Source: an uncultured Maribacter sp. (GTDB lineage: Bacteria > Bacteroidota > Bacteroidia > Flavobacteriales > Flavobacteriaceae). From it: 64,000 nucleotides of DNA. Under the pieces are notes generated by a model. That model saw only the letters and a list, made by a program, of their open reading frames with translations, did not search any database and was not told the origin of the DNA. The stretch spans positions 186,001 through 250,000 of the forward strand of contig NZ_CANMDU010000006.1 in the NCBI RefSeq assembly GCF_947496775.1, in the 5' to 3' direction. The position numbers were made by a program, and so were the translations under genes. Positions 1 to 64,000 of the stretch are shown here, one piece after another. Numbering within the stretch: position 1 is the stretch's first letter; every line of letters begins with the position of its first letter.

Positions 1-1
1 T

Positions 2-724
2 CCTGAATACTTCCCAAATTCTCATTTAAAGGTAATTCGAAAGATTTTAAGCATGGCCTCAAAAGGAACTAAGGTTGTATACATAACAGGCAATCACGAT
101 GAAAGATTAAGAAGGTTTAGCTCTGCTTTTAAAGGCAATCTAAAAATAACCAATAAGCTTGTCTTAGAATTAGATGGTAAAAGAGCTTGGTTTTTTCATG
201 GAGACATTTTCGATATTTCCACCAAAAACAGTAAATGGATTGCTAAAATTGGCTCTGTTGGCTACCAGCTGTTACATTTTATAAATAAATGTAATAGCTG
301 GTTTTTTAAAAAATTAGGAAAGCCTCGATATTCCTTATCAGACAAGTTAAAAAAAGGTATCTCTAACAACATCAAAACCATAGATAATTTTGAAAAAACT
401 GTTACAGAGCTAGCAATTGATAATGGATACTCTTATGTTGTATGCGGACACACCCATCTACCTAAAAAAGAAATCTTTTTTACCGACAAAGGAAAATGCA
501 CTTATTTAAACTCAGGAGATTGGGTGGAAAATTTAACTGCACTTGAATATTCCTTTAAACGCTGGAAAATATACAGATACAGTCATGATAAGTTAATTCC
601 TTTTTTTGTTGACGAGGAATTAAAAAGCAAAACAATTCACGAACTTGTAAGCTCTTTATATACCGCCATACCCACGAAACTAAAAACAAAAGCAGCCCTT
701 AAAAAAGAAAAAATATTAGATTAA
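2..724 (+). CDS. metallophosphoesterase, UDP-2,3-diacylglucosamine diphosphatase-like (5' partial)
   Basis: The reading frame is open to the left edge, so the true start lies outside the window; the ATG at 53 falls inside the conserved region and is not the start. Visible motifs are GNHDE (metal-binding signature of calcineurin-like phosphoesterases) near the left end and GHTH near the middle, both metal ligands. Residues before the first ATG (PEYFPNSHLKV) also fit the family. LpxH/LpxG-like enzymes cleave UDP-diacylglucosamine during lipid A synthesis at the inner membrane; Flavobacteriia commonly carry such a cytosolic protein. The 3' end overlaps the convergent oxidase gene by 9 bases. Family is clear; the exact substrate is inferred. 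Confidence 0.8.
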   Translation, partial: PEYFPNSHLKVIRKILSMASKGTKVVYITGNHDERLRRFSSAFKGNLKITNKLVLELDGKRAWFFHGDIFDISTKNSKWIAKIGSVGYQLLHFINKCNSWFFKKLGKPRYSLSDKLKKGISNNIKTIDNFEKTVTELAIDNGYSYVVCGHTHLPKKEIFFTDKGKCTYLNSGDWVENLTALEYSFKRWKIYRYSHDKLIPFFVDEELKSKTIHELVSSLYTAIPTKLKTKAALKKEKILD

Positions 725-3625
725 AGCCTCTTTCCATATGGTAATAGGGTGCAATGCCTGCCTTTTCGTACCATCATGAATTTGATGCCTACAACTTGTG
801 CCATTAGCAGCAATTATAGTTTCTCTAGATGAGTTTCTTACCGCAGGGAATAACTTTAACTCCCCTACTTGCATGCTAACTTCATAATGCTCCTCTTCAT
901 AGCCAAAAGACCCTGCCATTCCGCAACAACCAGAACTAATAATAGAAACCTTATAATTCTCTGGTAAATTCAACATATCGAAAGTAACTTTTTGATTAGA
1001 CAATGATTTTTGATGGCAATGGTTATGTATTTTTACTTCCTTAGCTTCTTTAGTAAATAAATCGGAAGTAAGAATTCCTTTTTTTATTTCCAAAGCAATA
1101 AACTCCTCTATAATAAATGTATTTTTTGATATCGCATCTAATGCTTCCGTATCTTCAGAAAAACGCTTATACTCATCTCTAAATGTTAATATAGCGGATG
1201 GCTCTAAGCCTACAATTGGAATGTTTTTAGCCGCTATTGGTTTTAATTTTTCTATATTTTTTAAAGCTAGAGATTTTGCTTGCTTCAAGAACCCCTTGGA
1301 AATATAGGTTCTACCACTTTCTCCATAATATAGAGATACATTATACCCTAATCTAGTTAAAACCTCAATAGCATCTTTCCCTAACTCCACATCTAGGTAA
1401 TTCGTAAATTCATCTATATATAAAACTACTTTTGTATTAGTTGTATATTCTTTATTATTAAATAATTGAAGATGTTTATTGAAATTAACACTTGAAACTT
1501 TAGGAAGCGTTCTTTTTTTGGCAACACCGGAAGTTTTCTTTATGAGACTACTAATAAAATTAGAATCATACATGGCATTAGTAAGTCCAGCCACTTTACT
1601 CCCTAAACGATTCATCTTAGTACTATGCGCAAAGAGTTTTGCTCGCAACGGATATCCATTTATTTCTTGGTATTGATACAAAAACTCTGCTTTTAAAGTC
1701 GCTACATCTACATTACTAGGGCATTCACTAGAACATGCTTTGCAACTAAGACACAAATCGAACACCTCTTTTAATTCTTTACTATCGAACTTATTTTCTT
1801 TATCAGAAGTAGTTAAAAATTCTCGCAAAGCATTTGCTCTACCACGCGTAGTATCCTTTTCATTTTTTGTCGCTTGGTAACTTGGACACATGGCACCTGC
1901 CATGTGGTGCGTCTTACGACAATCTCCACTACCATTACATTTTTCTGCCGCCTTTAAAATTCCTTCACTATCCGAAAAATTTAATAGCGTTTTTATTTCA
2001 GGTTCTTTGCGATCTATTTCGTAACGCAGAGATTCGTCCATTGGGTACGCATCTACGATTTTTCCTGGATTAAAAATATTATTAGGATCAAAGTAAGACT
2101 TTACTCTTTTTAATAGCTGATAATTCTTATCCCCAATCATTAAAGGAATAAATTCCGCTCTAACAATACCATCTCCATGTTCCCCACTGAAGGAACCTCT
2201 ATATTTTTTAGTAAGAATAGCTACTTCAGTAGTTATTGCCCTAAATAAACCAACATCCTCTCCTTTCTTTAAATTAAGAATAGGTCTTAAGTGTAATTCC
2301 CCGGCACCAGCATGCGCATAATACACCGCTTGCTGCTTATACTTCTTCATTATTAAGGTAAACTCCCCAATAAAATCCTTTAAATCTTCTAGAGCAACCG
2401 CAGTATCTTCTATACAGGCCACTGCTTTCCTATCTCCTACAATATTCCCTAAAAGCCCAAGTCCTGCTTTTCGCAAAGCAATAGCCTTACCTATATCACC
2501 TCCTTTTAAAACCGCTTCTGCGTAACTTAAATTAGATTCTTTTACTTTTTTAAGTACAGCTTCTACTTGCTTTTCTAAATCTTCTTCAGTATACGCATTT
2601 ACCTGCAACATTAGTAAAGCTGCTGGGTCTCCTTCGACAAAAAATCGATTCGCAAGTTGTTCTCTATTATTTTTGGTGCAATCCAAAATAACCTTATCCA
2701 TCATTTCACAGAGCTGTAAATTACACTCCATTACCGGAGCTACATCTGTTAAACAATCTTCTAAGGAATTGTAATGCGTTATTACCATTGCGGACAATGG
2801 TGGGGGCAAATCATCTAAACTAATTGTAATTTCTGTTGTAAATGCAAGCGTTCCCTCACTCCCACTTAATAAAATACAAGGATTTATACCTTTGTCTGAT
2901 GCTCCAAACAAACTATTATCCAACAGTTCATCTACTGCATAACCAGTACTCCTTCTATGTATTGTTTCTTTAGGGAATTCTGATATAATTTCTTTTTTTA
3001 TATCACTATTAATCAGTTCATTATGGATGTTTTTATAAATAGATGCTTCAAATGAGTTTGAATTCATTTTTTCAACATATTCTTCCGCGGTAATCTCTTT
3101 AAATTCCACTTCAGAACCATCTGATAATATCGTTTTTAAGGAAACAACCTTATCTCGTGTTACTCCATATTGAATAGAGGTTGTACCGGAAGAATTATTA
3201 CCAACCATACCACCAATCATACAGCGATTAGATGTAGATGTATTAGGACCAAAAAACAAACCGTACGGCTTTAAATACAAGTTTAATTCATCTCTAATTA
3301 CACCTGGTTGTACTGTTGCTTGCTTTTTTTCTTGGTCAATAGAAATTATTTTTGTGAATTTTTTAGATACATCTACTACAATCCCTTCTCCCACACATTG
3401 CCCGGCCAAAGAAGTACCTGCGGTTCTTGGTATTAAACCTATTTTATGCGTATTAGCAAAATGTATTAATTCTTTTATATCAGCTACAGTACTAGGAAAA
3501 GCCACTGCCATTGGAATTTTTCTGTAAACAGATGCATCTGTAGCATATAAGGTTCTGCTTAAATTATCAATCCGTAAATTTCCCTCTAACTTACTCCCTA
3601 AATCCTGTAAAACTATTTTATCCAA
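716..3625 (-). CDS. FAD-binding and 4Fe-4S-binding oxidoreductase (GlcD/GlpC fusion, Dld2/YdiJ-like)
   Basis: A 969-residue fusion. Residues about 35-270 form an FAD_binding_4 domain (PRTAGTSLAGQCVG near 67-80; GGMVGNNSSGTTS near 138-150). About 270-525 is the FAD-oxidase C-terminal domain with GEHGDG at 481-486. About 560-640 carries ferredoxin-type cysteines, including C625-x2-C628-x2-C631-x3-C635 followed by Pro. The C-terminal third has CCG-type cysteines (CHQ and SGCCGMAG). Members oxidise D-2-hydroxy acids such as D-lactate or 2-hydroxyglutarate and pass electrons through Fe-S centres to the respiratory chain. No signal peptide; probably a peripheral cytoplasmic membrane protein. The substrate is not predictable from sequence. 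It is a single-gene unit with a candidate -7 box 20 bases upstream. Confidence 0.9.
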   Translation of the reverse strand: MDKIVLQDLGSKLEGNLRIDNLSRTLYATDASVYRKIPMAVAFPSTVADIKELIHFANTHKIGLIPRTAGTSLAGQCVGEGIVVDVSKKFTKIISIDQEKKQATVQPGVIRDELNLYLKPYGLFFGPNTSTSNRCMIGGMVGNNSSGTTSIQYGVTRDKVVSLKTILSDGSEVEFKEITAEEYVEKMNSNSFEASIYKNIHNELINSDIKKEIISEFPKETIHRRSTGYAVDELLDNSLFGASDKGINPCILLSGSEGTLAFTTEITISLDDLPPPLSAMVITHYNSLEDCLTDVAPVMECNLQLCEMMDKVILDCTKNNREQLANRFFVEGDPAALLMLQVNAYTEEDLEKQVEAVLKKVKESNLSYAEAVLKGGDIGKAIALRKAGLGLLGNIVGDRKAVACIEDTAVALEDLKDFIGEFTLIMKKYKQQAVYYAHAGAGELHLRPILNLKKGEDVGLFRAITTEVAILTKKYRGSFSGEHGDGIVRAEFIPLMIGDKNYQLLKRVKSYFDPNNIFNPGKIVDAYPMDESLRYEIDRKEPEIKTLLNFSDSEGILKAAEKCNGSGDCRKTHHMAGAMCPSYQATKNEKDTTRGRANALREFLTTSDKENKFDSKELKEVFDLCLSCKACSSECPSNVDVATLKAEFLYQYQEINGYPLRAKLFAHSTKMNRLGSKVAGLTNAMYDSNFISSLIKKTSGVAKKRTLPKVSSVNFNKHLQLFNNKEYTTNTKVVLYIDEFTNYLDVELGKDAIEVLTRLGYNVSLYYGESGRTYISKGFLKQAKSLALKNIEKLKPIAAKNIPIVGLEPSAILTFRDEYKRFSEDTEALDAISKNTFIIEEFIALEIKKGILTSDLFTKEAKEVKIHNHCHQKSLSNQKVTFDMLNLPENYKVSIISSGCCGMAGSFGYEEEHYEVSMQVGELKLFPAVRNSSRETIIAANGTSCRHQIHDGTKRQALHPITIWKEALI

Positions 3626-3644
3626 AGCGGTACAATTTTGACGA

Positions 3645-3652
3645 CAAATTTA
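3645..3652 (-). promoter_or_regulatory. candidate promoter -7 box for the FAD/Fe-S oxidase
   Basis: On the minus strand this reads TAAATTTG, a full match to the Bacteroidota -7 consensus TAnnTTTG, 20 bases upstream of the oxidase ATG. No good TTG -33 element is at the expected distance, so this is a weak call. Confidence 0.4.
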
Positions 3653-3664
3653 AGTTTTTATTGT

Positions 3665-3695
3665 ATGAGCTCTATTACACAGGAGCTCATTTTTT
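3665..3695 (+). terminator. terminator-like hairpin in the leader of the small beta-barrel gene
   Basis: ATGAGCTC (3665-3672) and GAGCTCAT (3683-3690) form a perfect 8-bp stem with a 10-base loop, followed by six T on the plus strand. No plus-strand gene ends here: it lies between divergent genes, 19 bases before the ATG of the 3714 gene. It may be an attenuator in that leader or stop antisense transcripts of the oxidase. Confidence 0.55.
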
Positions 3696-3713
3696 AATAC
3701 AAAACAAAATACA

Positions 3714-4208
3714 ATGAAAATGTTCAAATTATTTACGGCAATATTTTGCTTTTGCGCCTTTAGTTTAGAGGCCCAAGAAATCTCGGACCATGCCTTAGGT
3801 TTACGCCTTGGAGATAGCGATGGTTTTGGAGCAGAGATATCTTACCAAAAGTTACTTTCCAGAACCAATAGATTGGAATTAGATTTAGGCTTTAGAGATA
3901 GCCGAAACTATGACGCTGTTAAATTAGCAGGGTTATACCAATGGGTATTCCCAATTGACCAAGGTTTTCATTGGTATTATGGTGCCGGTGGTGGACTAGG
4001 GAGTGTAGACTTTGGAAACATTCCTAATGGTAGTGAAAATGATGGTATATTCATTTTTGCTGCAGGAGATATTGGAGCGGAATATAATTTTGACTTCCCT
4101 CTACTTTTATCTTTGGATTTTAGACCCGAAATTGGAATCGTTGGTTACAAAGGCTTCTCTGATAATTTTGATTTTGACATTGCCTTGGGCGTTCGATATC
4201 AATTTTAA
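3714..4208 (+). CDS. small outer-membrane beta-barrel-like protein, unknown function
   Basis: 164 residues with a signal peptide (MKMFKLFTAIFCFCAFSLEA, cleavage about residue 20). The mature part alternates short amphipathic strands rich in aromatic and Gly residues (for example WYYGAGGGLG) and ends in YQF, the C-terminal aromatic expected for BamA-dependent insertion. This is typical of 8-stranded porin-family or OmpW-like proteins of Bacteroidota, but I do not recognise a named family. It is monocistronic, with a hairpin in its leader and an intrinsic terminator after it. A role in the outer membrane is inferred from topology only. Confidence 0.7.
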   Translation: MKMFKLFTAIFCFCAFSLEAQEISDHALGLRLGDSDGFGAEISYQKLLSRTNRLELDLGFRDSRNYDAVKLAGLYQWVFPIDQGFHWYYGAGGGLGSVDFGNIPNGSENDGIFIFAAGDIGAEYNFDFPLLLSLDFRPEIGIVGYKGFSDNFDFDIALGVRYQF

Positions 4209-4234
4209 CCCGCTAACATTACAACACAACTTAC

Positions 4235-4268
4235 AAGCCTTTAACTCTATATGTTAAGGGCTTTTTTT
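4235..4268 (+). terminator. intrinsic terminator after the beta-barrel gene
   Basis: AAGCCTTTAAC (4235-4245) pairs with GTTAAGGGCTT (4253-4263), an 11-bp stem with one G-U pair and a 7-base loop, followed by a T run. It sits 27 bases after the stop codon. Confidence 0.85.
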
Positions 4269-4284
4269 ATATCTTATATATAAG

Positions 4285-4292
4285 TACATTTG
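4285..4292 (+). promoter_or_regulatory. candidate promoter -7 box for the TlpA-like gene
   Basis: TACATTTG matches TAnnTTTG exactly, 22 bases upstream of the ATG at 4315 and just after the previous terminator. The -33 region is T-rich without a clean TTG. Confidence 0.5.
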
Positions 4293-4314
4293 CCACATCT
4301 AAAAAACACACATT

Positions 4315-5445
4315 ATGAAAAGAATTCTTTTGCCCCTAGTTTTAATTATATCCTTAATCGCTTGTAATCAAAAACCAGAAGGCTATGTTATAAATGGAAC
4401 TCTAAGAGGAGAGGTCTCTGATAGCACACAAGTTATACTTAAAAAAATTGGGGAAAACAATAAGCCTGTTTCCGTAGACACTGTTTTAACTAGTAATGGC
4501 ACGTATACTTTTACCGGAAAGCCAACAACACCCGAACTTCATTATATTTTTATAGATAACCTTCCTGGGTATACTGTTGTTGTTTTAGAGGATGGGGAAA
4601 TAGAAATTTCTGCACAAAAAGATAGCTTGAATTTTGCTAAAATAAAAGGAACTGTTCAGAATGATATTTTTTCGGACTATATGGAGAAATCTATAGCAAT
4701 GTCGAATAGAGCCAAATCTATCCAAAAAGACCTTCAAAAGGCTAACATAGAAAAGAATGATGCCGTAATTAGTGCATTAAGTGATGAAATGAAGGAACTA
4801 CAAGAGGAACACAAAAGTTTTGAATTAGACTATATAAAAGCAAATCCGAATGGATTAATTTCTGCCCTTTTAATTGATAAAGCTATTGCCTCTCGGGTTG
4901 TCCCTACAGAAGAAATAAAAGCTTTATATGAAGGTTTATCTCCTGAAATTAAAGCCAACAAAGTTGCAAAAAGTGTTTTAGAAAAAATAACAGCTTTAGA
5001 AGAAAAAGCTTCTCGGGAAGAAAATACGACTATCGGAAAAAAAGCTCCTGATTTCTCTGCTAAAAATCCTGAAGGAAAAGAAGTAAGTTTAAATAATGTG
5101 TTAGGAAAAATTACTTTAATTGATTTTTGGGCAGCTTGGTGTAAGCCTTGTAGAGCTGAAAACCCTAACGTTCTTGCTGTCTATAAAAAATATCATGACA
5201 AAGGATTAAACATTATTGGTGTTTCCTTAGATAAAGATGGTGAACAATGGAAAAAGGCTATTTTAGATGACAAATTAGAATGGAATCAAGTATCTAACTT
5301 AGCATATTTTAATGATGAAATTGCTAAACTTTATAATGTAGACGCTATCCCTGCTGCATTCTTACTAGATGAGAATGGAGTAATTATAGCTAAAAACTTA
5401 AGAGGAGATGCTTTAGAACAAAAAGTTGCAGAGCTACTAAATTAA
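4315..5445 (+). CDS. TlpA/ResA-like thioredoxin-fold lipoprotein with DUF4369
   Basis: 376 residues. The lipoprotein signal ends in LIAC (Cys17). Residues about 25-120 fit the DUF4369 beta domain common in Bacteroidota, about 125-240 are helical and charged, and about 240-376 form an AhpC/TSA-TlpA thioredoxin fold with redox motif WCKPC (Cys276 and Cys279) and the cis-Pro region (AIPAAFLL). Such proteins reduce disulfides in periplasmic proteins, for example during cytochrome c maturation. The lipid anchor places it in the periplasm or on a membrane face. It is monocistronic, bounded by terminators on both sides. The partner protein is unknown. Confidence 0.88.
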   Translation: MKRILLPLVLIISLIACNQKPEGYVINGTLRGEVSDSTQVILKKIGENNKPVSVDTVLTSNGTYTFTGKPTTPELHYIFIDNLPGYTVVVLEDGEIEISAQKDSLNFAKIKGTVQNDIFSDYMEKSIAMSNRAKSIQKDLQKANIEKNDAVISALSDEMKELQEEHKSFELDYIKANPNGLISALLIDKAIASRVVPTEEIKALYEGLSPEIKANKVAKSVLEKITALEEKASREENTTIGKKAPDFSAKNPEGKEVSLNNVLGKITLIDFWAAWCKPCRAENPNVLAVYKKYHDKGLNIIGVSLDKDGEQWKKAILDDKLEWNQVSNLAYFNDEIAKLYNVDAIPAAFLLDENGVIIAKNLRGDALEQKVAELLN

Positions 5446-5460
5446 AATGGAATATATACG

Positions 5461-5496
5461 AAAAGCCCATAACATAATATGTTATGGGCTTTTTTT
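5461..5496 (+). terminator. intrinsic terminator, possibly bidirectional
   Basis: AAAAGCCCATAACA pairs with TGTTATGGGCTTTT over a 5-base loop, with seven T downstream on the plus strand and a shorter T run on the minus. It ends the TlpA-like gene and may also serve the convergent FG-GAP gene, though that gene ends 160 bases away. Confidence 0.85.
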
Positions 5497-5657
5497 GTGC
5501 TTCACATTCGCTTTATGTACGATAAAAACCAGTTTAAAATAGTTTGCAAATTACAGGCAATTGTATTATAGAATTTCCTGCGAAAGCTTATAAACCCAAT
5601 CACCGGAATAATCAACTGATATAGCATTGCCAATTATCATATTGCGTATTGTTTTCC

Positions 5658-8600
5658 TTAAAATTTTATCAAATTTAGATAACTATTGTTCTTTGCCGAA
5701 ACAATAAATTTTTCTTTTCCTATATTTATCAATGTCATATCTTTTACATCTCCTCCTAAAAACAATCCGCATTCCTTATTTGCCACAGGAGTAAAATTAC
5801 CACTACCATCCCCTTTTAAAAAAGAACCATAACTAGAATCATTTCGGGGTGTTTCTATCTCAGAGGAATATAAATTCCCTGCCAATAATATGTCCGTATT
5901 CCCATCTTTATTAAAATCATATACGGAAATTTTGTTAACTGTCGAAAACTGAGCTTCATTAGGAAGAGTTTTAATTTTAAATTTTCCTCCTCCTAAATTC
6001 TCCACATAACTACTTGCAAAGGTTTTTGCCTTGTAATGTATTTCGGCATTCTCTAATTTTTCTTTGCCATAAACCTCTGTTACTTCTGCTACAGAAAAGG
6101 AGCCATAGTCTTTAAATTTTTGACTTAATGTTGGTATTTGCTGTGAAGAACATGATTTACCTCTGACTGGAAATAACTTGCCAAAATTGTAGTAACTTAA
6201 AACAATGTCTTTTCTATTATTATTGTCAAAATCATCAGCGTATACTTCAAAAGGTTCATCTACACTAGATTTATATTTATAATTTAAACCAAGATTACCA
6301 ACAACATAATCTACATCCCCATCATTATCAAAATCACTAGGGATAATACTAGACCACCATCCTGTTGTGTTTTTAAGTCCAGATTCTTTTGTTTTATTTT
6401 TAAACTTACCGTCAATATTGCTATAAAACAGAATAGGAGTCCATTCCCCAACTAGTATTAAATCTAAAGTTCCGTCATTATCAAAATCCGTCCAACTCGC
6501 GTCAGTAACCATTCCTATAGAATTAAAATCAGGAGCTACTTGTTCAGTTACATCTTCGAAAATCCCTTTATCATTTTTTAATATATAACTTTTCGTTGGC
6601 CACGGGTACTGACCTGGCACTAATCTCCCACCAACAAATAAATCTAAATCTCCATCAGCATCATAATCTCCTGCTTTAACTCTGGAGCCAGAGGTGTTTA
6701 TTGTAGGTAAAATATTTATTCCTTTTTTAAATTTGCCCTTTCCATTATTTATATAAATGCGATCTTGAAAATAGTTTTCAAGGCCATTTTTTTCATTACC
6801 ACCGCTAACAACATACAAATCATTATCTCCATCTAAATCCATATCAAAAAAGAGAGCACTCATATCTTCATGAAATTTATCTACATCCCATAATTTAGTA
6901 TCACTCTGGTGAAATACCCCACCTATATCTTGAATATATAAAGCACCTGATTGATTTGCAGCACCGCCTACATAAATATCATCAAGCCCATCTCCATTTA
7001 CATCAGCTGTTGCAAGACCGGGGCCAAGGGTAGATGTTTTATGTGGTAATAACGGTTCTAACTTATAATCATCATAAGTGTTCTCTATATGTTTAAAATC
7101 GATTCCAATAGAATCTATTGCCACTGTTTTAAATATAAAATCTTCCTTAACTGGCTCATCTACACTTTCTTTAGCTTCAGAAAAATCTAGACTAATAGTT
7201 TGATTTATTGCAACATCTTTAATTTCTGATATATATCCATTTGGCCATACCACTTTAACCTTTGAAATTAACTTTTCTTTCCCTAGACCAAAATGAAGTT
7301 CTGGAGCTACCGAAGATTGAAACCCCCTTGTTAAGGTAAGTTCACTCATTTGTTGGTTATTATTTGTAGCAACAAAAACCTTTGCTCCAATTCCATTTAA
7401 GTTATCTTTTGCCCCATTTAAGACAACTTTTAAGTAATTGTTATTATCTATGTTATTGTTCTGGTATATGGATGCCTCTTGATCAATATTATTAATAACA
7501 TAGTCTAAATCACCATCATTATCTAAATCTACATATGTTGCTCCATTGGAAAAAGTTTTTTCTTTCCAACCCCAATCTAAAGTTGTATTTGTAAAGGTAT
7601 AATCCTTGTTATTTTTATAAATGTAATTGGAGATTTTCTCAGAAGGAATTTTATTAATCTCTTCTGCAGACAATTTTACGCCTCCAAAATGATTTCGAGA
7701 CTTTAACTTTAAAAAATAGTCTCTATTATTAATATCTCTTCTGGTTCCATTCGATACTGCAACATCCTTCCAGCCATCATTATCTAAATCTGCAAATAAA
7801 ATTGACCAACTCCAATCTGTAGTTGATATTCCAGCAAGTTTAGACACCTCGCTAAACACAGGATTACCTTTAGAGTCTACGCCCCTATTTAGTTGAAGAC
7901 TATTTTGCATGTATTGATAATGTAAACCAGCATTTACCATTTTATTAAACCCTTCGGGGTTCATACTTGCCATATTTTCTTTGGATCTTCTATTATCTTC
8001 GGGCGTCATGTCTACTTGCGCAATGTCTAGAAGGGCATCATTGTTATAATCCGCAATATCTACACCCATTCCATACTGAGAAGTATGGTTTACAGCTTCT
8101 TTGGCAATTTCTGTAAAAGTACCATCTTGGTTGTTAAGGTAAAGATAATCTGCAGAATCGAAATCATTAGAAACATAAATGTCTTTCCAACCATCATTGT
8201 TTAAATCAGCTACTGTTGCACTCAAACTTAATCCAAAATTCAAAATTCCAGATTCAACAGTAACATCTGTAAACGTTCCATTTCCATTATTTTTATATAA
8301 TACATCTGATTCCTTAATATTTGGGCTGTTTGCTTTAGAAGAGTATAATAAAACTGGGCTTTTAAAAGGTGTTGGTGGGTAATTCGCAAGGTACAAATCT
8401 AAATCACCATCATTGTCATAATCAAAAAATACTCCTTGCGTAGTATGTCCGCTATGATCAATTCCAAAAGCTTTGCCTTTTTCCGTAAAGGTACTATCAC
8501 CGTTATTTATGTATAACAAGTTGTTACAATTACCTTTCTTTCCCGATACACTTACATAAATATCTAAAAAACCATCATTATTAATATCTACCATTGTAGA

Positions 8601-8936
8601 ACCTGTACACCATCTATTATCATCTTCAATATTGGCGCTCTTTGTTATATCTTCAAATTTAAAACCTCCTTTATTTAGATATAAAACATTAGCTTTCATA
8701 TTAGCAGTGAAAAATAGATCTACAAGTCCATCATTATTTATATCACCTGCCGAAACCCCTCCTCCCATATACATATACGGGTAATTAAAATAATTTAAGC
8801 TGTCTGTTTCAGTTATATTATTAGAAAATAATATACCAGTTTCATTTGCAGATTTTCTGCTGAATTGTTTTATTTTTTCTTTTTGACAAGAAAATAATAT
8901 GACAATACATAGTATGGTTAGATATGTTTTTTTCAT
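5658..8936 (-). CDS. FG-GAP/VCBS repeat lipoprotein with ASPIC/UnbV domain
   Basis: 1092 residues with a lipoprotein signal (LFSCQ, Cys17). Two blocks of calcium-binding FG-GAP/VCBS repeats (DINNDG, DYDNDGDLDLY, DLNNDGWKD and similar) at about 55-480 and 640-1080 are predicted to form beta-propellers. Between them, at about 495-580, lies an ASPIC/UnbV domain (LNGIGAKV ... HFGLG ... VWPNG). Such lipoproteins are very common directly downstream of SusD genes in marine Flavobacteriia and probably help hold glycans at the cell surface, but the molecular role is unproven. Last gene of the minus-strand locus, 85 bases after SusD, with a terminator-like hairpin in that gap that should lower its expression relative to SusCD. 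Confidence 0.9.
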   Translation of the reverse strand: MKKTYLTILCIVILFSCQKEKIKQFSRKSANETGILFSNNITETDSLNYFNYPYMYMGGGVSAGDINNDGLVDLFFTANMKANVLYLNKGGFKFEDITKSANIEDDNRWCTGSTMVDINNDGFLDIYVSVSGKKGNCNNLLYINNGDSTFTEKGKAFGIDHSGHTTQGVFFDYDNDGDLDLYLANYPPTPFKSPVLLYSSKANSPNIKESDVLYKNNGNGTFTDVTVESGILNFGLSLSATVADLNNDGWKDIYVSNDFDSADYLYLNNQDGTFTEIAKEAVNHTSQYGMGVDIADYNNDALLDIAQVDMTPEDNRRSKENMASMNPEGFNKMVNAGLHYQYMQNSLQLNRGVDSKGNPVFSEVSKLAGISTTDWSWSILFADLDNDGWKDVAVSNGTRRDINNRDYFLKLKSRNHFGGVKLSAEEINKIPSEKISNYIYKNNKDYTFTNTTLDWGWKEKTFSNGATYVDLDNDGDLDYVINNIDQEASIYQNNNIDNNNYLKVVLNGAKDNLNGIGAKVFVATNNNQQMSELTLTRGFQSSVAPELHFGLGKEKLISKVKVVWPNGYISEIKDVAINQTISLDFSEAKESVDEPVKEDFIFKTVAIDSIGIDFKHIENTYDDYKLEPLLPHKTSTLGPGLATADVNGDGLDDIYVGGAANQSGALYIQDIGGVFHQSDTKLWDVDKFHEDMSALFFDMDLDGDNDLYVVSGGNEKNGLENYFQDRIYINNGKGKFKKGINILPTINTSGSRVKAGDYDADGDLDLFVGGRLVPGQYPWPTKSYILKNDKGIFEDVTEQVAPDFNSIGMVTDASWTDFDNDGTLDLILVGEWTPILFYSNIDGKFKNKTKESGLKNTTGWWSSIIPSDFDNDGDVDYVVGNLGLNYKYKSSVDEPFEVYADDFDNNNRKDIVLSYYNFGKLFPVRGKSCSSQQIPTLSQKFKDYGSFSVAEVTEVYGKEKLENAEIHYKAKTFASSYVENLGGGKFKIKTLPNEAQFSTVNKISVYDFNKDGNTDILLAGNLYSSEIETPRNDSSYGSFLKGDGSGNFTPVANKECGLFLGGDVKDMTLINIGKEKFIVSAKNNSYLNLIKF

Positions 8937-8952
8937 TTGTGTATAAATATTT

Positions 8953-8988
8953 AAAAAAGAGCTTCGAACAATTAATGTCCAAAGCTCT
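8953..8988 (-). terminator. terminator/attenuator between SusD and the FG-GAP gene
   Basis: On the minus strand AGAGCTTTGGAC and GTTCGAAGCTCT form a 12-bp stem with two G-U pairs and a 7-base loop, followed by TTTTTT. It lies 33 bases after the SusD stop and 16 bases before the next start, within an otherwise co-directional gene run. Confidence 0.8.
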
Positions 8989-9021
8989 ACAAACTAACTC
9001 AGAATTTCAAAAATTACTATC

Positions 9022-10635
9022 TTAATAACCTGGGTTCTGCACTAAGTTAGGATTGGCACTTATTTGCGAACTAGGAATAGGATATATTTGTTTTTCAACA
9101 GGCATATCTAAACCATAATTATCCTTAATAAATTTAGTAGCCTCACCGGACCTTCTAATAACTCCCCAAAGAGAAAATTCACCAGCCAATTCAAGTCTAT
9201 ATTCTTTTAATATACCGTCCATATCTACTGTTTTTGCAGGCGCTGTACCTCCCCAAGCTCTATTTCTAACTCTATCAAAGGCAGCTTGCGCTTTTGCTGT
9301 TTGACCATCTTTTAACGCAGCTTCAGCCAAACTTAGTAATACACCTCCATATCTCATCCAAATATGGCCTTGCCCTCCAAAAATAACAGGACTTCCCCAT
9401 CCCATAATACTAGGATCTCTCCATGATTTAACACCCCAATATCCTGAGCGTGTATTTGGAGAACCTCCAGTCCATGGTTCTTCTACAGTACCAACTGTAT
9501 TAATGTATATGAAATCTCCATTGTCATCAGTTAAATATATAGGTTCTCCATCTGCATCTAATTCTCCTGTTGGTATTTTTATTTCATACTGAGAAATATC
9601 AATTAATGGATCTGGATGCTCTTCTCCTGGAGCTGTTACTGTTGCTATTCTTCTCATATCACCTGGCTCATAAGCGTCATACAATTCTTTAGAAGGAATA
9701 CCAGTGAACCCTCCTCCACCGGTAATATCCGTTGGCATTGCAAACAACTGCAAAATATTTACTTCATCATTTCTAGACCAAGATAAATCGGCATTAGCTG
9801 CCCATTGAAGCTCAAATATAGATTCTTTTCCATTCGGGTTATCAAGTGCGTGTATATCCAAAAAGTTTTCTTCCAAGTCTAAAACAGGGCTCCCCTCTAA
9901 TGCTTCATATGCTGCTACCGCCTCTCCATATTCGCCTAACCACATATGTGCATTACCAAGAACTGTATATGCCGTAGATTTGTCTACCCTTCCTTTTTCT
10001 ATAGCATACTCCCACGGTAACTTATCTATTGCTTCTGTAGCATCCGTAATAATTTGTTGAAAAATTAAATCTTGTGGGTCCCTAGCTTTAAAATGATCAT
10101 CATCTGTAGTTAACATTAATGGAACATCTCCATACACTTCGGCTAAATATTGATAAGAAATACATCTAAGTACTAGGACTTCCCCTATTAAACGATTCCC
10201 TAAATCCAAACTAATATCCTCATTTTCAACGGCCTTCCTAAGTTTTTCCAAAACAATATTTGCTCTACCAATCTGGCGATAATTATTTGGCCAAATCTTG
10301 GTGGAAACATCTGCTGTAGATGGATCTGGATTAAAATTTAAATAAGAACTAGTCTCTGGATTCTCATTATTTAAAAAATCTAAGGCCGTACTATTTGCCC
10401 ACCTATGAATACCTTTTACATTGTATTCTCCAGGTAACCCTGGATCCCCTTGAGAATCATTCTGAAAACCATCATATACTCCAGTTACAGCCGCTATTAC
10501 AGCAACGTCTGAAACAAAAACAACTTCAGCTGTTAAATCTTTGTTATTGGTATCTATTAAAAAATCTTCGGAACAAGATATTATAGTACCTAATAGAAGA
10601 GCACTAATTACCCCAGCTCTTTTAAATCTATTCAT
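9022..10635 (-). CDS. SusD/RagB-family outer-membrane lipoprotein (glycan binding)
   Basis: About 537 residues. I chose the ATG at 10635 (MNRFKRAG...) because it gives a compact lipoprotein signal ending in IISC; an in-frame ATG at 10653 adds six residues. TPR-like helices (NRLIGEVLVLRCISYQYLA, AYTVLGNAHMWLGEYGEAV) and the C-terminal RagB/SusD domain (FDRVRNRAWGGTA ... YPIPSSQI ... QNPGY) are clear. It caps the SusC barrel and binds the incoming oligosaccharide at the surface. It follows SusC by about 22 bases, so it is translated from the same message. The ligand is not predictable. Confidence 0.95.
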   Translation of the reverse strand: MNRFKRAGVISALLLGTIISCSEDFLIDTNNKDLTAEVVFVSDVAVIAAVTGVYDGFQNDSQGDPGLPGEYNVKGIHRWANSTALDFLNNENPETSSYLNFNPDPSTADVSTKIWPNNYRQIGRANIVLEKLRKAVENEDISLDLGNRLIGEVLVLRCISYQYLAEVYGDVPLMLTTDDDHFKARDPQDLIFQQIITDATEAIDKLPWEYAIEKGRVDKSTAYTVLGNAHMWLGEYGEAVAAYEALEGSPVLDLEENFLDIHALDNPNGKESIFELQWAANADLSWSRNDEVNILQLFAMPTDITGGGGFTGIPSKELYDAYEPGDMRRIATVTAPGEEHPDPLIDISQYEIKIPTGELDADGEPIYLTDDNGDFIYINTVGTVEEPWTGGSPNTRSGYWGVKSWRDPSIMGWGSPVIFGGQGHIWMRYGGVLLSLAEAALKDGQTAKAQAAFDRVRNRAWGGTAPAKTVDMDGILKEYRLELAGEFSLWGVIRRSGEATKFIKDNYGLDMPVEKQIYPIPSSQISANPNLVQNPGY

Positions 10636-10657
10636 TTGTATGTTCATAACCATCTTT

Positions 10658-13600
10658 TTAAAATTTTAAGTTAAACCCTAAAGTAAATGTTTTAGATACT
10701 GGGTACGCACCAGCATCTACTCCTCTAGTAGTTACACTACTATTACCATTAATATCTGAATTTTGACCAATTTCAGGATCTGAACCAGAATAATTTGTAA
10801 TAGTGAATAAGTTTTGAGCACTCATATATATTCTAATATTGGAAAGTCCTAACTTATCAACCAGTTGGTTTGGTAAACTATATCCTAAGTTTAAATTTCT
10901 TAATCTAAAATAGGATCCATCTTCTACAAAATAGCTAGAAGCTCTGTTATTTTGAACATCACCGTCATCAATTATAGCTCTTGCGTATACATTCGTACTA
11001 CCCTCTCCATTCCATCTATTTCTAAAATATTCTTGACTCACATTGGAAAAAGATGCAGAATTACCATAACCAGAAGGGCTTTCAAGTTCACGCTTCACAA
11101 GATTTAATATTTCACTACCATACGAACCATAAAAATTAAGTCCTAAATCAAAATTCTTATAATTAAAGGTTAAATTTAGACTACCAAAAAAATCTGGCAC
11201 TGGACTACCAATGGTTGTTCTATCATCACCATTTACCACTCCGTCTGGCACCCCTTCTGGTCCTGAAATATCTTTAAACTTACGATCCCCTGGAGCTGTA
11301 TTTACATTTTGCGTTGGAGCCGCATCAATTTCTGCTTGGTTTTGAAAAATTCCGTCTGCCACAAAACCATAGAAAGACCCTACTTGACCACCTTCTCTTG
11401 AACGAGTAATATCATACCAAAAACCAGATTCATCAAAACTATTTAAAAATTCATTACTAAAAACGACTTCTCTGGATAGGTTGTCTATTTCTGTTATTTC
11501 ATTATCTATTAAAGTAACATTGGCATTAATATCATAGGTGAAATCGCCATCATTTTTTCTGAATCCTAATAAAAATTCAAAACCTTTATTTACTACGGTA
11601 CCACCATTTTGAGGTTGTGTAGTAAAACCTGTTTGCGCTGGTACGGTTTGATTAAACAAGAAATTACTAGACTCTCTTATAAAATAATCTGCTGTAAAAT
11701 ATAGCTTACTATTTAATAATTCTCCCTCCAAGCCAATGTTTGTTTGGGTTTGCGTTTCCCAACCCAAATCTTTGTTTGCTAATACAAGAGTAGCTAAACC
11801 CAATTGACTATCTGTTGTGCCATCAAAACTATAATTGGTATCATTTCTGCCACCTTGACCTGTAAAGAATGATAAATATTGAAATGGGTTAATACCATCG
11901 AAATTTCCTGTCTCTCCCCAACTTGCTCTAAATTTTAAAATATTAAAAGCACTATCACTCATAAAGGCTTCTTCATCTATATTCCAACCTAATGCAAAAG
12001 AAGGAAAAACACCCCAAACATTTTGCGGACTAAATACATTACCTACACCATCTCGTCTAATAGTTCCTGTTACATAATACTTACTATCAAAACTATAGTT
12101 TAATCTCGCAAAGGTACTTGCTAATGTTCTTCTATCAGAAAAACCTTCTAGATTTTGTATATCACTAGCAGCTGCAATACTTCTTATATCATTACTTAAA
12201 AAATTAACTCCTGTTGCTTCACTATACTTTCTATATTGTCTTTGCGCTGAAACCCCTCCCAAAACATTTAAAGTATGTCTTTCATTAAAAGTTTTCTTAT
12301 ACTTTAATAAATATTCAGCCAACCACTCATTACTTGTAGTTTGCTTTGTATTATATATTGCATTATCTCTTAAGTCTATATTACCATTACTACGATAATA
12401 AGTAGGCTGAAAAAGTTCGCTTGCAAAATTATCTACTCTACCACCTACTTTTAATTGTGTAGATAGTCCTCCATAAATATCCCATTCTGCATCAATGTTA
12501 GCTAATATTGTATTAGTTACATTATCTGGGTCGTTTTCTGAAGCCCTTGCTACCCAGTTTCTACCATCGCGAAAAGCCTCGCCTGTTACATCTGGAAATG
12601 CTCCAAAATTACCACTACCATCCACTGGTAAATTTGTTAGGTTTGTACCCCCTCTTAAATTCGCTTCTCCTGTTGGTGCTAAATGCGGAACTGTCCCATA
12701 TAAATTTAACAATGCTCCACGTCCCGTACCTAAAGGCTGAAAACTTTGAGATGTAATATATTTAATATTACTCTTTAATCTTAATTTATCAGTAATATCA
12801 AAACCGGCATTGAATCCAAAATCATATCTTTTATATTTGGATCCCATAAGTGTACCTTCTTCATCAAATATACCTGCAGTAAACGCTAATCTTGACTTTT
12901 CACCACCACCTCTTACATTTAAAGTTGAACTTTTAGTTATAGCAGAACTAAATATTTCGTCTTGCCAATCAATATTTCTTAAAGAACTTGGATTACTCCA
13001 ACCATCATAAGGGATAGCAGCGCCGGCAACACTAGCATCAGTACTGCTACTAAGTTCTGTAGCTAAACTTGCAAATTGATTGACATCAAGTACATCTACT
13101 CTTTTAGGTTCAGAACGAAAACCAACAAATGTATTTAACTCTACTTGCACTTTTCCTCCAGTACCTTGTTTTGTCTGTATAATTACTACCCCATTACTTG
13201 CACGCACACCGTAAAGGGCGGTCGCAGAAGCATCTTTTAATACCGATAAAGATTGTATTGAATTTGGGTTAATAAACGAAATATCGCGTGTTGGAAAACC
13301 ATCTACAATGTATAATGGGGTTGTACTACCAAAAGAACCTACACCACGAATATTTACAGAAACAGAAGAGCCTGGAGCTCCAGAATTAGAAGTAATTTGA
13401 ACCCCTGCTGTTTTCCCTTGTAAAGCTTGATCAACGGTTGTAGCCGGAAAAGTGGTTAATTCTTCGGCCCCAATTACTGCTACAGCTCCTGTTAAATCTT
13501 TTTTACTTGTAGTTCCATAAGCGACTACAATAACTTCATCCAATGCCTCTCTATCTTCTTCCAATTTTACATTAAGAGTTGTGTTTTGACCTACAACTAG

Positions 13601-13906
13601 TTCTTTTTTTGTAAAACCTATAGAACTAAATACTAAAACAGCATCTGCGTTTGCAACTGTTATGGAGTAATTTCCATCAAAATCCGATGCAACACCATTT
13701 GCAGTTCCTTTTTCAACTACAGAAACACCTGGAATTGGCTGTCCGTTAAAGTCTGTAACGGTTCCCGAAATTACAATATTACTATCGGAAAATGCACTTG
13801 CATTGGAAACAAACAAAATCAACAGAAGAAATGCTATTAATTTTTTTGTTTTACTAAAAATGAAGAAATTGAGCCTCGGTCGCCCAAACCTTTTATTGTT
13901 TTTCAT
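10658..13906 (-). CDS. SusC/RagA-family TonB-dependent receptor
   Basis: 1082 residues. Signal peptide (about 1-39, ending NASAFS), a CarboxypepD_reg-like domain (ISGTVTDFNGQPIPGVSVVE, about 46-120), a TonB-box-like segment (DEVIVVAYGT, about 123-132), plug domain (about 135-245, with IRGVGS and LYGVRASNGVVII) and a long 22-strand barrel ending in FTLGFNLKF. It imports oligosaccharides across the outer membrane using TonB/ExbBD energy, paired with SusD. The long N-terminal region before the hydrophobic stretch (NKRFGRPRLNFFIF) is usual for this family. It is separated from the upstream kelch gene by 137 bases that hold a hairpin but no clear promoter box. Confidence 0.96.
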   Translation of the reverse strand: MKNNKRFGRPRLNFFIFSKTKKLIAFLLLILFVSNASAFSDSNIVISGTVTDFNGQPIPGVSVVEKGTANGVASDFDGNYSITVANADAVLVFSSIGFTKKELVVGQNTTLNVKLEEDREALDEVIVVAYGTTSKKDLTGAVAVIGAEELTTFPATTVDQALQGKTAGVQITSNSGAPGSSVSVNIRGVGSFGSTTPLYIVDGFPTRDISFINPNSIQSLSVLKDASATALYGVRASNGVVIIQTKQGTGGKVQVELNTFVGFRSEPKRVDVLDVNQFASLATELSSSTDASVAGAAIPYDGWSNPSSLRNIDWQDEIFSSAITKSSTLNVRGGGEKSRLAFTAGIFDEEGTLMGSKYKRYDFGFNAGFDITDKLRLKSNIKYITSQSFQPLGTGRGALLNLYGTVPHLAPTGEANLRGGTNLTNLPVDGSGNFGAFPDVTGEAFRDGRNWVARASENDPDNVTNTILANIDAEWDIYGGLSTQLKVGGRVDNFASELFQPTYYRSNGNIDLRDNAIYNTKQTTSNEWLAEYLLKYKKTFNERHTLNVLGGVSAQRQYRKYSEATGVNFLSNDIRSIAAASDIQNLEGFSDRRTLASTFARLNYSFDSKYYVTGTIRRDGVGNVFSPQNVWGVFPSFALGWNIDEEAFMSDSAFNILKFRASWGETGNFDGINPFQYLSFFTGQGGRNDTNYSFDGTTDSQLGLATLVLANKDLGWETQTQTNIGLEGELLNSKLYFTADYFIRESSNFLFNQTVPAQTGFTTQPQNGGTVVNKGFEFLLGFRKNDGDFTYDINANVTLIDNEITEIDNLSREVVFSNEFLNSFDESGFWYDITRSREGGQVGSFYGFVADGIFQNQAEIDAAPTQNVNTAPGDRKFKDISGPEGVPDGVVNGDDRTTIGSPVPDFFGSLNLTFNYKNFDLGLNFYGSYGSEILNLVKRELESPSGYGNSASFSNVSQEYFRNRWNGEGSTNVYARAIIDDGDVQNNRASSYFVEDGSYFRLRNLNLGYSLPNQLVDKLGLSNIRIYMSAQNLFTITNYSGSDPEIGQNSDINGNSSVTTRGVDAGAYPVSKTFTLGFNLKF

Positions 13907-13958
13907 ATCTTTAAAATGATTATTAGTTAGTTTTTATTCTAGTTAATTATTTTTTTGC

Positions 13959-13992
13959 ATCGAGAAGTGTCTCAGCGCTTCTCGATTTTTTT
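13959..13992 (+). terminator. plus-strand intrinsic terminator-like hairpin just upstream of SusC (antisense orientation)
   Basis: ATCGAGAAG (13959-13967) pairs perfectly with CTTCTCGAT (13978-13986); inner G-C and G-U pairs can extend the stem. A T run follows on the plus strand only, opposite to all genes here. On the minus strand there is no T tract, so it should not stop the operon. It could end an antisense transcript over the SusC 5' region. Confidence 0.55.
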
Positions 13993-14043
13993 AAAAAATA
14001 TGCTTCTTTTCTTTTTTATCTCATTGGCTTTATATTAAAATTG

Positions 14044-16854
14044 TTATTTCTTTTTTATTAGACATACCCAATCTGTAATATCCGATTTGGAATGTTTTAT
14101 TAGAGGAACTCCTATTTTTTTTATTTTTCCTCCTTTTAGAGTTTTTATACTCCCTAATTGCAACTCCCCACCCTTTAAAGGGTTATACCACTGAATGCTA
14201 AATTCTCCCTCTTCATTCGTTAAATCAATAGTATTTTCTTTTAATTCAGGCAGATATAGAACATAAACCTCTCCTTTCTTGCGTAGACAATAAGCATTAG
14301 AAGTATTTACTAAAGTATGTTCTGGCTCCATTTGCCAATAAGGCACTTCTTTTTGGAAAAAATTAATTGCGTTATTCGTTATTTCCCATAGATTATTCCT
14401 TTCTCTCCAGTCTTCAGAGTTTAAATCATTATGAGGATGTTTAGCTCCAAAATACCACTCCACTCCCGCTCCTCCAGATAACAAAGTCCCCCAAAGAACA
14501 TATTGTCTTAAGGTATCATGGTTTGGGTCTTCCGCATCTGGTAGAGCACCTGTGTGCCATTTTCCAATTTCATCCATAGTAATTAACCAATTATGGTTTT
14601 TTTCTTTAGATGTACTCTTCCATGTATCTATAACACTACCTACTAGCTTTCTTTCTTCTTGTTGTAATGATAAGCCATCCAAATATTTGTAACCCAATAT
14701 TGAATCTAAGATTTTACTTCGTAAAGGATCATGGGAATGAGTGTGCAAAAGAATAGGGTGCTTATAAGGGTCTGTATTTTTGATAAATTTAGCCATTGCT
14801 TTTCTTTGCTTATCGTTCTGACCAATAGGAGACCAAGAAGCAGGTCCATTTTCTTCTCCTAAATTCCATGTTAATGCTAAATGATGTCCAAAACGAGCTA
14901 TTAACTCTCTAAAATATAGTTGACGCATTGTTCCTGTATCGCCATTATCTAGCATAGTTTCATTTTCTGTTTCTTGGAGCACCAAATGCAACATAATACC
15001 TTTCTTTTGCATATGTTTAAAAACAATTTCCCATTGCTCTAGCTTACTTACATCAAAACGTGTAAAGTCATCAGGGCTATGGTAAGGCCATACATCTTTA
15101 CCATCACCCAGAATATTTAAGGTTAAAAAATAGGATGAATTTACCCCTTTACTTGCGAGATAGTTTAGGGCTCCAATTAACGATTTTCCTTTTCCATTCT
15201 TCCAGGTAGGGTCGCCAATATTCCAATCTTTTAAATGAGCTTTATAGGTGTGAATTTCATTATCTGTACTTGCTTCACCTTCTCTTACAGAGGATTCCAT
15301 CCTATAAGTATCATCAAAATCTGCATATCCTAATAAGTTTTCAGGACTATTAGTTCCTCCTTTAAGCCAATATGCATTAGAGTCTTTAAATTTATAATAC
15401 CCATTATGCGCTTTAAGTTGTCCATGCGCTCTAAAATCTATCCCGTCTTTGTCTGATTGTGATACAATAAATTTTCCTTGTGAATTCTCTATAGGTATAA
15501 GGGTTCCTTTATTAATGTCATCATCTAGAGCAATATTATTATCACGATGAAGTGTTGCATTATATGTCCACTTTCCAATTTTATCTGGAGAAAACCTAAC
15601 TTTCCAAATGTTTCCACTCTTTGCGCTTGTTTCCGATGAATTTCCGTCTGCAGCATAAAAACCTCTTATAATATATTTTTTATTCTCATTTTTAAACTCA
15701 ACGGTTAAACGATAATTTAAAAACGGATTATCTTTTGCTGATTCTGAAGTTTCCGGACCAACAAAGGATAATTCTACAGTATGCCATTTTTTATACACCG
15801 TAGTACTATCTATATTTTGTATACTAAGGTTAGAATTTTTAGAAGGTAATTTAAGTCTCTCTATTGTTTTAAGTTCTGGCTCCCCTCCTCGATTTGCACA
15901 GCCAGAAGCAGTGTAAACATAATCACCAACAATTACAAACCCAGAACCATGACGTCCTTTTTCTAAGAAAGGCCAATTGCGCCATGTTTTAGTTTCAATG
16001 TTATATGCTTCTACCTCTTTATGGGCGCTATTTTGAGCCATACTTTCTCCTCCACCTATAACTATTTCATTATTCCAGCTAAAAGCGGCGTTTCCTGCAC
16101 GTTGAGTCGGTATTTTCAAATTTTTTGTTACTCTTTCCCATTTCTGATTTTCAAAATTATAAACATTGCCATATTCCGCAGTCAATGCCATATCTTGGTT
16201 CGTTCTTTTAGAGGTTCTTCGACCTGCAAAAACGTATAATTTATCGTTAGATATTACTGCCTGAAAATGATCTCTTGCATCTGGCGCATCTGGCAATACT
16301 TTCCACTCTCCCGTTTTAGGGTCGTATTCGTCTAGCCATGCCTTATAGCCATCATTATGGCCATTTGTAATACCACCGACTAAATAAATTTTGTTATTAT
16401 AATATACAGTGCCAGCTCCTCCACGTCTTCTATGTTCTGGTATAATATGACTATACTCAAATGTATCCTTTTCGGGATAATAAATGATAACTCTATCTAA
16501 AGGAGTTTCATTAGGCCATTTTCCTGTCATTGCGCCAATTAAATATATAGCATCACCAACTACTACAGGCTGAAAATGGTGCAATTCTAAAGGAGTAGGA
16601 GATTTAGCTTCCCATGTATTTGTCTTAGTATCAAAAACATCTACAGGATTTATTCTTCTACCACCCATTAATAAAATTTTATCTTTATAAGCCACTAAAC
16701 CTGCTTCATGACGAGCCGTTGGCTCACCTTTTACAGAAATAGTTTCCCATTGCCAGTTGCTCTCTTTTACTGTACTGCAGTTACTAAAAACCAGGAGTAT
16801 TAGAAAACTGGAAAGCATTATATATAAATTAAAATATTTTTTTTCTTTGATCAT
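14044..16854 (-). CDS. kelch-repeat / DUF5060 / glycosidase-like / collagen-binding-like lipoprotein
   Basis: 936 residues. A lipoprotein signal ends at FSNC (Cys26). Residues about 35-330 are five to six kelch repeats (ILLMGGRR, IYLVGGI, LYVFAGRR), predicted to form a beta-propeller. About 355-455 fits the Ig-like DUF5060 domain. About 470-830 resembles the TIM barrel of DUF4038/GH140-like glycosidases; GEENG near 665 and MDEIG near 760 hold plausible acid/base and nucleophile glutamates. The last 90 residues resemble the Collagen_bind_2 beta domain often found after such barrels. Likely a surface glycoside hydrolase with a built-in binding propeller. It overlaps the GH5 stop by 4 bases (ATGA), so the two are translationally coupled. 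Substrate unknown. Confidence 0.8.
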   Translation of the reverse strand: MIKEKKYFNLYIMLSSFLILLVFSNCSTVKESNWQWETISVKGEPTARHEAGLVAYKDKILLMGGRRINPVDVFDTKTNTWEAKSPTPLELHHFQPVVVGDAIYLIGAMTGKWPNETPLDRVIIYYPEKDTFEYSHIIPEHRRRGGAGTVYYNNKIYLVGGITNGHNDGYKAWLDEYDPKTGEWKVLPDAPDARDHFQAVISNDKLYVFAGRRTSKRTNQDMALTAEYGNVYNFENQKWERVTKNLKIPTQRAGNAAFSWNNEIVIGGGESMAQNSAHKEVEAYNIETKTWRNWPFLEKGRHGSGFVIVGDYVYTASGCANRGGEPELKTIERLKLPSKNSNLSIQNIDSTTVYKKWHTVELSFVGPETSESAKDNPFLNYRLTVEFKNENKKYIIRGFYAADGNSSETSAKSGNIWKVRFSPDKIGKWTYNATLHRDNNIALDDDINKGTLIPIENSQGKFIVSQSDKDGIDFRAHGQLKAHNGYYKFKDSNAYWLKGGTNSPENLLGYADFDDTYRMESSVREGEASTDNEIHTYKAHLKDWNIGDPTWKNGKGKSLIGALNYLASKGVNSSYFLTLNILGDGKDVWPYHSPDDFTRFDVSKLEQWEIVFKHMQKKGIMLHLVLQETENETMLDNGDTGTMRQLYFRELIARFGHHLALTWNLGEENGPASWSPIGQNDKQRKAMAKFIKNTDPYKHPILLHTHSHDPLRSKILDSILGYKYLDGLSLQQEERKLVGSVIDTWKSTSKEKNHNWLITMDEIGKWHTGALPDAEDPNHDTLRQYVLWGTLLSGGAGVEWYFGAKHPHNDLNSEDWRERNNLWEITNNAINFFQKEVPYWQMEPEHTLVNTSNAYCLRKKGEVYVLYLPELKENTIDLTNEEGEFSIQWYNPLKGGELQLGSIKTLKGGKIKKIGVPLIKHSKSDITDWVCLIKKK

Positions 16855-17996
16855 TTGTTATTAGAAACAATAGTTATCAATTTTTTATCTGCTTTATTAT
16901 TATAATCTATCAATCCAAAATTATCACTCTTATAGTTCCAATTTGCGTATCCTATTCCTGTCTCATTGAAAAGAGCAACCATGTCTGTATACCATTTTAG
17001 TTTATCTAAGTACGGAGCGTTTTGTATTATTCCAAATTCACCGCAGTACAAAGGCAGCCCTAATTCTTTTGCCTTTAGAATAGGTTTTTTCCATTTTTCT
17101 AGGAGTACTTCTTTATTGAATTTTAGATTCACCCATTTTTTTATTTCGGGTTTAATAACATCTGGCAAAACAGAGTATTCTTCTTCTGATAAAATTACCC
17201 CTGGGTAATGCACTGGTCCTTTATAATCTTTTAAAAAAGTCCATTTAGCGCTATAATGACTAAATAAAAATGGTTCATAAAAATGAAAACTTAAAAGAAT
17301 ATTCTTATCATTTAATGGCACTTTTAACGCATCGAAAGTATCTGTAGACTGCCAACGGTTAGAGCCAATTACAATAGTTCGTTTTGGTTCTAATTCTCTA
17401 ATTACAGTAAAAGCTTTTTTAAGTAATTCATTCCACGATTCATGATTATCGGCAACAGCCTCATTCATTAATTCATAAGCGACTAGATGATCAGGGTACT
17501 TTTTTAATGTCATGGAAAGATCTCTCCATAGATTTAAAAATTTATCTTGTTCTGTTTTATCTGTCCACAATGGTTTTTTCTTTGCATTAAAATGATGAGA
17601 ACGTAAAATATGCAAATCAATAATTATTCGTAAATCATTGGCTTCACACCACTTAATACAATTTTCTAATAATTGAAATGCTTTTTTATGACGGTTTCCA
17701 TTTTTATCCCACATTTGCTCTTCATCAATAGGTAACCTTATATGGTCAAAACCCATATCTGCTATTTTTTCTACATCTGCTTTTATAAAAAAATGTTCTC
17801 TTTCTATTCCTCTTCTATCGCTTTGAGAAAGCCAATAAGCAACATTGGTTCCTTTTTTAACAACAAATGAATCTGCGTTTATTTGAGCAGATACGGTATT
17901 AAAAGAAACTACACCTATAATTAAGGCAAAAAGAATGTTCTTTCTAATTACTCCATAAAAACCTATCTGCTTTGTAGAATTTTTTTTCACTCCCAT
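16851..17996 (-). CDS. glycoside hydrolase family 5-like endoglycosidase
   Basis: 381 residues with an N-terminal signal peptide (hydrophobic about 20-36, ending VSAQ). The clan GH-A barrel shows RLPI near 87-90, IIDLH near 125-129, LMNEA with acid/base Glu179, HFYEP near 238-242, GEFGI with nucleophile Glu320, and YANWNYK near 350-356. GH5 enzymes cut beta-1,4-glucans, mannans or related beta-glycans with retention. No carbohydrate-binding module or lipobox is seen, so it is probably periplasmic. Overlaps GlcG by 10 bases at its start and the kelch gene by 4 at its end, which points to a tightly packed operon. Subfamily and substrate cannot be settled by eye. Confidence 0.88.
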   Translation of the reverse strand: MGVKKNSTKQIGFYGVIRKNILFALIIGVVSFNTVSAQINADSFVVKKGTNVAYWLSQSDRRGIEREHFFIKADVEKIADMGFDHIRLPIDEEQMWDKNGNRHKKAFQLLENCIKWCEANDLRIIIDLHILRSHHFNAKKKPLWTDKTEQDKFLNLWRDLSMTLKKYPDHLVAYELMNEAVADNHESWNELLKKAFTVIRELEPKRTIVIGSNRWQSTDTFDALKVPLNDKNILLSFHFYEPFLFSHYSAKWTFLKDYKGPVHYPGVILSEEEYSVLPDVIKPEIKKWVNLKFNKEVLLEKWKKPILKAKELGLPLYCGEFGIIQNAPYLDKLKWYTDMVALFNETGIGYANWNYKSDNFGLIDYNNKADKKLITIVSNNK

Positions 17997-18415
17997 TTTT
18001 CGCTTTTAAGTGCTTCAAGAACAACCACTTCATCCATATCTGCGTCCATAGTACCAGCCACGGCAATTCCGCCTATGATTTCTTTCTTGTATAATATAGG
18101 GTATGCCCCTTTTAGAGGTATATATGCCTCCGAAGTTGCACTATCTAGAACCAACATTGGAGTTCTACCCTTTAAAATTACTTTCTCCAAATCTATCGTA
18201 GGCCTTTTAAAGGCTGTTGCGGTAGCGGCTTTACCTATCGCAATTTTTGCAGCACTGCTCATAGTATTATCCAAACTTTCTAACAAAATAGGATTACCAT
18301 TACCATCTACTATTGCGATAGCTCCCGGAACCTTATGATGTCTTGCCGATTTTGTTGCCGCGTCCATTAGCGCCTTAGCGTCTCTATGAGTCATTTTATA
18401 GGTAGTTTTTGGCAT
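17987..18415 (-). CDS. GlcG/HbpS-family protein
   Basis: 142 residues, the usual length. Conserved features: ALMDAATKSARHHKVPGAIAIVD near the N-terminus, then AIGKAATATAFKRPT, PLKGAYPI, and GGIAVAGTMDADMDE near the C-terminus. HbpS binds haem or iron in Streptomyces, and GlcG lies in glycolate operons, but the general function is unresolved; the family often accompanies catabolic operons for small hydroxy acids or sugars. No signal peptide. It lies 4 bases after the TIM-barrel gene and overlaps GH5 by 10, in the middle of the glycan operon. Confidence 0.85.
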   Translation of the reverse strand: MPKTTYKMTHRDAKALMDAATKSARHHKVPGAIAIVDGNGNPILLESLDNTMSSAAKIAIGKAATATAFKRPTIDLEKVILKGRTPMLVLDSATSEAYIPLKGAYPILYKKEIIGGIAVAGTMDADMDEVVVLEALKSEKWE

Positions 18416-18419
18416 ATTT

Positions 18420-19379
18420 TTATAGTCTATAAATTTCTTTTCTTACTAATTTCATTAAATCCATATGCTTTTCCTCTTGCATTAATCTTCTATACTTATC
18501 CCTGTCTAAGTTTTCTACAATATTCCAGATAGCCATATTCATTTCTGCATGCTCTGTAAAAAAGCCTACCATGTCAAAAATTCTTGGTGATGCATCTGCT
18601 GTAAAGTATTTATTGTATCCAAATTCTTTAGCATAAAAGAAAAATTCAACTGTATGCAAAAAATTCCTTGAACCACCTATTAAATCCCAGTCGAACTGCC
18701 AATCGTTATCATTTGTATGTAAATAATAATCTACATTAGACTGTTCGCACATTGCTAATACCTCTGCTGGGTTTTCTTTAGCTAAAAGAGAATGACCAAA
18801 ATCTATGGTAATACCAGTTCCTGTGTTTTGTACTTCTTTCAAGAATACGATGGTTTTTGCACAACTATCTAAAAAGCAATTAACCCTTGTTTCATTTATT
18901 TTATATTCTACAAACAATGGCATTTCTGGTTTGTAATCTGCTGCTTCCGCAAAGGCATCAATCATATGTTTCCATCCTTTTTGATAATCTACCTGGAATA
19001 AGTTATCGTACCCATCGGATAATGGGCAACAAGTAACTAATGGGGCACCAACTGTTATAGCATAGTCCTTAGCGTCTTTAATCAGCTGAACAGCATCGTT
19101 TCTTAAATCTACATCTGGTCTTGATAATGCGCCCGGAACCCATTTAGTTTCTTTTTTAATGTTTGCATTTACAGCAGCGAATTCTAATCCCATTTCATTA
19201 ACCAGAGCTTTTGTACTAGCTGCTTCTTCAGTCTCGTATGGGTATACAATTTCGATTCCAGTAACTCCCTTTATTTTCTTAACGGTTTTTAAGCGTTCCT
19301 TAAGTGCTGTTGGCTTTTGGTATTCCGAAAATCTGTCTTGTGTTTTGCTTAAAAAAGCTGTAATTATGCTTTGTTTCAT
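18420..19379 (-). CDS. sugar phosphate isomerase/epimerase-like TIM-barrel protein (AP endonuclease 2 / xylose isomerase-like)
   Basis: 319 residues, cytosolic. Metal-ligand pattern of the xylose-isomerase-like barrel: FVEYKI (Glu near 162), TIDFGHS (Asp and His near 192-195) and LHTNDND (His and Asp near 221-226), with a Glu or Asp expected further on. These enzymes isomerise or epimerise sugars or sugar acids, or decarboxylate keto-sugar acids. The position between a cupin isomerase and GlcG suggests a step in the breakdown of the imported monosaccharide. The substrate is unknown. Confidence 0.85.
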   Translation of the reverse strand: MKQSIITAFLSKTQDRFSEYQKPTALKERLKTVKKIKGVTGIEIVYPYETEEAASTKALVNEMGLEFAAVNANIKKETKWVPGALSRPDVDLRNDAVQLIKDAKDYAITVGAPLVTCCPLSDGYDNLFQVDYQKGWKHMIDAFAEAADYKPEMPLFVEYKINETRVNCFLDSCAKTIVFLKEVQNTGTGITIDFGHSLLAKENPAEVLAMCEQSNVDYYLHTNDNDWQFDWDLIGGSRNFLHTVEFFFYAKEFGYNKYFTADASPRIFDMVGFFTEHAEMNMAIWNIVENLDRDKYRRLMQEEKHMDLMKLVRKEIYRL

Positions 19380-19402
19380 TCTTTTCTAAATTGTTTTATT
19401 CT

Positions 19403-19963
19403 TTAATATGCTTTAGAAGGCTCTCCTTCTATAACAGTTTCTCTTATTATATTTGGGTCTGTAAATTGATCATTTAAATCAGTAACAGTAGTGGAAAATG
19501 AGTACATTACTGCACCTTTTTCACCTGCCTGAAACCAATGTTTTGTACCTGCTGGTAGTACTAATTGGTCACCAGGCTTTAAATGGACTTCATTTCTCAT
19601 AGTATAGCAATCCTCTTTTCCTTCGACGATAAAACCCTTCTCTATGGTACTCTCTCCAGGTATATAGAAATATAAATCTCCGCTTATAGCTCTAATAACC
19701 TCTTCTTTTCCTGGATCATCGCCCACTGTTGGGTGCCAGTGTTCGGGCTCCGTTTGATAAGGAAGTAACACTAATATTTTTCCAGCAATCCTATTCGTTT
19801 GAAACATTGTTAATATTTGTACGCCTTCTTTTTTTATTTGACTTAAACCAAAATCTGCGGCAGTCATTTTTTCTTTGTCTTCGGCAGTAAGTAATAAGCC
19901 TGATGCTTCAATCATTTCGATGGATTTTTGGCATACTTCCTTAAATTCTTCCAGTTGTATCAT
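19403..19963 (-). CDS. cupin, D-lyxose/D-mannose isomerase-like
   Basis: 186 residues, a single cupin barrel. Metal ligands are suggested by EHWHP (about 73-77), Glu in GKEEVIRAISG (about 84-94) and the His in PAGTKHWFQAG (about 136-146). The segment that follows (FSTTVTDLNDQFTDPNIIRE) resembles the tail of D-lyxose ketol-isomerases of the E. coli YdaE/Z5688 type, which convert lyxose to xylulose and mannose to fructose. This would provide an entry into central metabolism without phosphorylation. Assignment rests on motif similarity; other sugar-isomerising cupins are possible. Confidence 0.7.
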   Translation of the reverse strand: MIQLEEFKEVCQKSIEMIEASGLLLTAEDKEKMTAADFGLSQIKKEGVQILTMFQTNRIAGKILVLLPYQTEPEHWHPTVGDDPGKEEVIRAISGDLYFYIPGESTIEKGFIVEGKEDCYTMRNEVHLKPGDQLVLPAGTKHWFQAGEKGAVMYSFSTTVTDLNDQFTDPNIIRETVIEGEPSKAY

Positions 19964-19978
19964 TATATAAATCTTAAT

Positions 19979-21247
19979 TTATTTCGTTAATTGTAAAGGT
20001 TTGTTCGGTTTTATAGCTAGCCACATCGGAATTGCCATTAAATTTAACAAGGCCGCTAAAAAGAAAAATGGAGTATTAGAACCTGTGTAGGCCACCATAT
20101 ACGGAAAGGCTAATGCTGTAAAAAATGAACCTAAATTACCTGCCATATTCATAGTTCCACTAACTACTCCGGAATATTCTTTGCCAATATCTAAGCAGGT
20201 AGACCATGAAGGACTTAGGGTCATATCTGCTCCAAATACTGCTAAGGATATAAAAATGATGGCCCCTGTCACATTTTCCATATATATACTAGCAACTACT
20301 CCTACTGCTGCAAGAAAAAAACCAATAATAGCCGGCACTTTTCTTGATAAACTTAATTTATTGCCCCTATATATATAATCAACTAACCACCCCGAAAACC
20401 AATTACCTAAAGCTCCAAATATGAATGGTGCAGAAGAATAAAATCCTGCCTCTACTATATCTAAATTGTATTTTGCTCTTAAATGAGGAAATAACCACGT
20501 AAGACAAAAGAAGAATGTAAAATTGCTACTAAAATATTGCCCCATAATTAACCACATAGTACGGGACCCAAACATTTTTTTAAAAGAAATTGGCTTTTTG
20601 TTTATATTATTTTCTAAAGTATTGTCCTTTATTAATTGTAACTCCTTCTCTGAAAAAGAGCCATGCTCTTCTGGGGCATCTCTAAACCACCAATACCAGA
20701 TAATGGCCCACAATACACCTATTCCTCCAAGAATAACAAAACTCATTCTCCAACTTGTCAAATCTATCAACCATGCAACAATTGGCAAGGCAATAGCAGC
20801 ACCAATCCTTCCTCCTGAAAAATTAATTCCATGAACCAGTCCCCTCTCTTTAACAGGAATCCAATTAAAAACTGCTCGTGCCATGCTCGGGAAAGCTCCT
20901 GCTTCTCCTACTCCGAATAAAAACCTTACAGTTACAAGAGCAACAAAATTGTATACTGCACCCGTTAAAGCTGTGAAAATGGACCAAATAGCAACTACTC
21001 CAGTAAGAACTTTTCTAACACCATGTTTATCTGCTAAATAACCTGAAGGAGTTTGAAACAAAGCGTACCCAAGAGCAAATATGGATAATACCCAGCCCAT
21101 CTCCTTATCCGTAAGCGATAAATCTTGTGCCACAGGATCTTTAGCTACAGAAATTAGAATTCTATCGAACAATACTATCATAGACAAAATAAATGTTCCA
21201 AATACCATGCGATATCTTACCGGAAAAAAAGATACAGTCTTACTCAT
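19979..21247 (-). CDS. MFS transporter, anion:cation symporter (ACS) family, sugar-acid type
   Basis: 422 residues, 12 predicted transmembrane helices. Signatures of the ACS family: SYFPVRYR-like N-terminus, FDRILISVA in helix 1, LSIFALGYALFQTPSGYLADKHGVRKVL (loop 2-3 motif), VRFLFGVGEAGAFPSMARA in helix 4. Characterised members (ExuT, GudP, DgoT) carry hexuronates, glucarate or galactonate with a proton. It overlaps the GntR gene by 8 bases and precedes the cupin by 15. Its presence suggests the released sugar is acidic, or is oxidised, but this is inference. Confidence 0.88.
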   Translation of the reverse strand: MSKTVSFFPVRYRMVFGTFILSMIVLFDRILISVAKDPVAQDLSLTDKEMGWVLSIFALGYALFQTPSGYLADKHGVRKVLTGVVAIWSIFTALTGAVYNFVALVTVRFLFGVGEAGAFPSMARAVFNWIPVKERGLVHGINFSGGRIGAAIALPIVAWLIDLTSWRMSFVILGGIGVLWAIIWYWWFRDAPEEHGSFSEKELQLIKDNTLENNINKKPISFKKMFGSRTMWLIMGQYFSSNFTFFFCLTWLFPHLRAKYNLDIVEAGFYSSAPFIFGALGNWFSGWLVDYIYRGNKLSLSRKVPAIIGFFLAAVGVVASIYMENVTGAIIFISLAVFGADMTLSPSWSTCLDIGKEYSGVVSGTMNMAGNLGSFFTALAFPYMVAYTGSNTPFFFLAALLNLMAIPMWLAIKPNKPLQLTK

Positions 21248-21875
21248 TTATATTTTTTAGTATCAATTGTTTAGATATATCCAAATGAGATTTCAATAGA
21301 GTCTCTGCCAAATCAATATCTTTTTTCTCAATGGCATCAATAATTTCTACATGTTCTATTAGCGTCTCATCCGCAGGGCGCAATAAGCCAATAATATCTA
21401 TACATACTAATAAATTACCTTGGTTAAATATTTTTTGAAGAAAAGAATTTCCACAATTGCGAATAATGTAATCATGAAACTCCGCATCTGCTTGTTGGTA
21501 ATGATGTTCATCAATTTCTCCTTCTAAAAATGGATTAAAAAACTCCTTTAATGTTGTGATTTCTTCTGAAGAAGCTCTTTCTGCAAATAATCTAATTGCC
21601 GTTCCTTCAAGTGCCATTCTACAATCATAAATTTCAATCACTTCTTTATCATTAAATTCCTTAACAATTACCCCTTTTCTAGGTATGGATTCAACAAGAC
21701 CTTCTCCTTCTAACATCTGAAGTGCAGAACGCAAGGGAGTTCTACTAATTCCAAGTTCATCTGCTAGTTTATCCTGAACAATTTTTTGCCCTGGTTTTAG
21801 CTCCTTTGACATTATCATAGACCTCACTTTTACATAAGCTTGGTCACTTAATTCATTGTTAGAAATCTTATACAT
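21240..21875 (-). CDS. GntR-family transcriptional regulator, FadR/FCD subfamily
   Basis: 211 residues from the ATG at 21875; the longer frame back to 21917 would need a TTG and cover the promoter. Winged helix about 7-75 (ADELGISRTPLRSALQMLEGEGLV), then the all-helical FCD effector domain with metal-ligand-type residues (DCRMALEG, ADAEFHDYI, EHVEIIDAIE). FCD regulators bind sugar acids or other small carboxylates and usually repress neighbouring genes. It is the first gene of the minus-strand operon and faces the divergent symporter. A CGTATACG palindrome lies between its putative -33 and -7 elements, which suggests autorepression. Confidence 0.9.
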   Translation of the reverse strand: MYKISNNELSDQAYVKVRSMIMSKELKPGQKIVQDKLADELGISRTPLRSALQMLEGEGLVESIPRKGVIVKEFNDKEVIEIYDCRMALEGTAIRLFAERASSEEITTLKEFFNPFLEGEIDEHHYQQADAEFHDYIIRNCGNSFLQKIFNQGNLLVCIDIIGLLRPADETLIEHVEIIDAIEKKDIDLAETLLKSHLDISKQLILKNINE

Positions 21876-21878
21876 GTA

Positions 21879-21910
21879 CAAATATATTTTTTGAATACCG
21901 TATACGAAAG
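21879..21910 (-). promoter_or_regulatory. gntR promoter with candidate operator palindrome
   Basis: On the minus strand the -7 box TATATTTG (21879-21886) matches TAnnTTTG, and a weak -33 (CTTT) lies about 20 bases upstream. Between them is the perfect 8-bp palindrome CGTATACG (21899-21906), whose GTATAC core resembles known FCD-GntR operators. The -7 box ends only 3 bases before the ATG, so the message may be leaderless. Confidence 0.5.
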
Positions 21911-22009
21911 TAACCAAATTTATTTAAAATACAAATATTAATATGTGTTATTTTTAATATTACTGCTAAATTTATGATGATTATATTTAAATTTGAATTA
22001 AATATTAAC

Positions 22010-22042
22010 AATTACGTAATTTGATTTATTTTGCTACATTTG
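22010..22042 (+). promoter_or_regulatory. symporter promoter with 12-bp palindrome upstream
   Basis: TACATTTG (22035-22042) matches the -7 consensus, 25 bases before the ATG at 22068. The perfect 12-bp palindrome AATTACGTAATT (22010-22021) lies where a -33 element or operator would be. It differs from the CGTATACG site at gntR, so it may bind another factor. Confidence 0.45.
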
Positions 22043-22067
22043 CCAAATAATCAAAAATTCAAGCAAA

Positions 22068-23447
22068 ATGAATGGTATTAAAAATAATGATGAGAGAGAT
22101 TATTTTACTCCTATTAAACTAAAAGAAAAACTAGGTTACGGTCTAGGTGATTTGGGTTTTAATTTTTATTGGGCAAACATTTCTGCTTTTTTATTAATTT
22201 TTTATACCGATGTTTTTGGTATCTCCGCAGCAGCAGCAGGAACAATGATGTTAGTTACACGAATTGTAGATGCTTTTACTGACCCAATAATGGGTGCTAT
22301 AGCCGATCGTACTAAAACACGTTACGGTAAATTTAGACCCTACTTATTATGGGGAGGCCTGCCTATGGCCGGAGCAGCCGTACTCACTTATACTACCCCA
22401 GATTTGGGAGATGGAGGTAAACTAATATGGGCATATGGAACCTACACCTTAATGATGTTAATTTACACTATTATAAGTGTGCCGTACTCCGCTTTATCTG
22501 GAGTAATAACAGCCAGAAGTCAGGATAGAACAGAATTAATTAGTTTTCGATTTATTGCAGCATTTACGGGCACCACTTTAGTAAATTTTTTCACCCTAGA
22601 TTTAGTTGAAATTCTTGGAAATGGAGATGAAACTTTAGGATGGCAGTATACTATGGGGCTATATGGAATTTTAGCTGCAGTACTTTTTGGTATAGTATTC
22701 GCGACTACAAAAGAACGTATTACTCCTCCTGTTCAACAAAAAACTAAAGCAATAAACGATTTAAAGGATTTATTAAAAAATCGCCCTTGGATGGTACTTT
22801 TTGCTTTGGCACTTATAATTATGATTACAATTACTATGAGAGCAGGAGCTTCTATTTATTATATAAAATACTATGTAGGTAAACCAGATTTAATAAAGTA
22901 TTTCTTAACTGCTTATGGGCTTGCCTTAGCAGCAGGAGCTTCTATTACTCCGATATTAACAAAATTTATTGACAAAAAATATCTCATGATTTTGCTCATG
23001 AGCACCACAGGTGTTTTATCTATTCTTTTCTTTTTTGTTCCTAAAGATTCTATTTGGTTAATGTTTTTAATTCATATTTTAATCGGCCTAACTTTAGGGC
23101 CTAAATCTCCATTAGTATTCTCTATGTACGCAGATACTGCTGATTATACGGAATGGAAAACTGGAAGAAGAGCTACGGCAATGACATTTTCAGCGGCAAT
23201 ATTTTCACAAAAATTGGGTGGCGCGTTAGCTTCATTTGGTATTGGAGCCGTTTTAGCCACAATGGGATATGTAGCAAATGAAGCCCAGACAGATGCTACG
23301 CAAACTGGCATATTAATAACTATTAGTATTGCCCCAGGAGCAGTTGCACTACTCGCTGCTTTTATAATGCGTTACTATACTTTAGATAACAATACCCTAG
23401 AAAAAATACAAACCGAATTAAAAGAAAAAAAAGCAATACAACAATAG
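22068..23447 (+). CDS. glycoside-pentoside-hexuronide (GPH/MelB-like) cation symporter
   Basis: 459 residues, 12 predicted membrane helices. GPH signatures: LGYGLGDLGFNFYW at the N-terminus, VDAFTDPIMGAIADRTKTRYGKFRPY in the helix 2-3 loop (the DP and RxRxGKFRPY region), and YADTADYTEWKTGRRA near residue 360. The family imports disaccharides, pentosides or glucuronides with Na+ or H+. It is transcribed divergently from gntR and is followed after 3 bases by the GH94-like gene, so it probably imports the oligosaccharide that enzyme cleaves. Confidence 0.92.
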   Translation: MNGIKNNDERDYFTPIKLKEKLGYGLGDLGFNFYWANISAFLLIFYTDVFGISAAAAGTMMLVTRIVDAFTDPIMGAIADRTKTRYGKFRPYLLWGGLPMAGAAVLTYTTPDLGDGGKLIWAYGTYTLMMLIYTIISVPYSALSGVITARSQDRTELISFRFIAAFTGTTLVNFFTLDLVEILGNGDETLGWQYTMGLYGILAAVLFGIVFATTKERITPPVQQKTKAINDLKDLLKNRPWMVLFALALIIMITITMRAGASIYYIKYYVGKPDLIKYFLTAYGLALAAGASITPILTKFIDKKYLMILLMSTTGVLSILFFFVPKDSIWLMFLIHILIGLTLGPKSPLVFSMYADTADYTEWKTGRRATAMTFSAAIFSQKLGGALASFGIGAVLATMGYVANEAQTDATQTGILITISIAPGAVALLAAFIMRYYTLDNNTLEKIQTELKEKKAIQQ

Positions 23448-23450
23448 TCT

Positions 23451-25829
23451 ATGATTACATCTGTAAATAATGGAGAACGAATAGAATTAAATTCGCCTAT
23501 AAAAATGCCAAATGCTTCGGCTTTTTTATGGAATAAAAAAATGATGATACACATGAATTGCCGTGGTTATGCGGTTTCTCAATTCATGCAGCCAGAACCA
23601 AGTAAATATGCTTATTCTCCTAATTTAGAAGCAAAAACTTTTATGCAGCCAGAGCAACCATATTATGCACATCATCCTGGGAGGTTTTTTTATATTAAAG
23701 ATGAAGAAAACAAAACTCTTTTCTCAGCTCCACATGCTCCAGTAAGAGCAAAAGTTGATAGTTACATATTTTCAGCAGGAAAAAATGACATATCATGGGA
23801 AATTAAAAAAGACGGCTTACAGGTTAAAATGAGTTTGAGTTTAGCAAATGATGAAGCCATAGAACTATGGAGTATTACTGTAAAAAACACAACATCTAAA
23901 CCAAAAAAAATTAGCCTTTACCCCTATTTTCCAACTGGATATATGTCTTGGATGAACCAATCCGGAATATTCAACAAAGATTTATGTGGTATTGTATGTT
24001 CTTCTATTACACCTTATCAAAAATACCAAGAGTATGAAAATATTAAAACACTAAAAGACAAAACCTTTTTCCTTGCAGATACTACACCTAATTTTTGGGA
24101 GGTAAACCAAGCTTCTTTTGAAGGGGAAGGTGGTCTTGAATATCCTACTGGAATTAGCGCAGAAGAGTTATCAAATGGTGATGCTTGTTATGAAACACCA
24201 ACTTGCGCTATGCAATATAGATTAAATTTAAAAGCCGAAAATGAACAAAGTTTTAGGTTTTTATTTGGCCCTGCAAATAATGAAGAGGAAATAGAATTCA
24301 TTCGTAAACGTTATTTTTTAGACATCGACAAAAACAATATAAACGGTTTTCAAAAGTCCTTAAAAGAATACAAATCCTATATTGCTCACGGTACGGGCTG
24401 CATAAACATTAAAACCCCTGATAAAACATTAGATGACTTTGTAAATAACTGGTTACCAAGGCAAGTATATTACCACGGCGAAACCAATAGACTAAGTACA
24501 GACCCACAAACTCGCAACTATTTACAGGATAATATGGGGATGAGCTATATTAAACCAGAAGTTACAAGACATGCTATTCTTACTGCTTTAAGTCAACAAA
24601 AGAAAAGTGGAGCTATGCCAGATGGAATATTAATTCATAAAAAGGCAAAATTAAAATACATAAATGAAGTGCCACATACAGATCATTGTGTTTGGCTACC
24701 AATATGTTTAAAAGCATATTTAGACGAGACTAATGATTATAAAATATTAAAAGAACGCGTTTCTTTTTCTGATAGTAGTGTAAAAAGCACGGTAACCGAA
24801 CATATTAACCTAGCCATGCTATGGTTATATGAAAATCGTGATGAAAGAGGACTAAATTATATTAACCAAGGCGATTGGTGCGACCCTATGAATATGGTTG
24901 GTCCAAAAGGAAAAGGGGTTTCCGGATGGTTATCTTTGGCAACTGCATATGCCCTGAATACATGGTATGAAATATCTTTAAAAAATAAAAGTATCGACCC
25001 TGAAATGGACTTTTCTTTAATGGCTAAAAATGTCAAAAACGCAATAAACACTCATTTATGGGATGGTAATTGGTACGCAAGAGGAATTACAGATAATAAT
25101 GTAATTTTTGGTATTAAAAAAGATAGGGAAGGTAAAATCTTTTTAAACCCGCAAAGTTGGGCATTACTTAGTGGCTGTGCTGACGAGGAACAAAGTAAAA
25201 AAATAATTAATGCAGTAGAAAATGAATTAGAAACTCCGTATGGAGTAGAAATGCTTGCTCCTTCTTATACTAGCATGCGAGAAGATATTGGCCGAGTTAC
25301 ACAAAAATATCCAGGGTCTGCAGAAAACGGATCTGTATATAACCATGCTGCTGTATTTTACATTTTTGGTTTATACTCCTCTGGGAAAAAAGAAAAGGCG
25401 TATGAATTACTCAAAAAAATGATTCCTGGGCCAAACGAAAAAGATTATATTCAAAGAGGGCAATTACCATTATTTATACCCAATTATTATCGCGGAGCAT
25501 TTAAACAATTTCCAAGAACTTCTGGTCGATCTAGTCAACTATTCAATACTGGAACAGCTAGTTGGGTTTATCGCTGCCTTATTGAGGGGTTATTTGGTCT
25601 TGTTGGCGATATAAAAGGTTTAAGGATATCTCCAAATTTACCAAATCATTGGGATAAGGTAGAAATTACAAGACAATTCAGAGGTGCCACGTTTTATGTT
25701 AAAATAAATCGTGAAAAAGAAATTACAGAAACAATGATATCTGTAAATAACAAATTATTAGAAGAACCCATTATTAAGAATATAAAACCAATTGATTATA
25801 CCGTAAAAGTTAGTATTCCAATAGCATAA
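23451..25829 (+). CDS. GH94-like glycoside phosphorylase / GH36-type hydrolase
   Basis: 792 residues without a signal peptide, so cytosolic. An N-terminal beta-sandwich (about 1-300) precedes an (alpha/alpha)6 barrel with the GH94 landmarks: QTRNYLQDN near 352-360, HTDHCVWLP near 408-416, GDWCDPMN at 474-481 (the usual form is GDWND), NPQSWALLSG near 563, SAENGSVYNHA near 622-632 and a C-terminal beta domain (LRISPNLPNHW). GH94 enzymes phosphorolyse beta-linked disaccharides, including cellobionic acid. The Cys in GDWCD marks a divergent subgroup, so substrate specificity is open. Co-transcribed with the GPH symporter and ended by a strong terminator. Confidence 0.82.
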   Translation: MITSVNNGERIELNSPIKMPNASAFLWNKKMMIHMNCRGYAVSQFMQPEPSKYAYSPNLEAKTFMQPEQPYYAHHPGRFFYIKDEENKTLFSAPHAPVRAKVDSYIFSAGKNDISWEIKKDGLQVKMSLSLANDEAIELWSITVKNTTSKPKKISLYPYFPTGYMSWMNQSGIFNKDLCGIVCSSITPYQKYQEYENIKTLKDKTFFLADTTPNFWEVNQASFEGEGGLEYPTGISAEELSNGDACYETPTCAMQYRLNLKAENEQSFRFLFGPANNEEEIEFIRKRYFLDIDKNNINGFQKSLKEYKSYIAHGTGCINIKTPDKTLDDFVNNWLPRQVYYHGETNRLSTDPQTRNYLQDNMGMSYIKPEVTRHAILTALSQQKKSGAMPDGILIHKKAKLKYINEVPHTDHCVWLPICLKAYLDETNDYKILKERVSFSDSSVKSTVTEHINLAMLWLYENRDERGLNYINQGDWCDPMNMVGPKGKGVSGWLSLATAYALNTWYEISLKNKSIDPEMDFSLMAKNVKNAINTHLWDGNWYARGITDNNVIFGIKKDREGKIFLNPQSWALLSGCADEEQSKKIINAVENELETPYGVEMLAPSYTSMREDIGRVTQKYPGSAENGSVYNHAAVFYIFGLYSSGKKEKAYELLKKMIPGPNEKDYIQRGQLPLFIPNYYRGAFKQFPRTSGRSSQLFNTGTASWVYRCLIEGLFGLVGDIKGLRISPNLPNHWDKVEITRQFRGATFYVKINREKEITETMISVNNKLLEEPIIKNIKPIDYTVKVSIPIA

Positions 25830-25840
25830 ACTTTAAATGT

Positions 25841-25877
25841 AAAAGCCCTAAACATATATATGTTTAGGGCTCTTTTG
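25841..25877 (+). terminator. bidirectional intrinsic terminator
   Basis: AGCCCTAAACATA with its mirror arm forms a near-continuous palindrome (25844-25871), flanked by A and T runs on both sides. It separates the convergent GH94-like gene and the LVIVD lipoprotein gene. Confidence 0.85.
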
Positions 25878-25902
25878 TTATTGATATATTGTTCTTCAAA
25901 TA

Positions 25903-27540
25903 CTAGAATTTATCCTTAACGTCTTTAAATTTTCCTTCTACAGTTACGTTTCCAGATTTTTTAACGTCACCAAATATATTTACTACAGAGTCTTCTCCAA
26001 TAAATTCTATTGTAGCTCCATCATTAAGAACTAAATCTCCATAAATGGTTAAGTTACCCTCTACTCTAAGCTTAGCACCAGAATTAACATTAATATTTCT
26101 TTTTCTATTGTTTCTACCAACAACGAATGTCCCATTCATCTCAAATAAAGCATTGGAATTAATATTCACACCTTCTTTAACCGTCCAGGATCCACATAAA
26201 AGTAAATCTCCACCAATATTTACACTATTAAATCTTTTAGAACCTCTATAAGATAATGTTTGATTAGCGTTTACATTAAGGTTAGAACTACCACTATAAG
26301 AAGATAATTCTGAACAGCGAGTAGCTAAGCTTTCATCTGGTTTATTTAATTTTATAATTTGTAAACCTTCTTTTCCAGAAGCCGCAAAAACATAGTCTCC
26401 TTTTGTTGTTACATAATTTACAGAACCTTCTAATTGAATAATACCAACCAAATCTGTATTATCATTTTGTTCTTCTGACAAGCATAATCCTGCACCCCCA
26501 TTTGCCATTAACAAAACATCCTCATTAGTTGCAACTGCATTTGTAACAACATCTCCATTATCTACTCCATTAGGATTAATTAATATTGGAATGTATTCTT
26601 TTAAAGCTCCAGTTGCAATACTATATACTCCTGCTCCTTTTGCTCCTTCGGCAACTACAATATTATCTCCAGAAAAATCTAACGTTCTTTTAGTATTTAT
26701 ACCAAAATCACTGCTTATTGCAATTGCATTAACAACGTTTAAATTTTCATCTAAAACATGAATTCCTTGACTAGCATCTAAAACTGCAATACTATTTGAT
26801 TGTACAGCTACAGAACGCAAATCCATAAATGGAGTTTCGTTTTGAACTTCTAAAGTGTTTTTGTTATAAACTGATAATGTTCCTTCTTGACCACTTGTTA
26901 CCAATATAGAATTTCCATTAACCGCCACATCAGTAGCGTTATATCCTTCTTGAAAAGCATATGTAATACCAGCAACACTGAATTTCCCGTTAGAAGCTGA
27001 TATTTTCCCTAAAAAAGAGTTACTTGTAGCTCTTACTGAAGTTTCCGAATCTACACCTCCAACAAAATACACATATCCATTAGCGTATTGTAAGGAATTT
27101 ATATCTGCATTCGTATAATACAATCTTGATGTTACTCTAGGGGAATGCGGATTACTTACATTAATAATATCCATAGCTCCGGCATAACCATCTTCGACGG
27201 TGTTGTAGGATACATAAGCATAATCTCCGTCTAAAGAGACATGAGATGCTGTAAGGTTCGTAGAACTACCACTAGACGGTACATCTACCTGAGCTACCAA
27301 AGTTAAAGGGTAATCTCCTGCCAAATCTGCTTTAGCCGCTAAGCCCGATTTTCCAGACAAAGTAGCTTCATCCATAATGTCTAGAACACCTGCGTTGTCA
27401 TAAACAATACTGTTTTCTAGAGCTTGTTCATTTTTTTCTATTGAAATGTCATCTTGAGTTTCGCTATATACAGTAGTTTCATCTGTACAAGCAGTCATTA
27501 AACCTAAAAAGGCTAATACGTAAAGGGGGGTCTTTTTCAT
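25903..27540 (-). CDS. LVIVD-repeat lipoprotein with C-terminal beta-helix-like region
   Basis: 545 residues with a lipobox MTAC (Cys18). About 70-405 is built of LVIVD-type propeller blades (YAYVSYNTVEDG ... AMDIINVSNP; VFAASGKEGLQIIKLNKP). About 425-545 changes character to short repeated strands (VNIGGDLLLCGSW, NINSNALFEMNG, NVNSGAKLRVEGNLTIYGDL), suggestive of a right-handed beta-solenoid like bactofilin or adhesin passengers. Probably a surface protein, function unknown. It has its own candidate promoter and no obvious functional link to the glycan locus. Confidence 0.8.
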   Translation of the reverse strand: MKKTPLYVLAFLGLMTACTDETTVYSETQDDISIEKNEQALENSIVYDNAGVLDIMDEATLSGKSGLAAKADLAGDYPLTLVAQVDVPSSGSSTNLTASHVSLDGDYAYVSYNTVEDGYAGAMDIINVSNPHSPRVTSRLYYTNADINSLQYANGYVYFVGGVDSETSVRATSNSFLGKISASNGKFSVAGITYAFQEGYNATDVAVNGNSILVTSGQEGTLSVYNKNTLEVQNETPFMDLRSVAVQSNSIAVLDASQGIHVLDENLNVVNAIAISSDFGINTKRTLDFSGDNIVVAEGAKGAGVYSIATGALKEYIPILINPNGVDNGDVVTNAVATNEDVLLMANGGAGLCLSEEQNDNTDLVGIIQLEGSVNYVTTKGDYVFAASGKEGLQIIKLNKPDESLATRCSELSSYSGSSNLNVNANQTLSYRGSKRFNSVNIGGDLLLCGSWTVKEGVNINSNALFEMNGTFVVGRNNRKRNINVNSGAKLRVEGNLTIYGDLVLNDGATIEFIGEDSVVNIFGDVKKSGNVTVEGKFKDVKDKF

Positions 27541-27584
27541 AAAAGTAGGTTATTTGTTGTCAGATTTGGGTTCTAACTCAACGT

Positions 27585-27592
27585 CAAAAATA
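27585..27592 (-). promoter_or_regulatory. candidate -7 box for the LVIVD lipoprotein gene
   Basis: On the minus strand it reads TATTTTTG, an exact TAnnTTTG match, 44 bases upstream of the ATG. No clear TTG at -33. Confidence 0.4.
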
Positions 27593-27704
27593 CTCTTTAG
27601 GTATAAAGACCTTCCATATTTTCGACGAAATACACTTTACCTTAGTTTTTTTACGTATTACTATAGATATCAAGATATAAGAAAACCCTAAAAAAGGGAA
27701 CTAA

Positions 27705-28352
27705 TTATATTTTTCCTCTTTTTTCCATTATAAAAAGAATAATAATAGGTATTGCCAAAAGAACAACCATTAGTGTTTCTGTAAAGATCAAATTAGGTGC
27801 AAAAATTAATGTAGTAACATAACCACCTATAGCGCCACCAAAGTGCGCAGTGTGACCAATATTCCCTACTCTATTTTTCATTCCGTAAATAGAATATAAT
27901 AAATATCCAATTCCAAAAATATAAGCAGGAATTGGTATTATAAACATAAGACCAAGCATCATATTCGGTTGTAAAAGAATAGCTCCATACAAAATGCCTG
28001 TTACAGCTCCACTTGCTCCTACAGCAGAATAATAAGGTTCATCTTTATGAAAAAAAAGAGACAATAAACTTCCCGCAATAAGACTTATGAAATATAATAA
28101 TATAAACTTAATTGGTCCAAAATAAGATATTATCACATTTGCAAAAAAATACAACGTAAGCATATTCATTAATAGATGTCCAATATCTACATGTAAAAAA
28201 CCAGAAGTAACCAATCTTTCCTTTTGCCCAGCTTTTATAGGGCCTACACCAAACTTATAACGTTGAAAAAAATGGGAATCCTCAAAACCTTTAAATGAAA
28301 CTATAATATTAGCCGCAATAACAGCTATGGTAACCAAATGAAGATTGTTCAT
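27705..28352 (-). CDS. rhomboid-family intramembrane serine protease
   Basis: 215 residues with six predicted helices. The catalytic dyad is visible: Ser114 in GASGAVTGI and His170 in HTAHFGGAIGG. HxxxN in helix 2 (HLLMNM, Asn63) completes the oxyanion region. Rhomboids cleave transmembrane helices; the substrate in Bacteroidota is mostly unknown. It is divergent from the LpxL-type gene, and the two share a compact back-to-back promoter region. Confidence 0.92.
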   Translation of the reverse strand: MNNLHLVTIAVIAANIIVSFKGFEDSHFFQRYKFGVGPIKAGQKERLVTSGFLHVDIGHLLMNMLTLYFFANVIISYFGPIKFILLYFISLIAGSLLSLFFHKDEPYYSAVGASGAVTGILYGAILLQPNMMLGLMFIIPIPAYIFGIGYLLYSIYGMKNRVGNIGHTAHFGGAIGGYVTTLIFAPNLIFTETLMVVLLAIPIIILFIMEKRGKI

Positions 28353-28375
28353 AAAGCATAATTTAATATACCTTT

Positions 28376-28393
28376 CAAATATAACTATATTTG
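28376..28393. promoter_or_regulatory. back-to-back -7 boxes of divergent rhomboid and acyltransferase promoters
   Basis: CAAATATA-AC-TATATTTG: the minus-strand box TATATTTG (28376-28383) points to the rhomboid gene, and the plus-strand box TATATTTG (28386-28393) points to the acyltransferase. Both match the consensus exactly and are 2 bases apart, forming an 18-bp inverted repeat. Confidence 0.6.
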
Positions 28394-28411
28394 CCCATTA
28401 TAATATAGAAT

Positions 28412-29299
28412 ATGCAATTCCTTGTTTTCATTTTAGCGTACCCTCTACTATGGATAATTTCCAAGCTTCCTTATAAAGTTTTTTATCTATTTTCTGATAT
28501 TGTTTATGTGATAATTTATAGGATATTCGGGTATAGAAAGAAAGTAGTGCGAGCAAACTTAACTTTAGTATTTCCTAAAAAAACCGAAATAGAAATAAAA
28601 AGTATTGAGAAAAATTTCTATAAACATATGTGCGATATGTTTTTAGAAATGGTAAAAACAATGAATCTTTCCAAGGAAGAAGTAAAAAAAAGGTACCATG
28701 TTACCAATATGGATGTTTTAACCAATATCTTAAAAGACAAAAGCATTATAGTTGTATGCGCCCATTATGCCAATTGGGAATGGAACGTCAGCATGAACAA
28801 CTATATTAAAGACAAAGGTTATGCTGTTTATCAAAAAATAAGCAATCGCTATTTTGACGCTTGGATAACAAAAACAAGAGCGCGCTGGAACACTACTCTA
28901 ATAACACAGGCTGAAACGGTAAAAACAGTAATATCTAACACCAAAAAAAATATTAAATCTGTTTATGGTATGGTAAGCGACCAATCCCCTATGGTTCATA
29001 AAGGTCAATACTGGACAGAATTCATGGATATTAAAGTTCCTATTTTTAATGGAGCTGAAGCCTTGGCTAAAAAACTTGATCTTGCAGTAATTTTTTTAAA
29101 AGTTTCTAAAACAAAAAGAGGGTATTATAGCGCCGAATTTATTCCAATAACTAAAAACGGAAAAGAAACAGAAAAAAACGAAATAACGAATCAGTTTTTA
29201 AGATTAACAGAACAACAAATAAAAGAAAAACCAGAACACTATCTTTGGACGCATCGAAGGTGGAAGCACAGAAATAGAGTTCCAAAAGAATTTCTATAA
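28412..29299 (+). CDS. LpxL/HtrB-family lipid A acyltransferase
   Basis: 295 residues. An N-terminal membrane anchor (about 1-37) is followed by the acyltransferase domain with the HxxxxE-type catalytic motif HYANWE (His118, Glu123), GMVSDQSP (about 189-196) and a C-terminal YLWTHRRWKHR signature typical of the family. It adds a secondary acyl chain to lipid A precursors on the inner face of the cytoplasmic membrane. Monocistronic, ended by a terminator shared with glmM. The acyl position (LpxL versus LpxM role) cannot be decided. Confidence 0.92.
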   Translation: MQFLVFILAYPLLWIISKLPYKVFYLFSDIVYVIIYRIFGYRKKVVRANLTLVFPKKTEIEIKSIEKNFYKHMCDMFLEMVKTMNLSKEEVKKRYHVTNMDVLTNILKDKSIIVVCAHYANWEWNVSMNNYIKDKGYAVYQKISNRYFDAWITKTRARWNTTLITQAETVKTVISNTKKNIKSVYGMVSDQSPMVHKGQYWTEFMDIKVPIFNGAEALAKKLDLAVIFLKVSKTKRGYYSAEFIPITKNGKETEKNEITNQFLRLTEQQIKEKPEHYLWTHRRWKHRNRVPKEFL

Positions 29300-29369
29300 A
29301 AACTATTCCCAACACCATTATTTACTCCGCAATACTAAATTTATGTCTAATACGTAATAGGCATATTAC

Positions 29370-29410
29370 AAAAAAAAAGAGGCTACCCAATGTAAGATAA
29401 CCTCTTTTTT
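29370..29410. terminator. bidirectional intrinsic terminator
   Basis: AAAAAAGAGG and CCTCTTTTTT form a 10-bp stem over a 20-base loop that can pair further; A/T runs on both sides allow function in both directions between two convergent genes. Confidence 0.75.
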
Positions 29411-29430
29411 ATAATAAGATTAATTTAGAT

Positions 29431-30819
29431 TTATAGACCAGCAACTTCCTTAATTTCACCGATAATTTTATCTGCTAAATTGTCTGCTTCTGCCTGGCTT
29501 TTAGCTTCTGTATATATTCTAATAATTGGTTCTGTATTAGACTTACGAAGGTGCACCCAGTTTTCAGAAAAATCTATCTTAACCCCATCTATTGTAGAAA
29601 TTTCTTCTCCATCATATTTTTTAGCCATAGCAACTAAGATACCATCCACATCTAAATCTGGCGTTAGTTGTATTTTCTTTTTGCTCATAAAATAACTAGG
29701 ATAACTAGCTCTCAATTCAGCAACTGTTCCTCCTTTTTCAGCCATAAGCATTAAAAACAAAGCAGTTCCAACTAGAGAATCTCTACCATAATGACTTTCT
29801 GGATAAATAATACCTCCATTACCTTCGCCACCAATAATTGCATTGTTAGCTTTCATTTTGGTAACCACATTTACTTCTCCAACGGCAGCAGCTTCATAAG
29901 TTCCCCCATGTTTCTGAGTAATATCTCTTAACGCTCTAGAAGATGATAAATTAGATACCGTATTTCCTTTTGTTTTTCCAAGAACATAATCCGCACATGC
30001 TACCAAAGTATATTCTTCTCCAAACATCTCACCATCGTTACTAATAAAAGCTAAACGATCTACATCTGGATCTACAACAATTCCGAAATCTGCTTTTTCT
30101 TTTACAACTAAATCACATATATCTCCTAAATGCTCCTTTAGCGGTTCTGGATTATGTGGAAAATGACCTGTTGGATCACAATACAATTTAACTACTTCTA
30201 CTCCTAAAGCATTTAATAATTTGGGGATAGCTATACCTCCAGTAGAATTTACACCATCTACTACTACTTTAAATTTTGCCTTTTTAATAGTATCTGCATC
30301 CACCAAAGGTAAATCCAAGACTTCATCAATATGTATATCTATATACGCATCATTTTTAACTATAGTACCTAAATCATCTACTTCAGAAAAACTAAATTCT
30401 TCTTTTTCTGCAAGTTCTAAAATAACTGCTCCTTGGGCGGCATCTAAAAACTCTCCTTTTTCGTTTAAAAGCTTTAGAGCATTCCATTGCTTGGGATTAT
30501 GACTAGCAGTTAAAATAATCCCTCCATCTGCTTTCTCTATTGGAACAGCAATTTCAACTGTTGGCGTAGTAGATAGATCCAAATCTATTACATCTATGCC
30601 TAATCCGGTTAATGTAGAAACTACAAGATTCTGAATCATTTCTCCAGATAATCTTGCATCTCTACCAATAACTACCTTTAATTTTTCTTTTTTAGAATAT
30701 CCTTTTAACCAAGTACCGTAAGCGGCTGCAAATTTTACAGCATCAATAGGTGTTAAATTATCTCCTGGTTGTCCGCCTATAGTTCCTCGGATTCCTGATA
30801 TTGATTTAATTAGTGTCAT
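29431..30819 (-). CDS. glmM: phosphoglucosamine mutase (phosphohexomutase family)
   Basis: 462 residues. Active-site phosphoserine loop TASHNPKQWN (Ser106), metal-binding loop DPDVDRLAF (about 248-256), sugar-binding loop GEGNGG (about 333-338) and phosphate-binding RKSNTEPIIRIY near the C-terminus. It interconverts glucosamine-6-phosphate and glucosamine-1-phosphate for UDP-GlcNAc synthesis. The family also contains phosphomannomutases; the substitution pattern and length fit the Bacteroidota GlmM group best. Single gene with its own promoter box. Confidence 0.88.
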   Translation of the reverse strand: MTLIKSISGIRGTIGGQPGDNLTPIDAVKFAAAYGTWLKGYSKKEKLKVVIGRDARLSGEMIQNLVVSTLTGLGIDVIDLDLSTTPTVEIAVPIEKADGGIILTASHNPKQWNALKLLNEKGEFLDAAQGAVILELAEKEEFSFSEVDDLGTIVKNDAYIDIHIDEVLDLPLVDADTIKKAKFKVVVDGVNSTGGIAIPKLLNALGVEVVKLYCDPTGHFPHNPEPLKEHLGDICDLVVKEKADFGIVVDPDVDRLAFISNDGEMFGEEYTLVACADYVLGKTKGNTVSNLSSSRALRDITQKHGGTYEAAAVGEVNVVTKMKANNAIIGGEGNGGIIYPESHYGRDSLVGTALFLMLMAEKGGTVAELRASYPSYFMSKKKIQLTPDLDVDGILVAMAKKYDGEEISTIDGVKIDFSENWVHLRKSNTEPIIRIYTEAKSQAEADNLADKIIGEIKEVAGL

Positions 30820-30839
30820 ATGCTTTATAAAAGTTTTTG

Positions 30840-30847
30840 CAAATATA
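30840..30847 (-). promoter_or_regulatory. candidate -7 box for glmM
   Basis: On the minus strand TATATTTG matches TAnnTTTG, 20 bases upstream of the ATG. No clear TTG at -33. Confidence 0.5.
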
Positions 30848-30914
30848 CAGGACTATTCCTTATCTTAACTTTTACAATTCGTAAATTCGACCTTAAGAAA
30901 ACTTCCATCGTCCT

Positions 30915-31499
30915 ATGAACTTTTTAGCTCACATTTATTTGTCTTTTGGTGATAAAGAAATTACTATTGGAAATTTTATTGCAGACAGTATTAGAGGAAA
31001 TAAATTCAACCATCTACCGGAAAGAGTACAACAAGGCATTCAATTACATCGGTCTATAGATACATTTACAGATAGCCATGCCATCCCTAAAATTAGTAGT
31101 AAACGGCTTCATAAAAACTATAGTCACTACAGCAGAGTTATTGTAGACATTTTTTACGACCATTTTTTAGCAAAAAATTGGAAGAAATACTCCAATATAC
31201 CTCTCGATATTTTTGTAGATAATTTTTATGATTTATTAGAGGACAATTACGAAATACTACCTGATGGTGTTAAACGAATGATGCCTTATATGATTAGTGA
31301 CAATTGGATATACAACTACTCTAAAATGGAAGGTATTGACCGTGTTTTAAATGGAATGAATAGGCGGACAAAAAATAAATCTAAAATGAATTTTGCAATT
31401 TTAGATCTAGAAGAACATTACGGCAAATTTGAAGAGGAGTTTACATTGTTTTTTGAAGAACTTATTACTTTTTCTAAACAAAAATTTATTTCTTTATAA
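30915..31499 (+). CDS. acpH: acyl carrier protein phosphodiesterase
   Basis: 194 residues. N-terminal MNFLAHIYLSFGD, then IGNFIADSIRGN, LHRSIDTFTDSH and DIFYDHFLAKNW carry the conserved His and Asp residues of the AcpH/HD-like fold. It removes 4'-phosphopantetheine from holo-ACP. No signal peptide. It is divergent from glmM and 47 bases upstream of the gamma-glutamyltransferase gene. Confidence 0.92.
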   Translation: MNFLAHIYLSFGDKEITIGNFIADSIRGNKFNHLPERVQQGIQLHRSIDTFTDSHAIPKISSKRLHKNYSHYSRVIVDIFYDHFLAKNWKKYSNIPLDIFVDNFYDLLEDNYEILPDGVKRMMPYMISDNWIYNYSKMEGIDRVLNGMNRRTKNKSKMNFAILDLEEHYGKFEEEFTLFFEELITFSKQKFISL

Positions 31500-31546
31500 G
31501 GACTTATTTAAAAAACTGATTATCTAAAACTTAACTCTATTTAATT

Positions 31547-33232
31547 TTGAAAAAAATATATCTACTATTATCAATTATACTTTTAAATATAAATTGTAAA
31601 AAAAAATCTCCCACCCCAACTGGTTTAGTTTCTAAAAACGCCATGGTTGTTTCTGCCAGAGAAGAAGCTTCCAAAATTGGATTAGACATACTTAAAAAAG
31701 GAGGCAATGCTTTTGATGCTATGGTAGCTACAGAAATGGCCTTAAATATTGCATACCCCTTTGCTGGTAGCATAGGAGGTGGTGGCTTTATGGTGTATAG
31801 AAAAAGTAATGGCGATGTTGGCAGTATTGACTATAGAGAAAAAGCCCCTTTATCCGCGCAAAGAGATATGTATCTAGACTCTTTGGGTAATGTAATTCCG
31901 GGGAAAAGCACACTAGGAGCAACAGCAGTTGGGGTGCCCGGTGGCATAGCAGGATTAATACAAGTACACAAAAAATTTGGAAAACTCCCTCTAAATGAGA
32001 TTTTGAATCCCGTAATTGCGCTAGCCGAAAACGGGGTAATTGTTACAGAAAAACAAGCAAAACGTCTAGATAATTATAGAGATAAAATTATTGAAGTAAA
32101 TGGCGACAGCACTTTATTTGCTCAAAAATTCGTTGCTGGTGATACTATAAAATACAAAGCCTTGGCAAAAACTATACGAATAATTGCAGAACAAGGTCAT
32201 GATGGATTTTACAAAGGCGAAGTGGCCAAAAAATTAGCCACATTTATTCAAGAAAATGGTGGATACGTAACCGAAAAAGATTTAGCGAAATATCAAGCAA
32301 AATGGCGCCAACCGGTTATCTTTAAATATAAAGACTTAAAGGTAATTTCAATGAGTCCACCTAGTAGCGGTGGTGTTACTTTGAATCAGATTTTTAGTAT
32401 GATCGAGCCTTACAATATTTCTGAATACGGACACAACTCTACAAAAGCCATACAATTGTTTACAGAGGCATGCAGAAGAGCCTATGCGGATAGAAATTAT
32501 TTTCTAGGAGATCCTGACTTTGTTGATATCCCCTTAGATGTTCTATTAAGTAAATCTTATTTAAAAGAGCGAATGGAAAATTTTTCTCTTGACAATGCCA
32601 CAAAATCATCTGATGTAGAAAGAGGAAATATACAAGTTGTTGAAAGTATGGAAACCACCCATTACTCTATAATAGACCAAGAAGGAAATGCTGTTTCGGT
32701 GACAGAAACACTAAATGGAGCATACGGTTCTAAACTTTTTTGCGATGAACTTGGTTTTTTTCTGAATAATGAAATGGACGACTTTAGCGCTAAAGCTGGT
32801 ACACCCAATATGTTTGGGCTAATTGGTGCTGAGGCAAATAGTATTGTTGCTGAAAAACGTATGTTAAGTAGCATGACACCTACTTTAGTTGAAAAAGACG
32901 GAAAACTATGGATGGTAGTTGGTAGTCCTGGGGGCTCTACTATTATTACTGCAGTTGCACAAACCATTTTAAACACCTACGAGTTTAATCTCAGTATGCA
33001 AGAGGCTGTGGATGCACCGCGCTTTCATCATCAATGGTTGCCAGATGTTATTGTTTTTGAACCCAATGGGTTTTCAAAAACTTTAAAAACTGAATTAAAG
33101 AGTAAAAATTATATAATAAATGAAAAACGCACTCCAATTATTGGTAAAGTGGATGCAATCCTTGTCTTACCAGATGGCAGATTAGAAGGAGGTGCCGATA
33201 AAAGAGGAGATGATACCGCTGTTGGATTTTAA
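31547..33232 (+). CDS. ggt: gamma-glutamyltransferase, lipoprotein form
   Basis: 561 residues from a TTG start; the choice is forced because the lipoprotein signal (MKKIYLLLSIILLNINC, Cys17) begins there. The large-subunit part shows GGNAFDAMVA and GGGGFMVYR; autocleavage is expected before Thr370 in ETTHYS, which becomes the N-terminal nucleophile of the small subunit. Further conserved parts are GAYGSKL, LNNEMDDF, SSMTPT and GSPGGSTIITA. It hydrolyses or transfers the gamma-glutamyl group of glutathione in the periplasm. Lipid anchoring is common for this enzyme in Bacteroidota. Confidence 0.93.
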   Translation: MKKIYLLLSIILLNINCKKKSPTPTGLVSKNAMVVSAREEASKIGLDILKKGGNAFDAMVATEMALNIAYPFAGSIGGGGFMVYRKSNGDVGSIDYREKAPLSAQRDMYLDSLGNVIPGKSTLGATAVGVPGGIAGLIQVHKKFGKLPLNEILNPVIALAENGVIVTEKQAKRLDNYRDKIIEVNGDSTLFAQKFVAGDTIKYKALAKTIRIIAEQGHDGFYKGEVAKKLATFIQENGGYVTEKDLAKYQAKWRQPVIFKYKDLKVISMSPPSSGGVTLNQIFSMIEPYNISEYGHNSTKAIQLFTEACRRAYADRNYFLGDPDFVDIPLDVLLSKSYLKERMENFSLDNATKSSDVERGNIQVVESMETTHYSIIDQEGNAVSVTETLNGAYGSKLFCDELGFFLNNEMDDFSAKAGTPNMFGLIGAEANSIVAEKRMLSSMTPTLVEKDGKLWMVVGSPGGSTIITAVAQTILNTYEFNLSMQEAVDAPRFHHQWLPDVIVFEPNGFSKTLKTELKSKNYIINEKRTPIIGKVDAILVLPDGRLEGGADKRGDDTAVGF

Positions 33233-33280
33233 TCGCAGTACTATCCCTCTTTTGAGTTTTATATCCTAGTTGCTTAGGTT

Positions 33281-33296
33281 AAAAAAAAAAAAAAAA
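33281..33296. repeat. A16 homopolymer
   Basis: Sixteen consecutive A in the gap after the gamma-glutamyltransferase gene. It lies in non-coding DNA, next to the palindromic element, and is a likely site of slippage or sequencing error. Confidence 0.8.
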
Positions 33297-33344
33297 TGGA
33301 ATATCCAAATGTAATACCACCGACCCTTGGGTTAATGTTATTTA

Positions 33345-33431
33345 CTCGATAATCGAGATTTAAATGCTCTGACGCTTGCGTTGAAATTAATGCTAATTTT
33401 CCTTCTAATGCCTCGTGGGCTTGCCCTGAGG
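33345..33431. repeat. cluster of short palindromes, possible REP/MITE-like element
   Basis: Three small hairpins follow each other: CTCGAT-A-ATCGAG (33345-33357), ACGC-TT-GCGT (about 33372-33381) and an interrupted CCTC...GGGC-TT-GCCC...GAGG (33411-33431). Base composition is richer in G+C than the flanks. The layout resembles intergenic REP-like repeats of Flavobacteriia mobilised by RAYT transposases, but there is only one copy here, so this is a guess. Confidence 0.4.
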
Positions 33432-33449
33432 TTGTTTACTAAAAAAAAA

Positions 33450-34160
33450 ATGCAGTTACTTAAAAAACTTGGGAAGTTTATTTGCTATGCTTTTTCTATT
33501 ATCGTTTTAGGAAGTGGGATTGCTTACATCATCTACAACAAACCTATTCCTAAAGGGGAAAAAGGTACAAAAGCAGATGCTTTGGCCAGAAAAATGTTGC
33601 ATACCATCCATCAAAAAGATTTTGCTAAAACCCGTTATCTAGAATGGTCATTTAATAGCGGCTCTCATCAATATAAATGGAATATAGCAAAAGAAATTGT
33701 AACTGTACAGTGGAAAAGCAACCTTGTTACATTACACCTATCTAACCCAGACAAGAATAAGGTTATTGTTAAGAACAAAAGCATAAATATCTCCGAGAAA
33801 AATATACTAGTAAAAAAGGCTATTGCACATTTTAATAATGATTCGTTTTGGCTTATTGCTCCATTTAAAGTATTCGACAAAGGAACAGAAAGAAGCATCG
33901 TAATATTAGAAAATGGAGAGGAAGCTCTTTTAGTCACCCATACCCTTGGAGGCTCAACACCTGGAGACTCGTATCTATGGAAATTAGAACCAAATGGCTT
34001 ACCAAAATCTTTCCAAATGTGGGTAAAAATAATCCCTATTGGAGGGATAGAAGCAACTTGGGATGATTGGAAAAAAATGCAAAATGGAGTATTATTACCA
34101 ACGAAACATAAAATTGGACCAATAACCCTAAGCATGGGAAATGTAAAGGCACTTCCATAA
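33450..34160 (+). CDS. membrane-anchored protein of unknown function
   Basis: 236 residues. I chose the ATG at 33450 (MQLLKKLGKF) because it precedes a single hydrophobic anchor (about 10-30); a longer frame from 33381 would run through the palindromic element. The periplasmic part is beta-rich, with HTLGGSTPGDSYLWKLEPNG, MWVKIIPIGGIEATWDDW and PTKHKIG near the end. It resembles a conserved flavobacterial protein possibly with a LolA/outer-membrane-lipoprotein-carrier-like fold, but I cannot name a family. No operon partner. Confidence 0.7.
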   Translation: MQLLKKLGKFICYAFSIIVLGSGIAYIIYNKPIPKGEKGTKADALARKMLHTIHQKDFAKTRYLEWSFNSGSHQYKWNIAKEIVTVQWKSNLVTLHLSNPDKNKVIVKNKSINISEKNILVKKAIAHFNNDSFWLIAPFKVFDKGTERSIVILENGEEALLVTHTLGGSTPGDSYLWKLEPNGLPKSFQMWVKIIPIGGIEATWDDWKKMQNGVLLPTKHKIGPITLSMGNVKALP

Positions 34161-34270
34161 TTTCCCTGGTCGCAAAAAGAATGATTGAAGACGTTGTTGT
34201 ACAGAAGAAATTTAGAAGTAAAGGAAATGATTTAACTAGAGAACTACCTATTAGAAAAAGCCACAAATAG
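34148..34270 (+). pseudogene. remnant of a GNAT-family N-acetyltransferase
   Basis: A short open frame ending at TAG 34268-34270 encodes MIEDVVVQKKFRSKG (from ATG 34181) followed by NDLTREL and RKSHK. The core matches GNAT motif A (usual form IEDVVVxxxxRGKGIG, then a helix LxxEL). The glycine loop after RSKG is damaged and the usual 80 or so preceding residues are missing. No start region or intact gene is present, so this looks like a decayed fragment lying directly after the anchored protein gene. Confidence 0.6.
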
Positions 34271-34356
34271 TAAACTTACGGAAATGCTGTAAAAACTATA
34301 AATCAATAATTTACAACTCCTTTCCATTTTTAGTTGTTATGCATTTACTGTAACTT

Positions 34357-34383
34357 GTATGTAGCTATATTACAGCTACATAC
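34357..34383. repeat. 10-bp inverted repeat upstream of the exported aminotransferase gene
   Basis: GTATGTAGCT (34357-34366) and AGCTACATAC (34374-34383) are perfect inverted copies separated by 7 bases. There is no following T run, so it is not a terminator. It lies 43 bases before the ATG at 34426 and could be an operator or leader hairpin. Confidence 0.6.
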
Positions 34384-34425
34384 GAATAATCTTCATGATT
34401 TAATGAACAATCTAAAAACAAGCTT

Positions 34426-35520
34426 ATGAACAATCGAAGAAATTGGATCAAAGAAACAGGATTGGGAATATTAGGGATGTCTCTAGGAATAAACATCAAT
34501 GCCCAAACAATTACAAAAGAACAACCAAGTAATTCGGACTCAATGACTCTATTGGGTCTAAATGAAAATCCATATGGCCCATCGCCAAAAGCTCTAATAG
34601 CAATGCAAGAAAGTATTAGTAATGCTAATAGATATGCATTTAAAACAACTACCGCTCTAATAAATGCTATTGCTAAAAAAAATGAAGTTACCCCTGAGAA
34701 TGTTTTACTTGCTCCTGGCTCTACTGAATTATTAGATTTAACTTTTCAATTAACCTCCCAAAATAAAGGCAGTTATATAATAGCAAACAATACTTTTGAT
34801 TATTGGACGTCCACAAAAACAGATAGTGAATTTAAAAGAATTCCTATCCCTCTTACAAAAGACAAAAAACACGATCTAAAAGCAATGTTTAATGCCATTC
34901 AAACAGATACTAAACTAATTTACATTTGCAATCCAAATAACCCGACTGGGACTATTTGTAATAGAAAAGAGCTACTCTCTTTCATTGAAAAGGTAAGCGA
35001 AAAAGTAATGATTTTAATTGATGAAGCGTATATTGATTATACAGAAGAAGAATCATTGGGCAATCTTGGTATTACAAATAAAAACGTAATTATAACTAAA
35101 ACTTTTTCTAAATTACATGGATTGGCCGGAGCTCGAATTGGTTATGCAATTGGCCATACATCAACTATCAAAAAATTAAAAGAACTAAAATCTTGGCCTA
35201 ACGGAAACCTTAGTTTAATTTCAATGGCAGGTGCCCTAGTATCTTTACAAGACCATGCTTTTACAGAAAAAGTAAAAAAATTGAACATAGAAGCGAAAGA
35301 ATACACAATAAAAGAGTTTCAAAAACTAAAGATTACTACTATTCCTTCTTATACCAATTTCCTATATTTTTCTTTGGAAAATTACCCGAAAGACTATTTG
35401 CAACAATTAGCATTAAACCGTATAAAAGGCAGCAGAATTTATGAAGAAAATGGAAAATGGTCACGAATAACTATTGGTAACATAGAAGAAATGAAAATAT
35501 TAATAAGTGCATTACAATAG
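34426..35520 (+). CDS. HisC-like PLP-dependent aminotransferase with Tat signal
   Basis: 364 residues, fold type I. The N-terminus carries a twin-arginine motif (NRRNWIK, residues 3-9) and a weak hydrophobic stretch ending in NINAQ, so it is probably exported folded with its cofactor. Family motifs: LGLNENPYGPSPKA (about 44-57), CNPNNPTGT (about 168-176), IDEAYIDY, and the PLP lysine in TKTFSKLHGLAGARIGY (about 225-241). HisC makes histidinol phosphate in the cytosol; this protein is not in a his operon and its location argues for another substrate, perhaps a periplasmic amino compound. Confidence 0.85.
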   Translation: MNNRRNWIKETGLGILGMSLGININAQTITKEQPSNSDSMTLLGLNENPYGPSPKALIAMQESISNANRYAFKTTTALINAIAKKNEVTPENVLLAPGSTELLDLTFQLTSQNKGSYIIANNTFDYWTSTKTDSEFKRIPIPLTKDKKHDLKAMFNAIQTDTKLIYICNPNNPTGTICNRKELLSFIEKVSEKVMILIDEAYIDYTEEESLGNLGITNKNVIITKTFSKLHGLAGARIGYAIGHTSTIKKLKELKSWPNGNLSLISMAGALVSLQDHAFTEKVKKLNIEAKEYTIKEFQKLKITTIPSYTNFLYFSLENYPKDYLQQLALNRIKGSRIYEENGKWSRITIGNIEEMKILISALQ

Positions 35521-35684
35521 GTTTCATTAAATAAGAAGTAAACCAGCTCATAAAGAACAAGAAAAATTAATTTGAAGCTTATTTTTATTTGCCTCCAAGC
35601 TGGCAATATTTAAAAGTTAATTATTAAGTAAAACACAAAATTTAACTCCTTTGTTAATCATACTTTTCTAATAGAAATTCTATA

Positions 35685-35692
35685 TACTTTTG
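35685..35692 (+). promoter_or_regulatory. candidate -7 box for ppnP
   Basis: TACTTTTG matches TAnnTTTG, 23 bases before the ATG at 35716. No TTG at the right -33 distance. Confidence 0.4.
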
Positions 35693-35715
35693 TCTTTCAC
35701 GTAAAAATTAATAAA

Positions 35716-35997
35716 ATGTTTAAAACCAATTCTTATTTTGATGACAAAGTACTTTCTATTGCATTTGATTCTGATGAAGGGAAAGCTACAGTGGGTGTTA
35801 TGGCGCCTGGAGAATACACTTTTGGCACCAATTCTAAAGAATACATGACCGTAATCTCAGGTATAATGGAGGTACAATTACCGGGAAGTACAGAATGGAA
35901 AACTTACAAGCCCTATGAAATGTTTGAAGTAGAAGCCAATGAATCTTTTCATGTAAAAGTAAGCGTAGACACTTCTTACAAATGCATTTATAAGTAA
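35716..35997 (+). CDS. ppnP: pyrimidine/purine nucleoside phosphorylase (DUF1255 cupin)
   Basis: 93 residues, the full family length. Conserved FKTNSYFDDKVLSI, KATVGVMAPGEYTFGTNSKE and EMFEVEANESFHVKV patterns fit PpnP. The small cupin phosphorolyses nucleosides such as uridine, adenosine and guanosine to base and ribose-1-phosphate. Cytosolic, monocistronic; its stop lies 3 bases from the convergent regulator gene. Confidence 0.92.
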   Translation: MFKTNSYFDDKVLSIAFDSDEGKATVGVMAPGEYTFGTNSKEYMTVISGIMEVQLPGSTEWKTYKPYEMFEVEANESFHVKVSVDTSYKCIYK

Positions 35998-36000
35998 ATT

Positions 36001-36762
36001 TTAGCTATTTACCTTTTTCATCTGACTCTTTAACTCTTCCATAGATTCTTGTAGTTGTTTTAGCAACCCTTTTTCAGTAGTAGCATCTACACCAAAGGTT
36101 ATTTTGCTATTCACTTCCCATATCTCTTGGATTTGAAAAGGCTCAATATCATAAGGAGGATAGGATTCGTTCAAAGATACTAAGGTTACATTATCTGAAT
36201 TAGGCTTTCTAATTACTTTCTTAACTAAAACAGCATCTTGTAATACCACAACGTATATTTTATTAGGATTTATATCCTCTATACTTTCTGTAGCCTTAGC
36301 CAATACCCATTCTCCAGATTTTAAATTAGGTAACATGCTATCCCCTTCTACCTGGAAGCCCCTATAAGTAGCGTTTCTAAACTCCGGTAAGGGCAAATCA
36401 AAAGCAGGTAACTCTTTATACCAGCTGGTATCCTCTATATTCTGGGGATAACCCGCAGCTGCCTTAGCGTTTACAAGAACCATATTATCATTCTCCGAAG
36501 AATCTACCGTAACCACTTTGGGAATAACACTACTAGCAGATGTTTCTATATACTGCTGTGGACTTTCCCCGAATAACCATAATGGATTAATTTTATATTG
36601 CTTCAACAACTCTACAACTACTTTACCAGACAATTTTGTTCTACCCCTTTCTATATCCGCTGTAGTGTTGGATACTCCTATTTGTTTAGCAAACTCAGAT
36701 TGTGTAAAACCCAATTCTCTTCTTAAATCGGTAAAACGTTTTAAAATAGCCTCATTTTCCAT
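36001..36762 (-). CDS. XRE-family regulator with S24 (LexA/CI-like) peptidase domain
   Basis: 253 residues. N-terminal helix-turn-helix (about 7-60, ELGFTQSEFAKQIGVSNTT), linker, then an S24 domain with an Ala-Gly pair (Ala103-Gly104), catalytic Ser142 in GDSMLP and Lys181 in VLVKKV. A short coiled coil (about 228-250) ends the protein. Such regulators bind as dimers and may be inactivated by RecA-stimulated self-cleavage during DNA damage. Its upstream gap holds four GGA-N5-TCC sites and faces a two-gene unit tied to DNA repair. No other phage genes are nearby, so a prophage repressor is unlikely. Confidence 0.9.
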   Translation of the reverse strand: MENEAILKRFTDLRRELGFTQSEFAKQIGVSNTTADIERGRTKLSGKVVVELLKQYKINPLWLFGESPQQYIETSASSVIPKVVTVDSSENDNMVLVNAKAAAGYPQNIEDTSWYKELPAFDLPLPEFRNATYRGFQVEGDSMLPNLKSGEWVLAKATESIEDINPNKIYVVVLQDAVLVKKVIRKPNSDNVTLVSLNESYPPYDIEPFQIQEIWEVNSKITFGVDATTEKGLLKQLQESMEELKSQMKKVNS

Positions 36763-36780
36763 AATTCAAATATACGTAAT

Positions 36781-36860
36781 TAGGATTATTTCCAAAAATA
36801 TTTATGGATTATTTCCATAATTAGGAATTATTCCATATTTTTGGATTAATTACAGAAATA
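36781..36860. promoter_or_regulatory. four tandem GGA-N5-TCC operator-like sites
   Basis: Sites begin at 36783 (GGATTATTTCC), 36806 (within TTATGGA-TTATT-TCCATAA, 36802-36820, a perfect 7-bp inverted repeat), 36824 (GGAATTATTCC) and 36843 (GGATTAATTAC, degenerate right arm). Spacing is 23, 18 and 19 bases, about two helical turns. They fill the gap between the S24 regulator and the divergent 63-residue gene and are the likely binding sites of that regulator. Confidence 0.7.
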
Positions 36861-36866
36861 GGTATT

Positions 36867-37058
36867 ATGATTTTTGAAGAACTACACTCTAAAATATACG
36901 CAATAGCAGCAATAAGCGATGAGGATACATTTATGAAAGTAATTCCAAGAAAGAATAAAAGAAACTTCGGATTTGGAAATATTCCAAAAAACGACCGTAC
37001 TCGATTAAATAAAAAGACTATAAGTACAAAAGCAATTCAATTATCCTTATTCAATTAA
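36867..37058 (+). CDS. 63-residue protein ending in a beta-clamp-binding motif (QLSLF)
   Basis: I do not recognise a family. The product is basic (PRKNKRNFGFG, RTRLNKK) and ends in I-Q58-L59-S60-L61-F62-N63, an exact match to the QL(S/D)LF consensus by which polymerases and repair proteins bind the sliding clamp DnaN. The reading frame is preceded by the operator array and followed after 2 bases by the DUF4130-type gene, so they are probably one operon under the S24 regulator. It could be a stand-alone clamp ligand or adaptor for its neighbour, or the remnant tail of a longer repair protein. Coding status rests on context and motif. Confidence 0.6.
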   Translation: MIFEELHSKIYAIAAISDEDTFMKVIPRKNKRNFGFGNIPKNDRTRLNKKTISTKAIQLSLFN

Positions 37059-37060
37059 TT

Positions 37061-37822
37061 ATGGAAGAAACCAAAACATTAATTTACGACGGGAGCTTTA
37101 ATGGGTTTTTAACGGCAATTTATTATGCATTTGAAACAAATAAAAGTGGTATTATAATTCAAAAAAAAGGTGACAAACCATCTGGAATATTTTCTAACTC
37201 ATCCATTATTTTTACAGACATGAGAAAAGCTCAAAATGTTTGGAAAACAATACAGAATAAAAATAACGCAGCCATTAAAAACATTTATTTTGCCTTTCTA
37301 AGTGAAAATAAAAATATAGAGAACCAGCTTTATTTATATATAAAAAATCTCTTTAACCCATATATAGCATCTCAAATTGGCTATTCCATTGTCATTCAAA
37401 TTAAATTGGAAAATACTGCTCTTAGGGTTGCAAAAGAGAAAAAATATTTAGAAAAATCTATTGAATTTCAATTGTCCAAGGACCAAATTCTATTTTCAAA
37501 TATTTCTCCAAATAACGATGTCTTACCTCTGATATCCAAATACTTTAGGACAAGACATAACTCAAAATTTTGGTTAATATATGATGTAAAAAGAAACTAT
37601 GGTATTTATTATAATACATTCGGCATTGAAACTATCTCAATAAATACAAACCAAATATTGGAGTATAAAACAAACAATAATATTGGTAAAACTAAAAAAA
37701 TACCAGAGTTAAACAATTACTTTCAATTAAATGATATAAATACACTGGTGTTAAATAAATTGCATAATGAAAGTTCATTTAATACTTTAAGTGATATAAA
37801 TGTTAAAAACATTGCTATTTAA
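37061..37822 (+). CDS. TIGR03915/DUF4130-type putative DNA repair protein with divergent C-terminus
   Basis: 253 residues, near the family length. Conserved features: IYDGSFNGFLTAIYYAFE at the N-terminus, TDMRKAQNVWK, IYFAFLSE, LPLISKYFRTRHNSKFWLIYD and KRNYGIYYN. Members normally pair with a radical-SAM protein (TIGR03916) and are thought to act in DNA repair or modification; mechanism is not established. The usual end (a WKxYF segment followed by basic residues and RYW) is largely replaced: only NNYF remains and the last 30 residues are unlike the family. No radical-SAM gene is in this window. Co-transcribed with the QLSLF protein. Confidence 0.75.
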   Translation: MEETKTLIYDGSFNGFLTAIYYAFETNKSGIIIQKKGDKPSGIFSNSSIIFTDMRKAQNVWKTIQNKNNAAIKNIYFAFLSENKNIENQLYLYIKNLFNPYIASQIGYSIVIQIKLENTALRVAKEKKYLEKSIEFQLSKDQILFSNISPNNDVLPLISKYFRTRHNSKFWLIYDVKRNYGIYYNTFGIETISINTNQILEYKTNNNIGKTKKIPELNNYFQLNDINTLVLNKLHNESSFNTLSDINVKNIAI

Positions 37823-37830
37823 TAAGCGAC

Positions 37831-38358
37831 TTACTTGCTTTTATCTCCCACAAAGTGGTCACTTTTATTATTAAACAAAACATTAAATGTGGTTAAGCTA
37901 CCATAAATTCTTGTTAAATACTGTTGCAAATCTACCTTCTCTTGGTCGTCCAAATTTTTACTAGAGTTGATTTTTTGCTCCATGACCCTAATTCTATCTC
38001 TGACCATTACAATTTTATGAAAAAAAGTAGCAATAGGAATTTCTTTATTAGCAAGATTAATATCTCCAGGTTGCAAAATTAAAGTTCCTTTTTTCCATTT
38101 ATCCGCTATCGGGCTAACAGAAGAAGCATCACTCCATTTTCGTAATATAGAAACTAAAGACTGCTCAACCTCAGAAAAACTAATGCTATCCACTTCATCC
38201 TCTACAGCTTCAATAACCTCAAAATTAGCATCTATAGAAATGGTTTCTAAGCCAGCATCTATAAATGTTACCCAATACAATGATGAGGTAACGTTAGTAA
38301 CCACACCTTTACCATACTCTTTATGGTGTATTCTTGACCCTATTCCTAAAATCTTCAT
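37831..38358 (-). CDS. Tudor/KOW-like protein adjacent to uvrA, unknown function
   Basis: 175 residues. About 5-50 (GIGSRIHHKEYGKGVVTNV ... WVTFIDAG) is a small SH3/Tudor-like barrel of the kind found at the end of UvrD/PcrA and in CarD-type proteins. About 55-170 is predicted helical, with an acidic stretch (EAVEDEVDS) and a coiled-coil-like segment (VRDRIRVMEQKINSSKNL). Conserved position next to uvrA suggests a role in transcription-coupled or nucleotide excision repair, but this is inference. Convergent with the DUF4130-type gene, divergent from uvrA. Confidence 0.7.
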   Translation of the reverse strand: MKILGIGSRIHHKEYGKGVVTNVTSSLYWVTFIDAGLETISIDANFEVIEAVEDEVDSISFSEVEQSLVSILRKWSDASSVSPIADKWKKGTLILQPGDINLANKEIPIATFFHKIVMVRDRIRVMEQKINSSKNLDDQEKVDLQQYLTRIYGSLTTFNVLFNNKSDHFVGDKSK

Positions 38359-38456
38359 TTTTATATGTACATTATTTTAAAAGGCGAATTTATAACTATA
38401 CAAGGAATTAACAAAAATCTAAATTAAGGCACCTTCTTTATTAATTGCCAAAACAG

Positions 38457-38464
38457 TAACTTTG
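38457..38464 (+). promoter_or_regulatory. candidate -7 box for uvrA
   Basis: TAACTTTG matches TAnnTTTG, 16 bases before the ATG at 38481. No GGA-N5-TCC site is visible nearby, so uvrA does not obviously belong to the S24 regulon. Confidence 0.45.
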
Positions 38465-38480
38465 CAACTTTGCTATAAAA

Positions 38481-41315
38481 ATGATAAACTACGAGGAAAA
38501 TATTGAAGTTAAAGGTGCTAGGGCGCATAACCTAAAAAATATTGATGTTACTATACCCAGAGAAAAATTAGTTGTAATCACTGGTTTATCTGGTAGTGGC
38601 AAATCTTCCCTAGCTTTTGATACTATTTATGCCGAAGGACAACGTAGATACATAGAAACATTCTCGGCATATGCCCGTCAATTCCTAGGAGGCTTGGAAC
38701 GTCCTGATGTGGACAAAATAGATGGCCTATCCCCTGTCATAGCAATTGAACAAAAAACAACTTCTAAATCTCCACGATCTACAGTAGGCACTATCACAGA
38801 AGTCTATGATTTTTTGCGACTTCTTTTTGCCAGAGCTGGTGATGCATACAGCTATGTAACTGGAGAAAAAATGGTTAGTTATAACGACAATCAAATTAAG
38901 GAATTAATACAGCTAGATTATGCGGATAAGAAAATTTCTATTTTATCTCCTATAATTAAATCTCGTAAAGGCCATTACCGAGAACTTTTTGAACAAATAG
39001 CTAAACAAGGTTTTGTTAAGGTTCGGGTAGATGGAGAAATAAAGGATATTGTAAAGGGCATGAAAGTAGATCGCTACAAAACTCATGATATTGAAATTGT
39101 AGTTGACCGTCTTAAAATTAATGAATCGACCGATTTAGATAAAAGACTTACGGAAACTATTAACACTGCTATGTATAGCGGCGAAAATGTTTTAATGGTT
39201 TTAGAAGAAGGCCAAGCAGAACCTCGTTATTTTAGCCGAGACTTAATGTGTCCTACTTCTGGAATTTCGTATCCATCCCCCGAACCAAATACATTTTCCT
39301 TTAATTCCCCTAAAGGAATGTGTAAATACTGTAGCGGTCTAGGGCATGTTTTTGAGGTTAATGAAACCAAAATATTTCCAGATAAAAAATTATCTATAAA
39401 AGAAGGTGGCATTGCCCCTCTTGGCCCATACAAAAACTCTTGGGCTTTTAAACAAATTGACACTATTGCTCAGCGTTATAATTTTAAAATTACTGACCCC
39501 ATAAACAAGCTACCAGAAGATGCCTTGGAAATCCTTTTGCACGGGGGCAAAGAAAGTTTTGAGGTTGAATCTAAAACATTAGGCGTAAAACGGAACTATA
39601 AAATAGACTATGAAGGTATTTCTAACTTCATTAAAAGTCAGTTCAAAGAAGCCGAATCCACTTCTATAAAAAGATGGGCTAAAGAATATATGGACCAAAT
39701 TGAATGTCCAACTTGCGATGGTTCTCGGCTACGAAAAGAATCATTAAACTTCAAAATAAACGAGAAAAACATATCCGAACTTTCTAATCTAGATATTTCC
39801 GATTTAGCAAAATTCTTTAAAGGATTAACAAAAAAATTAGAAGCAAATCAACTAATCATTGCTGATGAGATTATTAAAGAAATCAAAACTAGAGTCCAGT
39901 TTCTTTTAGATGTTGGTTTAGACTACCTTTCTTTAAACAGAAGCTCTAAAACTCTTTCAGGCGGTGAAGCGCAGAGAATACGTTTAGCTACTCAAATAGG
40001 CTCCCAATTAGTAGGAGTTTTATATATATTAGATGAACCAAGTATTGGCTTGCACCAAAGGGATAATGTTCGTCTTATAAAGTCTCTAGAATCTTTAAGA
40101 GATATTGGAAACTCTGTAATTGTTGTAGAACATGATAGAGATATGATAGAAAGAGCAGACCACGTTATTGATATTGGCCCCAAAGCCGGAAAACATGGTG
40201 GGCAAATAATTTCCGAAGGAACTCCAGATCAACTAAAAAACCACCATACTCTTACTGCCGATTATATCACAGGTAAAATAGAAATTGCGGTTCCTAAAAA
40301 ACGTAGAAAGGGTAATGGAAAAAAAATACAACTCAAAGGTTGCTCAGGAAACAATCTTAAAAATATAGACGTCGAATTTCCTTTGGGTCAAATGCTAGGT
40401 GTAACAGGTGTTTCTGGTAGTGGAAAATCTACACTCATTAATGAGACTTTATACCCTATTATGAATGCCCATTATTTTAATGGCGTAAAAGTTCCAATGC
40501 CTTATAAAAAAATAACGGGTCTAGAACACATTGATAAAGTCATAGACATTAACCAATCTCCAATAGGCAGAACTCCAAGGTCCAATCCAGCAACATACAC
40601 AGGCGTTTTTAGTGAAATACGGTCTTTATTCACAAAAACAACGGAAGCTTCTATTCGTGGATACAAACCTGGAAGATTTAGTTTTAATGTAAAGGGGGGG
40701 CGTTGCGAAACTTGTCAAGGTGGTGGACTTAAAGTTATTGAAATGAACTTTTTGCCGGACATCTATGTAGAATGTGAAACCTGTAATGGCAAACGTTTTA
40801 ATAGAGAAACTTTAGAAGTACGCTACAAAGGTAAATCCATTGCTGATGTTCTGGAAATGACGATTGATGAAGCGGTTGATTTCTTTTCCCCTATACCTAA
40901 AATATACAGAAAACTAAAAACCATACAAGATGTTGGTTTAGGTTACATTTCCCTAGGACAGCAATCCACCACTTTATCTGGTGGAGAAGCACAACGTATA
41001 AAGCTTGCCACCGAACTATCTAAAAGAGATACAGGGAACACATTTTATATATTAGATGAACCCACTACTGGTCTTCATTTTGAAGATATTAGAGTTTTAA
41101 TGGAAGTTTTAAACAAATTAGCAGACAAAGGTAATACCGTATTAGTAATTGAACACAATTTAGATGTTATTAAAATGGTGGATTATATCATAGATATTGG
41201 TTATGAGGGTGGTAGAAATGGAGGAATGGTCGTATCCAAAGGAACACCTGAACAAGTTTGCAAAGATAAAAAAAGCTATACTGCACAATTTTTAAGAAAA
41301 GAATTAGGTTTATAA
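38481..41315 (+). CDS. uvrA: excinuclease ABC subunit A
   Basis: 944 residues. Two ABC ATPase halves: Walker A GLSGSGKSS (35-43) and GVSGSGKST (about 640); signature loops LSGGEAQRIRLA and LSGGEAQRIKLA; Walker B YILDEPSIGLH and YILDEPTTGLH. The C-terminal zinc finger (CETCQGGG ... CETCNGKR) is intact. The first zinc finger has C257-P-T-S260 instead of CxxC, paired with C281-x2-C284. UvrA recognises bulky DNA lesions with UvrB. It is followed after 31 bases by the LOG gene. Confidence 0.97.
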   Translation: MINYEENIEVKGARAHNLKNIDVTIPREKLVVITGLSGSGKSSLAFDTIYAEGQRRYIETFSAYARQFLGGLERPDVDKIDGLSPVIAIEQKTTSKSPRSTVGTITEVYDFLRLLFARAGDAYSYVTGEKMVSYNDNQIKELIQLDYADKKISILSPIIKSRKGHYRELFEQIAKQGFVKVRVDGEIKDIVKGMKVDRYKTHDIEIVVDRLKINESTDLDKRLTETINTAMYSGENVLMVLEEGQAEPRYFSRDLMCPTSGISYPSPEPNTFSFNSPKGMCKYCSGLGHVFEVNETKIFPDKKLSIKEGGIAPLGPYKNSWAFKQIDTIAQRYNFKITDPINKLPEDALEILLHGGKESFEVESKTLGVKRNYKIDYEGISNFIKSQFKEAESTSIKRWAKEYMDQIECPTCDGSRLRKESLNFKINEKNISELSNLDISDLAKFFKGLTKKLEANQLIIADEIIKEIKTRVQFLLDVGLDYLSLNRSSKTLSGGEAQRIRLATQIGSQLVGVLYILDEPSIGLHQRDNVRLIKSLESLRDIGNSVIVVEHDRDMIERADHVIDIGPKAGKHGGQIISEGTPDQLKNHHTLTADYITGKIEIAVPKKRRKGNGKKIQLKGCSGNNLKNIDVEFPLGQMLGVTGVSGSGKSTLINETLYPIMNAHYFNGVKVPMPYKKITGLEHIDKVIDINQSPIGRTPRSNPATYTGVFSEIRSLFTKTTEASIRGYKPGRFSFNVKGGRCETCQGGGLKVIEMNFLPDIYVECETCNGKRFNRETLEVRYKGKSIADVLEMTIDEAVDFFSPIPKIYRKLKTIQDVGLGYISLGQQSTTLSGGEAQRIKLATELSKRDTGNTFYILDEPTTGLHFEDIRVLMEVLNKLADKGNTVLVIEHNLDVIKMVDYIIDIGYEGGRNGGMVVSKGTPEQVCKDKKSYTAQFLRKELGL

Positions 41316-41346
41316 ACCGTTATATAAAATATATAGTTAAAAAAAT

Positions 41347-42033
41347 ATGAGAAAAGAACAACATCCTAAAGGCTGGAATGAAATAAAAACGAACGACTCT
41401 TGGGCTCTATTTAAAATAATGGGCGAATTTGTAAACGGTTTTGAAAAAATGAGCAAAATAGGTCCATGCGTTTCTATTTTTGGCTCTGCAAGAACTAAAG
41501 AAGATAATAAATACTATCAATTAGCAACCAGTATAGCTAAGAGTATCGCGGAAGCTGGTTACGGCGTAATAACAGGTGGTGGTCCAGGAATTATGGAAGC
41601 TGGTAACAGAGGAGCTCATTTGGCTGGAGGAACTTCCGTAGGTCTTAATATTGATTTACCGTTTGAACAGCACGACAACCCATACATAGACGGAGATAAA
41701 AGTTTAGATTTTGATTACTTCTTTGTTCGCAAAGTAATGTTCGTAAAATATTCGCAAGGTTTTGTTGTAATGCCAGGCGGCTTTGGTACCTTAGATGAGC
41801 TTTTTGAAGCCATAACTCTTATACAAACCAACAAAATAGAAAAATTTCCGATTATTTTAGTAGGAAGCCAGTTTTGGACTGGTTTAATAGAATGGGTAAA
41901 GAACACTATGCTAACCGAAGGAAATATTAGCCCTAACGATTTAGATTTAATAAAAATAGTAGATACAGAAGAAGAAGTAGTTGCTATTATAGATTCCTTT
42001 TATAAGGGTCGTTCTCTTAGTCCTAATTTTTAA
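41347..42033 (+). CDS. LOG/TIGR00730-family nucleotide 5'-monophosphate phosphoribohydrolase
   Basis: 228 residues. Rossmann-like fold with the family motifs FGSAR, GGGPGIMEAGNRGA (about 78-91) and PGGFGTLDELFEA (about 139-151). Plant and bacterial homologues release free cytokinin-type bases or cleave nucleotide monophosphates (PpnN-like). In this setting a nucleotide-salvage role is likely. Starts 31 bases after uvrA and 9 bases before the next gene, so it may be cotranscribed with uvrA. Confidence 0.9.
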   Translation: MRKEQHPKGWNEIKTNDSWALFKIMGEFVNGFEKMSKIGPCVSIFGSARTKEDNKYYQLATSIAKSIAEAGYGVITGGGPGIMEAGNRGAHLAGGTSVGLNIDLPFEQHDNPYIDGDKSLDFDYFFVRKVMFVKYSQGFVVMPGGFGTLDELFEAITLIQTNKIEKFPIILVGSQFWTGLIEWVKNTMLTEGNISPNDLDLIKIVDTEEEVVAIIDSFYKGRSLSPNF

Positions 42034-42042
42034 AATATCTAA

Positions 42043-44889
42043 TTGCGTACACCCCTAAACATTAGAAAAATATTTTGCTTTATTTACGGCATAATTGGTA
42101 TGTATGTTGCCCAAGGACAGCATACAAACAATATTACTGTAAATTTAAATGAGGAAACTAAAGAATTACATATACAACAGGAGTTTGTATATCAAAACAA
42201 TTCTAGCTATTCGTTAGGTTTTTTATATTTTAATGATTGGGCACATGCATATTCCAATAAAAACACTGGTTTAGCAAAACGCTTCGCCGAGGAATTTAAA
42301 AAAAGTCTTCATTTAGCAAAGGACAGCGAACGGGGTTATACAGAAATATTAACTGCAGTAGATAATGATTATAGAGGGCTACATTGGAAACGAGAAAAAA
42401 GTGCCGACATTTTAAAATTCCGGCTGAACTCCCCTCTACTTCCTAATGAATCTGTTACGTTGTTTATAACCTATAAAGTTAAATTACCTGTAAATAAATT
42501 TACTTCGTACGGCTACAGCAACAAAGGAGACTATTACTTAAAAGACTGGTATTTAACTCCTTCTGTATACAACGGCAAATGGCATTTGTATTCTAACAAA
42601 AATCTGGAGGATTTGTATACGGATGTTACGAAAACTACAGTTAATTTTAACTACCCAGATAACTTATATTTAACCACTAACTATCATGTATTAGGAAATT
42701 CTAAATTCCCTACAAGACAATTAGCACAATTAAAAGGTTCTAAACAAAAAAGTTGTGAAATTCTCCTAAACCCGAATAAAAGATTTACAACACACGTAAC
42801 CCCATACATGACTATTGTATCGGATATAGAAGCTCCTAAATACAATAGCATTGTTCAAGGCATTTCTATTAATAATGTAGCTAAATTTATTAATGAAAAT
42901 TTAGGAGAATACCCGCACCCCCAATTATTAGTTAGTCAAATAGATTATAACAAAAGTCCATTATACGGCATAAACCAATTGCCATCGTTTATCCGACCAT
43001 ATGAGGAGCAGTTTCAATTTGAAATGAAATTTTTAAAAACAGCTTTAAACAGTATTTTAAAAGAAACTATTTTTTTAGACCCAAGAAAAAATCAGTGGGT
43101 TAATGAAGCTATAGCCAACTACCTATTAATTTCCTATGTAGAACAGCACTATCCGGATCAAAAATTACTGGGAAAACTTTCCAAAATATGGGGTATACGT
43201 AGTTTTAATTTAGCAAAAATGGATTTTAATGATCAATATCCATTTTTATATAATGTAACGGCCAGAAAAAACCTAGATCAGTCACTAACAACACCCAACG
43301 ATTCCTTAATAAAGTTTAATCAAAAAATAGCCAATAAATATAAAGCAGGCCAAGGATTAACTTACCTAGGCGCATATATAGGAAAAGAAAAAATAGACCA
43401 AAGTATAAAGACCTTTTACAAATATTACCAAAGTAATACGGTTAAGGTTTTAGATTTTGAGTCTATTCTTAAACGGTCTACAAATACCGATATAAACTGG
43501 TTTTTCGATGAATATGTTTCTACTGATCGGAGAATAGATTTTAAAATTAAAAATGTTGAAAAGCGGAAAGATTCGCTTATTGTTACTTTAAAAAACAAAG
43601 AAGGAACCAATGTTCCCATTTCTGTTTTTGGTCTTAAAAAGGATTCCGTTGTTTCTAGGTATTGGTTTAAAGATATTAAAGATGAAAAAACTTTTATTAT
43701 TCCAAAAAAAGAAGAGGACCGATTGGTATTAAATTACGACAAAAAAATACCAGAGTTTAACCAAAGGGATAATTGGAAGTCCTTAAAAGGTTTCTTAGCA
43801 GGGAATAAGAAATTAAAATTTCAATTTTTTAAGGACGCTGAAAATCCTTATTACAACCAAGTATTTTATGTCCCTATATTAAGTTTTAATATCTATGATG
43901 GTTGGGCTCCAGGAATGCGACTATATAACAAAACCTTGTTAAAAAAACCTTTTGTATATGATTTTGCTCCGTCTTATTCGTTCAGAGAAAAAGCTTTTGT
44001 AGGCTATGGTAGAGTCTCTTACCAAAAGCTATTAAGCAAAAGTGGATTATACGTTGCGAATTATTCCTTAAGAGGTTCCAGCTTTCATTTTCAAGAAAAT
44101 TCTAGATATTCAACAATAACTCCGGCTATAAGCTTTGGTTGGAAACCAGATAACTTACGGTCTAATAAAAGAGAATTTTTAAGTTTTAGGTATGTCAACG
44201 TTTTTAGAAACAAAGACGAAAGATTGGGGGACTTTGAAACTCCACCAGATTACAGTGTTTTAAACGCTCGTTATATAAACTCTAATAATGGAATAATAGA
44301 TTATTCCTCCTGGTTTTTAGACGCCCAGCATTCTAGTGATTTTTCTAAATTAGTTTTTGAATGGGAATACCGAAAACTATTTCAGAATAACAGACAATTT
44401 AATTTAAGGTTTTTCGCGGGTAAATTTTTAAGAAACAAAACGACAAATTATAATAATCCAAACTTTTACAGTTTTGCATTAGATAGGCCCACGGATTATC
44501 TTTTTGATTATAATTATCTTGGTCGCTCAGAAGACTCTGGCTTGTACAGTCAACAAATAATAATTGCAGAAGGCGGTTTTAAATCTAAACTACAGAATCC
44601 CTATGCAAATGATTGGATGACAACCATGAATACTAGCATTAATTTATGGAAGTGGATTGAAGTATATGGCGATGCCGGTTTATTAAAAAACAAAGGCCTA
44701 AAAGAAAGGTTTGTATATGATGCTGGAGTGCGTCTTAATTTGGTAACGGATTACTTTGAATTATACTTTCCAGTATACTCAAACAATGGATGGGAAATTT
44801 CTCAGCCTAACTATGAAGAAAGAATTCGTTTTATTGTAACTATCAGTCCAAAAACACTTATTGGGCTATTTACAAGAAAATGGTTTTAA
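42043..44889 (+). CDS. inactive M1-like peptidase domain fused to an outer-membrane beta-barrel
   Basis: 948 residues from a TTG start, required for the signal peptide (FCFIYGIIGMYVAQGQ); the next ATG would remove it. Residues about 28-540 follow the M1 aminopeptidase plan, but the GAMEN position reads GINQL (about 309-313) and the zinc motif HExxH is replaced by KTALN (332-336), exactly 18 residues before the retained WVNE glutamate (Glu355). It therefore cannot bind zinc normally. From about 600 on, alternating strands end in FTRKWF, the signature of an outer-membrane barrel. Possibly a non-catalytic surface or scaffold protein. Follows the LOG gene by 9 bases. Confidence 0.8.
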   Translation: MRTPLNIRKIFCFIYGIIGMYVAQGQHTNNITVNLNEETKELHIQQEFVYQNNSSYSLGFLYFNDWAHAYSNKNTGLAKRFAEEFKKSLHLAKDSERGYTEILTAVDNDYRGLHWKREKSADILKFRLNSPLLPNESVTLFITYKVKLPVNKFTSYGYSNKGDYYLKDWYLTPSVYNGKWHLYSNKNLEDLYTDVTKTTVNFNYPDNLYLTTNYHVLGNSKFPTRQLAQLKGSKQKSCEILLNPNKRFTTHVTPYMTIVSDIEAPKYNSIVQGISINNVAKFINENLGEYPHPQLLVSQIDYNKSPLYGINQLPSFIRPYEEQFQFEMKFLKTALNSILKETIFLDPRKNQWVNEAIANYLLISYVEQHYPDQKLLGKLSKIWGIRSFNLAKMDFNDQYPFLYNVTARKNLDQSLTTPNDSLIKFNQKIANKYKAGQGLTYLGAYIGKEKIDQSIKTFYKYYQSNTVKVLDFESILKRSTNTDINWFFDEYVSTDRRIDFKIKNVEKRKDSLIVTLKNKEGTNVPISVFGLKKDSVVSRYWFKDIKDEKTFIIPKKEEDRLVLNYDKKIPEFNQRDNWKSLKGFLAGNKKLKFQFFKDAENPYYNQVFYVPILSFNIYDGWAPGMRLYNKTLLKKPFVYDFAPSYSFREKAFVGYGRVSYQKLLSKSGLYVANYSLRGSSFHFQENSRYSTITPAISFGWKPDNLRSNKREFLSFRYVNVFRNKDERLGDFETPPDYSVLNARYINSNNGIIDYSSWFLDAQHSSDFSKLVFEWEYRKLFQNNRQFNLRFFAGKFLRNKTTNYNNPNFYSFALDRPTDYLFDYNYLGRSEDSGLYSQQIIIAEGGFKSKLQNPYANDWMTTMNTSINLWKWIEVYGDAGLLKNKGLKERFVYDAGVRLNLVTDYFELYFPVYSNNGWEISQPNYEERIRFIVTISPKTLIGLFTRKWF

Positions 44890-44997
44890 TTTGAATTATT
44901 CGTAAATTAAAACTATAAAACACTTATTAAAATAAATATAATTCGAAGATTTTCTCGTTTTTTTGATTATTGCGTAATAAATTATTTGTAAAATACA

Positions 44998-45028
44998 TTG
45001 CTTTATTCTTAATGTTTCGGTATTTTTG
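44998..45028 (+). promoter_or_regulatory. promoter of the fused E1 dehydrogenase gene
   Basis: TTG (44998-45000), 20 bases of spacer, then TATTTTTG (45021-45028): both elements and spacing fit the Bacteroidota primary sigma factor consensus. Transcription would start about 45035, giving a leader of roughly 12 bases. Confidence 0.7.
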
Positions 45029-45046
45029 TAAAAATCGTGATTTTAT

Positions 45047-47458
45047 ATGGATATATCTGCTAAAACGAGTAACGACATTTCTTTTCAAGATTTTAGAGGT
45101 CAAATTTTACAAGATTACGAAACTGCGTTTTTAAGCAGAACATGTAGTTTAATTGGTCGAAAAGAAGTGCTTACTGGGAAAGCAAAGTTCGGAATTTTTG
45201 GAGATGGCAAAGAACTTCCTCAATTGGCAATGGCCAGATCCTTTAAAAATGGAGATTTTAGAAGTGGTTATTACAGAGATCAGACCTTTATGATGGCCCT
45301 TGGTTTGCTTCAACCAAAAGACTTTTTTCATGGTCTTTATGCTACTACTGATATAGATAAAGAACCCATGAGTGCCGGTAGACAAATGGGAGGGCATTTT
45401 CTTACTTATAGTTTAAATGAAGATGGATCTTGGAAAAATTTAACAGAACAAAAAAATAGCAGTGCAGATATTTCGTGCACAGCGGGTCAAATGCCTAGAT
45501 TATTAGGATTAGCCCAAGCATCAAAAATATATAGAAATGTAAAAGGGATAGACGCTACTAAATTCTCTAAGAACGGAAATGAAGTAGCTTGGGGAACCAT
45601 TGGCAACGCAAGTACAAGCGAAGGAATGTTCTTTGAAACCATTAATGCTGCTGGTGTTTTACAGGTTCCAATGGTAATCAGTGTATGGGATGATGAGTAT
45701 GGTATTTCTGTACCAGCAAAACACCACACTACGAAGGAAGATATATCTAAAATTCTTAGCGGTTTTCAAAGAAACAATGATGAAAAAGGTTTTGAACTTC
45801 TTAAAGTTAATGGATGGGATTACACCGCTTTAATGCATGCATATGAAAACGCATCGGATATAGCCAGATCAGAACATGTTCCTGTTCTAATTCATGTAAC
45901 AGAATTAACACAACCCCAAGGTCATTCCTCTTCTGGTTCTCATGAGAGATATAAAAGTGAAGAGCGTTTAGAATGGGAAAGAGAAAATGATTGCAACAAA
46001 CGTTTTAAAGAATGGATTTTAGAATCTGGGATTGCTACAGAAGAAGAATTGGCTCTTTTAGAAAAAAAAATAAAAAGAACAGTAAGTCTTGCTAAAAAAG
46101 AAGCTTGGGCAGAACATTTAAACACTCATATTAAGTCCAAAAGAGAATTGGCTTCTCTTTTAGAGAAAGCAGCAACCAAAAGCCATAACAAAGTTTTTAT
46201 TACCAAAATAAAAAATGACCTCATTGCTATAGAGGAACCCATTAAAAAAGATTTAGCAACTAGCGCACGAAAAACTTTGCGTTATTTATTAGGAGAACAA
46301 ACTCCAGAGAAACAAGCTTTAATTAATTGGACAAAGTCTTATTTAGAAGATTCTCAGAATAAGTTTAGTGCTCACTTGTATAGCGAAAATGATACAAAAG
46401 CAACAAATATTCCTATTGTAAACCCTACATACGATCAAAACCCTGAATTAATAGATGGTAGAGTAATTTTAAGAGAAAATTTTAATGTTCTTTTTGAAAA
46501 TTACCCCGAGGCCTTAATTTTTGGGGAAGACACTGGTAATATAGGTGATGTAAACCAAGGCTTAGAAGGACTTCAAGAAAAATACGGCGAATTGCGTATT
46601 GCAGATACAGGTATACGAGAAACAACCATAATAGGGCAAGGTGTAGGTATGGCTTTACGAGGCTTACGCCCTATTGCAGAAATACAGTATTTAGATTATA
46701 TTTTTTATGCACTACCTACATTAACAGATGATTTGGCGTGTATGCTATACCGAACTTTTGGAAAGCAAAAAGCACCTTTAATAGTAAGAACTAGAGGTCA
46801 TAGATTAGAAGGTATTTGGCATTCTGGGTCGCAAATGGGTGGATTAATACATCTTTTAAGAGGTATGTATATTCTAACACCAAGAAACATGACACAAGCA
46901 GCTGGTTTTTACAATACATTGATGAAAACCGATGAACCTGCCCTTGTCATTGAGAGCTTAAATGGCTATAGATTAAAAGAACCTAAACCGAATAATTTAG
47001 GTGAATTTTGTGTTCCTATTGGTGTTGTAGAAACAATAAAGGAAGGAACCGATATAACGTTACTGTCTTATGGTTCTACATTGCGTATTGTACAACATGC
47101 AGCCAAAGAACTTATTGAGGTTGGGATAGATGCCGAAGTTATTGATGCCCAAACCTTATTACCCTTTGATATTAAACATGATGTTGTAAAAAGTCTTCAA
47201 AAAACCAACAGACTTTTAATTATTGACGAAGATGTTCCTGGTGGATGCTCTGCCTATTTATTAGATGAAATAGTTAACAAACAAGGTGGCTACAATTACT
47301 TAGACAGTCAACCAGTTACTTTATCAGGAAAAGCGCACAGGCCGGCTTACGGAACAGATGGAGACTATTTCTCCAAACCAAATGCAGAAGATATATTTGA
47401 GGCTGCGTATGAGTTAATGCATGAAGCAAATCCTGCAGATTTTCCTAAATTAATGTAA
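45047..47458 (+). CDS. fused E1 alpha/beta 2-oxo acid dehydrogenase (TPP-dependent)
   Basis: 803 residues. The first half (about 15-400) is the E1 alpha domain and the second (about 460-800) the E1 beta domain with the transketolase pyrimidine and C-terminal regions (FGEDTGNIGDVNQG, RGHRLEGIWHSGSQ, LLSYGSTLRIVQHAA). It would decarboxylate branched-chain or related 2-oxo acids as part of a lipoyl-dependent complex; E2 and E3 are not in this window. The cofactor metal site is altered: the GD/EGA motif reads GNASTSEG (Asn187), while the RNNxYxIS motif reads WDDEYGIS (Asp216), an apparent acid/amide exchange. Single gene with a strong promoter. Confidence 0.88.
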   Translation: MDISAKTSNDISFQDFRGQILQDYETAFLSRTCSLIGRKEVLTGKAKFGIFGDGKELPQLAMARSFKNGDFRSGYYRDQTFMMALGLLQPKDFFHGLYATTDIDKEPMSAGRQMGGHFLTYSLNEDGSWKNLTEQKNSSADISCTAGQMPRLLGLAQASKIYRNVKGIDATKFSKNGNEVAWGTIGNASTSEGMFFETINAAGVLQVPMVISVWDDEYGISVPAKHHTTKEDISKILSGFQRNNDEKGFELLKVNGWDYTALMHAYENASDIARSEHVPVLIHVTELTQPQGHSSSGSHERYKSEERLEWERENDCNKRFKEWILESGIATEEELALLEKKIKRTVSLAKKEAWAEHLNTHIKSKRELASLLEKAATKSHNKVFITKIKNDLIAIEEPIKKDLATSARKTLRYLLGEQTPEKQALINWTKSYLEDSQNKFSAHLYSENDTKATNIPIVNPTYDQNPELIDGRVILRENFNVLFENYPEALIFGEDTGNIGDVNQGLEGLQEKYGELRIADTGIRETTIIGQGVGMALRGLRPIAEIQYLDYIFYALPTLTDDLACMLYRTFGKQKAPLIVRTRGHRLEGIWHSGSQMGGLIHLLRGMYILTPRNMTQAAGFYNTLMKTDEPALVIESLNGYRLKEPKPNNLGEFCVPIGVVETIKEGTDITLLSYGSTLRIVQHAAKELIEVGIDAEVIDAQTLLPFDIKHDVVKSLQKTNRLLIIDEDVPGGCSAYLLDEIVNKQGGYNYLDSQPVTLSGKAHRPAYGTDGDYFSKPNAEDIFEAAYELMHEANPADFPKLM

Positions 47459-47484
47459 ACTAAACATTAGGGTTCTTTTATTTC

Positions 47485-48486
47485 CTAAATAATTTTTACT
47501 AATAATTCTTTTAATAAATCAGAGGGAGAAGCTGCATTGGCTCCTACTCCTTTTCCTTTTAAGTCCATTTCTCTTAAATGAGAAACTATTTGACTTACCT
47601 TGCGCATAGGATAGTTCTTTGCGGCAGTTTGAAACTCCCCAACAAAGTATGGGTTAATACGCAACTTACTTGCTACATTTTTCGGAGAATGGTCTTTTAA
47701 TCCATGATACTGCAAAAGTTGAGTAAAGAAAGAATTTAATAGGGTTATTGTTAAAATAAACGGATTATCTTTAGGGTTTTGAGCAAAATAATTAATAATT
47801 CTAGTTGCCTTTAAAACGTTACGTTGACCTATTGCTTTTTTTAGTTCAAAATTATTGTAATCCTTACTTATTCCTATATGCTCCTCAATATGTACCGGAG
47901 TAATTTCGGTATTCTTTGGTAAAGCTAATTTTAGTTTTTCTAGTTCATTACTTATTTTACTTAAATCTGTTCCCAGATAATCCACTAATAAAATCGCAGC
48001 TTTATGAGAAATACTGTAACCACTAGAGCGAAGAACTTTTCTAAGCCAATCTGAAACTTGATTTTCAAATAGTTTTTTACTTTCAAAAATCACCCCTTGT
48101 TTCTTTATTTCTTTATAAAGGTTCTTTCTTTTGTCTAACTTTTTATATTTATAGCATACTACTAAAACAGTGGTATTTTGAGGGTTTTTCACATAACTAA
48201 CCAACTGCTCAATACTCCGAGATAAATGTTGAGCCTCCTTAATAACAACTACTTGGTATTGTGCCATCATAGGATATCTCTTAGCATTACTAACAATATC
48301 CTCAACACTTACATCCTTACCATAAAGCACCATTTGATTAAAGCCCCTCTCCTCTTCTGTTAGGACATTTTTTTCAATGTACTCCGATATTCTATCTATA
48401 TAATAAGGCTCTTCTCCAAACAAAAAGTAGATAGGTTTTATATTACCTTCTTTTATATCTGATACTATTTGTTTTACTTCTTCCAT
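47485..48486 (-). CDS. holA: DNA polymerase III subunit delta
   Basis: 333 residues, the expected length. N-terminal IYFLFGEEPYYIDRISEYIE, then VVIKEAQHL, LVVCYKYKKLDKRKNLYKEI, LVDYLGTDLSKISNELEKL and the C-terminal helical domain (LKDHSPKNVASKLRINPYFVGEF). HolA opens the beta clamp within the clamp-loader complex. Divergent from the HSDR_N gene across a 26-base gap. Confidence 0.93.
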   Translation of the reverse strand: MEEVKQIVSDIKEGNIKPIYFLFGEEPYYIDRISEYIEKNVLTEEERGFNQMVLYGKDVSVEDIVSNAKRYPMMAQYQVVVIKEAQHLSRSIEQLVSYVKNPQNTTVLVVCYKYKKLDKRKNLYKEIKKQGVIFESKKLFENQVSDWLRKVLRSSGYSISHKAAILLVDYLGTDLSKISNELEKLKLALPKNTEITPVHIEEHIGISKDYNNFELKKAIGQRNVLKATRIINYFAQNPKDNPFILTITLLNSFFTQLLQYHGLKDHSPKNVASKLRINPYFVGEFQTAAKNYPMRKVSQIVSHLREMDLKGKGVGANAASPSDLLKELLVKII

Positions 48487-48500
48487 TCAAAAAAAATCAT

Positions 48501-48508
48501 CAAATTTG
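48501..48508. promoter_or_regulatory. self-complementary CAAATTTG box between holA and the HSDR_N gene
   Basis: The 8-mer is palindromic and matches TAnnTTTG at 7 of 8 positions in both directions. It lies 14 bases before the holA start and 4 bases before the HSDR_N start, in a 26-base divergent gap. Confidence 0.3.
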
Positions 48509-48512
48509 CGGA

Positions 48513-48959
48513 ATGCTACCTTTACAATTTAAGGAATATAAGTTCCGCTTCAAAAATAGCGAAAATAAGGTCCAAATTTTTGATGTAATACGCAAAAAAT
48601 TTGTGCAATTACAACCCGAAGAATGGGTACGTCAGCATGTTGTTCATTATCTCATAGAAGAAAAAAAATACCCTACAAGCCTAATAAATGTAGAAAAGCA
48701 ACTAACAATCAACAACTTAAAAAAAAGATATGATATTGTAGTCTTCAATACAGATGGCACAATTCATATTTTAGTGGAATGTAAAGCTCCACAAATAAAA
48801 ATTACACAAAATACTTTTGATCAAATAGCGCAATACAACTTACAACTCAATGCCAACTACCTTATGGTTACTAACGGATTACAGCATTTGTATTGTGAAA
48901 TGGATTTTGAAAAAGAAAAATATACCTTTTTGAGGAAAATTCCTGATTTTAGCCGTTAA
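48513..48959 (+). CDS. type I restriction R-subunit N-terminal-like (HSDR_N) PD-(D/E)xK protein
   Basis: 148 residues. The nuclease-type core is seen in RYDIVVFNTDG (Asp about 75) and HILVECKAP (Glu and Lys about 90-92), with Q in FDQIAQYN completing the site. Stand-alone HSDR_N proteins next to holA are common in Bacteroidota; their function is unknown and there is no restriction or methylation partner here. Followed after 11 bases by the glycosyltransferase gene. Confidence 0.85.
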   Translation: MLPLQFKEYKFRFKNSENKVQIFDVIRKKFVQLQPEEWVRQHVVHYLIEEKKYPTSLINVEKQLTINNLKKRYDIVVFNTDGTIHILVECKAPQIKITQNTFDQIAQYNLQLNANYLMVTNGLQHLYCEMDFEKEKYTFLRKIPDFSR

Positions 48960-48970
48960 TTTGCATCGTT

Positions 48971-49972
48971 TTGAAAGTAGCAGTTATCATATTAAATTGG
49001 AATGGAGAAGTTCTTCTAGAAAAGTACTTACCATCTGTCATGGAACATTCAGCGGGCGCAGATATTTATGTTGCCGATAATGCCTCTACGGATAGCTCCA
49101 TTACATTCCTAAAAAACAACTATCCTACCGTTAAAATTATCCAGAATACAACTAATGGTGGGTTTGCCAAAGGATACAATGATGCATTAAAACATGTAGA
49201 AGCTGATATTTATTGTTTATTAAATTCGGATGTAAAAGTTACCTCTGAATGGATTTCACCAGTGTTATCAGCTTTTGAGACATTACCAAATGCATCTATA
49301 ATACAACCGAAAATATTAGACCATATGCGTAAGGAGTACTTTGAGTATGCCGGAGCTGCAGGTGGTTTTATTGACCAATTAGGATATCCCTTTTGTCGTG
49401 GAAGAATATTCCAAGCTTTAGAAAAAGATGAAGGACAATATAATGACATTCAGGAAATATTCTGGGCTACCGGCGCATGCATGTTCATTAAAAGCTCCGT
49501 TTTTCATGAGCTAAATGGTTTCGATGAAGATTATTTTGCGCACCAGGAAGAAGTAGATTTGTGTTGGAGAGCAAAAAATATAGGTCATAAAGTTTTTTAT
49601 GTTGGTACTTCTAAGGTTTATCATTTAGGTGGTTCTACTTTGAGTAATATGAACCCAAAAAAAACATATTTAAACTTTAGGAATTCTCTTTTCTCTATTA
49701 CAAAAAACTTGCCTAGACGAAAGGCCGCGTTAATTATATTTATTAGACTTTTATTAGATGGTATTGCAGGAATACGTTTCCTTTTTCAATTAAAGCCCAG
49801 ACATTTTTTAGCCATAATAAAGGCGCATTTTAGTTTTTATAAGAATTTTAGAAAAATGTATAAAAAAAGAGAAAAGAAAAATTTTATAGAAAAATACTAT
49901 ACAACGAAGTCCATAGTCTGGTCTCATTTCGTACATCAGATAGGTAAATTTAACATTTTAGTAAAAGATTAA
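48971..49972 (+). CDS. glycosyltransferase family 2
   Basis: 333 residues from a TTG start, chosen because the conserved N-terminus MKVAVIILNWNG begins exactly there. GT-A features: VADNASTD (about 35-42), NGGFAKGYNDAL, LLNSDVKV (metal-binding Asp near 78), FWATGACMFIKSSVF, FDEDYFAHQEEVDLCWR and YHLGGSTL. A C-terminal segment (about 250-290) is hydrophobic and basic. It resembles rhamnosyl/dTDP-sugar transferases that build surface polysaccharide. Acceptor and donor unknown. Confidence 0.92.
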   Translation: MKVAVIILNWNGEVLLEKYLPSVMEHSAGADIYVADNASTDSSITFLKNNYPTVKIIQNTTNGGFAKGYNDALKHVEADIYCLLNSDVKVTSEWISPVLSAFETLPNASIIQPKILDHMRKEYFEYAGAAGGFIDQLGYPFCRGRIFQALEKDEGQYNDIQEIFWATGACMFIKSSVFHELNGFDEDYFAHQEEVDLCWRAKNIGHKVFYVGTSKVYHLGGSTLSNMNPKKTYLNFRNSLFSITKNLPRRKAALIIFIRLLLDGIAGIRFLFQLKPRHFLAIIKAHFSFYKNFRKMYKKREKKNFIEKYYTTKSIVWSHFVHQIGKFNILVKD

Positions 49973-50072
49973 CTAAAATACAGGGATGAGCCGAGTCTAA
50001 TTCCATAATTTTGATGGATAAAGTCAGTTAAATTAAAGTAATTTTAGAATATATAATATAAGTTTTAACACT

Positions 50073-50915
50073 ATGAAAAAAGTCATTTTAGGATGTTTAG
50101 GAGTAACTCTTTTGTTATCATCATGCGTATCACAAAAAAAATATGCGGAATTAGAAGCAAAAGCTAAAGAAACTCAAGATTTATTAAACTCTGCAACCGT
50201 AAAATTAAACGATTGTTTAGAAGATAATGCCAAAATAAAAACGTTAGAAGACCAAAATGCTTTCTTAAAAGCCAACAACCAAGAGTTAATAAATAATATG
50301 GGTAATTTAACTACCCTTACTACAAAAGGCGCTGAAAATTTAGAGAAGTCCTTAGAAAGTTTGCAAGAGAAAGATTTAACGATTAGAAAATTAAATAACG
50401 CAATTACTAGAAGAGATTCTGTAAACCTTTCCTTAGTCCAAAGTTTAAAAGGTGTTCTAGGTAATTTAGATGATGAAGACATTGAAATTAGCGTTGAAAA
50501 AGGGGTTGTATTTGTTTCTATATCTGATAAATTATTATTCAGTAGCGGTAGTTACAATATTACTTCAAAAGCAAAAAAAGTTTTAGGAAAAGTTGCTCAA
50601 GTAGTAAACAACAAACCTGATTTTGAATTTATGGTAGAAGGGCACACAGACGATGTACCTTACAGAAGCGGTGTTTTAATTGACAACTGGGATTTAAGTG
50701 TAAAACGTGCTACAGCGGTAGTTCGCGTTCTTCAAAAAGACTACAACGTAGACCCTAAGAGAATGACTGCTGCTGGTAGAGCTGAGTTTGTTCCTTTATC
50801 TACTACGGAAAAATCTAGAAACAGAAGAACTAGAATTGTTGTTCTTCCTAAAATTGATCAATTTTATAGTATGATTGAAGAAGGAATGAAAGATCCTGCA
50901 ATTGGCGGAAAATAA
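50073..50915 (+). CDS. OmpA-family peptidoglycan-binding lipoprotein
   Basis: 280 residues. Lipobox LSSC (Cys18), then a coiled coil of about 110 residues (KYAELEAKAKETQDLL ... LESLQEKDLTIRKLNN), then an OmpA-like domain (about 145-265) with the diaminopimelate-binding residues in EGHTDDVPY, NWDLSVKRA and NRRTRIVV. It tethers the outer membrane to peptidoglycan. A paralogue with a degraded binding site lies at 57652. Own leader and strong terminator. Confidence 0.93.
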   Translation: MKKVILGCLGVTLLLSSCVSQKKYAELEAKAKETQDLLNSATVKLNDCLEDNAKIKTLEDQNAFLKANNQELINNMGNLTTLTTKGAENLEKSLESLQEKDLTIRKLNNAITRRDSVNLSLVQSLKGVLGNLDDEDIEISVEKGVVFVSISDKLLFSSGSYNITSKAKKVLGKVAQVVNNKPDFEFMVEGHTDDVPYRSGVLIDNWDLSVKRATAVVRVLQKDYNVDPKRMTAAGRAEFVPLSTTEKSRNRRTRIVVLPKIDQFYSMIEEGMKDPAIGGK

Positions 50916-50936
50916 TTCTTAAGGTATTATATACGT

Positions 50937-50963
50937 AAAAGCAGCCAATTGGCTGCTTTTTTT
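50937..50963. terminator. intrinsic terminator, bidirectional
   Basis: GCAGCCAATTGGCTGC (50941-50956) is a perfect 16-bp palindrome flanked by AAAA and TTTTTTT. It separates the convergent OmpA and Sua5 genes. Confidence 0.9.
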
Positions 50964-50994
50964 ATTTTCATAAAACTCTATTACTGTAACTACA

Positions 50995-51615
50995 CTAAAA
51001 AATATCTAAACTTCCTTTTCCTTCTCTCATTACTTCTACCTTGCCATCGGATAAATCTATAATAGTAGACCCTATATTACCTCCATAACCGCCATCAATA
51101 ACGATATCGACCATATTATTCCACTTTTCATAAATTAGTTCGGGATCTGTGGTATATTCTAATAATTCATCTTCATCCCTAATAGATGTAGACACTATTG
51201 GGTTTCCTAATTCTTCTACTAAAACTCTTGCGATAGCATTATCTGGAACTCTAATTCCGACTGTTTTTTTCTTCTTAAAATCTTTAGGTAAATTATTATT
51301 TCCTGGCAATATAAAAGTATACGGTCCCGGCAAGGCTCTTTTTAGTATTTTAAAGGTAGCGGTATCTATCTGCCTAACATAGTCAGACATATTACTTAAA
51401 TCTGCACATACAAAAGACCAATTTGCTTTCGCCAATTTTACTCCTTTAATCCTTGCTATCCTTTCTAAAGCCTTAGTGTTGGTTATATCACAACCTAATC
51501 CGTATACTGTATCGGTAGGATAAATGACTACACCTCCTTTACGCAAAACATCTACAACTTGTTTTATTTGTTTCGGGTTTGGGTTTTCTTCATAAATCTT
51601 TACAAAATCTGCCAT
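50995..51615 (-). CDS. L-threonylcarbamoyladenylate synthase (Sua5/YciO/YrdC family)
   Basis: 206 residues. YrdC-like fold with GGVVIYPTDTVYGLGCDI (about 30-47), ARIKGVKLAKANWSF (KxxxxK/R loop), PGPYTFIL and TVGIRVPDN (about 117-125), STSIRDEDE. It makes threonylcarbamoyl-AMP for the t6A modification of tRNA. In this length class YciO-type paralogues exist, so the assignment between Sua5 and YciO is not certain. Confidence 0.88.
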   Translation of the reverse strand: MADFVKIYEENPNPKQIKQVVDVLRKGGVVIYPTDTVYGLGCDITNTKALERIARIKGVKLAKANWSFVCADLSNMSDYVRQIDTATFKILKRALPGPYTFILPGNNNLPKDFKKKKTVGIRVPDNAIARVLVEELGNPIVSTSIRDEDELLEYTTDPELIYEKWNNMVDIVIDGGYGGNIGSTIIDLSDGKVEVMREGKGSLDIF

Positions 51616-51684
51616 AAAAATTTCACTTCTAATGTGCTACAAAAGTAATCTATTTCAGTAATAGCAATAAAAACCACGAATTAA

Positions 51685-54009
51685 CTACAACACTTCTAAC
51701 TTAGCAAAACGCAATAGCAACTTCTTAATGTCGCCTTTATCAAATTGAATTTCCGCCTTACGGTCGCTGCCTACTCCTTCTAAATTTAAAACTTTTCCTC
51801 TTCCGAAACGGGTGTGATTTACTAATGCTCCAACAGAAAGTCCAGGGTCTATTACATTTGTATTGCCAACTGGGGTGGACAATTCTGGTTTTATTTTACG
51901 CAATTTTCGTAATTGATTTTCGGTAGGCTTACTAACTAAAGGTGGCGTTCCTCTTTTTGGCTTTTCTTGTCTAAGTTTACTCTTATCCACTTCTCCAAAA
52001 ATATCCGTATCTACAAAAGATTTATAGCGGTACCCGCTATCTACTGGCGTTAAATTTTCTATATACTTTTCGTCTATCTCTTCTATAAATCTACTGGGTT
52101 CTGCATCTATTAACTTACCCCAACGATATCTATTTTGTGTATAGGTTAAATAGGCTTGTTTCTCTGCTCTTGTTAATGCTACATAAAACAATCTTCTCTC
52201 TTCCTCGAGTTCACTACGTGTATTCATACTCATTCCTGAGGGAAACAAATCTTCCTCCATACCAACTATATACACATAAGGAAACTCTAATCCTTTAGAC
52301 ATATGTATTGTCATTAAGGCCACTCTATCATCATCTCCTGGATCATTATCTAAATCGGTTGCAAGAGCAACATCTTCTATAAATTCACCAATATTTCCTG
52401 TTGCCCCGTCTAATTCTTTCTGCCCTTCTACAAAATCTTTAATCCCATTAAGTAACTCTTCTATATTCTCCATTCGAGCAATACCTTCTGGAGTACCGTC
52501 CTTTTTAAACTCTAAAAGAACCCCTGCTTTTTTAGCCACATGTTCTGCTAAAGTAAAAGCATCGGTAGTTTCATTCATAATCTGAAAACTCTGAATCATG
52601 GTTATAAAGTCTTCCAGCTTTCTTTTGGTACCTCCATTAATTTTAAGGTTTATTTTATCTAAATTTTGAATTACTTCAAATATAGAACGGCCATAATGGT
52701 TTGCTGCAACAACTAACTTGTCTATTGTGGTCTGTCCAATACCTCTTGCTGGGAAATTAATTACACGCTTTAAAGCTTCCTCATCTTTTGGGTTTATTAC
52801 TAATCTTAAATACCCTAAAACATCTTTTATTTCCTTTCGCTGATAAAAAGATAGGCCTCCGTAAATCCGATACGGGATATCTCTTTTTCTAAGAGCATCC
52901 TCCATAGCTCTGGACTGAGAATTAGTTCTATATAAAATTACAAACTCTCCATTTTTAAGCTGATGCTGCATTTTGTTTTCGAAAATAGAACCTGCAACAA
53001 AACGACCTTCTTCAGCATCTGTAATGCTACGATGCACCTTAATAGCAGGACCTTCATCATTATCTGTCCAAACAACTTTGTCTAACTGGGTTTTGTTGTT
53101 AGATATCACGGAATTCGCGGCATTAACAATGTTTTTTGTAGATCTATAATTTTGCTCTAATCGATACATAATTACATTATCGTAATCTTTTTGAAAGTTT
53201 AGAATATTACTAATATTCGCTCCTCTAAAAGAATAGATACTTTGTGCATCATCCCCTACAACACATATATTTTGATATCTATCTGAAAGTGCTTTAATAA
53301 TTAAGTATTGCGAATGGTTTGTATCTTGGTACTCATCTACCAAAATATATTTAAATCGCTCCTGATATTTCATCAAAACTTCAGGAAATCTATTCAAAAG
53401 CTCATTGGTTCGTAATAATAAATCATCGAAATCCATTGCTCCTGCTTTAAAACAACGGTCTACATATTGTTGATAAATTTCTCCCAACCTAGGTCGTTTA
53501 GCCATTGCATCAGCTTCTATCAACTCTGGATTGTTCATATAAGCCTTTACTGTAATTAGACTATTTTTATAAGAAGAGATTCTACTTTGTACTTGTTTAT
53601 ACTTATATATATCCTTATCTAACCCTAACTCCTTAATAATTGTAGCAATTAATCTTTGAGAGTCTTGAGTATCATATATTGTGAAATTTGCAGGATAGCC
53701 TAACTTACTACCATCAATCCTTAACAGCTTTGCAAAAACGGAGTGAAAAGTACCCATCCATAAGTTTTTTGCATCTGCATTCCCCACAATACTAGCAATC
53801 CTAGCTTTCATTTCGCGAGCAGCCTTATTAGTAAAAGTAAGTGCCAAAATATTAAAGGAATCTACTCCTTGAGCCATTAAATGTGCTATCCTAAAAGTAA
53901 GTACACGTGTTTTTCCTGAACCAGCACCAGCAATAACAATCATTGGTCCATCCTTATGCAATACAGGCGCTTTTTGCGCATCATTTAAACCATCTATAAA
54001 ACTACTCAA
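51685..54009 (-). CDS. UvrD/PcrA-type superfamily 1 DNA helicase
   Basis: 774 residues. Walker A GAGSGKT (28-34), Q-motif NDAQKAPV, motif II DEYQDTN, motif III GDDAQSIYSFRGA, motif IV QNYRST, motif V ALMTIHMSKGLEFPYV, motif VI VALTRAEK. Residues about 725-774 form a Tudor-like tail (GALVNHTRFGRGKVLN ... FDKGDIKKLLLRFAKLEVL) that in PcrA/UvrD contacts RNA polymerase. Acts in nucleotide excision repair, mismatch repair and removal of stalled polymerase. Single gene. Confidence 0.96.
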   Translation of the reverse strand: MSSFIDGLNDAQKAPVLHKDGPMIVIAGAGSGKTRVLTFRIAHLMAQGVDSFNILALTFTNKAAREMKARIASIVGNADAKNLWMGTFHSVFAKLLRIDGSKLGYPANFTIYDTQDSQRLIATIIKELGLDKDIYKYKQVQSRISSYKNSLITVKAYMNNPELIEADAMAKRPRLGEIYQQYVDRCFKAGAMDFDDLLLRTNELLNRFPEVLMKYQERFKYILVDEYQDTNHSQYLIIKALSDRYQNICVVGDDAQSIYSFRGANISNILNFQKDYDNVIMYRLEQNYRSTKNIVNAANSVISNNKTQLDKVVWTDNDEGPAIKVHRSITDAEEGRFVAGSIFENKMQHQLKNGEFVILYRTNSQSRAMEDALRKRDIPYRIYGGLSFYQRKEIKDVLGYLRLVINPKDEEALKRVINFPARGIGQTTIDKLVVAANHYGRSIFEVIQNLDKINLKINGGTKRKLEDFITMIQSFQIMNETTDAFTLAEHVAKKAGVLLEFKKDGTPEGIARMENIEELLNGIKDFVEGQKELDGATGNIGEFIEDVALATDLDNDPGDDDRVALMTIHMSKGLEFPYVYIVGMEEDLFPSGMSMNTRSELEEERRLFYVALTRAEKQAYLTYTQNRYRWGKLIDAEPSRFIEEIDEKYIENLTPVDSGYRYKSFVDTDIFGEVDKSKLRQEKPKRGTPPLVSKPTENQLRKLRKIKPELSTPVGNTNVIDPGLSVGALVNHTRFGRGKVLNLEGVGSDRKAEIQFDKGDIKKLLLRFAKLEVL

Positions 54010-54173
54010 ATCTTTACCGAATTTTAGAACTGTGAATTTAACTATAAATGCAATGTTTAAATAAAAATCAATATATTAATTATGAACAAAAAAACGGGTT
54101 TCGAAGAAATATTCTTCTAATTTGAATATATTTAAAAGTTCTAATTTTTAATTACAAAAACTAATTCTTAATC

Positions 54174-54728
54174 ATGCTACTTTTTAACCGTGCAAATTCT
54201 TATTACTTGTTATTAATTACTCTGTTTTTAGGAATAGTAGCTCATGCGCAAATAGCAATAGATGGGCCTATTATTACAGGTTTTGGAAAAGTATATAAGG
54301 TCAATAATCAAGATTTCGAAATAAATAAACTACAAAATTTTCATGTAGTATTTGATGTGTCAAAAAGTCCAGAAAAAAAAGATAAAGTCAATAAATGGAT
54401 AGAAACTGCTGCTCGTTTTTTAAACATGCATGCTCAAAACGGAATTTCTATAAATAAAATGAAAGTAGCAGTAGTTATTCATGGTTCCGCTTTTAAAGAT
54501 GTTATGAATAGTGAAGCCTATAAAAAAAAGTATGGCATCGCGAATCCTAACGAAAAACTAAATAAAGCTTTACTCAATGCTGGAGTTCAAATTATTTTAT
54601 GCGGACAATCTGCTACCTATAAAGGACTAGTAAAGAAAGACTTAATTCCTGAAGTACAACTTTCATTATCGGCAATGACAGCTATAGTACAATTACAAAA
54701 TCAAAATTACAGACTAATTAATTTTTAA
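54174..54728 (+). CDS. periplasmic DsrE/DsrF-like protein
   Basis: 184 residues with a signal peptide (LLITLFLGIVAHAQ). The DsrE-like fold is seen in FHVVFDVSKSPEKKDKVNKW, KVAVVIHGSAFKDVM, and ILCGQSATYKG, the latter holding the conserved Cys. Cytosolic DsrE proteins relay sulfur, but exported Bacteroidota forms have no proven role. Twelve bases upstream of the M20 amidohydrolase, so they may be cotranscribed. A 15-base inverted repeat (GAAGAA-ATA-TTCTTC, about 54102-54116) lies in its leader. Confidence 0.82.
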   Translation: MLLFNRANSYYLLLITLFLGIVAHAQIAIDGPIITGFGKVYKVNNQDFEINKLQNFHVVFDVSKSPEKKDKVNKWIETAARFLNMHAQNGISINKMKVAVVIHGSAFKDVMNSEAYKKKYGIANPNEKLNKALLNAGVQIILCGQSATYKGLVKKDLIPEVQLSLSAMTAIVQLQNQNYRLINF

Positions 54729-54740
54729 TAACTACACAAA

Positions 54741-56015
54741 ATGAAAAAAATTGCAACACTAGCTATTCTAGCGCTTAGTTCATTTGTATATTCTCAAGAA
54801 TCTGCTATGGAACAAGATTATGCGGATATTGAAAAAAAAGTTATTGATTGGAGAAGACATTTTCACCAAAATCCAGAACTCTCTAATCGAGAATTTAAAA
54901 CTGCTGAAAAGATTGAAAAACATTTAAAATCTTTAGGAATGGAAGTACAAACTAAAGTTGCCCACACGGGTGTTGTTGGACTTTTAAAAGGGGATTTACC
55001 AGGAAAAGTAGTTGCCCTTAGAGCAGACATCGACGCGTTGCCCGTTACGGAAAGAAATGATTTACCCTATAAATCAACAGTAACTTCTGAGTTTTTAGGT
55101 GAAAAAACAGGCGTTATGCATGCTTGTGGACATGACACTCATACCGCTATTTTAATGGGTGTAGCCGAGGTGTTATCTAAAAACAAAGACAAGATAAAAG
55201 GTTCCGTAAAATTCATTTTTCAACCTGCCGAAGAAGGTGCCCCTCCAGGAGAAGAAGGTGGCGCATTGTTAATGGTTAAACAAGGGGTTTTAAAAAGCCC
55301 TGATGTGGACGCTATATTTGGTTTACACATAAATTCGCAAACTCCTGTTGGAGAAATTCGTTATAAATCCGGAGGAATTATGGCTGCGACCCAAAGGTTT
55401 ATCATAAAAGTTAAAGGAAAACAAAGTCATGGATCACAACCATGGTCTGGCATAGACCCCATTTTAATTAGTGCTAAAATTATAGATGGCTTACAAACTA
55501 TAATTAGCAGAGAGTCTAATTTAACCAATGAAGCTGCAGTTATTACTGTTGGAAAAATTAAAAGTGGAGTTCGATTTAATATTATTCCTGAAAGTGCTGA
55601 AATGATTGGTACCATCCGTACTCTAGATTACGGAATGAAAGAACACATAAATAAAAGAATGGCAGAGATGGTAGCAGATATAGCAAAAGCCTATGGAGGA
55701 TCTGCTACTATTGACATTGAAGATGCTACAGACATTACTTTTAACGATCATGCATTAGTTAAGCAAATGCTTCCTACAATGCAGTATATTGCAGGTGCAG
55801 AAAACGTAAAGCTCCAAAAAGCCGTTACTGGCGGAGAAGATTTTTCTTATTTCCAAAGAGAAGTTCCTGGTTTTTATTTTTTCTTAGGTGGAATGACACC
55901 TGGAAGCACCGAATCTTTTCCGCACCATACCCCAGATTTTAAAATTGATGATAGTGGGCTTTTGCTAGGGGTAAAAACCTTAACACAAATGAGTTTGGAT
56001 TACTTGAATAAATAA
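54741..56015 (+). CDS. exported M20-family amidohydrolase (peptidase M20D)
   Basis: 424 residues with signal peptide (ILALSSFVYSQ). M20D features: WRRHFHQNPELS (about 38-49), ALRADIDALPV, HACGHDTHTAILMG (metal ligands), FQPAEEGAPPGEEGGA, and the C-terminal VTGGEDFSYF. Members hydrolyse N-acyl amino acids or amino-acid conjugates. Lies between the DsrE-like gene and the GltB-like gene with gaps of 12 and 8 bases. Confidence 0.92.
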   Translation: MKKIATLAILALSSFVYSQESAMEQDYADIEKKVIDWRRHFHQNPELSNREFKTAEKIEKHLKSLGMEVQTKVAHTGVVGLLKGDLPGKVVALRADIDALPVTERNDLPYKSTVTSEFLGEKTGVMHACGHDTHTAILMGVAEVLSKNKDKIKGSVKFIFQPAEEGAPPGEEGGALLMVKQGVLKSPDVDAIFGLHINSQTPVGEIRYKSGGIMAATQRFIIKVKGKQSHGSQPWSGIDPILISAKIIDGLQTIISRESNLTNEAAVITVGKIKSGVRFNIIPESAEMIGTIRTLDYGMKEHINKRMAEMVADIAKAYGGSATIDIEDATDITFNDHALVKQMLPTMQYIAGAENVKLQKAVTGGEDFSYFQREVPGFYFFLGGMTPGSTESFPHHTPDFKIDDSGLLLGVKTLTQMSLDYLNK

Positions 56016-56023
56016 AATAATTT

Positions 56024-57592
56024 ATGGATTTAATTTTTGATTTTTTATCTGCAATATCTTGGTGGATGTGGCTTCTTGTTTTTATTTTCTTAGTTGCTCT
56101 TTGGGATATTTTTATACAACGTGCACATACCATTAAACACAATTTTCCTGTAGTAGGGCATCTTAGATATTGGCTAGAAAGTATAGGCCCAGAAATGAGG
56201 CAATATTTTGTTGCGAATAATAGAGAAGAACTACCCTTTAACAGAATAGAAAGAGGTTGGATTTATGCATCTGCTAAAAAAGAAAACAACTATGAAGGTT
56301 TTGGCTCTGATAGAGATCTTTACGCACATCAGCATATTTTTATAAAAAATCAAATGATGGCTTATGAGGTTCCAAAAGACCATCCAAATGCTACGGATAA
56401 ATCTTTTATGCCTTGTGCCAAAGTTATAGGTGCATATAACAAAAGAAAAAAGCCTTACAGACCAGCTTCTGTTATTAATGTTTCTGCTATGAGTTTTGGC
56501 TCTCTTTCAGCTGCTGCTGTAGAGGCATTAAACAAAGGGGTTCACAAAGCAGGGGCATATCATAATACTGGGGAAGGCGGACTTTCTCCTTACCACAAAC
56601 AAGGTGGAGATGTTGTTTTTCATTTTGGAACTGGGTATTTTGGAGTTCGTTCTAAGGATGGTAATTTTTCAATTGAAAAACTCAAAATACTAGTGGAAGA
56701 AAATCCTTGTATAAAGGCTGTAGAAATAAAACTTTCTCAAGGAGCTAAACCAGGAAAAGGAGGCGTTTTACCAGGTGCTAAAATAACCTCAGAAATTGCA
56801 GAAATACGAGGAGTAGAAATAGGAAAAGATGTACTTTCTCCTGCCACCCACAAAGCGTTTAGTAACGTAAAGGAATTAATGGAATTGATAGAAACTATTG
56901 CCAATGAAACTGGGCTACCTGTTGGTATTAAAGGGGCAATTGGTAAATTGGACCAATGGGAGGAACTTGCCGATATTATGGTAAAAACAGGAAAAGGTCC
57001 TGACTTTATCGCTGTAGATGGTGGTGAAGGGGGCACAGGTGCCGCTCCTCCAAGTTTTGCGGATCATGTTTCTCTTCCGTGGGTTTACGGTTTTTCTAGT
57101 TTATACAAAGTATTTTTAGAAAGAAAACTTACAGATAGAATAGTATTTATTGGAAGTGGAAAATTAGGTTTTCCTGCTAAAGCAGCAATGGCTTTTGCTA
57201 TGGGGGTTGATTGTATTAATGTTGCAAGAGAAGCCATGATGAGTATAGGATGCATACAAGCTCAAATATGCCATACTAATCGATGCCCTGCCGGAATAGC
57301 AACACAAAGTAAATGGCTGCAAAATGGTATTAATGTTCCTTTAAAATCAGATAGATTAGCGCAATACTTTAAAACTTTTAGAAAAGAGTTTTCGGAAATT
57401 ACGCATGCCGCAGGTTATGAACACCCTTGTCTATTTAAAATGGAAGATATACAAGTTAATGTAGATGATACTAATTTGAACAGAACTCTTGCTACAACTT
57501 ATGGCTATCAAAAAACGGAAGTTCCTTTTACAAATGTAAAAGCTCTGTACGATTGCCCATATTTAGGAGAAACTAAAACTAATACACTATAA
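56024..57592 (+). CDS. FMN-binding glutamate synthase-family protein (GltB-like, membrane-anchored)
   Basis: 522 residues. An N-terminal hydrophobic segment (WWMWLLVFIFLVALWDIF, about 13-30) anchors it. The rest matches the FMN/Fe-S domain of the glutamate synthase large subunit: VSAMSFGSLSAAAVEALNKG, TGEGGLSPYHKQGGD, GAIGKLDQWE, DGGEGGTGAAPP, GSGKLGFPAKA and CIQAQICHTNRCP (three Cys for a 3Fe-4S cluster, about 409-421). The glutaminase domain is absent, so full glutamate synthase activity is unlikely; stand-alone forms are of unknown function. Confidence 0.9.
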   Translation: MDLIFDFLSAISWWMWLLVFIFLVALWDIFIQRAHTIKHNFPVVGHLRYWLESIGPEMRQYFVANNREELPFNRIERGWIYASAKKENNYEGFGSDRDLYAHQHIFIKNQMMAYEVPKDHPNATDKSFMPCAKVIGAYNKRKKPYRPASVINVSAMSFGSLSAAAVEALNKGVHKAGAYHNTGEGGLSPYHKQGGDVVFHFGTGYFGVRSKDGNFSIEKLKILVEENPCIKAVEIKLSQGAKPGKGGVLPGAKITSEIAEIRGVEIGKDVLSPATHKAFSNVKELMELIETIANETGLPVGIKGAIGKLDQWEELADIMVKTGKGPDFIAVDGGEGGTGAAPPSFADHVSLPWVYGFSSLYKVFLERKLTDRIVFIGSGKLGFPAKAAMAFAMGVDCINVAREAMMSIGCIQAQICHTNRCPAGIATQSKWLQNGINVPLKSDRLAQYFKTFRKEFSEITHAAGYEHPCLFKMEDIQVNVDDTNLNRTLATTYGYQKTEVPFTNVKALYDCPYLGETKTNTL

Positions 57593-57597
57593 AACCT

Positions 57598-57605
57598 TAT
57601 TTTTG
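57598..57605 (+). promoter_or_regulatory. candidate -7 box for the OmpA-like paralogue gene
   Basis: TATTTTTG matches TAnnTTTG, 46 bases before the ATG at 57652. No clear TTG at -33. Confidence 0.4.
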
Positions 57606-57651
57606 CAAAAAATTATATTGGAGCTATCCTCCGACTATGAAATAATACACA

Positions 57652-58434
57652 ATGAAATTAAAAGTTAGCCTTTCGATTATCCTATTTATTAGCTCTCTTT
57701 GTTTGCATGCGCAAAAAAAAAGTGATTTGATTAATGAAATTAACTCATTAAAAACACAATTGGATACCACTAATATTGCTCTTGCAAAATCTATTAAAAA
57801 AGGAAAAGTAAATACAGCAAAAGCAGAATCGTTAGAAAAGCAGGTGTTAGACTTACAAGGCGCAAATTCTACCCTTTTAAAAAACTTAAATAGTTTTGCG
57901 CAAGTATCTAATAAAAATTCTGAAAATATAACTAAAGCTTTAGCCAGTTTAGAAGAAAAAGAGTCGCAATTGAAAATAATGACTGATGCTATTAGTAGTC
58001 ATGATTCTACCGCTGTGGTTGTTTTAGCAAATGCCAAGCAAACTTTAGGTGAAGATGCTAAGATAAATGTAATGGACGGTATGGTTACTATTTCTAAAGA
58101 CTTAACCTCATTATTTGGAGAAGACTCTGCTATTGTTCTTATAGAGGGTTCTAAACCTTGGATAGGTAAGATTGCGGCTATTTTAACTGCAAACCCGCAA
58201 GTAAAAATTACAATTGAAGGCTTAAGTATGACAGGAGATTTAAACCTACCTACCCAACAAGGCAAAGCAATTGCTAATTCTCTTGTTAATGAATTTGGCA
58301 TAAAACTAGAAAGAATATCCGTTCTCGCAAAGGATGGCGGTTTTAAGGAAGGAATAAACTTAACCATACACCCAAATTACAAATCTTTTTACGTAAATGT
58401 ACGTAAAGGACTAAAAAACGGAAGCAAAAAATAA
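57652..58434 (+). CDS. degenerate OmpA-like paralogue (soluble form)
   Basis: 260 residues with a signal peptide (IILFISSLCLHAQ) but no lipobox. It follows the OmpA lipoprotein at 50073 along its whole length: coiled coil (INSLKTQLDTT, NITKALASLEEKESQLKIM) and then a domain of the same size (VNVRKGLKNG end matches YSMIEEGMKD). The peptidoglycan-binding residues are gone: the HTDDVPY region reads LSMTGDLN, NWDLSVKRA reads LPTQQGKA, and NRRTRIVV has no match. Role unknown; the fold is kept but binding is probably lost. Ended by a strong terminator. Confidence 0.78.
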   Translation: MKLKVSLSIILFISSLCLHAQKKSDLINEINSLKTQLDTTNIALAKSIKKGKVNTAKAESLEKQVLDLQGANSTLLKNLNSFAQVSNKNSENITKALASLEEKESQLKIMTDAISSHDSTAVVVLANAKQTLGEDAKINVMDGMVTISKDLTSLFGEDSAIVLIEGSKPWIGKIAAILTANPQVKITIEGLSMTGDLNLPTQQGKAIANSLVNEFGIKLERISVLAKDGGFKEGINLTIHPNYKSFYVNVRKGLKNGSKK

Positions 58435-58449
58435 TAGTACATAGAGCAT

Positions 58450-58485
58450 AAAAAAGCCGTAGTTAACTTAACCACGGCTTTTTTT
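58450..58485. terminator. bidirectional intrinsic terminator
   Basis: AAAAAGCCGTAGTTAA pairs with TTAACCACGGCTTTTT with one mismatch, flanked by A and T runs. It serves the convergent OmpA-like and GH16 genes. Confidence 0.88.
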
Positions 58486-58500
58486 ATGGTTTTCTTTCTT

Positions 58501-59589
58501 TTAATTTTCATCAACTAGTTTAAAAATTCTAATCCAGTCTACTTTTAAGGTATGATCTTCTGGTGAATTTGCTATTTCTTCATCCGTAGGCATTCTACCT
58601 GCTTCGGCATTCCAGTTTTGCACTTCGGTATTTATTATAATATCCATTTCTTTACTTAAACCAGTTCTGTCCGAAGTATTAGGGGGGGCAGAAGCCGATG
58701 TGTATCCTAATGGATCTATACCATCTTTACTCCCTACATTATCTAAATTATCCATTACTTTTATTAAATCTCCATTTAAATAGTACTCTAAATCCGTAGG
58801 TGATTTCCAATAAACACCTATACGAACCCAGTCACTAGAAGTATACGGGTACCCATCAATTTTTTGCCATGTACTCTCATCTTTAGGTTGGTAATCTAAA
58901 AAAGGCTCCCTTATAAAAACATGGTGACTTATATGAAATCTTTCACTAAACCATTGTTGTTCATTTCTAGAATTTTGCGCTCCGTATGTTTCTAATATAT
59001 CTATTTCTTGGGTATCATCGGGACTTAGCATCCATATATCAGAAGCAAAAAACGCGTTTGCAACTTTTACTCTGGCTTCTACAAAAACAGGATATATAAC
59101 TCTCTTAGTTGATGTAACACACCCCAGTCTAGTTGCTTTATCTGTAAGTGTACCATTTGACCCACCATAAGACTTCGTTTCGCCATCTTCTCTAGTTGTT
59201 AACACTCTTAAATTACCATCTGAAACCGTAACATTTTCATGTCTCCAAATAGTTGGTCCAGGTCCTGTCCAAGTGTTATGGTAAAAATTTGTCCATTTAC
59301 CACTACCAAATTCTGATAAACTATTTTCTCCAGCAAACTCATATTCAAAATCGTCGGAAATATCCTCTTGAAATTCCCATTTTTTTCCTGTACCCGCTTC
59401 AGCCGGAACAGGAATAGTTTTCCATGTTAATTCTGGATCAGGCTCTTCCTTTGGATCAGGGTCTTTGGGATCCTCTTTACCATCTGGCACTATTGGGTCA
59501 TTCTCTTTTTCACTATCCTGAGAACAAGAATATATGGTAACTAACAGAGTCAAACATACTAATAATTTTCTCATAGGGGAATACTTCAT
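58501..59589 (-). CDS. GH16-family surface glycosidase (agarase/porphyranase-like), lipoprotein
   Basis: 362 residues. Lipobox TIYSC (Cys22); an in-frame ATG at 59574 is an alternative start. A Pro/Asp/Glu-rich linker (about 30-55) is followed by the GH16 jelly roll. The catalytic signature is E195-I-D197-I-L-E200. KWTNFYHNTWTGPGPTIW (about 98-115) is typical of GH16 enzymes acting on agar or porphyran, though carrageenan or laminarin cannot be excluded. Anchored at the outer surface by the linker. It is a lone gene, not in the glycan locus; a short inverted repeat lies in its leader. Confidence 0.9.
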   Translation of the reverse strand: MKYSPMRKLLVCLTLLVTIYSCSQDSEKENDPIVPDGKEDPKDPDPKEEPDPELTWKTIPVPAEAGTGKKWEFQEDISDDFEYEFAGENSLSEFGSGKWTNFYHNTWTGPGPTIWRHENVTVSDGNLRVLTTREDGETKSYGGSNGTLTDKATRLGCVTSTKRVIYPVFVEARVKVANAFFASDIWMLSPDDTQEIDILETYGAQNSRNEQQWFSERFHISHHVFIREPFLDYQPKDESTWQKIDGYPYTSSDWVRIGVYWKSPTDLEYYLNGDLIKVMDNLDNVGSKDGIDPLGYTSASAPPNTSDRTGLSKEMDIIINTEVQNWNAEAGRMPTDEEIANSPEDHTLKVDWIRIFKLVDEN

Positions 59590-59609
59590 ATTTTATAATT
59601 ATACGTTGT

Positions 59610-59626
59610 ACCATCAATTCGATGGT
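59610..59626. promoter_or_regulatory. inverted repeat in the GH16 leader
   Basis: ACCATC (59610-59615) and GATGGT (59621-59626) separated by AATTC, 20 bases upstream of the GH16 start. It could be an operator or an RNA hairpin near the start codon. Confidence 0.4.
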
Positions 59627-59827
59627 TAGCACTAAACTACACTAATAATTAGTTAATGTGCAAAAAAATAACTTTACAAAAACTAAACAATTTATAAATA
59701 CTCCATTTATTTGCGAAAAAATCAAAAATTCTATTGCTTTAGTACTTCAAGGTTTTTAAGAAAACTAAAACAATATAATTTTTACAAATTTACTTCGTTC
59801 TTAAAAGCAGTAACCAAAACTAAAATT

Positions 59828-60346
59828 ATGTCTGGAGACGGAGTTTTTCAATTATTTGCTTATTTATTACCTGCTATTGTAACCGGAGCAGTTGCTTTCT
59901 ATTTTTTTAGATTACACACAAGAAACGAAGAAGGTCGTAGAAGGTTCCTTTTACATAAAGATTCTCAAACCAATACATTACCTATAAGATTACAAGCTTA
60001 CGAGCGTATGGCTTTATTTTTAGAACGAATTGCTATTCCAAGTTTAGTGGTGCGTATAGCTCCAAAATCAGCTAATAAAAACGATTACGAAAATTTACTC
60101 ATAAAAAGTATTGAGAATGAATTTGAGCATAATCTTTCCCAGCAAATTTATATGACAGATGAATGCTGGAATATAATTAAAGCTGCAAAAAGTGCAACGA
60201 TACAAATGATCCGTAAAGCTGCATTAAGTGAAACAGATTCTGCAGATAAATTAAGAGAAGATATATTAACAGAAACGATGGAAAAAGCTTCTCCTTCTGG
60301 AACAGCTCTAGCCTATGTTAAAAAAGAAATTGGCGAATTATGGTAA
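59828..60346 (+). CDS. conserved small membrane protein, unknown function
   Basis: 172 residues from the ATG at 59828; the longer frame from 59711 has no conserved sequence before it. One N-terminal helix (FQLFAYLLPAIVTGAVAFYFF, about 6-26, trimmed) is followed by a charged helical domain (RLQAYERMALFLERIAIPSLVVRI; IENEFEHNLSQQIYMTDECW). It resembles flavobacterial proteins of the DUF7935 type; I cannot assign a function. Convergent with the first patatin gene, with a 9-base overlap. Confidence 0.7.
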   Translation: MSGDGVFQLFAYLLPAIVTGAVAFYFFRLHTRNEEGRRRFLLHKDSQTNTLPIRLQAYERMALFLERIAIPSLVVRIAPKSANKNDYENLLIKSIENEFEHNLSQQIYMTDECWNIIKAAKSATIQMIRKAALSETDSADKLREDILTETMEKASPSGTALAYVKKEIGELW

Positions 60347-61240
60347 TAATTCCTTGGCATTAGCAAATTTTGATTCTGCATAGTTAAAGCCTTGGTACCA
60401 CCATTCTGTCATTAGTTTTTTATTAAACACTAACGAATTCTCGGTTAATTTAGTTGGCGTATAATATAAATTAAGCTTTACCCCTTTGTGCTTTGCTGCC
60501 AAAACACCTTCGGAGATATCATGATGTTCTATTTGATCCAATACAAAACCATATATACTCAACATTAAAGAAAAAGGGTTTTTCCCTAATACTTTATTGT
60601 GCTCCATTTTTTCGGATTCTAGAATAATAGCATCTATCTCTGTAGCCCCTCTTCTTACCGCTTCTCGTATAGGTAAAACACAACCAAGTCCGCCATCCCC
60701 ATATTCAAAACCATTTTTTTTAACTAAAGACATAAAAGGAATGTAATTGCATGAAATCCACATCCAATCGCAGAATTCTTCATAGTTAAAATCTTTGATA
60801 CTCTTATATTCTACTCTATTCTTAGAAAGGTTAGATACGGTAACAACTACATCTTTATTGGTTTTCTGTATAGTATTAAATTCTTCTTCTGAAAAATTTT
60901 TACGAATGGTTCTCCTTAATGATTTACTCTCACCAAAAGTTCTTCTACTTTTAATAAATTGAAGAAAAGTTGTAATAAAATTAATAGAAACAAATTCTCT
61001 ATCTCCCTTTTTACGAACTACAAAAGGATTAAGACTAAATATTTTTCGCTGACTTACATTAGTATACAAATCATATAACTTATCTACTTTATTTAAAGCC
61101 AATTGAGGAATTAACAAACTACCAGTAGAGGTGCCAACTAAGATATCATAATCTCTTTTTTCTATCTCCATTAAATACTGCGCCACTCCACCTGCAAAAG
61201 CTCCTTTACTTCCGCCTCCACTTATTACTAATGCTCTCAT
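60338..61240 (-). CDS. patatin-like phospholipase (copy 2 of a tandem pair)
   Basis: 300 residues. Catalytic dyad Ser38 in GTSTG and Asp182 in GDGGLG; oxyanion loop SGGGSKGAFAGG at residues 7-18. Cytosolic, no signal peptide. Patatins are lipid acyl hydrolases. It starts 4 bases inside the stop of the next paralogue (ATGA), so the pair is translationally coupled, and shares long stretches with it (EYKSI, WISCNY, PFMSLV). Target lipids unknown. Confidence 0.9.
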   Translation of the reverse strand: MRALVISGGGSKGAFAGGVAQYLMEIEKRDYDILVGTSTGSLLIPQLALNKVDKLYDLYTNVSQRKIFSLNPFVVRKKGDREFVSINFITTFLQFIKSRRTFGESKSLRRTIRKNFSEEEFNTIQKTNKDVVVTVSNLSKNRVEYKSIKDFNYEEFCDWMWISCNYIPFMSLVKKNGFEYGDGGLGCVLPIREAVRRGATEIDAIILESEKMEHNKVLGKNPFSLMLSIYGFVLDQIEHHDISEGVLAAKHKGVKLNLYYTPTKLTENSLVFNKKLMTEWWYQGFNYAESKFANAKELLP

Positions 61241-62142
61241 TCAATTTCTATCTGACTGGTTTCTGTATTTTTAAATTTGGCAAAATTGTAACCACTCTCC
61301 CACCATTTTTTCATTTTTTCTTTATCAAAAATTAATGAATTTGTAGTTAACACGGTTGGAGTGTAATAAAAGTTAATAATAGTATTATGATGATTGGCTA
61401 CATATTTACCTATCCGTATATTTTGATTTTCAATACGATCTAACATAAATTCGAACATATTAGTTAACAAAGAAAAGGCATTTTTAGATGGCATTCTATT
61501 CAAATGACTAACTTCTGTTTGCAAAACAACAACATCTATTTCTGTTGCTCCCCTTTTTATAGCTTCCTCTATAGGAACCATATTCGCAAGCCCACCATCT
61601 GCATATTCACATCCATTTTTACGTACTAAACTCATAAAAGGTGTATAATTACAAGAAATCCATATCCATTCACAAAAATCATCGTAGCTATAGTCGTTTA
61701 TACTTTTATATTCTACTGTATTATGAGATAAATTAGAAACAGTTACAACAATTTCTTTCGGGCCATTTTTTAGAGCTTTAAACTCTTCAAAAGTAATGGT
61801 ATTGCGTATTAATTTTAAAAGATTTTTACTTTCACCAAAGGTTTTACTTCCTCTATAGAAATTTTTAAGAACATTCCAATGATCAATCCCAATAGTATTT
61901 ACACCATGCTTATTCTCTATGACAAAGGGACAATTACTAAAAATGCTTTTTTGATTTACCGAGGTGTACACTTCTTTTATTTTATCAATCTTCTGGAGAG
62001 CCAAATGAGAAATAAGCAAACTACCTGTTGAAGTACCAAGAAATAAATCGTAAGTATATCCCAATTTTTGCATAAGGTATTCCGAAACCCCTCCTGCAAA
62101 AGCTCCTTTACTTCCTCCTCCAGAAATTACTAATGCTCTCAT
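61237..62142 (-). CDS. patatin-like phospholipase (copy 1 of a tandem pair)
   Basis: 301 residues. Ser38 in GTSTG and Asp182 in ADGGLA mark the patatin dyad, with the same N-terminal SGGGSKGAFAGG loop as its neighbour. The two proteins align over their full length with many substitutions, so the duplication is old and both active sites are kept. Follows the M1 aminopeptidase gene by 3 bases, so all three may form an operon. Confidence 0.9.
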   Translation of the reverse strand: MRALVISGGGSKGAFAGGVSEYLMQKLGYTYDLFLGTSTGSLLISHLALQKIDKIKEVYTSVNQKSIFSNCPFVIENKHGVNTIGIDHWNVLKNFYRGSKTFGESKNLLKLIRNTITFEEFKALKNGPKEIVVTVSNLSHNTVEYKSINDYSYDDFCEWIWISCNYTPFMSLVRKNGCEYADGGLANMVPIEEAIKRGATEIDVVVLQTEVSHLNRMPSKNAFSLLTNMFEFMLDRIENQNIRIGKYVANHHNTIINFYYTPTVLTTNSLIFDKEKMKKWWESGYNFAKFKNTETSQIEIE

Positions 62143-62145
62143 TTT

Positions 62146-64000
62146 TTATTCTAATAGGGATTTAAAATAAACATTTTCTTTATTATTAAACTCTTTGGCT
62201 AATACGCTTACTCTATTTTTTATCTCTGTATCTTGTATTAGTTCACTCAATAAATTTCGAGAATATTTCTTAAACTGCCAACTATGATGGCTTGCAGCGG
62301 CCATTAAATTCTTTAGGCTTTCATTATCTAAACCAATAGTTTGCCTAAGAAACTGAAAAGAACTTGTTCTAATTTCAGTGGAATATGTAGCTCCTGTATA
62401 TGAAACTAATTCTTTGTAATAATCTGCCGTCTTTAAACTTTTATACTCTGGAGTTACCATAGCCAATGTTAACCACAAAAGTCTAATATTCTTATTGGGT
62501 AGACCAATTAAACTCTGGGTTTGATTTAGGTATGCACTCCTTTCTTTCGGAAAAGAACTCCATAGAGCATACAACGCATTTTCTTGCGTACTATAACAAT
62601 TATCCAACAATAAGCCCTCAAAGGTTTTTTTCATGTCCTCAGAAATCTTAATAGTAGATTTTGCTACTGCTCGCCTAATTTTAAGATTGTTTGTATGCAA
62701 AGCATTCAAAATAAATTCTTCTGATAAAAACTCTGAAAAAGTAGCTATTATTCTACTTTTCAAATCTTCAGACTCCGCCTTATCCCAATATCCTTTAATA
62801 ATTTTTTCTTTAGCCAAAAAACTAGAACTAGCAATAAGAACTTCTTCTTTTATATATTGCAACATTTGTATATCCTTCGATTTTTTTGCCAAATGCCCCT
62901 CTACTTCTTTATAAGGAAAGGTTTTACTTTTTAACCATTTATCATGAAAAGCATCTAAGCTTTTGCCACATGCCTTTTCCATAGCTGAAATAAAATCTAC
63001 TATTTCTGCATTTTTAAACTGATTCTTACTTAAATAATCTTCAACTCCTTTTTTAAAGGCCGTACCACCAATCTCCTCCCGAAGCGCATGTAACGCCCAA
63101 GCACCTTTTTCATAAAAAGTAAGACTACTTGCCTTTGGGTTCAATAGTGATTCTCCTTTATTATTTAATTGTTGCCTATTAAGTTCTTCTGCACTGTCCA
63201 ATAATTTCCAATAATAATAAGCATCACCAAAAATTTCTTTTTCCGCTAAATAAGAATAATAGGTAGCAAACCCCTCATGGAGCCAATGGCTATTTCCATT
63301 CTTTTCTGTCACCAAATTACCGAACCATTGGTGCGCTAATTCATGGGCGTTTATATTTACATAATTTCTATCTATAAACCCTATAGAATCTATAACATAA
63401 TTATCCAAAAAAATAGTAGTTCCCGTATTTTCCATTCCTGCATATAAAAAATCTTTTACAGGAATTTGTTTGTAGTTCAACCAAGGGTAATCCACTCCTA
63501 TTTCATCCTCCAAAAAATTAAAAATCCTTTGCGAATATCTATATGTTGCTTCTACTTTTAAGCTATCATTCGGGTAATAATATAATTCTATAGGTATTCC
63601 ACTTTCAGAAGTTACATTAGATACTTTATAATCCCCAATTGCGAAAGCCAATAAATAACTACTCATGGGTTTATCCATATTATAAACCCAAGTTTTGGTA
63701 GCATCTTTATTCTTTATAATATCATTTAATTTTCCGTTGGCTATGACCTTATATTTTTTATCAAAAGTAAGTATCAAATCAAACTCTACTTTTTCTGTCA
63801 TATCATCGAAACTAGGCAACCAATGGCTAGTATATTTCCCTTGTCCTTGTGTCCAAATTTGATTTATACTTTTGTCATCATCCCACCCTACAAAATAAAC
63901 CGCTTGTTTTGGCTTAACATTATATTCTAGGGTAAAAAAGTAAATCTTCCCCTTTTTAAAATTATGTTTGATGGATATTTTTGAACCTGTATTCAAAAAA
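62146..64000 (-). CDS. M1-family zinc aminopeptidase (5' partial)
   Basis: The frame runs open to the right edge, so the N-terminus is outside the window; about 616 residues are visible. Zinc motif HELAHQWFGN, 18 residues later WLHEGFATY, and GMENTGTTIF upstream give a complete active site. After the catalytic domain come helical HEAT/ARM-like repeats (about 380-610). It removes N-terminal residues from peptides, probably in the periplasm or cell surface. It provides an intact reference for the dead copy at 42043. Followed by the patatin pair. Confidence 0.93.
   Translation of the reverse strand, partial: FLNTGSKISIKHNFKKGKIYFFTLEYNVKPKQAVYFVGWDDDKSINQIWTQGQGKYTSHWLPSFDDMTEKVEFDLILTFDKKYKVIANGKLNDIIKNKDATKTWVYNMDKPMSSYLLAFAIGDYKVSNVTSESGIPIELYYYPNDSLKVEATYRYSQRIFNFLEDEIGVDYPWLNYKQIPVKDFLYAGMENTGTTIFLDNYVIDSIGFIDRNYVNINAHELAHQWFGNLVTEKNGNSHWLHEGFATYYSYLAEKEIFGDAYYYWKLLDSAEELNRQQLNNKGESLLNPKASSLTFYEKGAWALHALREEIGGTAFKKGVEDYLSKNQFKNAEIVDFISAMEKACGKSLDAFHDKWLKSKTFPYKEVEGHLAKKSKDIQMLQYIKEEVLIASSSFLAKEKIIKGYWDKAESEDLKSRIIATFSEFLSEEFILNALHTNNLKIRRAVAKSTIKISEDMKKTFEGLLLDNCYSTQENALYALWSSFPKERSAYLNQTQSLIGLPNKNIRLLWLTLAMVTPEYKSLKTADYYKELVSYTGATYSTEIRTSSFQFLRQTIGLDNESLKNLMAAASHHSWQFKKYSRNLLSELIQDTEIKNRVSVLAKEFNNKENVYFKSLLE

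Follow-up and report, generated by a model that had tools for sequence, protein, structure and literature searches.

The 63-residue microprotein encoded in the window (the whole 64,000-nt stretch analysed here, from an uncultured Maribacter sp.) is best read as an adaptor, induced by damage, that links an enzyme-less TIGR03915 protein to the clamp, both being encoded in a non-canonical LexA SOS operon; confidence in this interpretation is moderate. In an undamaged cell the S24 repressor, bound to its operator array, would silence its own gene and the divergent pair. After damage, self-cleavage of the repressor at Ala103-Gly104 is expected, and the microprotein and the TIGR03915 protein would then be produced, probably by co-translation. 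The N-terminal segment of the microprotein, which resembles that of a radical-SAM protein, would dock on the TIGR03915 protein and the QLSLF tail would plug into the sliding-clamp pocket, thereby bringing the TIGR03915 protein to stalled forks, also the expected site of action of the co-regulated Pol IV and DnaE. The pair is proposed to descend from an SOS repair operon made up of a radical-SAM gene (TIGR03916) and a TIGR03915 gene; the enzyme would have been lost, and the TIGR03915 protein has lost residues that never vary in proteins accompanied by the enzyme. This reading draws on the constant presence of the regulator, its cleavage residues and its operators at comparable loci, the operator-linked Pol IV–DnaE and PA0069 genes, the clamp-like motifs in Pol IV and the PA0069 protein, the absence of TIGR03916, the presence of TIGR03915 in every genome with TIGR03916, the uniform tails of the radical-SAM proteins, the co-occurrence of microprotein and TIGR03915, and the N-terminal resemblance.

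Table 1. Features of the putative SOS locus, in window coordinates
Feature	Position	Strand	Remarks
XRE-S24 regulator, assigned to the non-canonical LexA type (GGA-N5-TCC group)	36001..36762	-	Pfam HTH_3 + Peptidase_S24; A103-G104, S142, K181/K182
Operator 1, GGATTATTTCC	36783..36793	.	Perfect; fits the published GGA-N5-TCC motif
Operator 2, GGATTATTTCC	36806..36816	.	Perfect GGA-N5-TCC
Operator 3, GGAATTATTCC	36824..36834	.	Perfect GGA-N5-TCC
Operator 4, GGATTAATTAC	36843..36853	.	Imperfect; the sole near match counted in the regulator gap
63-aa clamp-tail microprotein, C-terminus AIQLSLFN	36867..37058	+	22 orphan-locus members + 2 radical-SAM-bearing loci
GGA-N5-TCC site inside the microprotein ORF, GGAAATATTCC	36975..36985	.	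Perfect; same place in 6/6 same-genus microprotein loci
Orphan TIGR03915/DUF4130 protein, 253 aa, C-terminal region diverged	37061..37822	+	NCBIfam TIGR03915

The source genome (G000) comprises 3.96 Mb and is 99.76 % complete. ORF positions and domains confirm what the first-pass annotation had described, an XRE-S24 regulator facing a two-gene unit; the first ORF of this unit does end in the QLSLF sequence motif taken there for a beta-clamp motif, and its stop codon is separated by 2 nt from the start of the second. The second product is of the TIGR03915/DUF4130 type as proposed, scoring 120.2 bits against TIGR03915 (cut-off 112.25; profile positions 1–198 of 243) and 60.2 bits against the Pfam DUF4130 profile. 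All four named relatives of this protein from one scan are labelled Maribacter. Of the four matching inverted repeats in the earlier description three are perfect operators, the fourth is imperfect, and a fifth, perfect site lies within the microprotein ORF. Convergent with the TIGR03915 gene, a 175-aa protein (37831–38358, minus strand) weakly matches the PcrA/UvrD tudor domain (E 0.0088; 16.3 bits against a cut-off of 23.9), and uvrA (38481–41315, plus strand; 1390 bits) is located one gene past the pair.

For comparison, 42 loci with an orphan TIGR03915 gene were collected from 23 genus groups, 18 from a scan of 198 relatives and 24 from a scan of 397 family genomes; L063–L065, apparent copies of counted loci, were left out. 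An S24 regulator is divergently adjacent to TIGR03915 in all 42, with 53–94 % identity to that of the window, itself one of the 42. The regulator of the window matches HTH_3 with 34.7 bits and Peptidase_S24 with 52.3 bits, and all 42 regulators keep the scissile Ala-Gly together with the Ser and the Lys, either of two neighbouring lysines being accepted as the catalytic one. Regulator gaps at these loci contain a mean of 2.98 perfect operators (range 2–5) versus 0.007 in mononucleotide shuffles. Within the source genome, tandem operators (two GGA-N5-TCC sites with A/T spacers, 4–16 nt apart) are found at four places, and the reversed pattern used as a control is found at none. Thus, the operator array exceeds chance expectation. 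Besides the present locus, such sites precede a Pol IV gene with a DnaE-type polymerase gene behind it and a PA0069-family radical-SAM gene (L132:3475–4548, contig C7; 458 bits, cut-off 360); the fourth place overlaps the end of an IS1595 transposase gene (C1:885933, about position 4434 of L131). The last has no clear downstream target, and the IS1595 element may have severed an SOS gene from its operator there. Clamp-like motifs are present in operator-linked proteins of the same genome, QINLF in Pol IV and a terminal QMKLF in the PA0069 protein, which adds another clamp-tailed radical-SAM protein to the likely regulon. A further scan of the genome returned 11 matches versus 3 for the control, four of the places lying outside the tandem sites (two on C1 and one each on C3 and C5). 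The site inside the microprotein ORF also occurs in L067, L069, L070, L071 and L072, although its conservation could instead reflect the encoded residues.

Bacteroidetes S24 repressors have been described to bind GGA-N5-TCC, and in the portion of Sanchez-Osuna et al. (2021; PMC8565304) used here EMSA and mitomycin-C RT-qPCR demonstrate the motif in a different flavobacterium, with a regulon of DinB-DnaE, SplB and a COG1573-COG4277 operon. Domains, cleavage residues and operators strongly support assignment of the regulator–operator half of the locus to this known ‘non-canonical LexA’ kind of Flavobacteriaceae SOS repressor. Given the cleavage residues together with operators at its own promoter and at the Pol IV–DnaE and PA0069 genes, this is very probably the organism's own SOS repressor. 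The suggestion of an SOS-like module was therefore right but not new, the residues being conserved throughout and the operators fitting the motif seen by EMSA and RT-qPCR.

DUF4130 has been predicted to be a mutagenesis-related enzyme tied to SplB-like radical-SAM proteins and uracil DNA glycosylases (excerpts of PMC3765255, 2013). Profile search gave no match for the TIGR03916 radical-SAM partner in the near-complete source genome. Among the 198 relatives TIGR03915 is present in 52 and TIGR03916 above its cut-off in 34, a 35th match being far below it; among the 397 family genomes the counts are 138 and 101, and all 101 are included in the 138. These counts describe the genomes sampled rather than the Flavobacteriaceae as a whole. 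Canonical TIGR03915 proteins of the 101 TIGR03916-bearing genomes score 249–286 bits, compared with 75–218 bits in the 36 genomes that lack TIGR03916 and carry more than a fragment; a 37th, G217, has a 57-bit fragment. Both kinds are found in G340, as a canonical pair (L206) with no regulator in the fetched flank and as an orphan TIGR03915 gene (139.7 bits) beside the regulator (L189). The radical-SAM protein itself ends in Q[LM]xLF in 71 of 71 distinct proteins collected, 67 recognized by a scripted pattern and four printed as exceptions that read QLELF or QLALF.

The 42 orphans were examined at the positions conserved to at least 90 % in 63 canonical rows, a set that includes near-copies. 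Residues kept in 88–100 % of orphans include Y9, D10, G11, F13, G15, F44, T52, S81, E82, P156, L157, W171, D175 and R178. Those mostly lost include H128 (12 % retained), R135 (12 %), R165 (36 %), D168 (26 %), Q169 (26 %), R229 (2 %), R242 (7 %) and W244 (10 %). Most residues of the canonical flavobacterial REKHRM, RYADQ and C-terminal PKRYWKYL stretches are gone. For the canonical C-terminal part the median score is 99.1 bits in the 63 canonical rows, 2.5 bits in microprotein-bearing orphans and 1.3 bits in other orphans, and the window protein scores 2.8 bits; some of it is retained in L074 (53.7 bits), L181 (33.3 bits), L066 and L068 (30.9 bits) and L184 (25.4 bits). Stand-alone remnants of the canonical C-terminal part are also present, L204 in G217 and L205 in G456, and G456 elsewhere holds an orphan TIGR03915 copy with a microprotein (QPSLF tail). 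A structure model of the window protein from a five-row alignment was unusable (mean pLDDT 40.9), and a sequence search of solved structures gave a best E of 1.5. The first-pass annotation had proposed a damage-inducible repair unit. SOS control is supported; DNA repair by the product of the pair is doubtful, since the genome yielded no radical-SAM partner and invariant TIGR03915 residues are gone.

The microprotein is located directly upstream of TIGR03915 in 22 of the 42 orphan loci, spanning 12 genus groups. Nineteen were recognized by a first tail pattern, L181 (QFTLF) and L193 (QPSLF) by a wider one and L192 by eye. In the other 20 loci, no microprotein was found by ORF scan (with three-frame translations for 11 of them), and TIGR03915 has neither a microprotein nor a radical-SAM gene beside it. 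Thus, the role of TIGR03915 at those loci does not require the adaptor, which weighs against the adaptor reading. Conserved order of the three genes had been named at the outset as a check on the proposed unit, and it was found: the regulator and TIGR03915 are adjacent at every orphan locus, and all three genes occur together at about half of them.

Searches of Pfam, NCBIfam and PADLOC gave no match for the 63-aa ORF. Members of the family share KLxxxAxxGxxD, a basic middle and a QxxLF tail; an 18-row alignment gives the consensus M....I..KL...A..G..D plus a QLSLF tail, with A14, Q58, L61 and F62 invariant. Clamp-binding motifs have a QL[SD]LF-like consensus. AIQLSLFN fits this sliding-clamp-binding motif, and the microprotein may thus be a candidate clamp binder. 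A position-free search of the 397 genomes with a profile of the microprotein, a search that did not extend to G001 and G003, matched 21 genomes: 19 known orphan loci and two canonical ones, G244 and G423, where the order is regulator, microprotein, radical-SAM, TIGR03915. An upstream ORF with a pattern-type tail is present at 4 of 60 distinct radical-SAM loci, and only those of G244 and G423 are microprotein-like. Given this coexistence, the microprotein is not merely a substitute for the enzyme.

Resemblance between the microprotein and the radical-SAM protein is seen at both ends, and stands beside the coexistence of the microprotein with the full protein in two genomes. Of the two best hhalign matches, one joins the N-termini (columns 2–27; P 6.6e-4, probability 27 %) and the other the C-termini (P 1.3e-3, probability 18 %). 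None of 250 column shuffles reached the hhalign match, nor did any of 300 when the N-terminal columns alone of 16 thinned rows were used. In a comparison anchored at the start codon, I6, K9, L10, A14 and D20 coincide (83 identities out of 256 possible); none of 20,000 column permutations was as high, and the next best offset gave 45. Both analyses used 22 or 16 microproteins with the two of genus group g201 left out, and before anchoring L190 was moved one position and L180 two, following the alignment. The (near-)invariant radical-SAM residues R5, E8, I12, D15, A16, A17, K18 and Y19 are mostly absent from the microproteins. Single microproteins score weakly against an HMM of the radical-SAM N-terminus: that of the window scores −1.4 bits and the best, L079, 7.9 bits, a value reached by 2 of 2666 decoys and by 1 of the 726 shuffles that received a score; two microproteins received none. 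Because the scores overlap those of decoys and shuffles, this HMM was dropped as evidence; fragments of radical-SAM proteins that slipped in among the decoys probably account for the top two (75.1 and 18.2 bits). Partial homology between the microprotein and the radical-SAM protein is likely, and is graded no higher because single scores are weak, the invariant residues are not shared and a QLxLF-type tail can arise through convergence. The low hhalign probabilities and the weak single-sequence scores also weigh against the adaptor interpretation, as does the coexistence in G244 and G423.

A further reading, put forward only tentatively, is that the microprotein represents the radical-SAM enzyme in miniature, with docking helix and clamp tail joined by a short basic linker and the catalytic body of more than 350 residues omitted. 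It would have arisen beside the full enzyme, a state still found in g201, and would have taken over tethering upon loss of the enzyme. If so, an SOS repair enzyme complex would have been converted to a non-enzymatic, damage-induced clamp complex that keeps TIGR03915 at the fork. A simpler version, in which the microprotein is left over from in-place deletion of the radical-SAM gene, was rejected: G244 and G423 hold microprotein, radical-SAM and TIGR03915 genes in one row, and coexistence within one genus (g201) shows the simple deletion-remnant form to be wrong.

A larger-model tree was built from 73 of 105 TIGR03915 rows, leaving out six long-branched orphans (L198–L203), seven near-copies and 19 canonical rows removed by thinning. 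All 22 microprotein-bearing orphan rows are in one 29-row orphan clade (SH-aLRT 94, not starred) nested among canonical sequences, and two other orphan groups, both without the microprotein, are located elsewhere. In a simpler-model tree of all 105 rows the microprotein-bearing rows are not one clade (7 changes). A single clade of all orphan TIGR03915 proteins was rejected with a p-AU of 0.0137 (35 rows versus 38), in a test run after the tree was seen. L142 (G244), which has both microprotein and radical-SAM genes, is outside the 29-row clade; thus, the microprotein either predates enzyme loss there or was transferred.

Loss of conserved residues could also mean slow decay, in which case the TIGR03915 gene and the small ORF would be leftovers beside the regulator after loss of the radical-SAM gene. 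Orphan TIGR03915 proteins are without the invariant residues and the C-terminal region, the microprotein is missing from 20 of 42 orphan loci, and the stand-alone canonical fragments in G217 and G456 show that decay occurs. However, the matched part of TIGR03915 is free of stops in 42/42 orphan loci across the 23 genus groups, and most of the core YDGSF, LSE and W.IYD..R residues are retained. Judged by dN/dS, the microprotein is under purifying selection, with values of 0.16–0.47 in 8/8 same-genus pairs (NG86; dS partly saturated); the corresponding values for TIGR03915 are 0.11–0.32 in the 7 of 8 pairs having usable dS. Decay of the pair is considered unlikely.

Acting independently of TIGR03915, the microprotein might instead be a damage-induced clamp blocker, its QLSLF tail competing with replicative or repair proteins and slowing replication. 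A short protein that terminates in a consensus-like clamp motif and is encoded behind SOS-type operators could compete alone. Such a role is improbable, given that the microprotein was never seen without TIGR03915 (21/21 profile-matched genomes), sits immediately 5' of TIGR03915 or, in G244 and G423, of radical-SAM–TIGR03915, and has a conserved N-terminal motif besides the tail.

In Acinetobacter, DdrR is a co-repressor encoded by a small gene beside that of the S24 regulator UmuDAb. The window likewise has a small gene divergent from an S24 regulator, and a corresponding role as co-repressor or anti-repressor is very improbable: regulators of at least 44 % identity occur without TIGR03915 in sixteen genomes, the microprotein profile matched no TIGR03915-less genome among the 397, and the conserved clamp-type tail would have no role. 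A defence system was also considered and rejected: in PADLOC the regulator matched capH and HTH_VI only weakly, and three further proteins submitted had no match.

SOS regulons hold many uncharacterized parts, of which TIGR03915/DUF4130 is a common one, and among the open-licence PMC papers searched DUF4130 is named in just one, as a prediction only (PMC3765255, as excerpted). A natural enzyme-less variant that keeps the partner and a clamp tail separates the partner's own role from the one that serves the enzyme, and the residues lost along with the enzyme provide a ready list of candidate enzyme-coupled positions. If the adaptor reading is true, the microprotein would also provide a natural example of a clamp adaptor controlled by a LexA-type repressor. 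Searches of open-licence PMC papers found none with TIGR03915 or TIGR03916 by name, no match for radical-SAM/UdgX wording, and, among the matches listed, no title on a clamp-binding SOS microprotein of the present type. The first-pass annotation knew of no described system with this make-up; the regulator, the operator and the parent repair operon are in fact already described, and for the clamp-tail microprotein and the enzyme-less TIGR03915 variant no description was found in those papers.

Compared with the canonical TIGR03916/TIGR03915 pair, the window has a TIGR03915 homologue and the same placement of the regulator, which is opposite the pair in the fetched flank of 12 of 30 canonical loci (L032–L061). 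Unlike the canonical pair, its genome is without a TIGR03916 match, the TIGR03915 match ends at 198 of 243 profile positions, and a microprotein occupies the slot. Mutasomes of the ImuA-ImuB-DnaE2 type are SOS-controlled and clamp-linked. The window resembles them in its predicted SOS control and candidate clamp link; in L210 (G118) and L211 (G017) the repressor faces a row that by eye combines Pol IV–DnaE with radical-SAM–TIGR03915, the row of L211 being preceded by an SRAP-looking protein (MCGRATI start) and another small ORF. Unlike these mutasomes, the window locus has no polymerase, Pol IV–DnaE being located elsewhere in the genome behind the same operators. The small protein of the window differs from the co-repressor DdrR in its clamp-type tail and in accompanying TIGR03915. 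An S24 regulator with a small SOS protein is the feature shared with UmuDAb-DdrR of Acinetobacter (PMC11332147). Closest to the regulatory half is the non-canonical LexA regulon (PMC8565304, in the portion cited above), with its S24 repressor bearing a phage-type HTH and Ala-Gly/Ser/Lys, its GGA-N5-TCC operators, and its DinB-DnaE and radical-SAM targets. That regulon itself includes the COG1573-COG4277 repair operon; unlike that part of the description, the window has the microprotein and a form of the operon without the radical-SAM gene.
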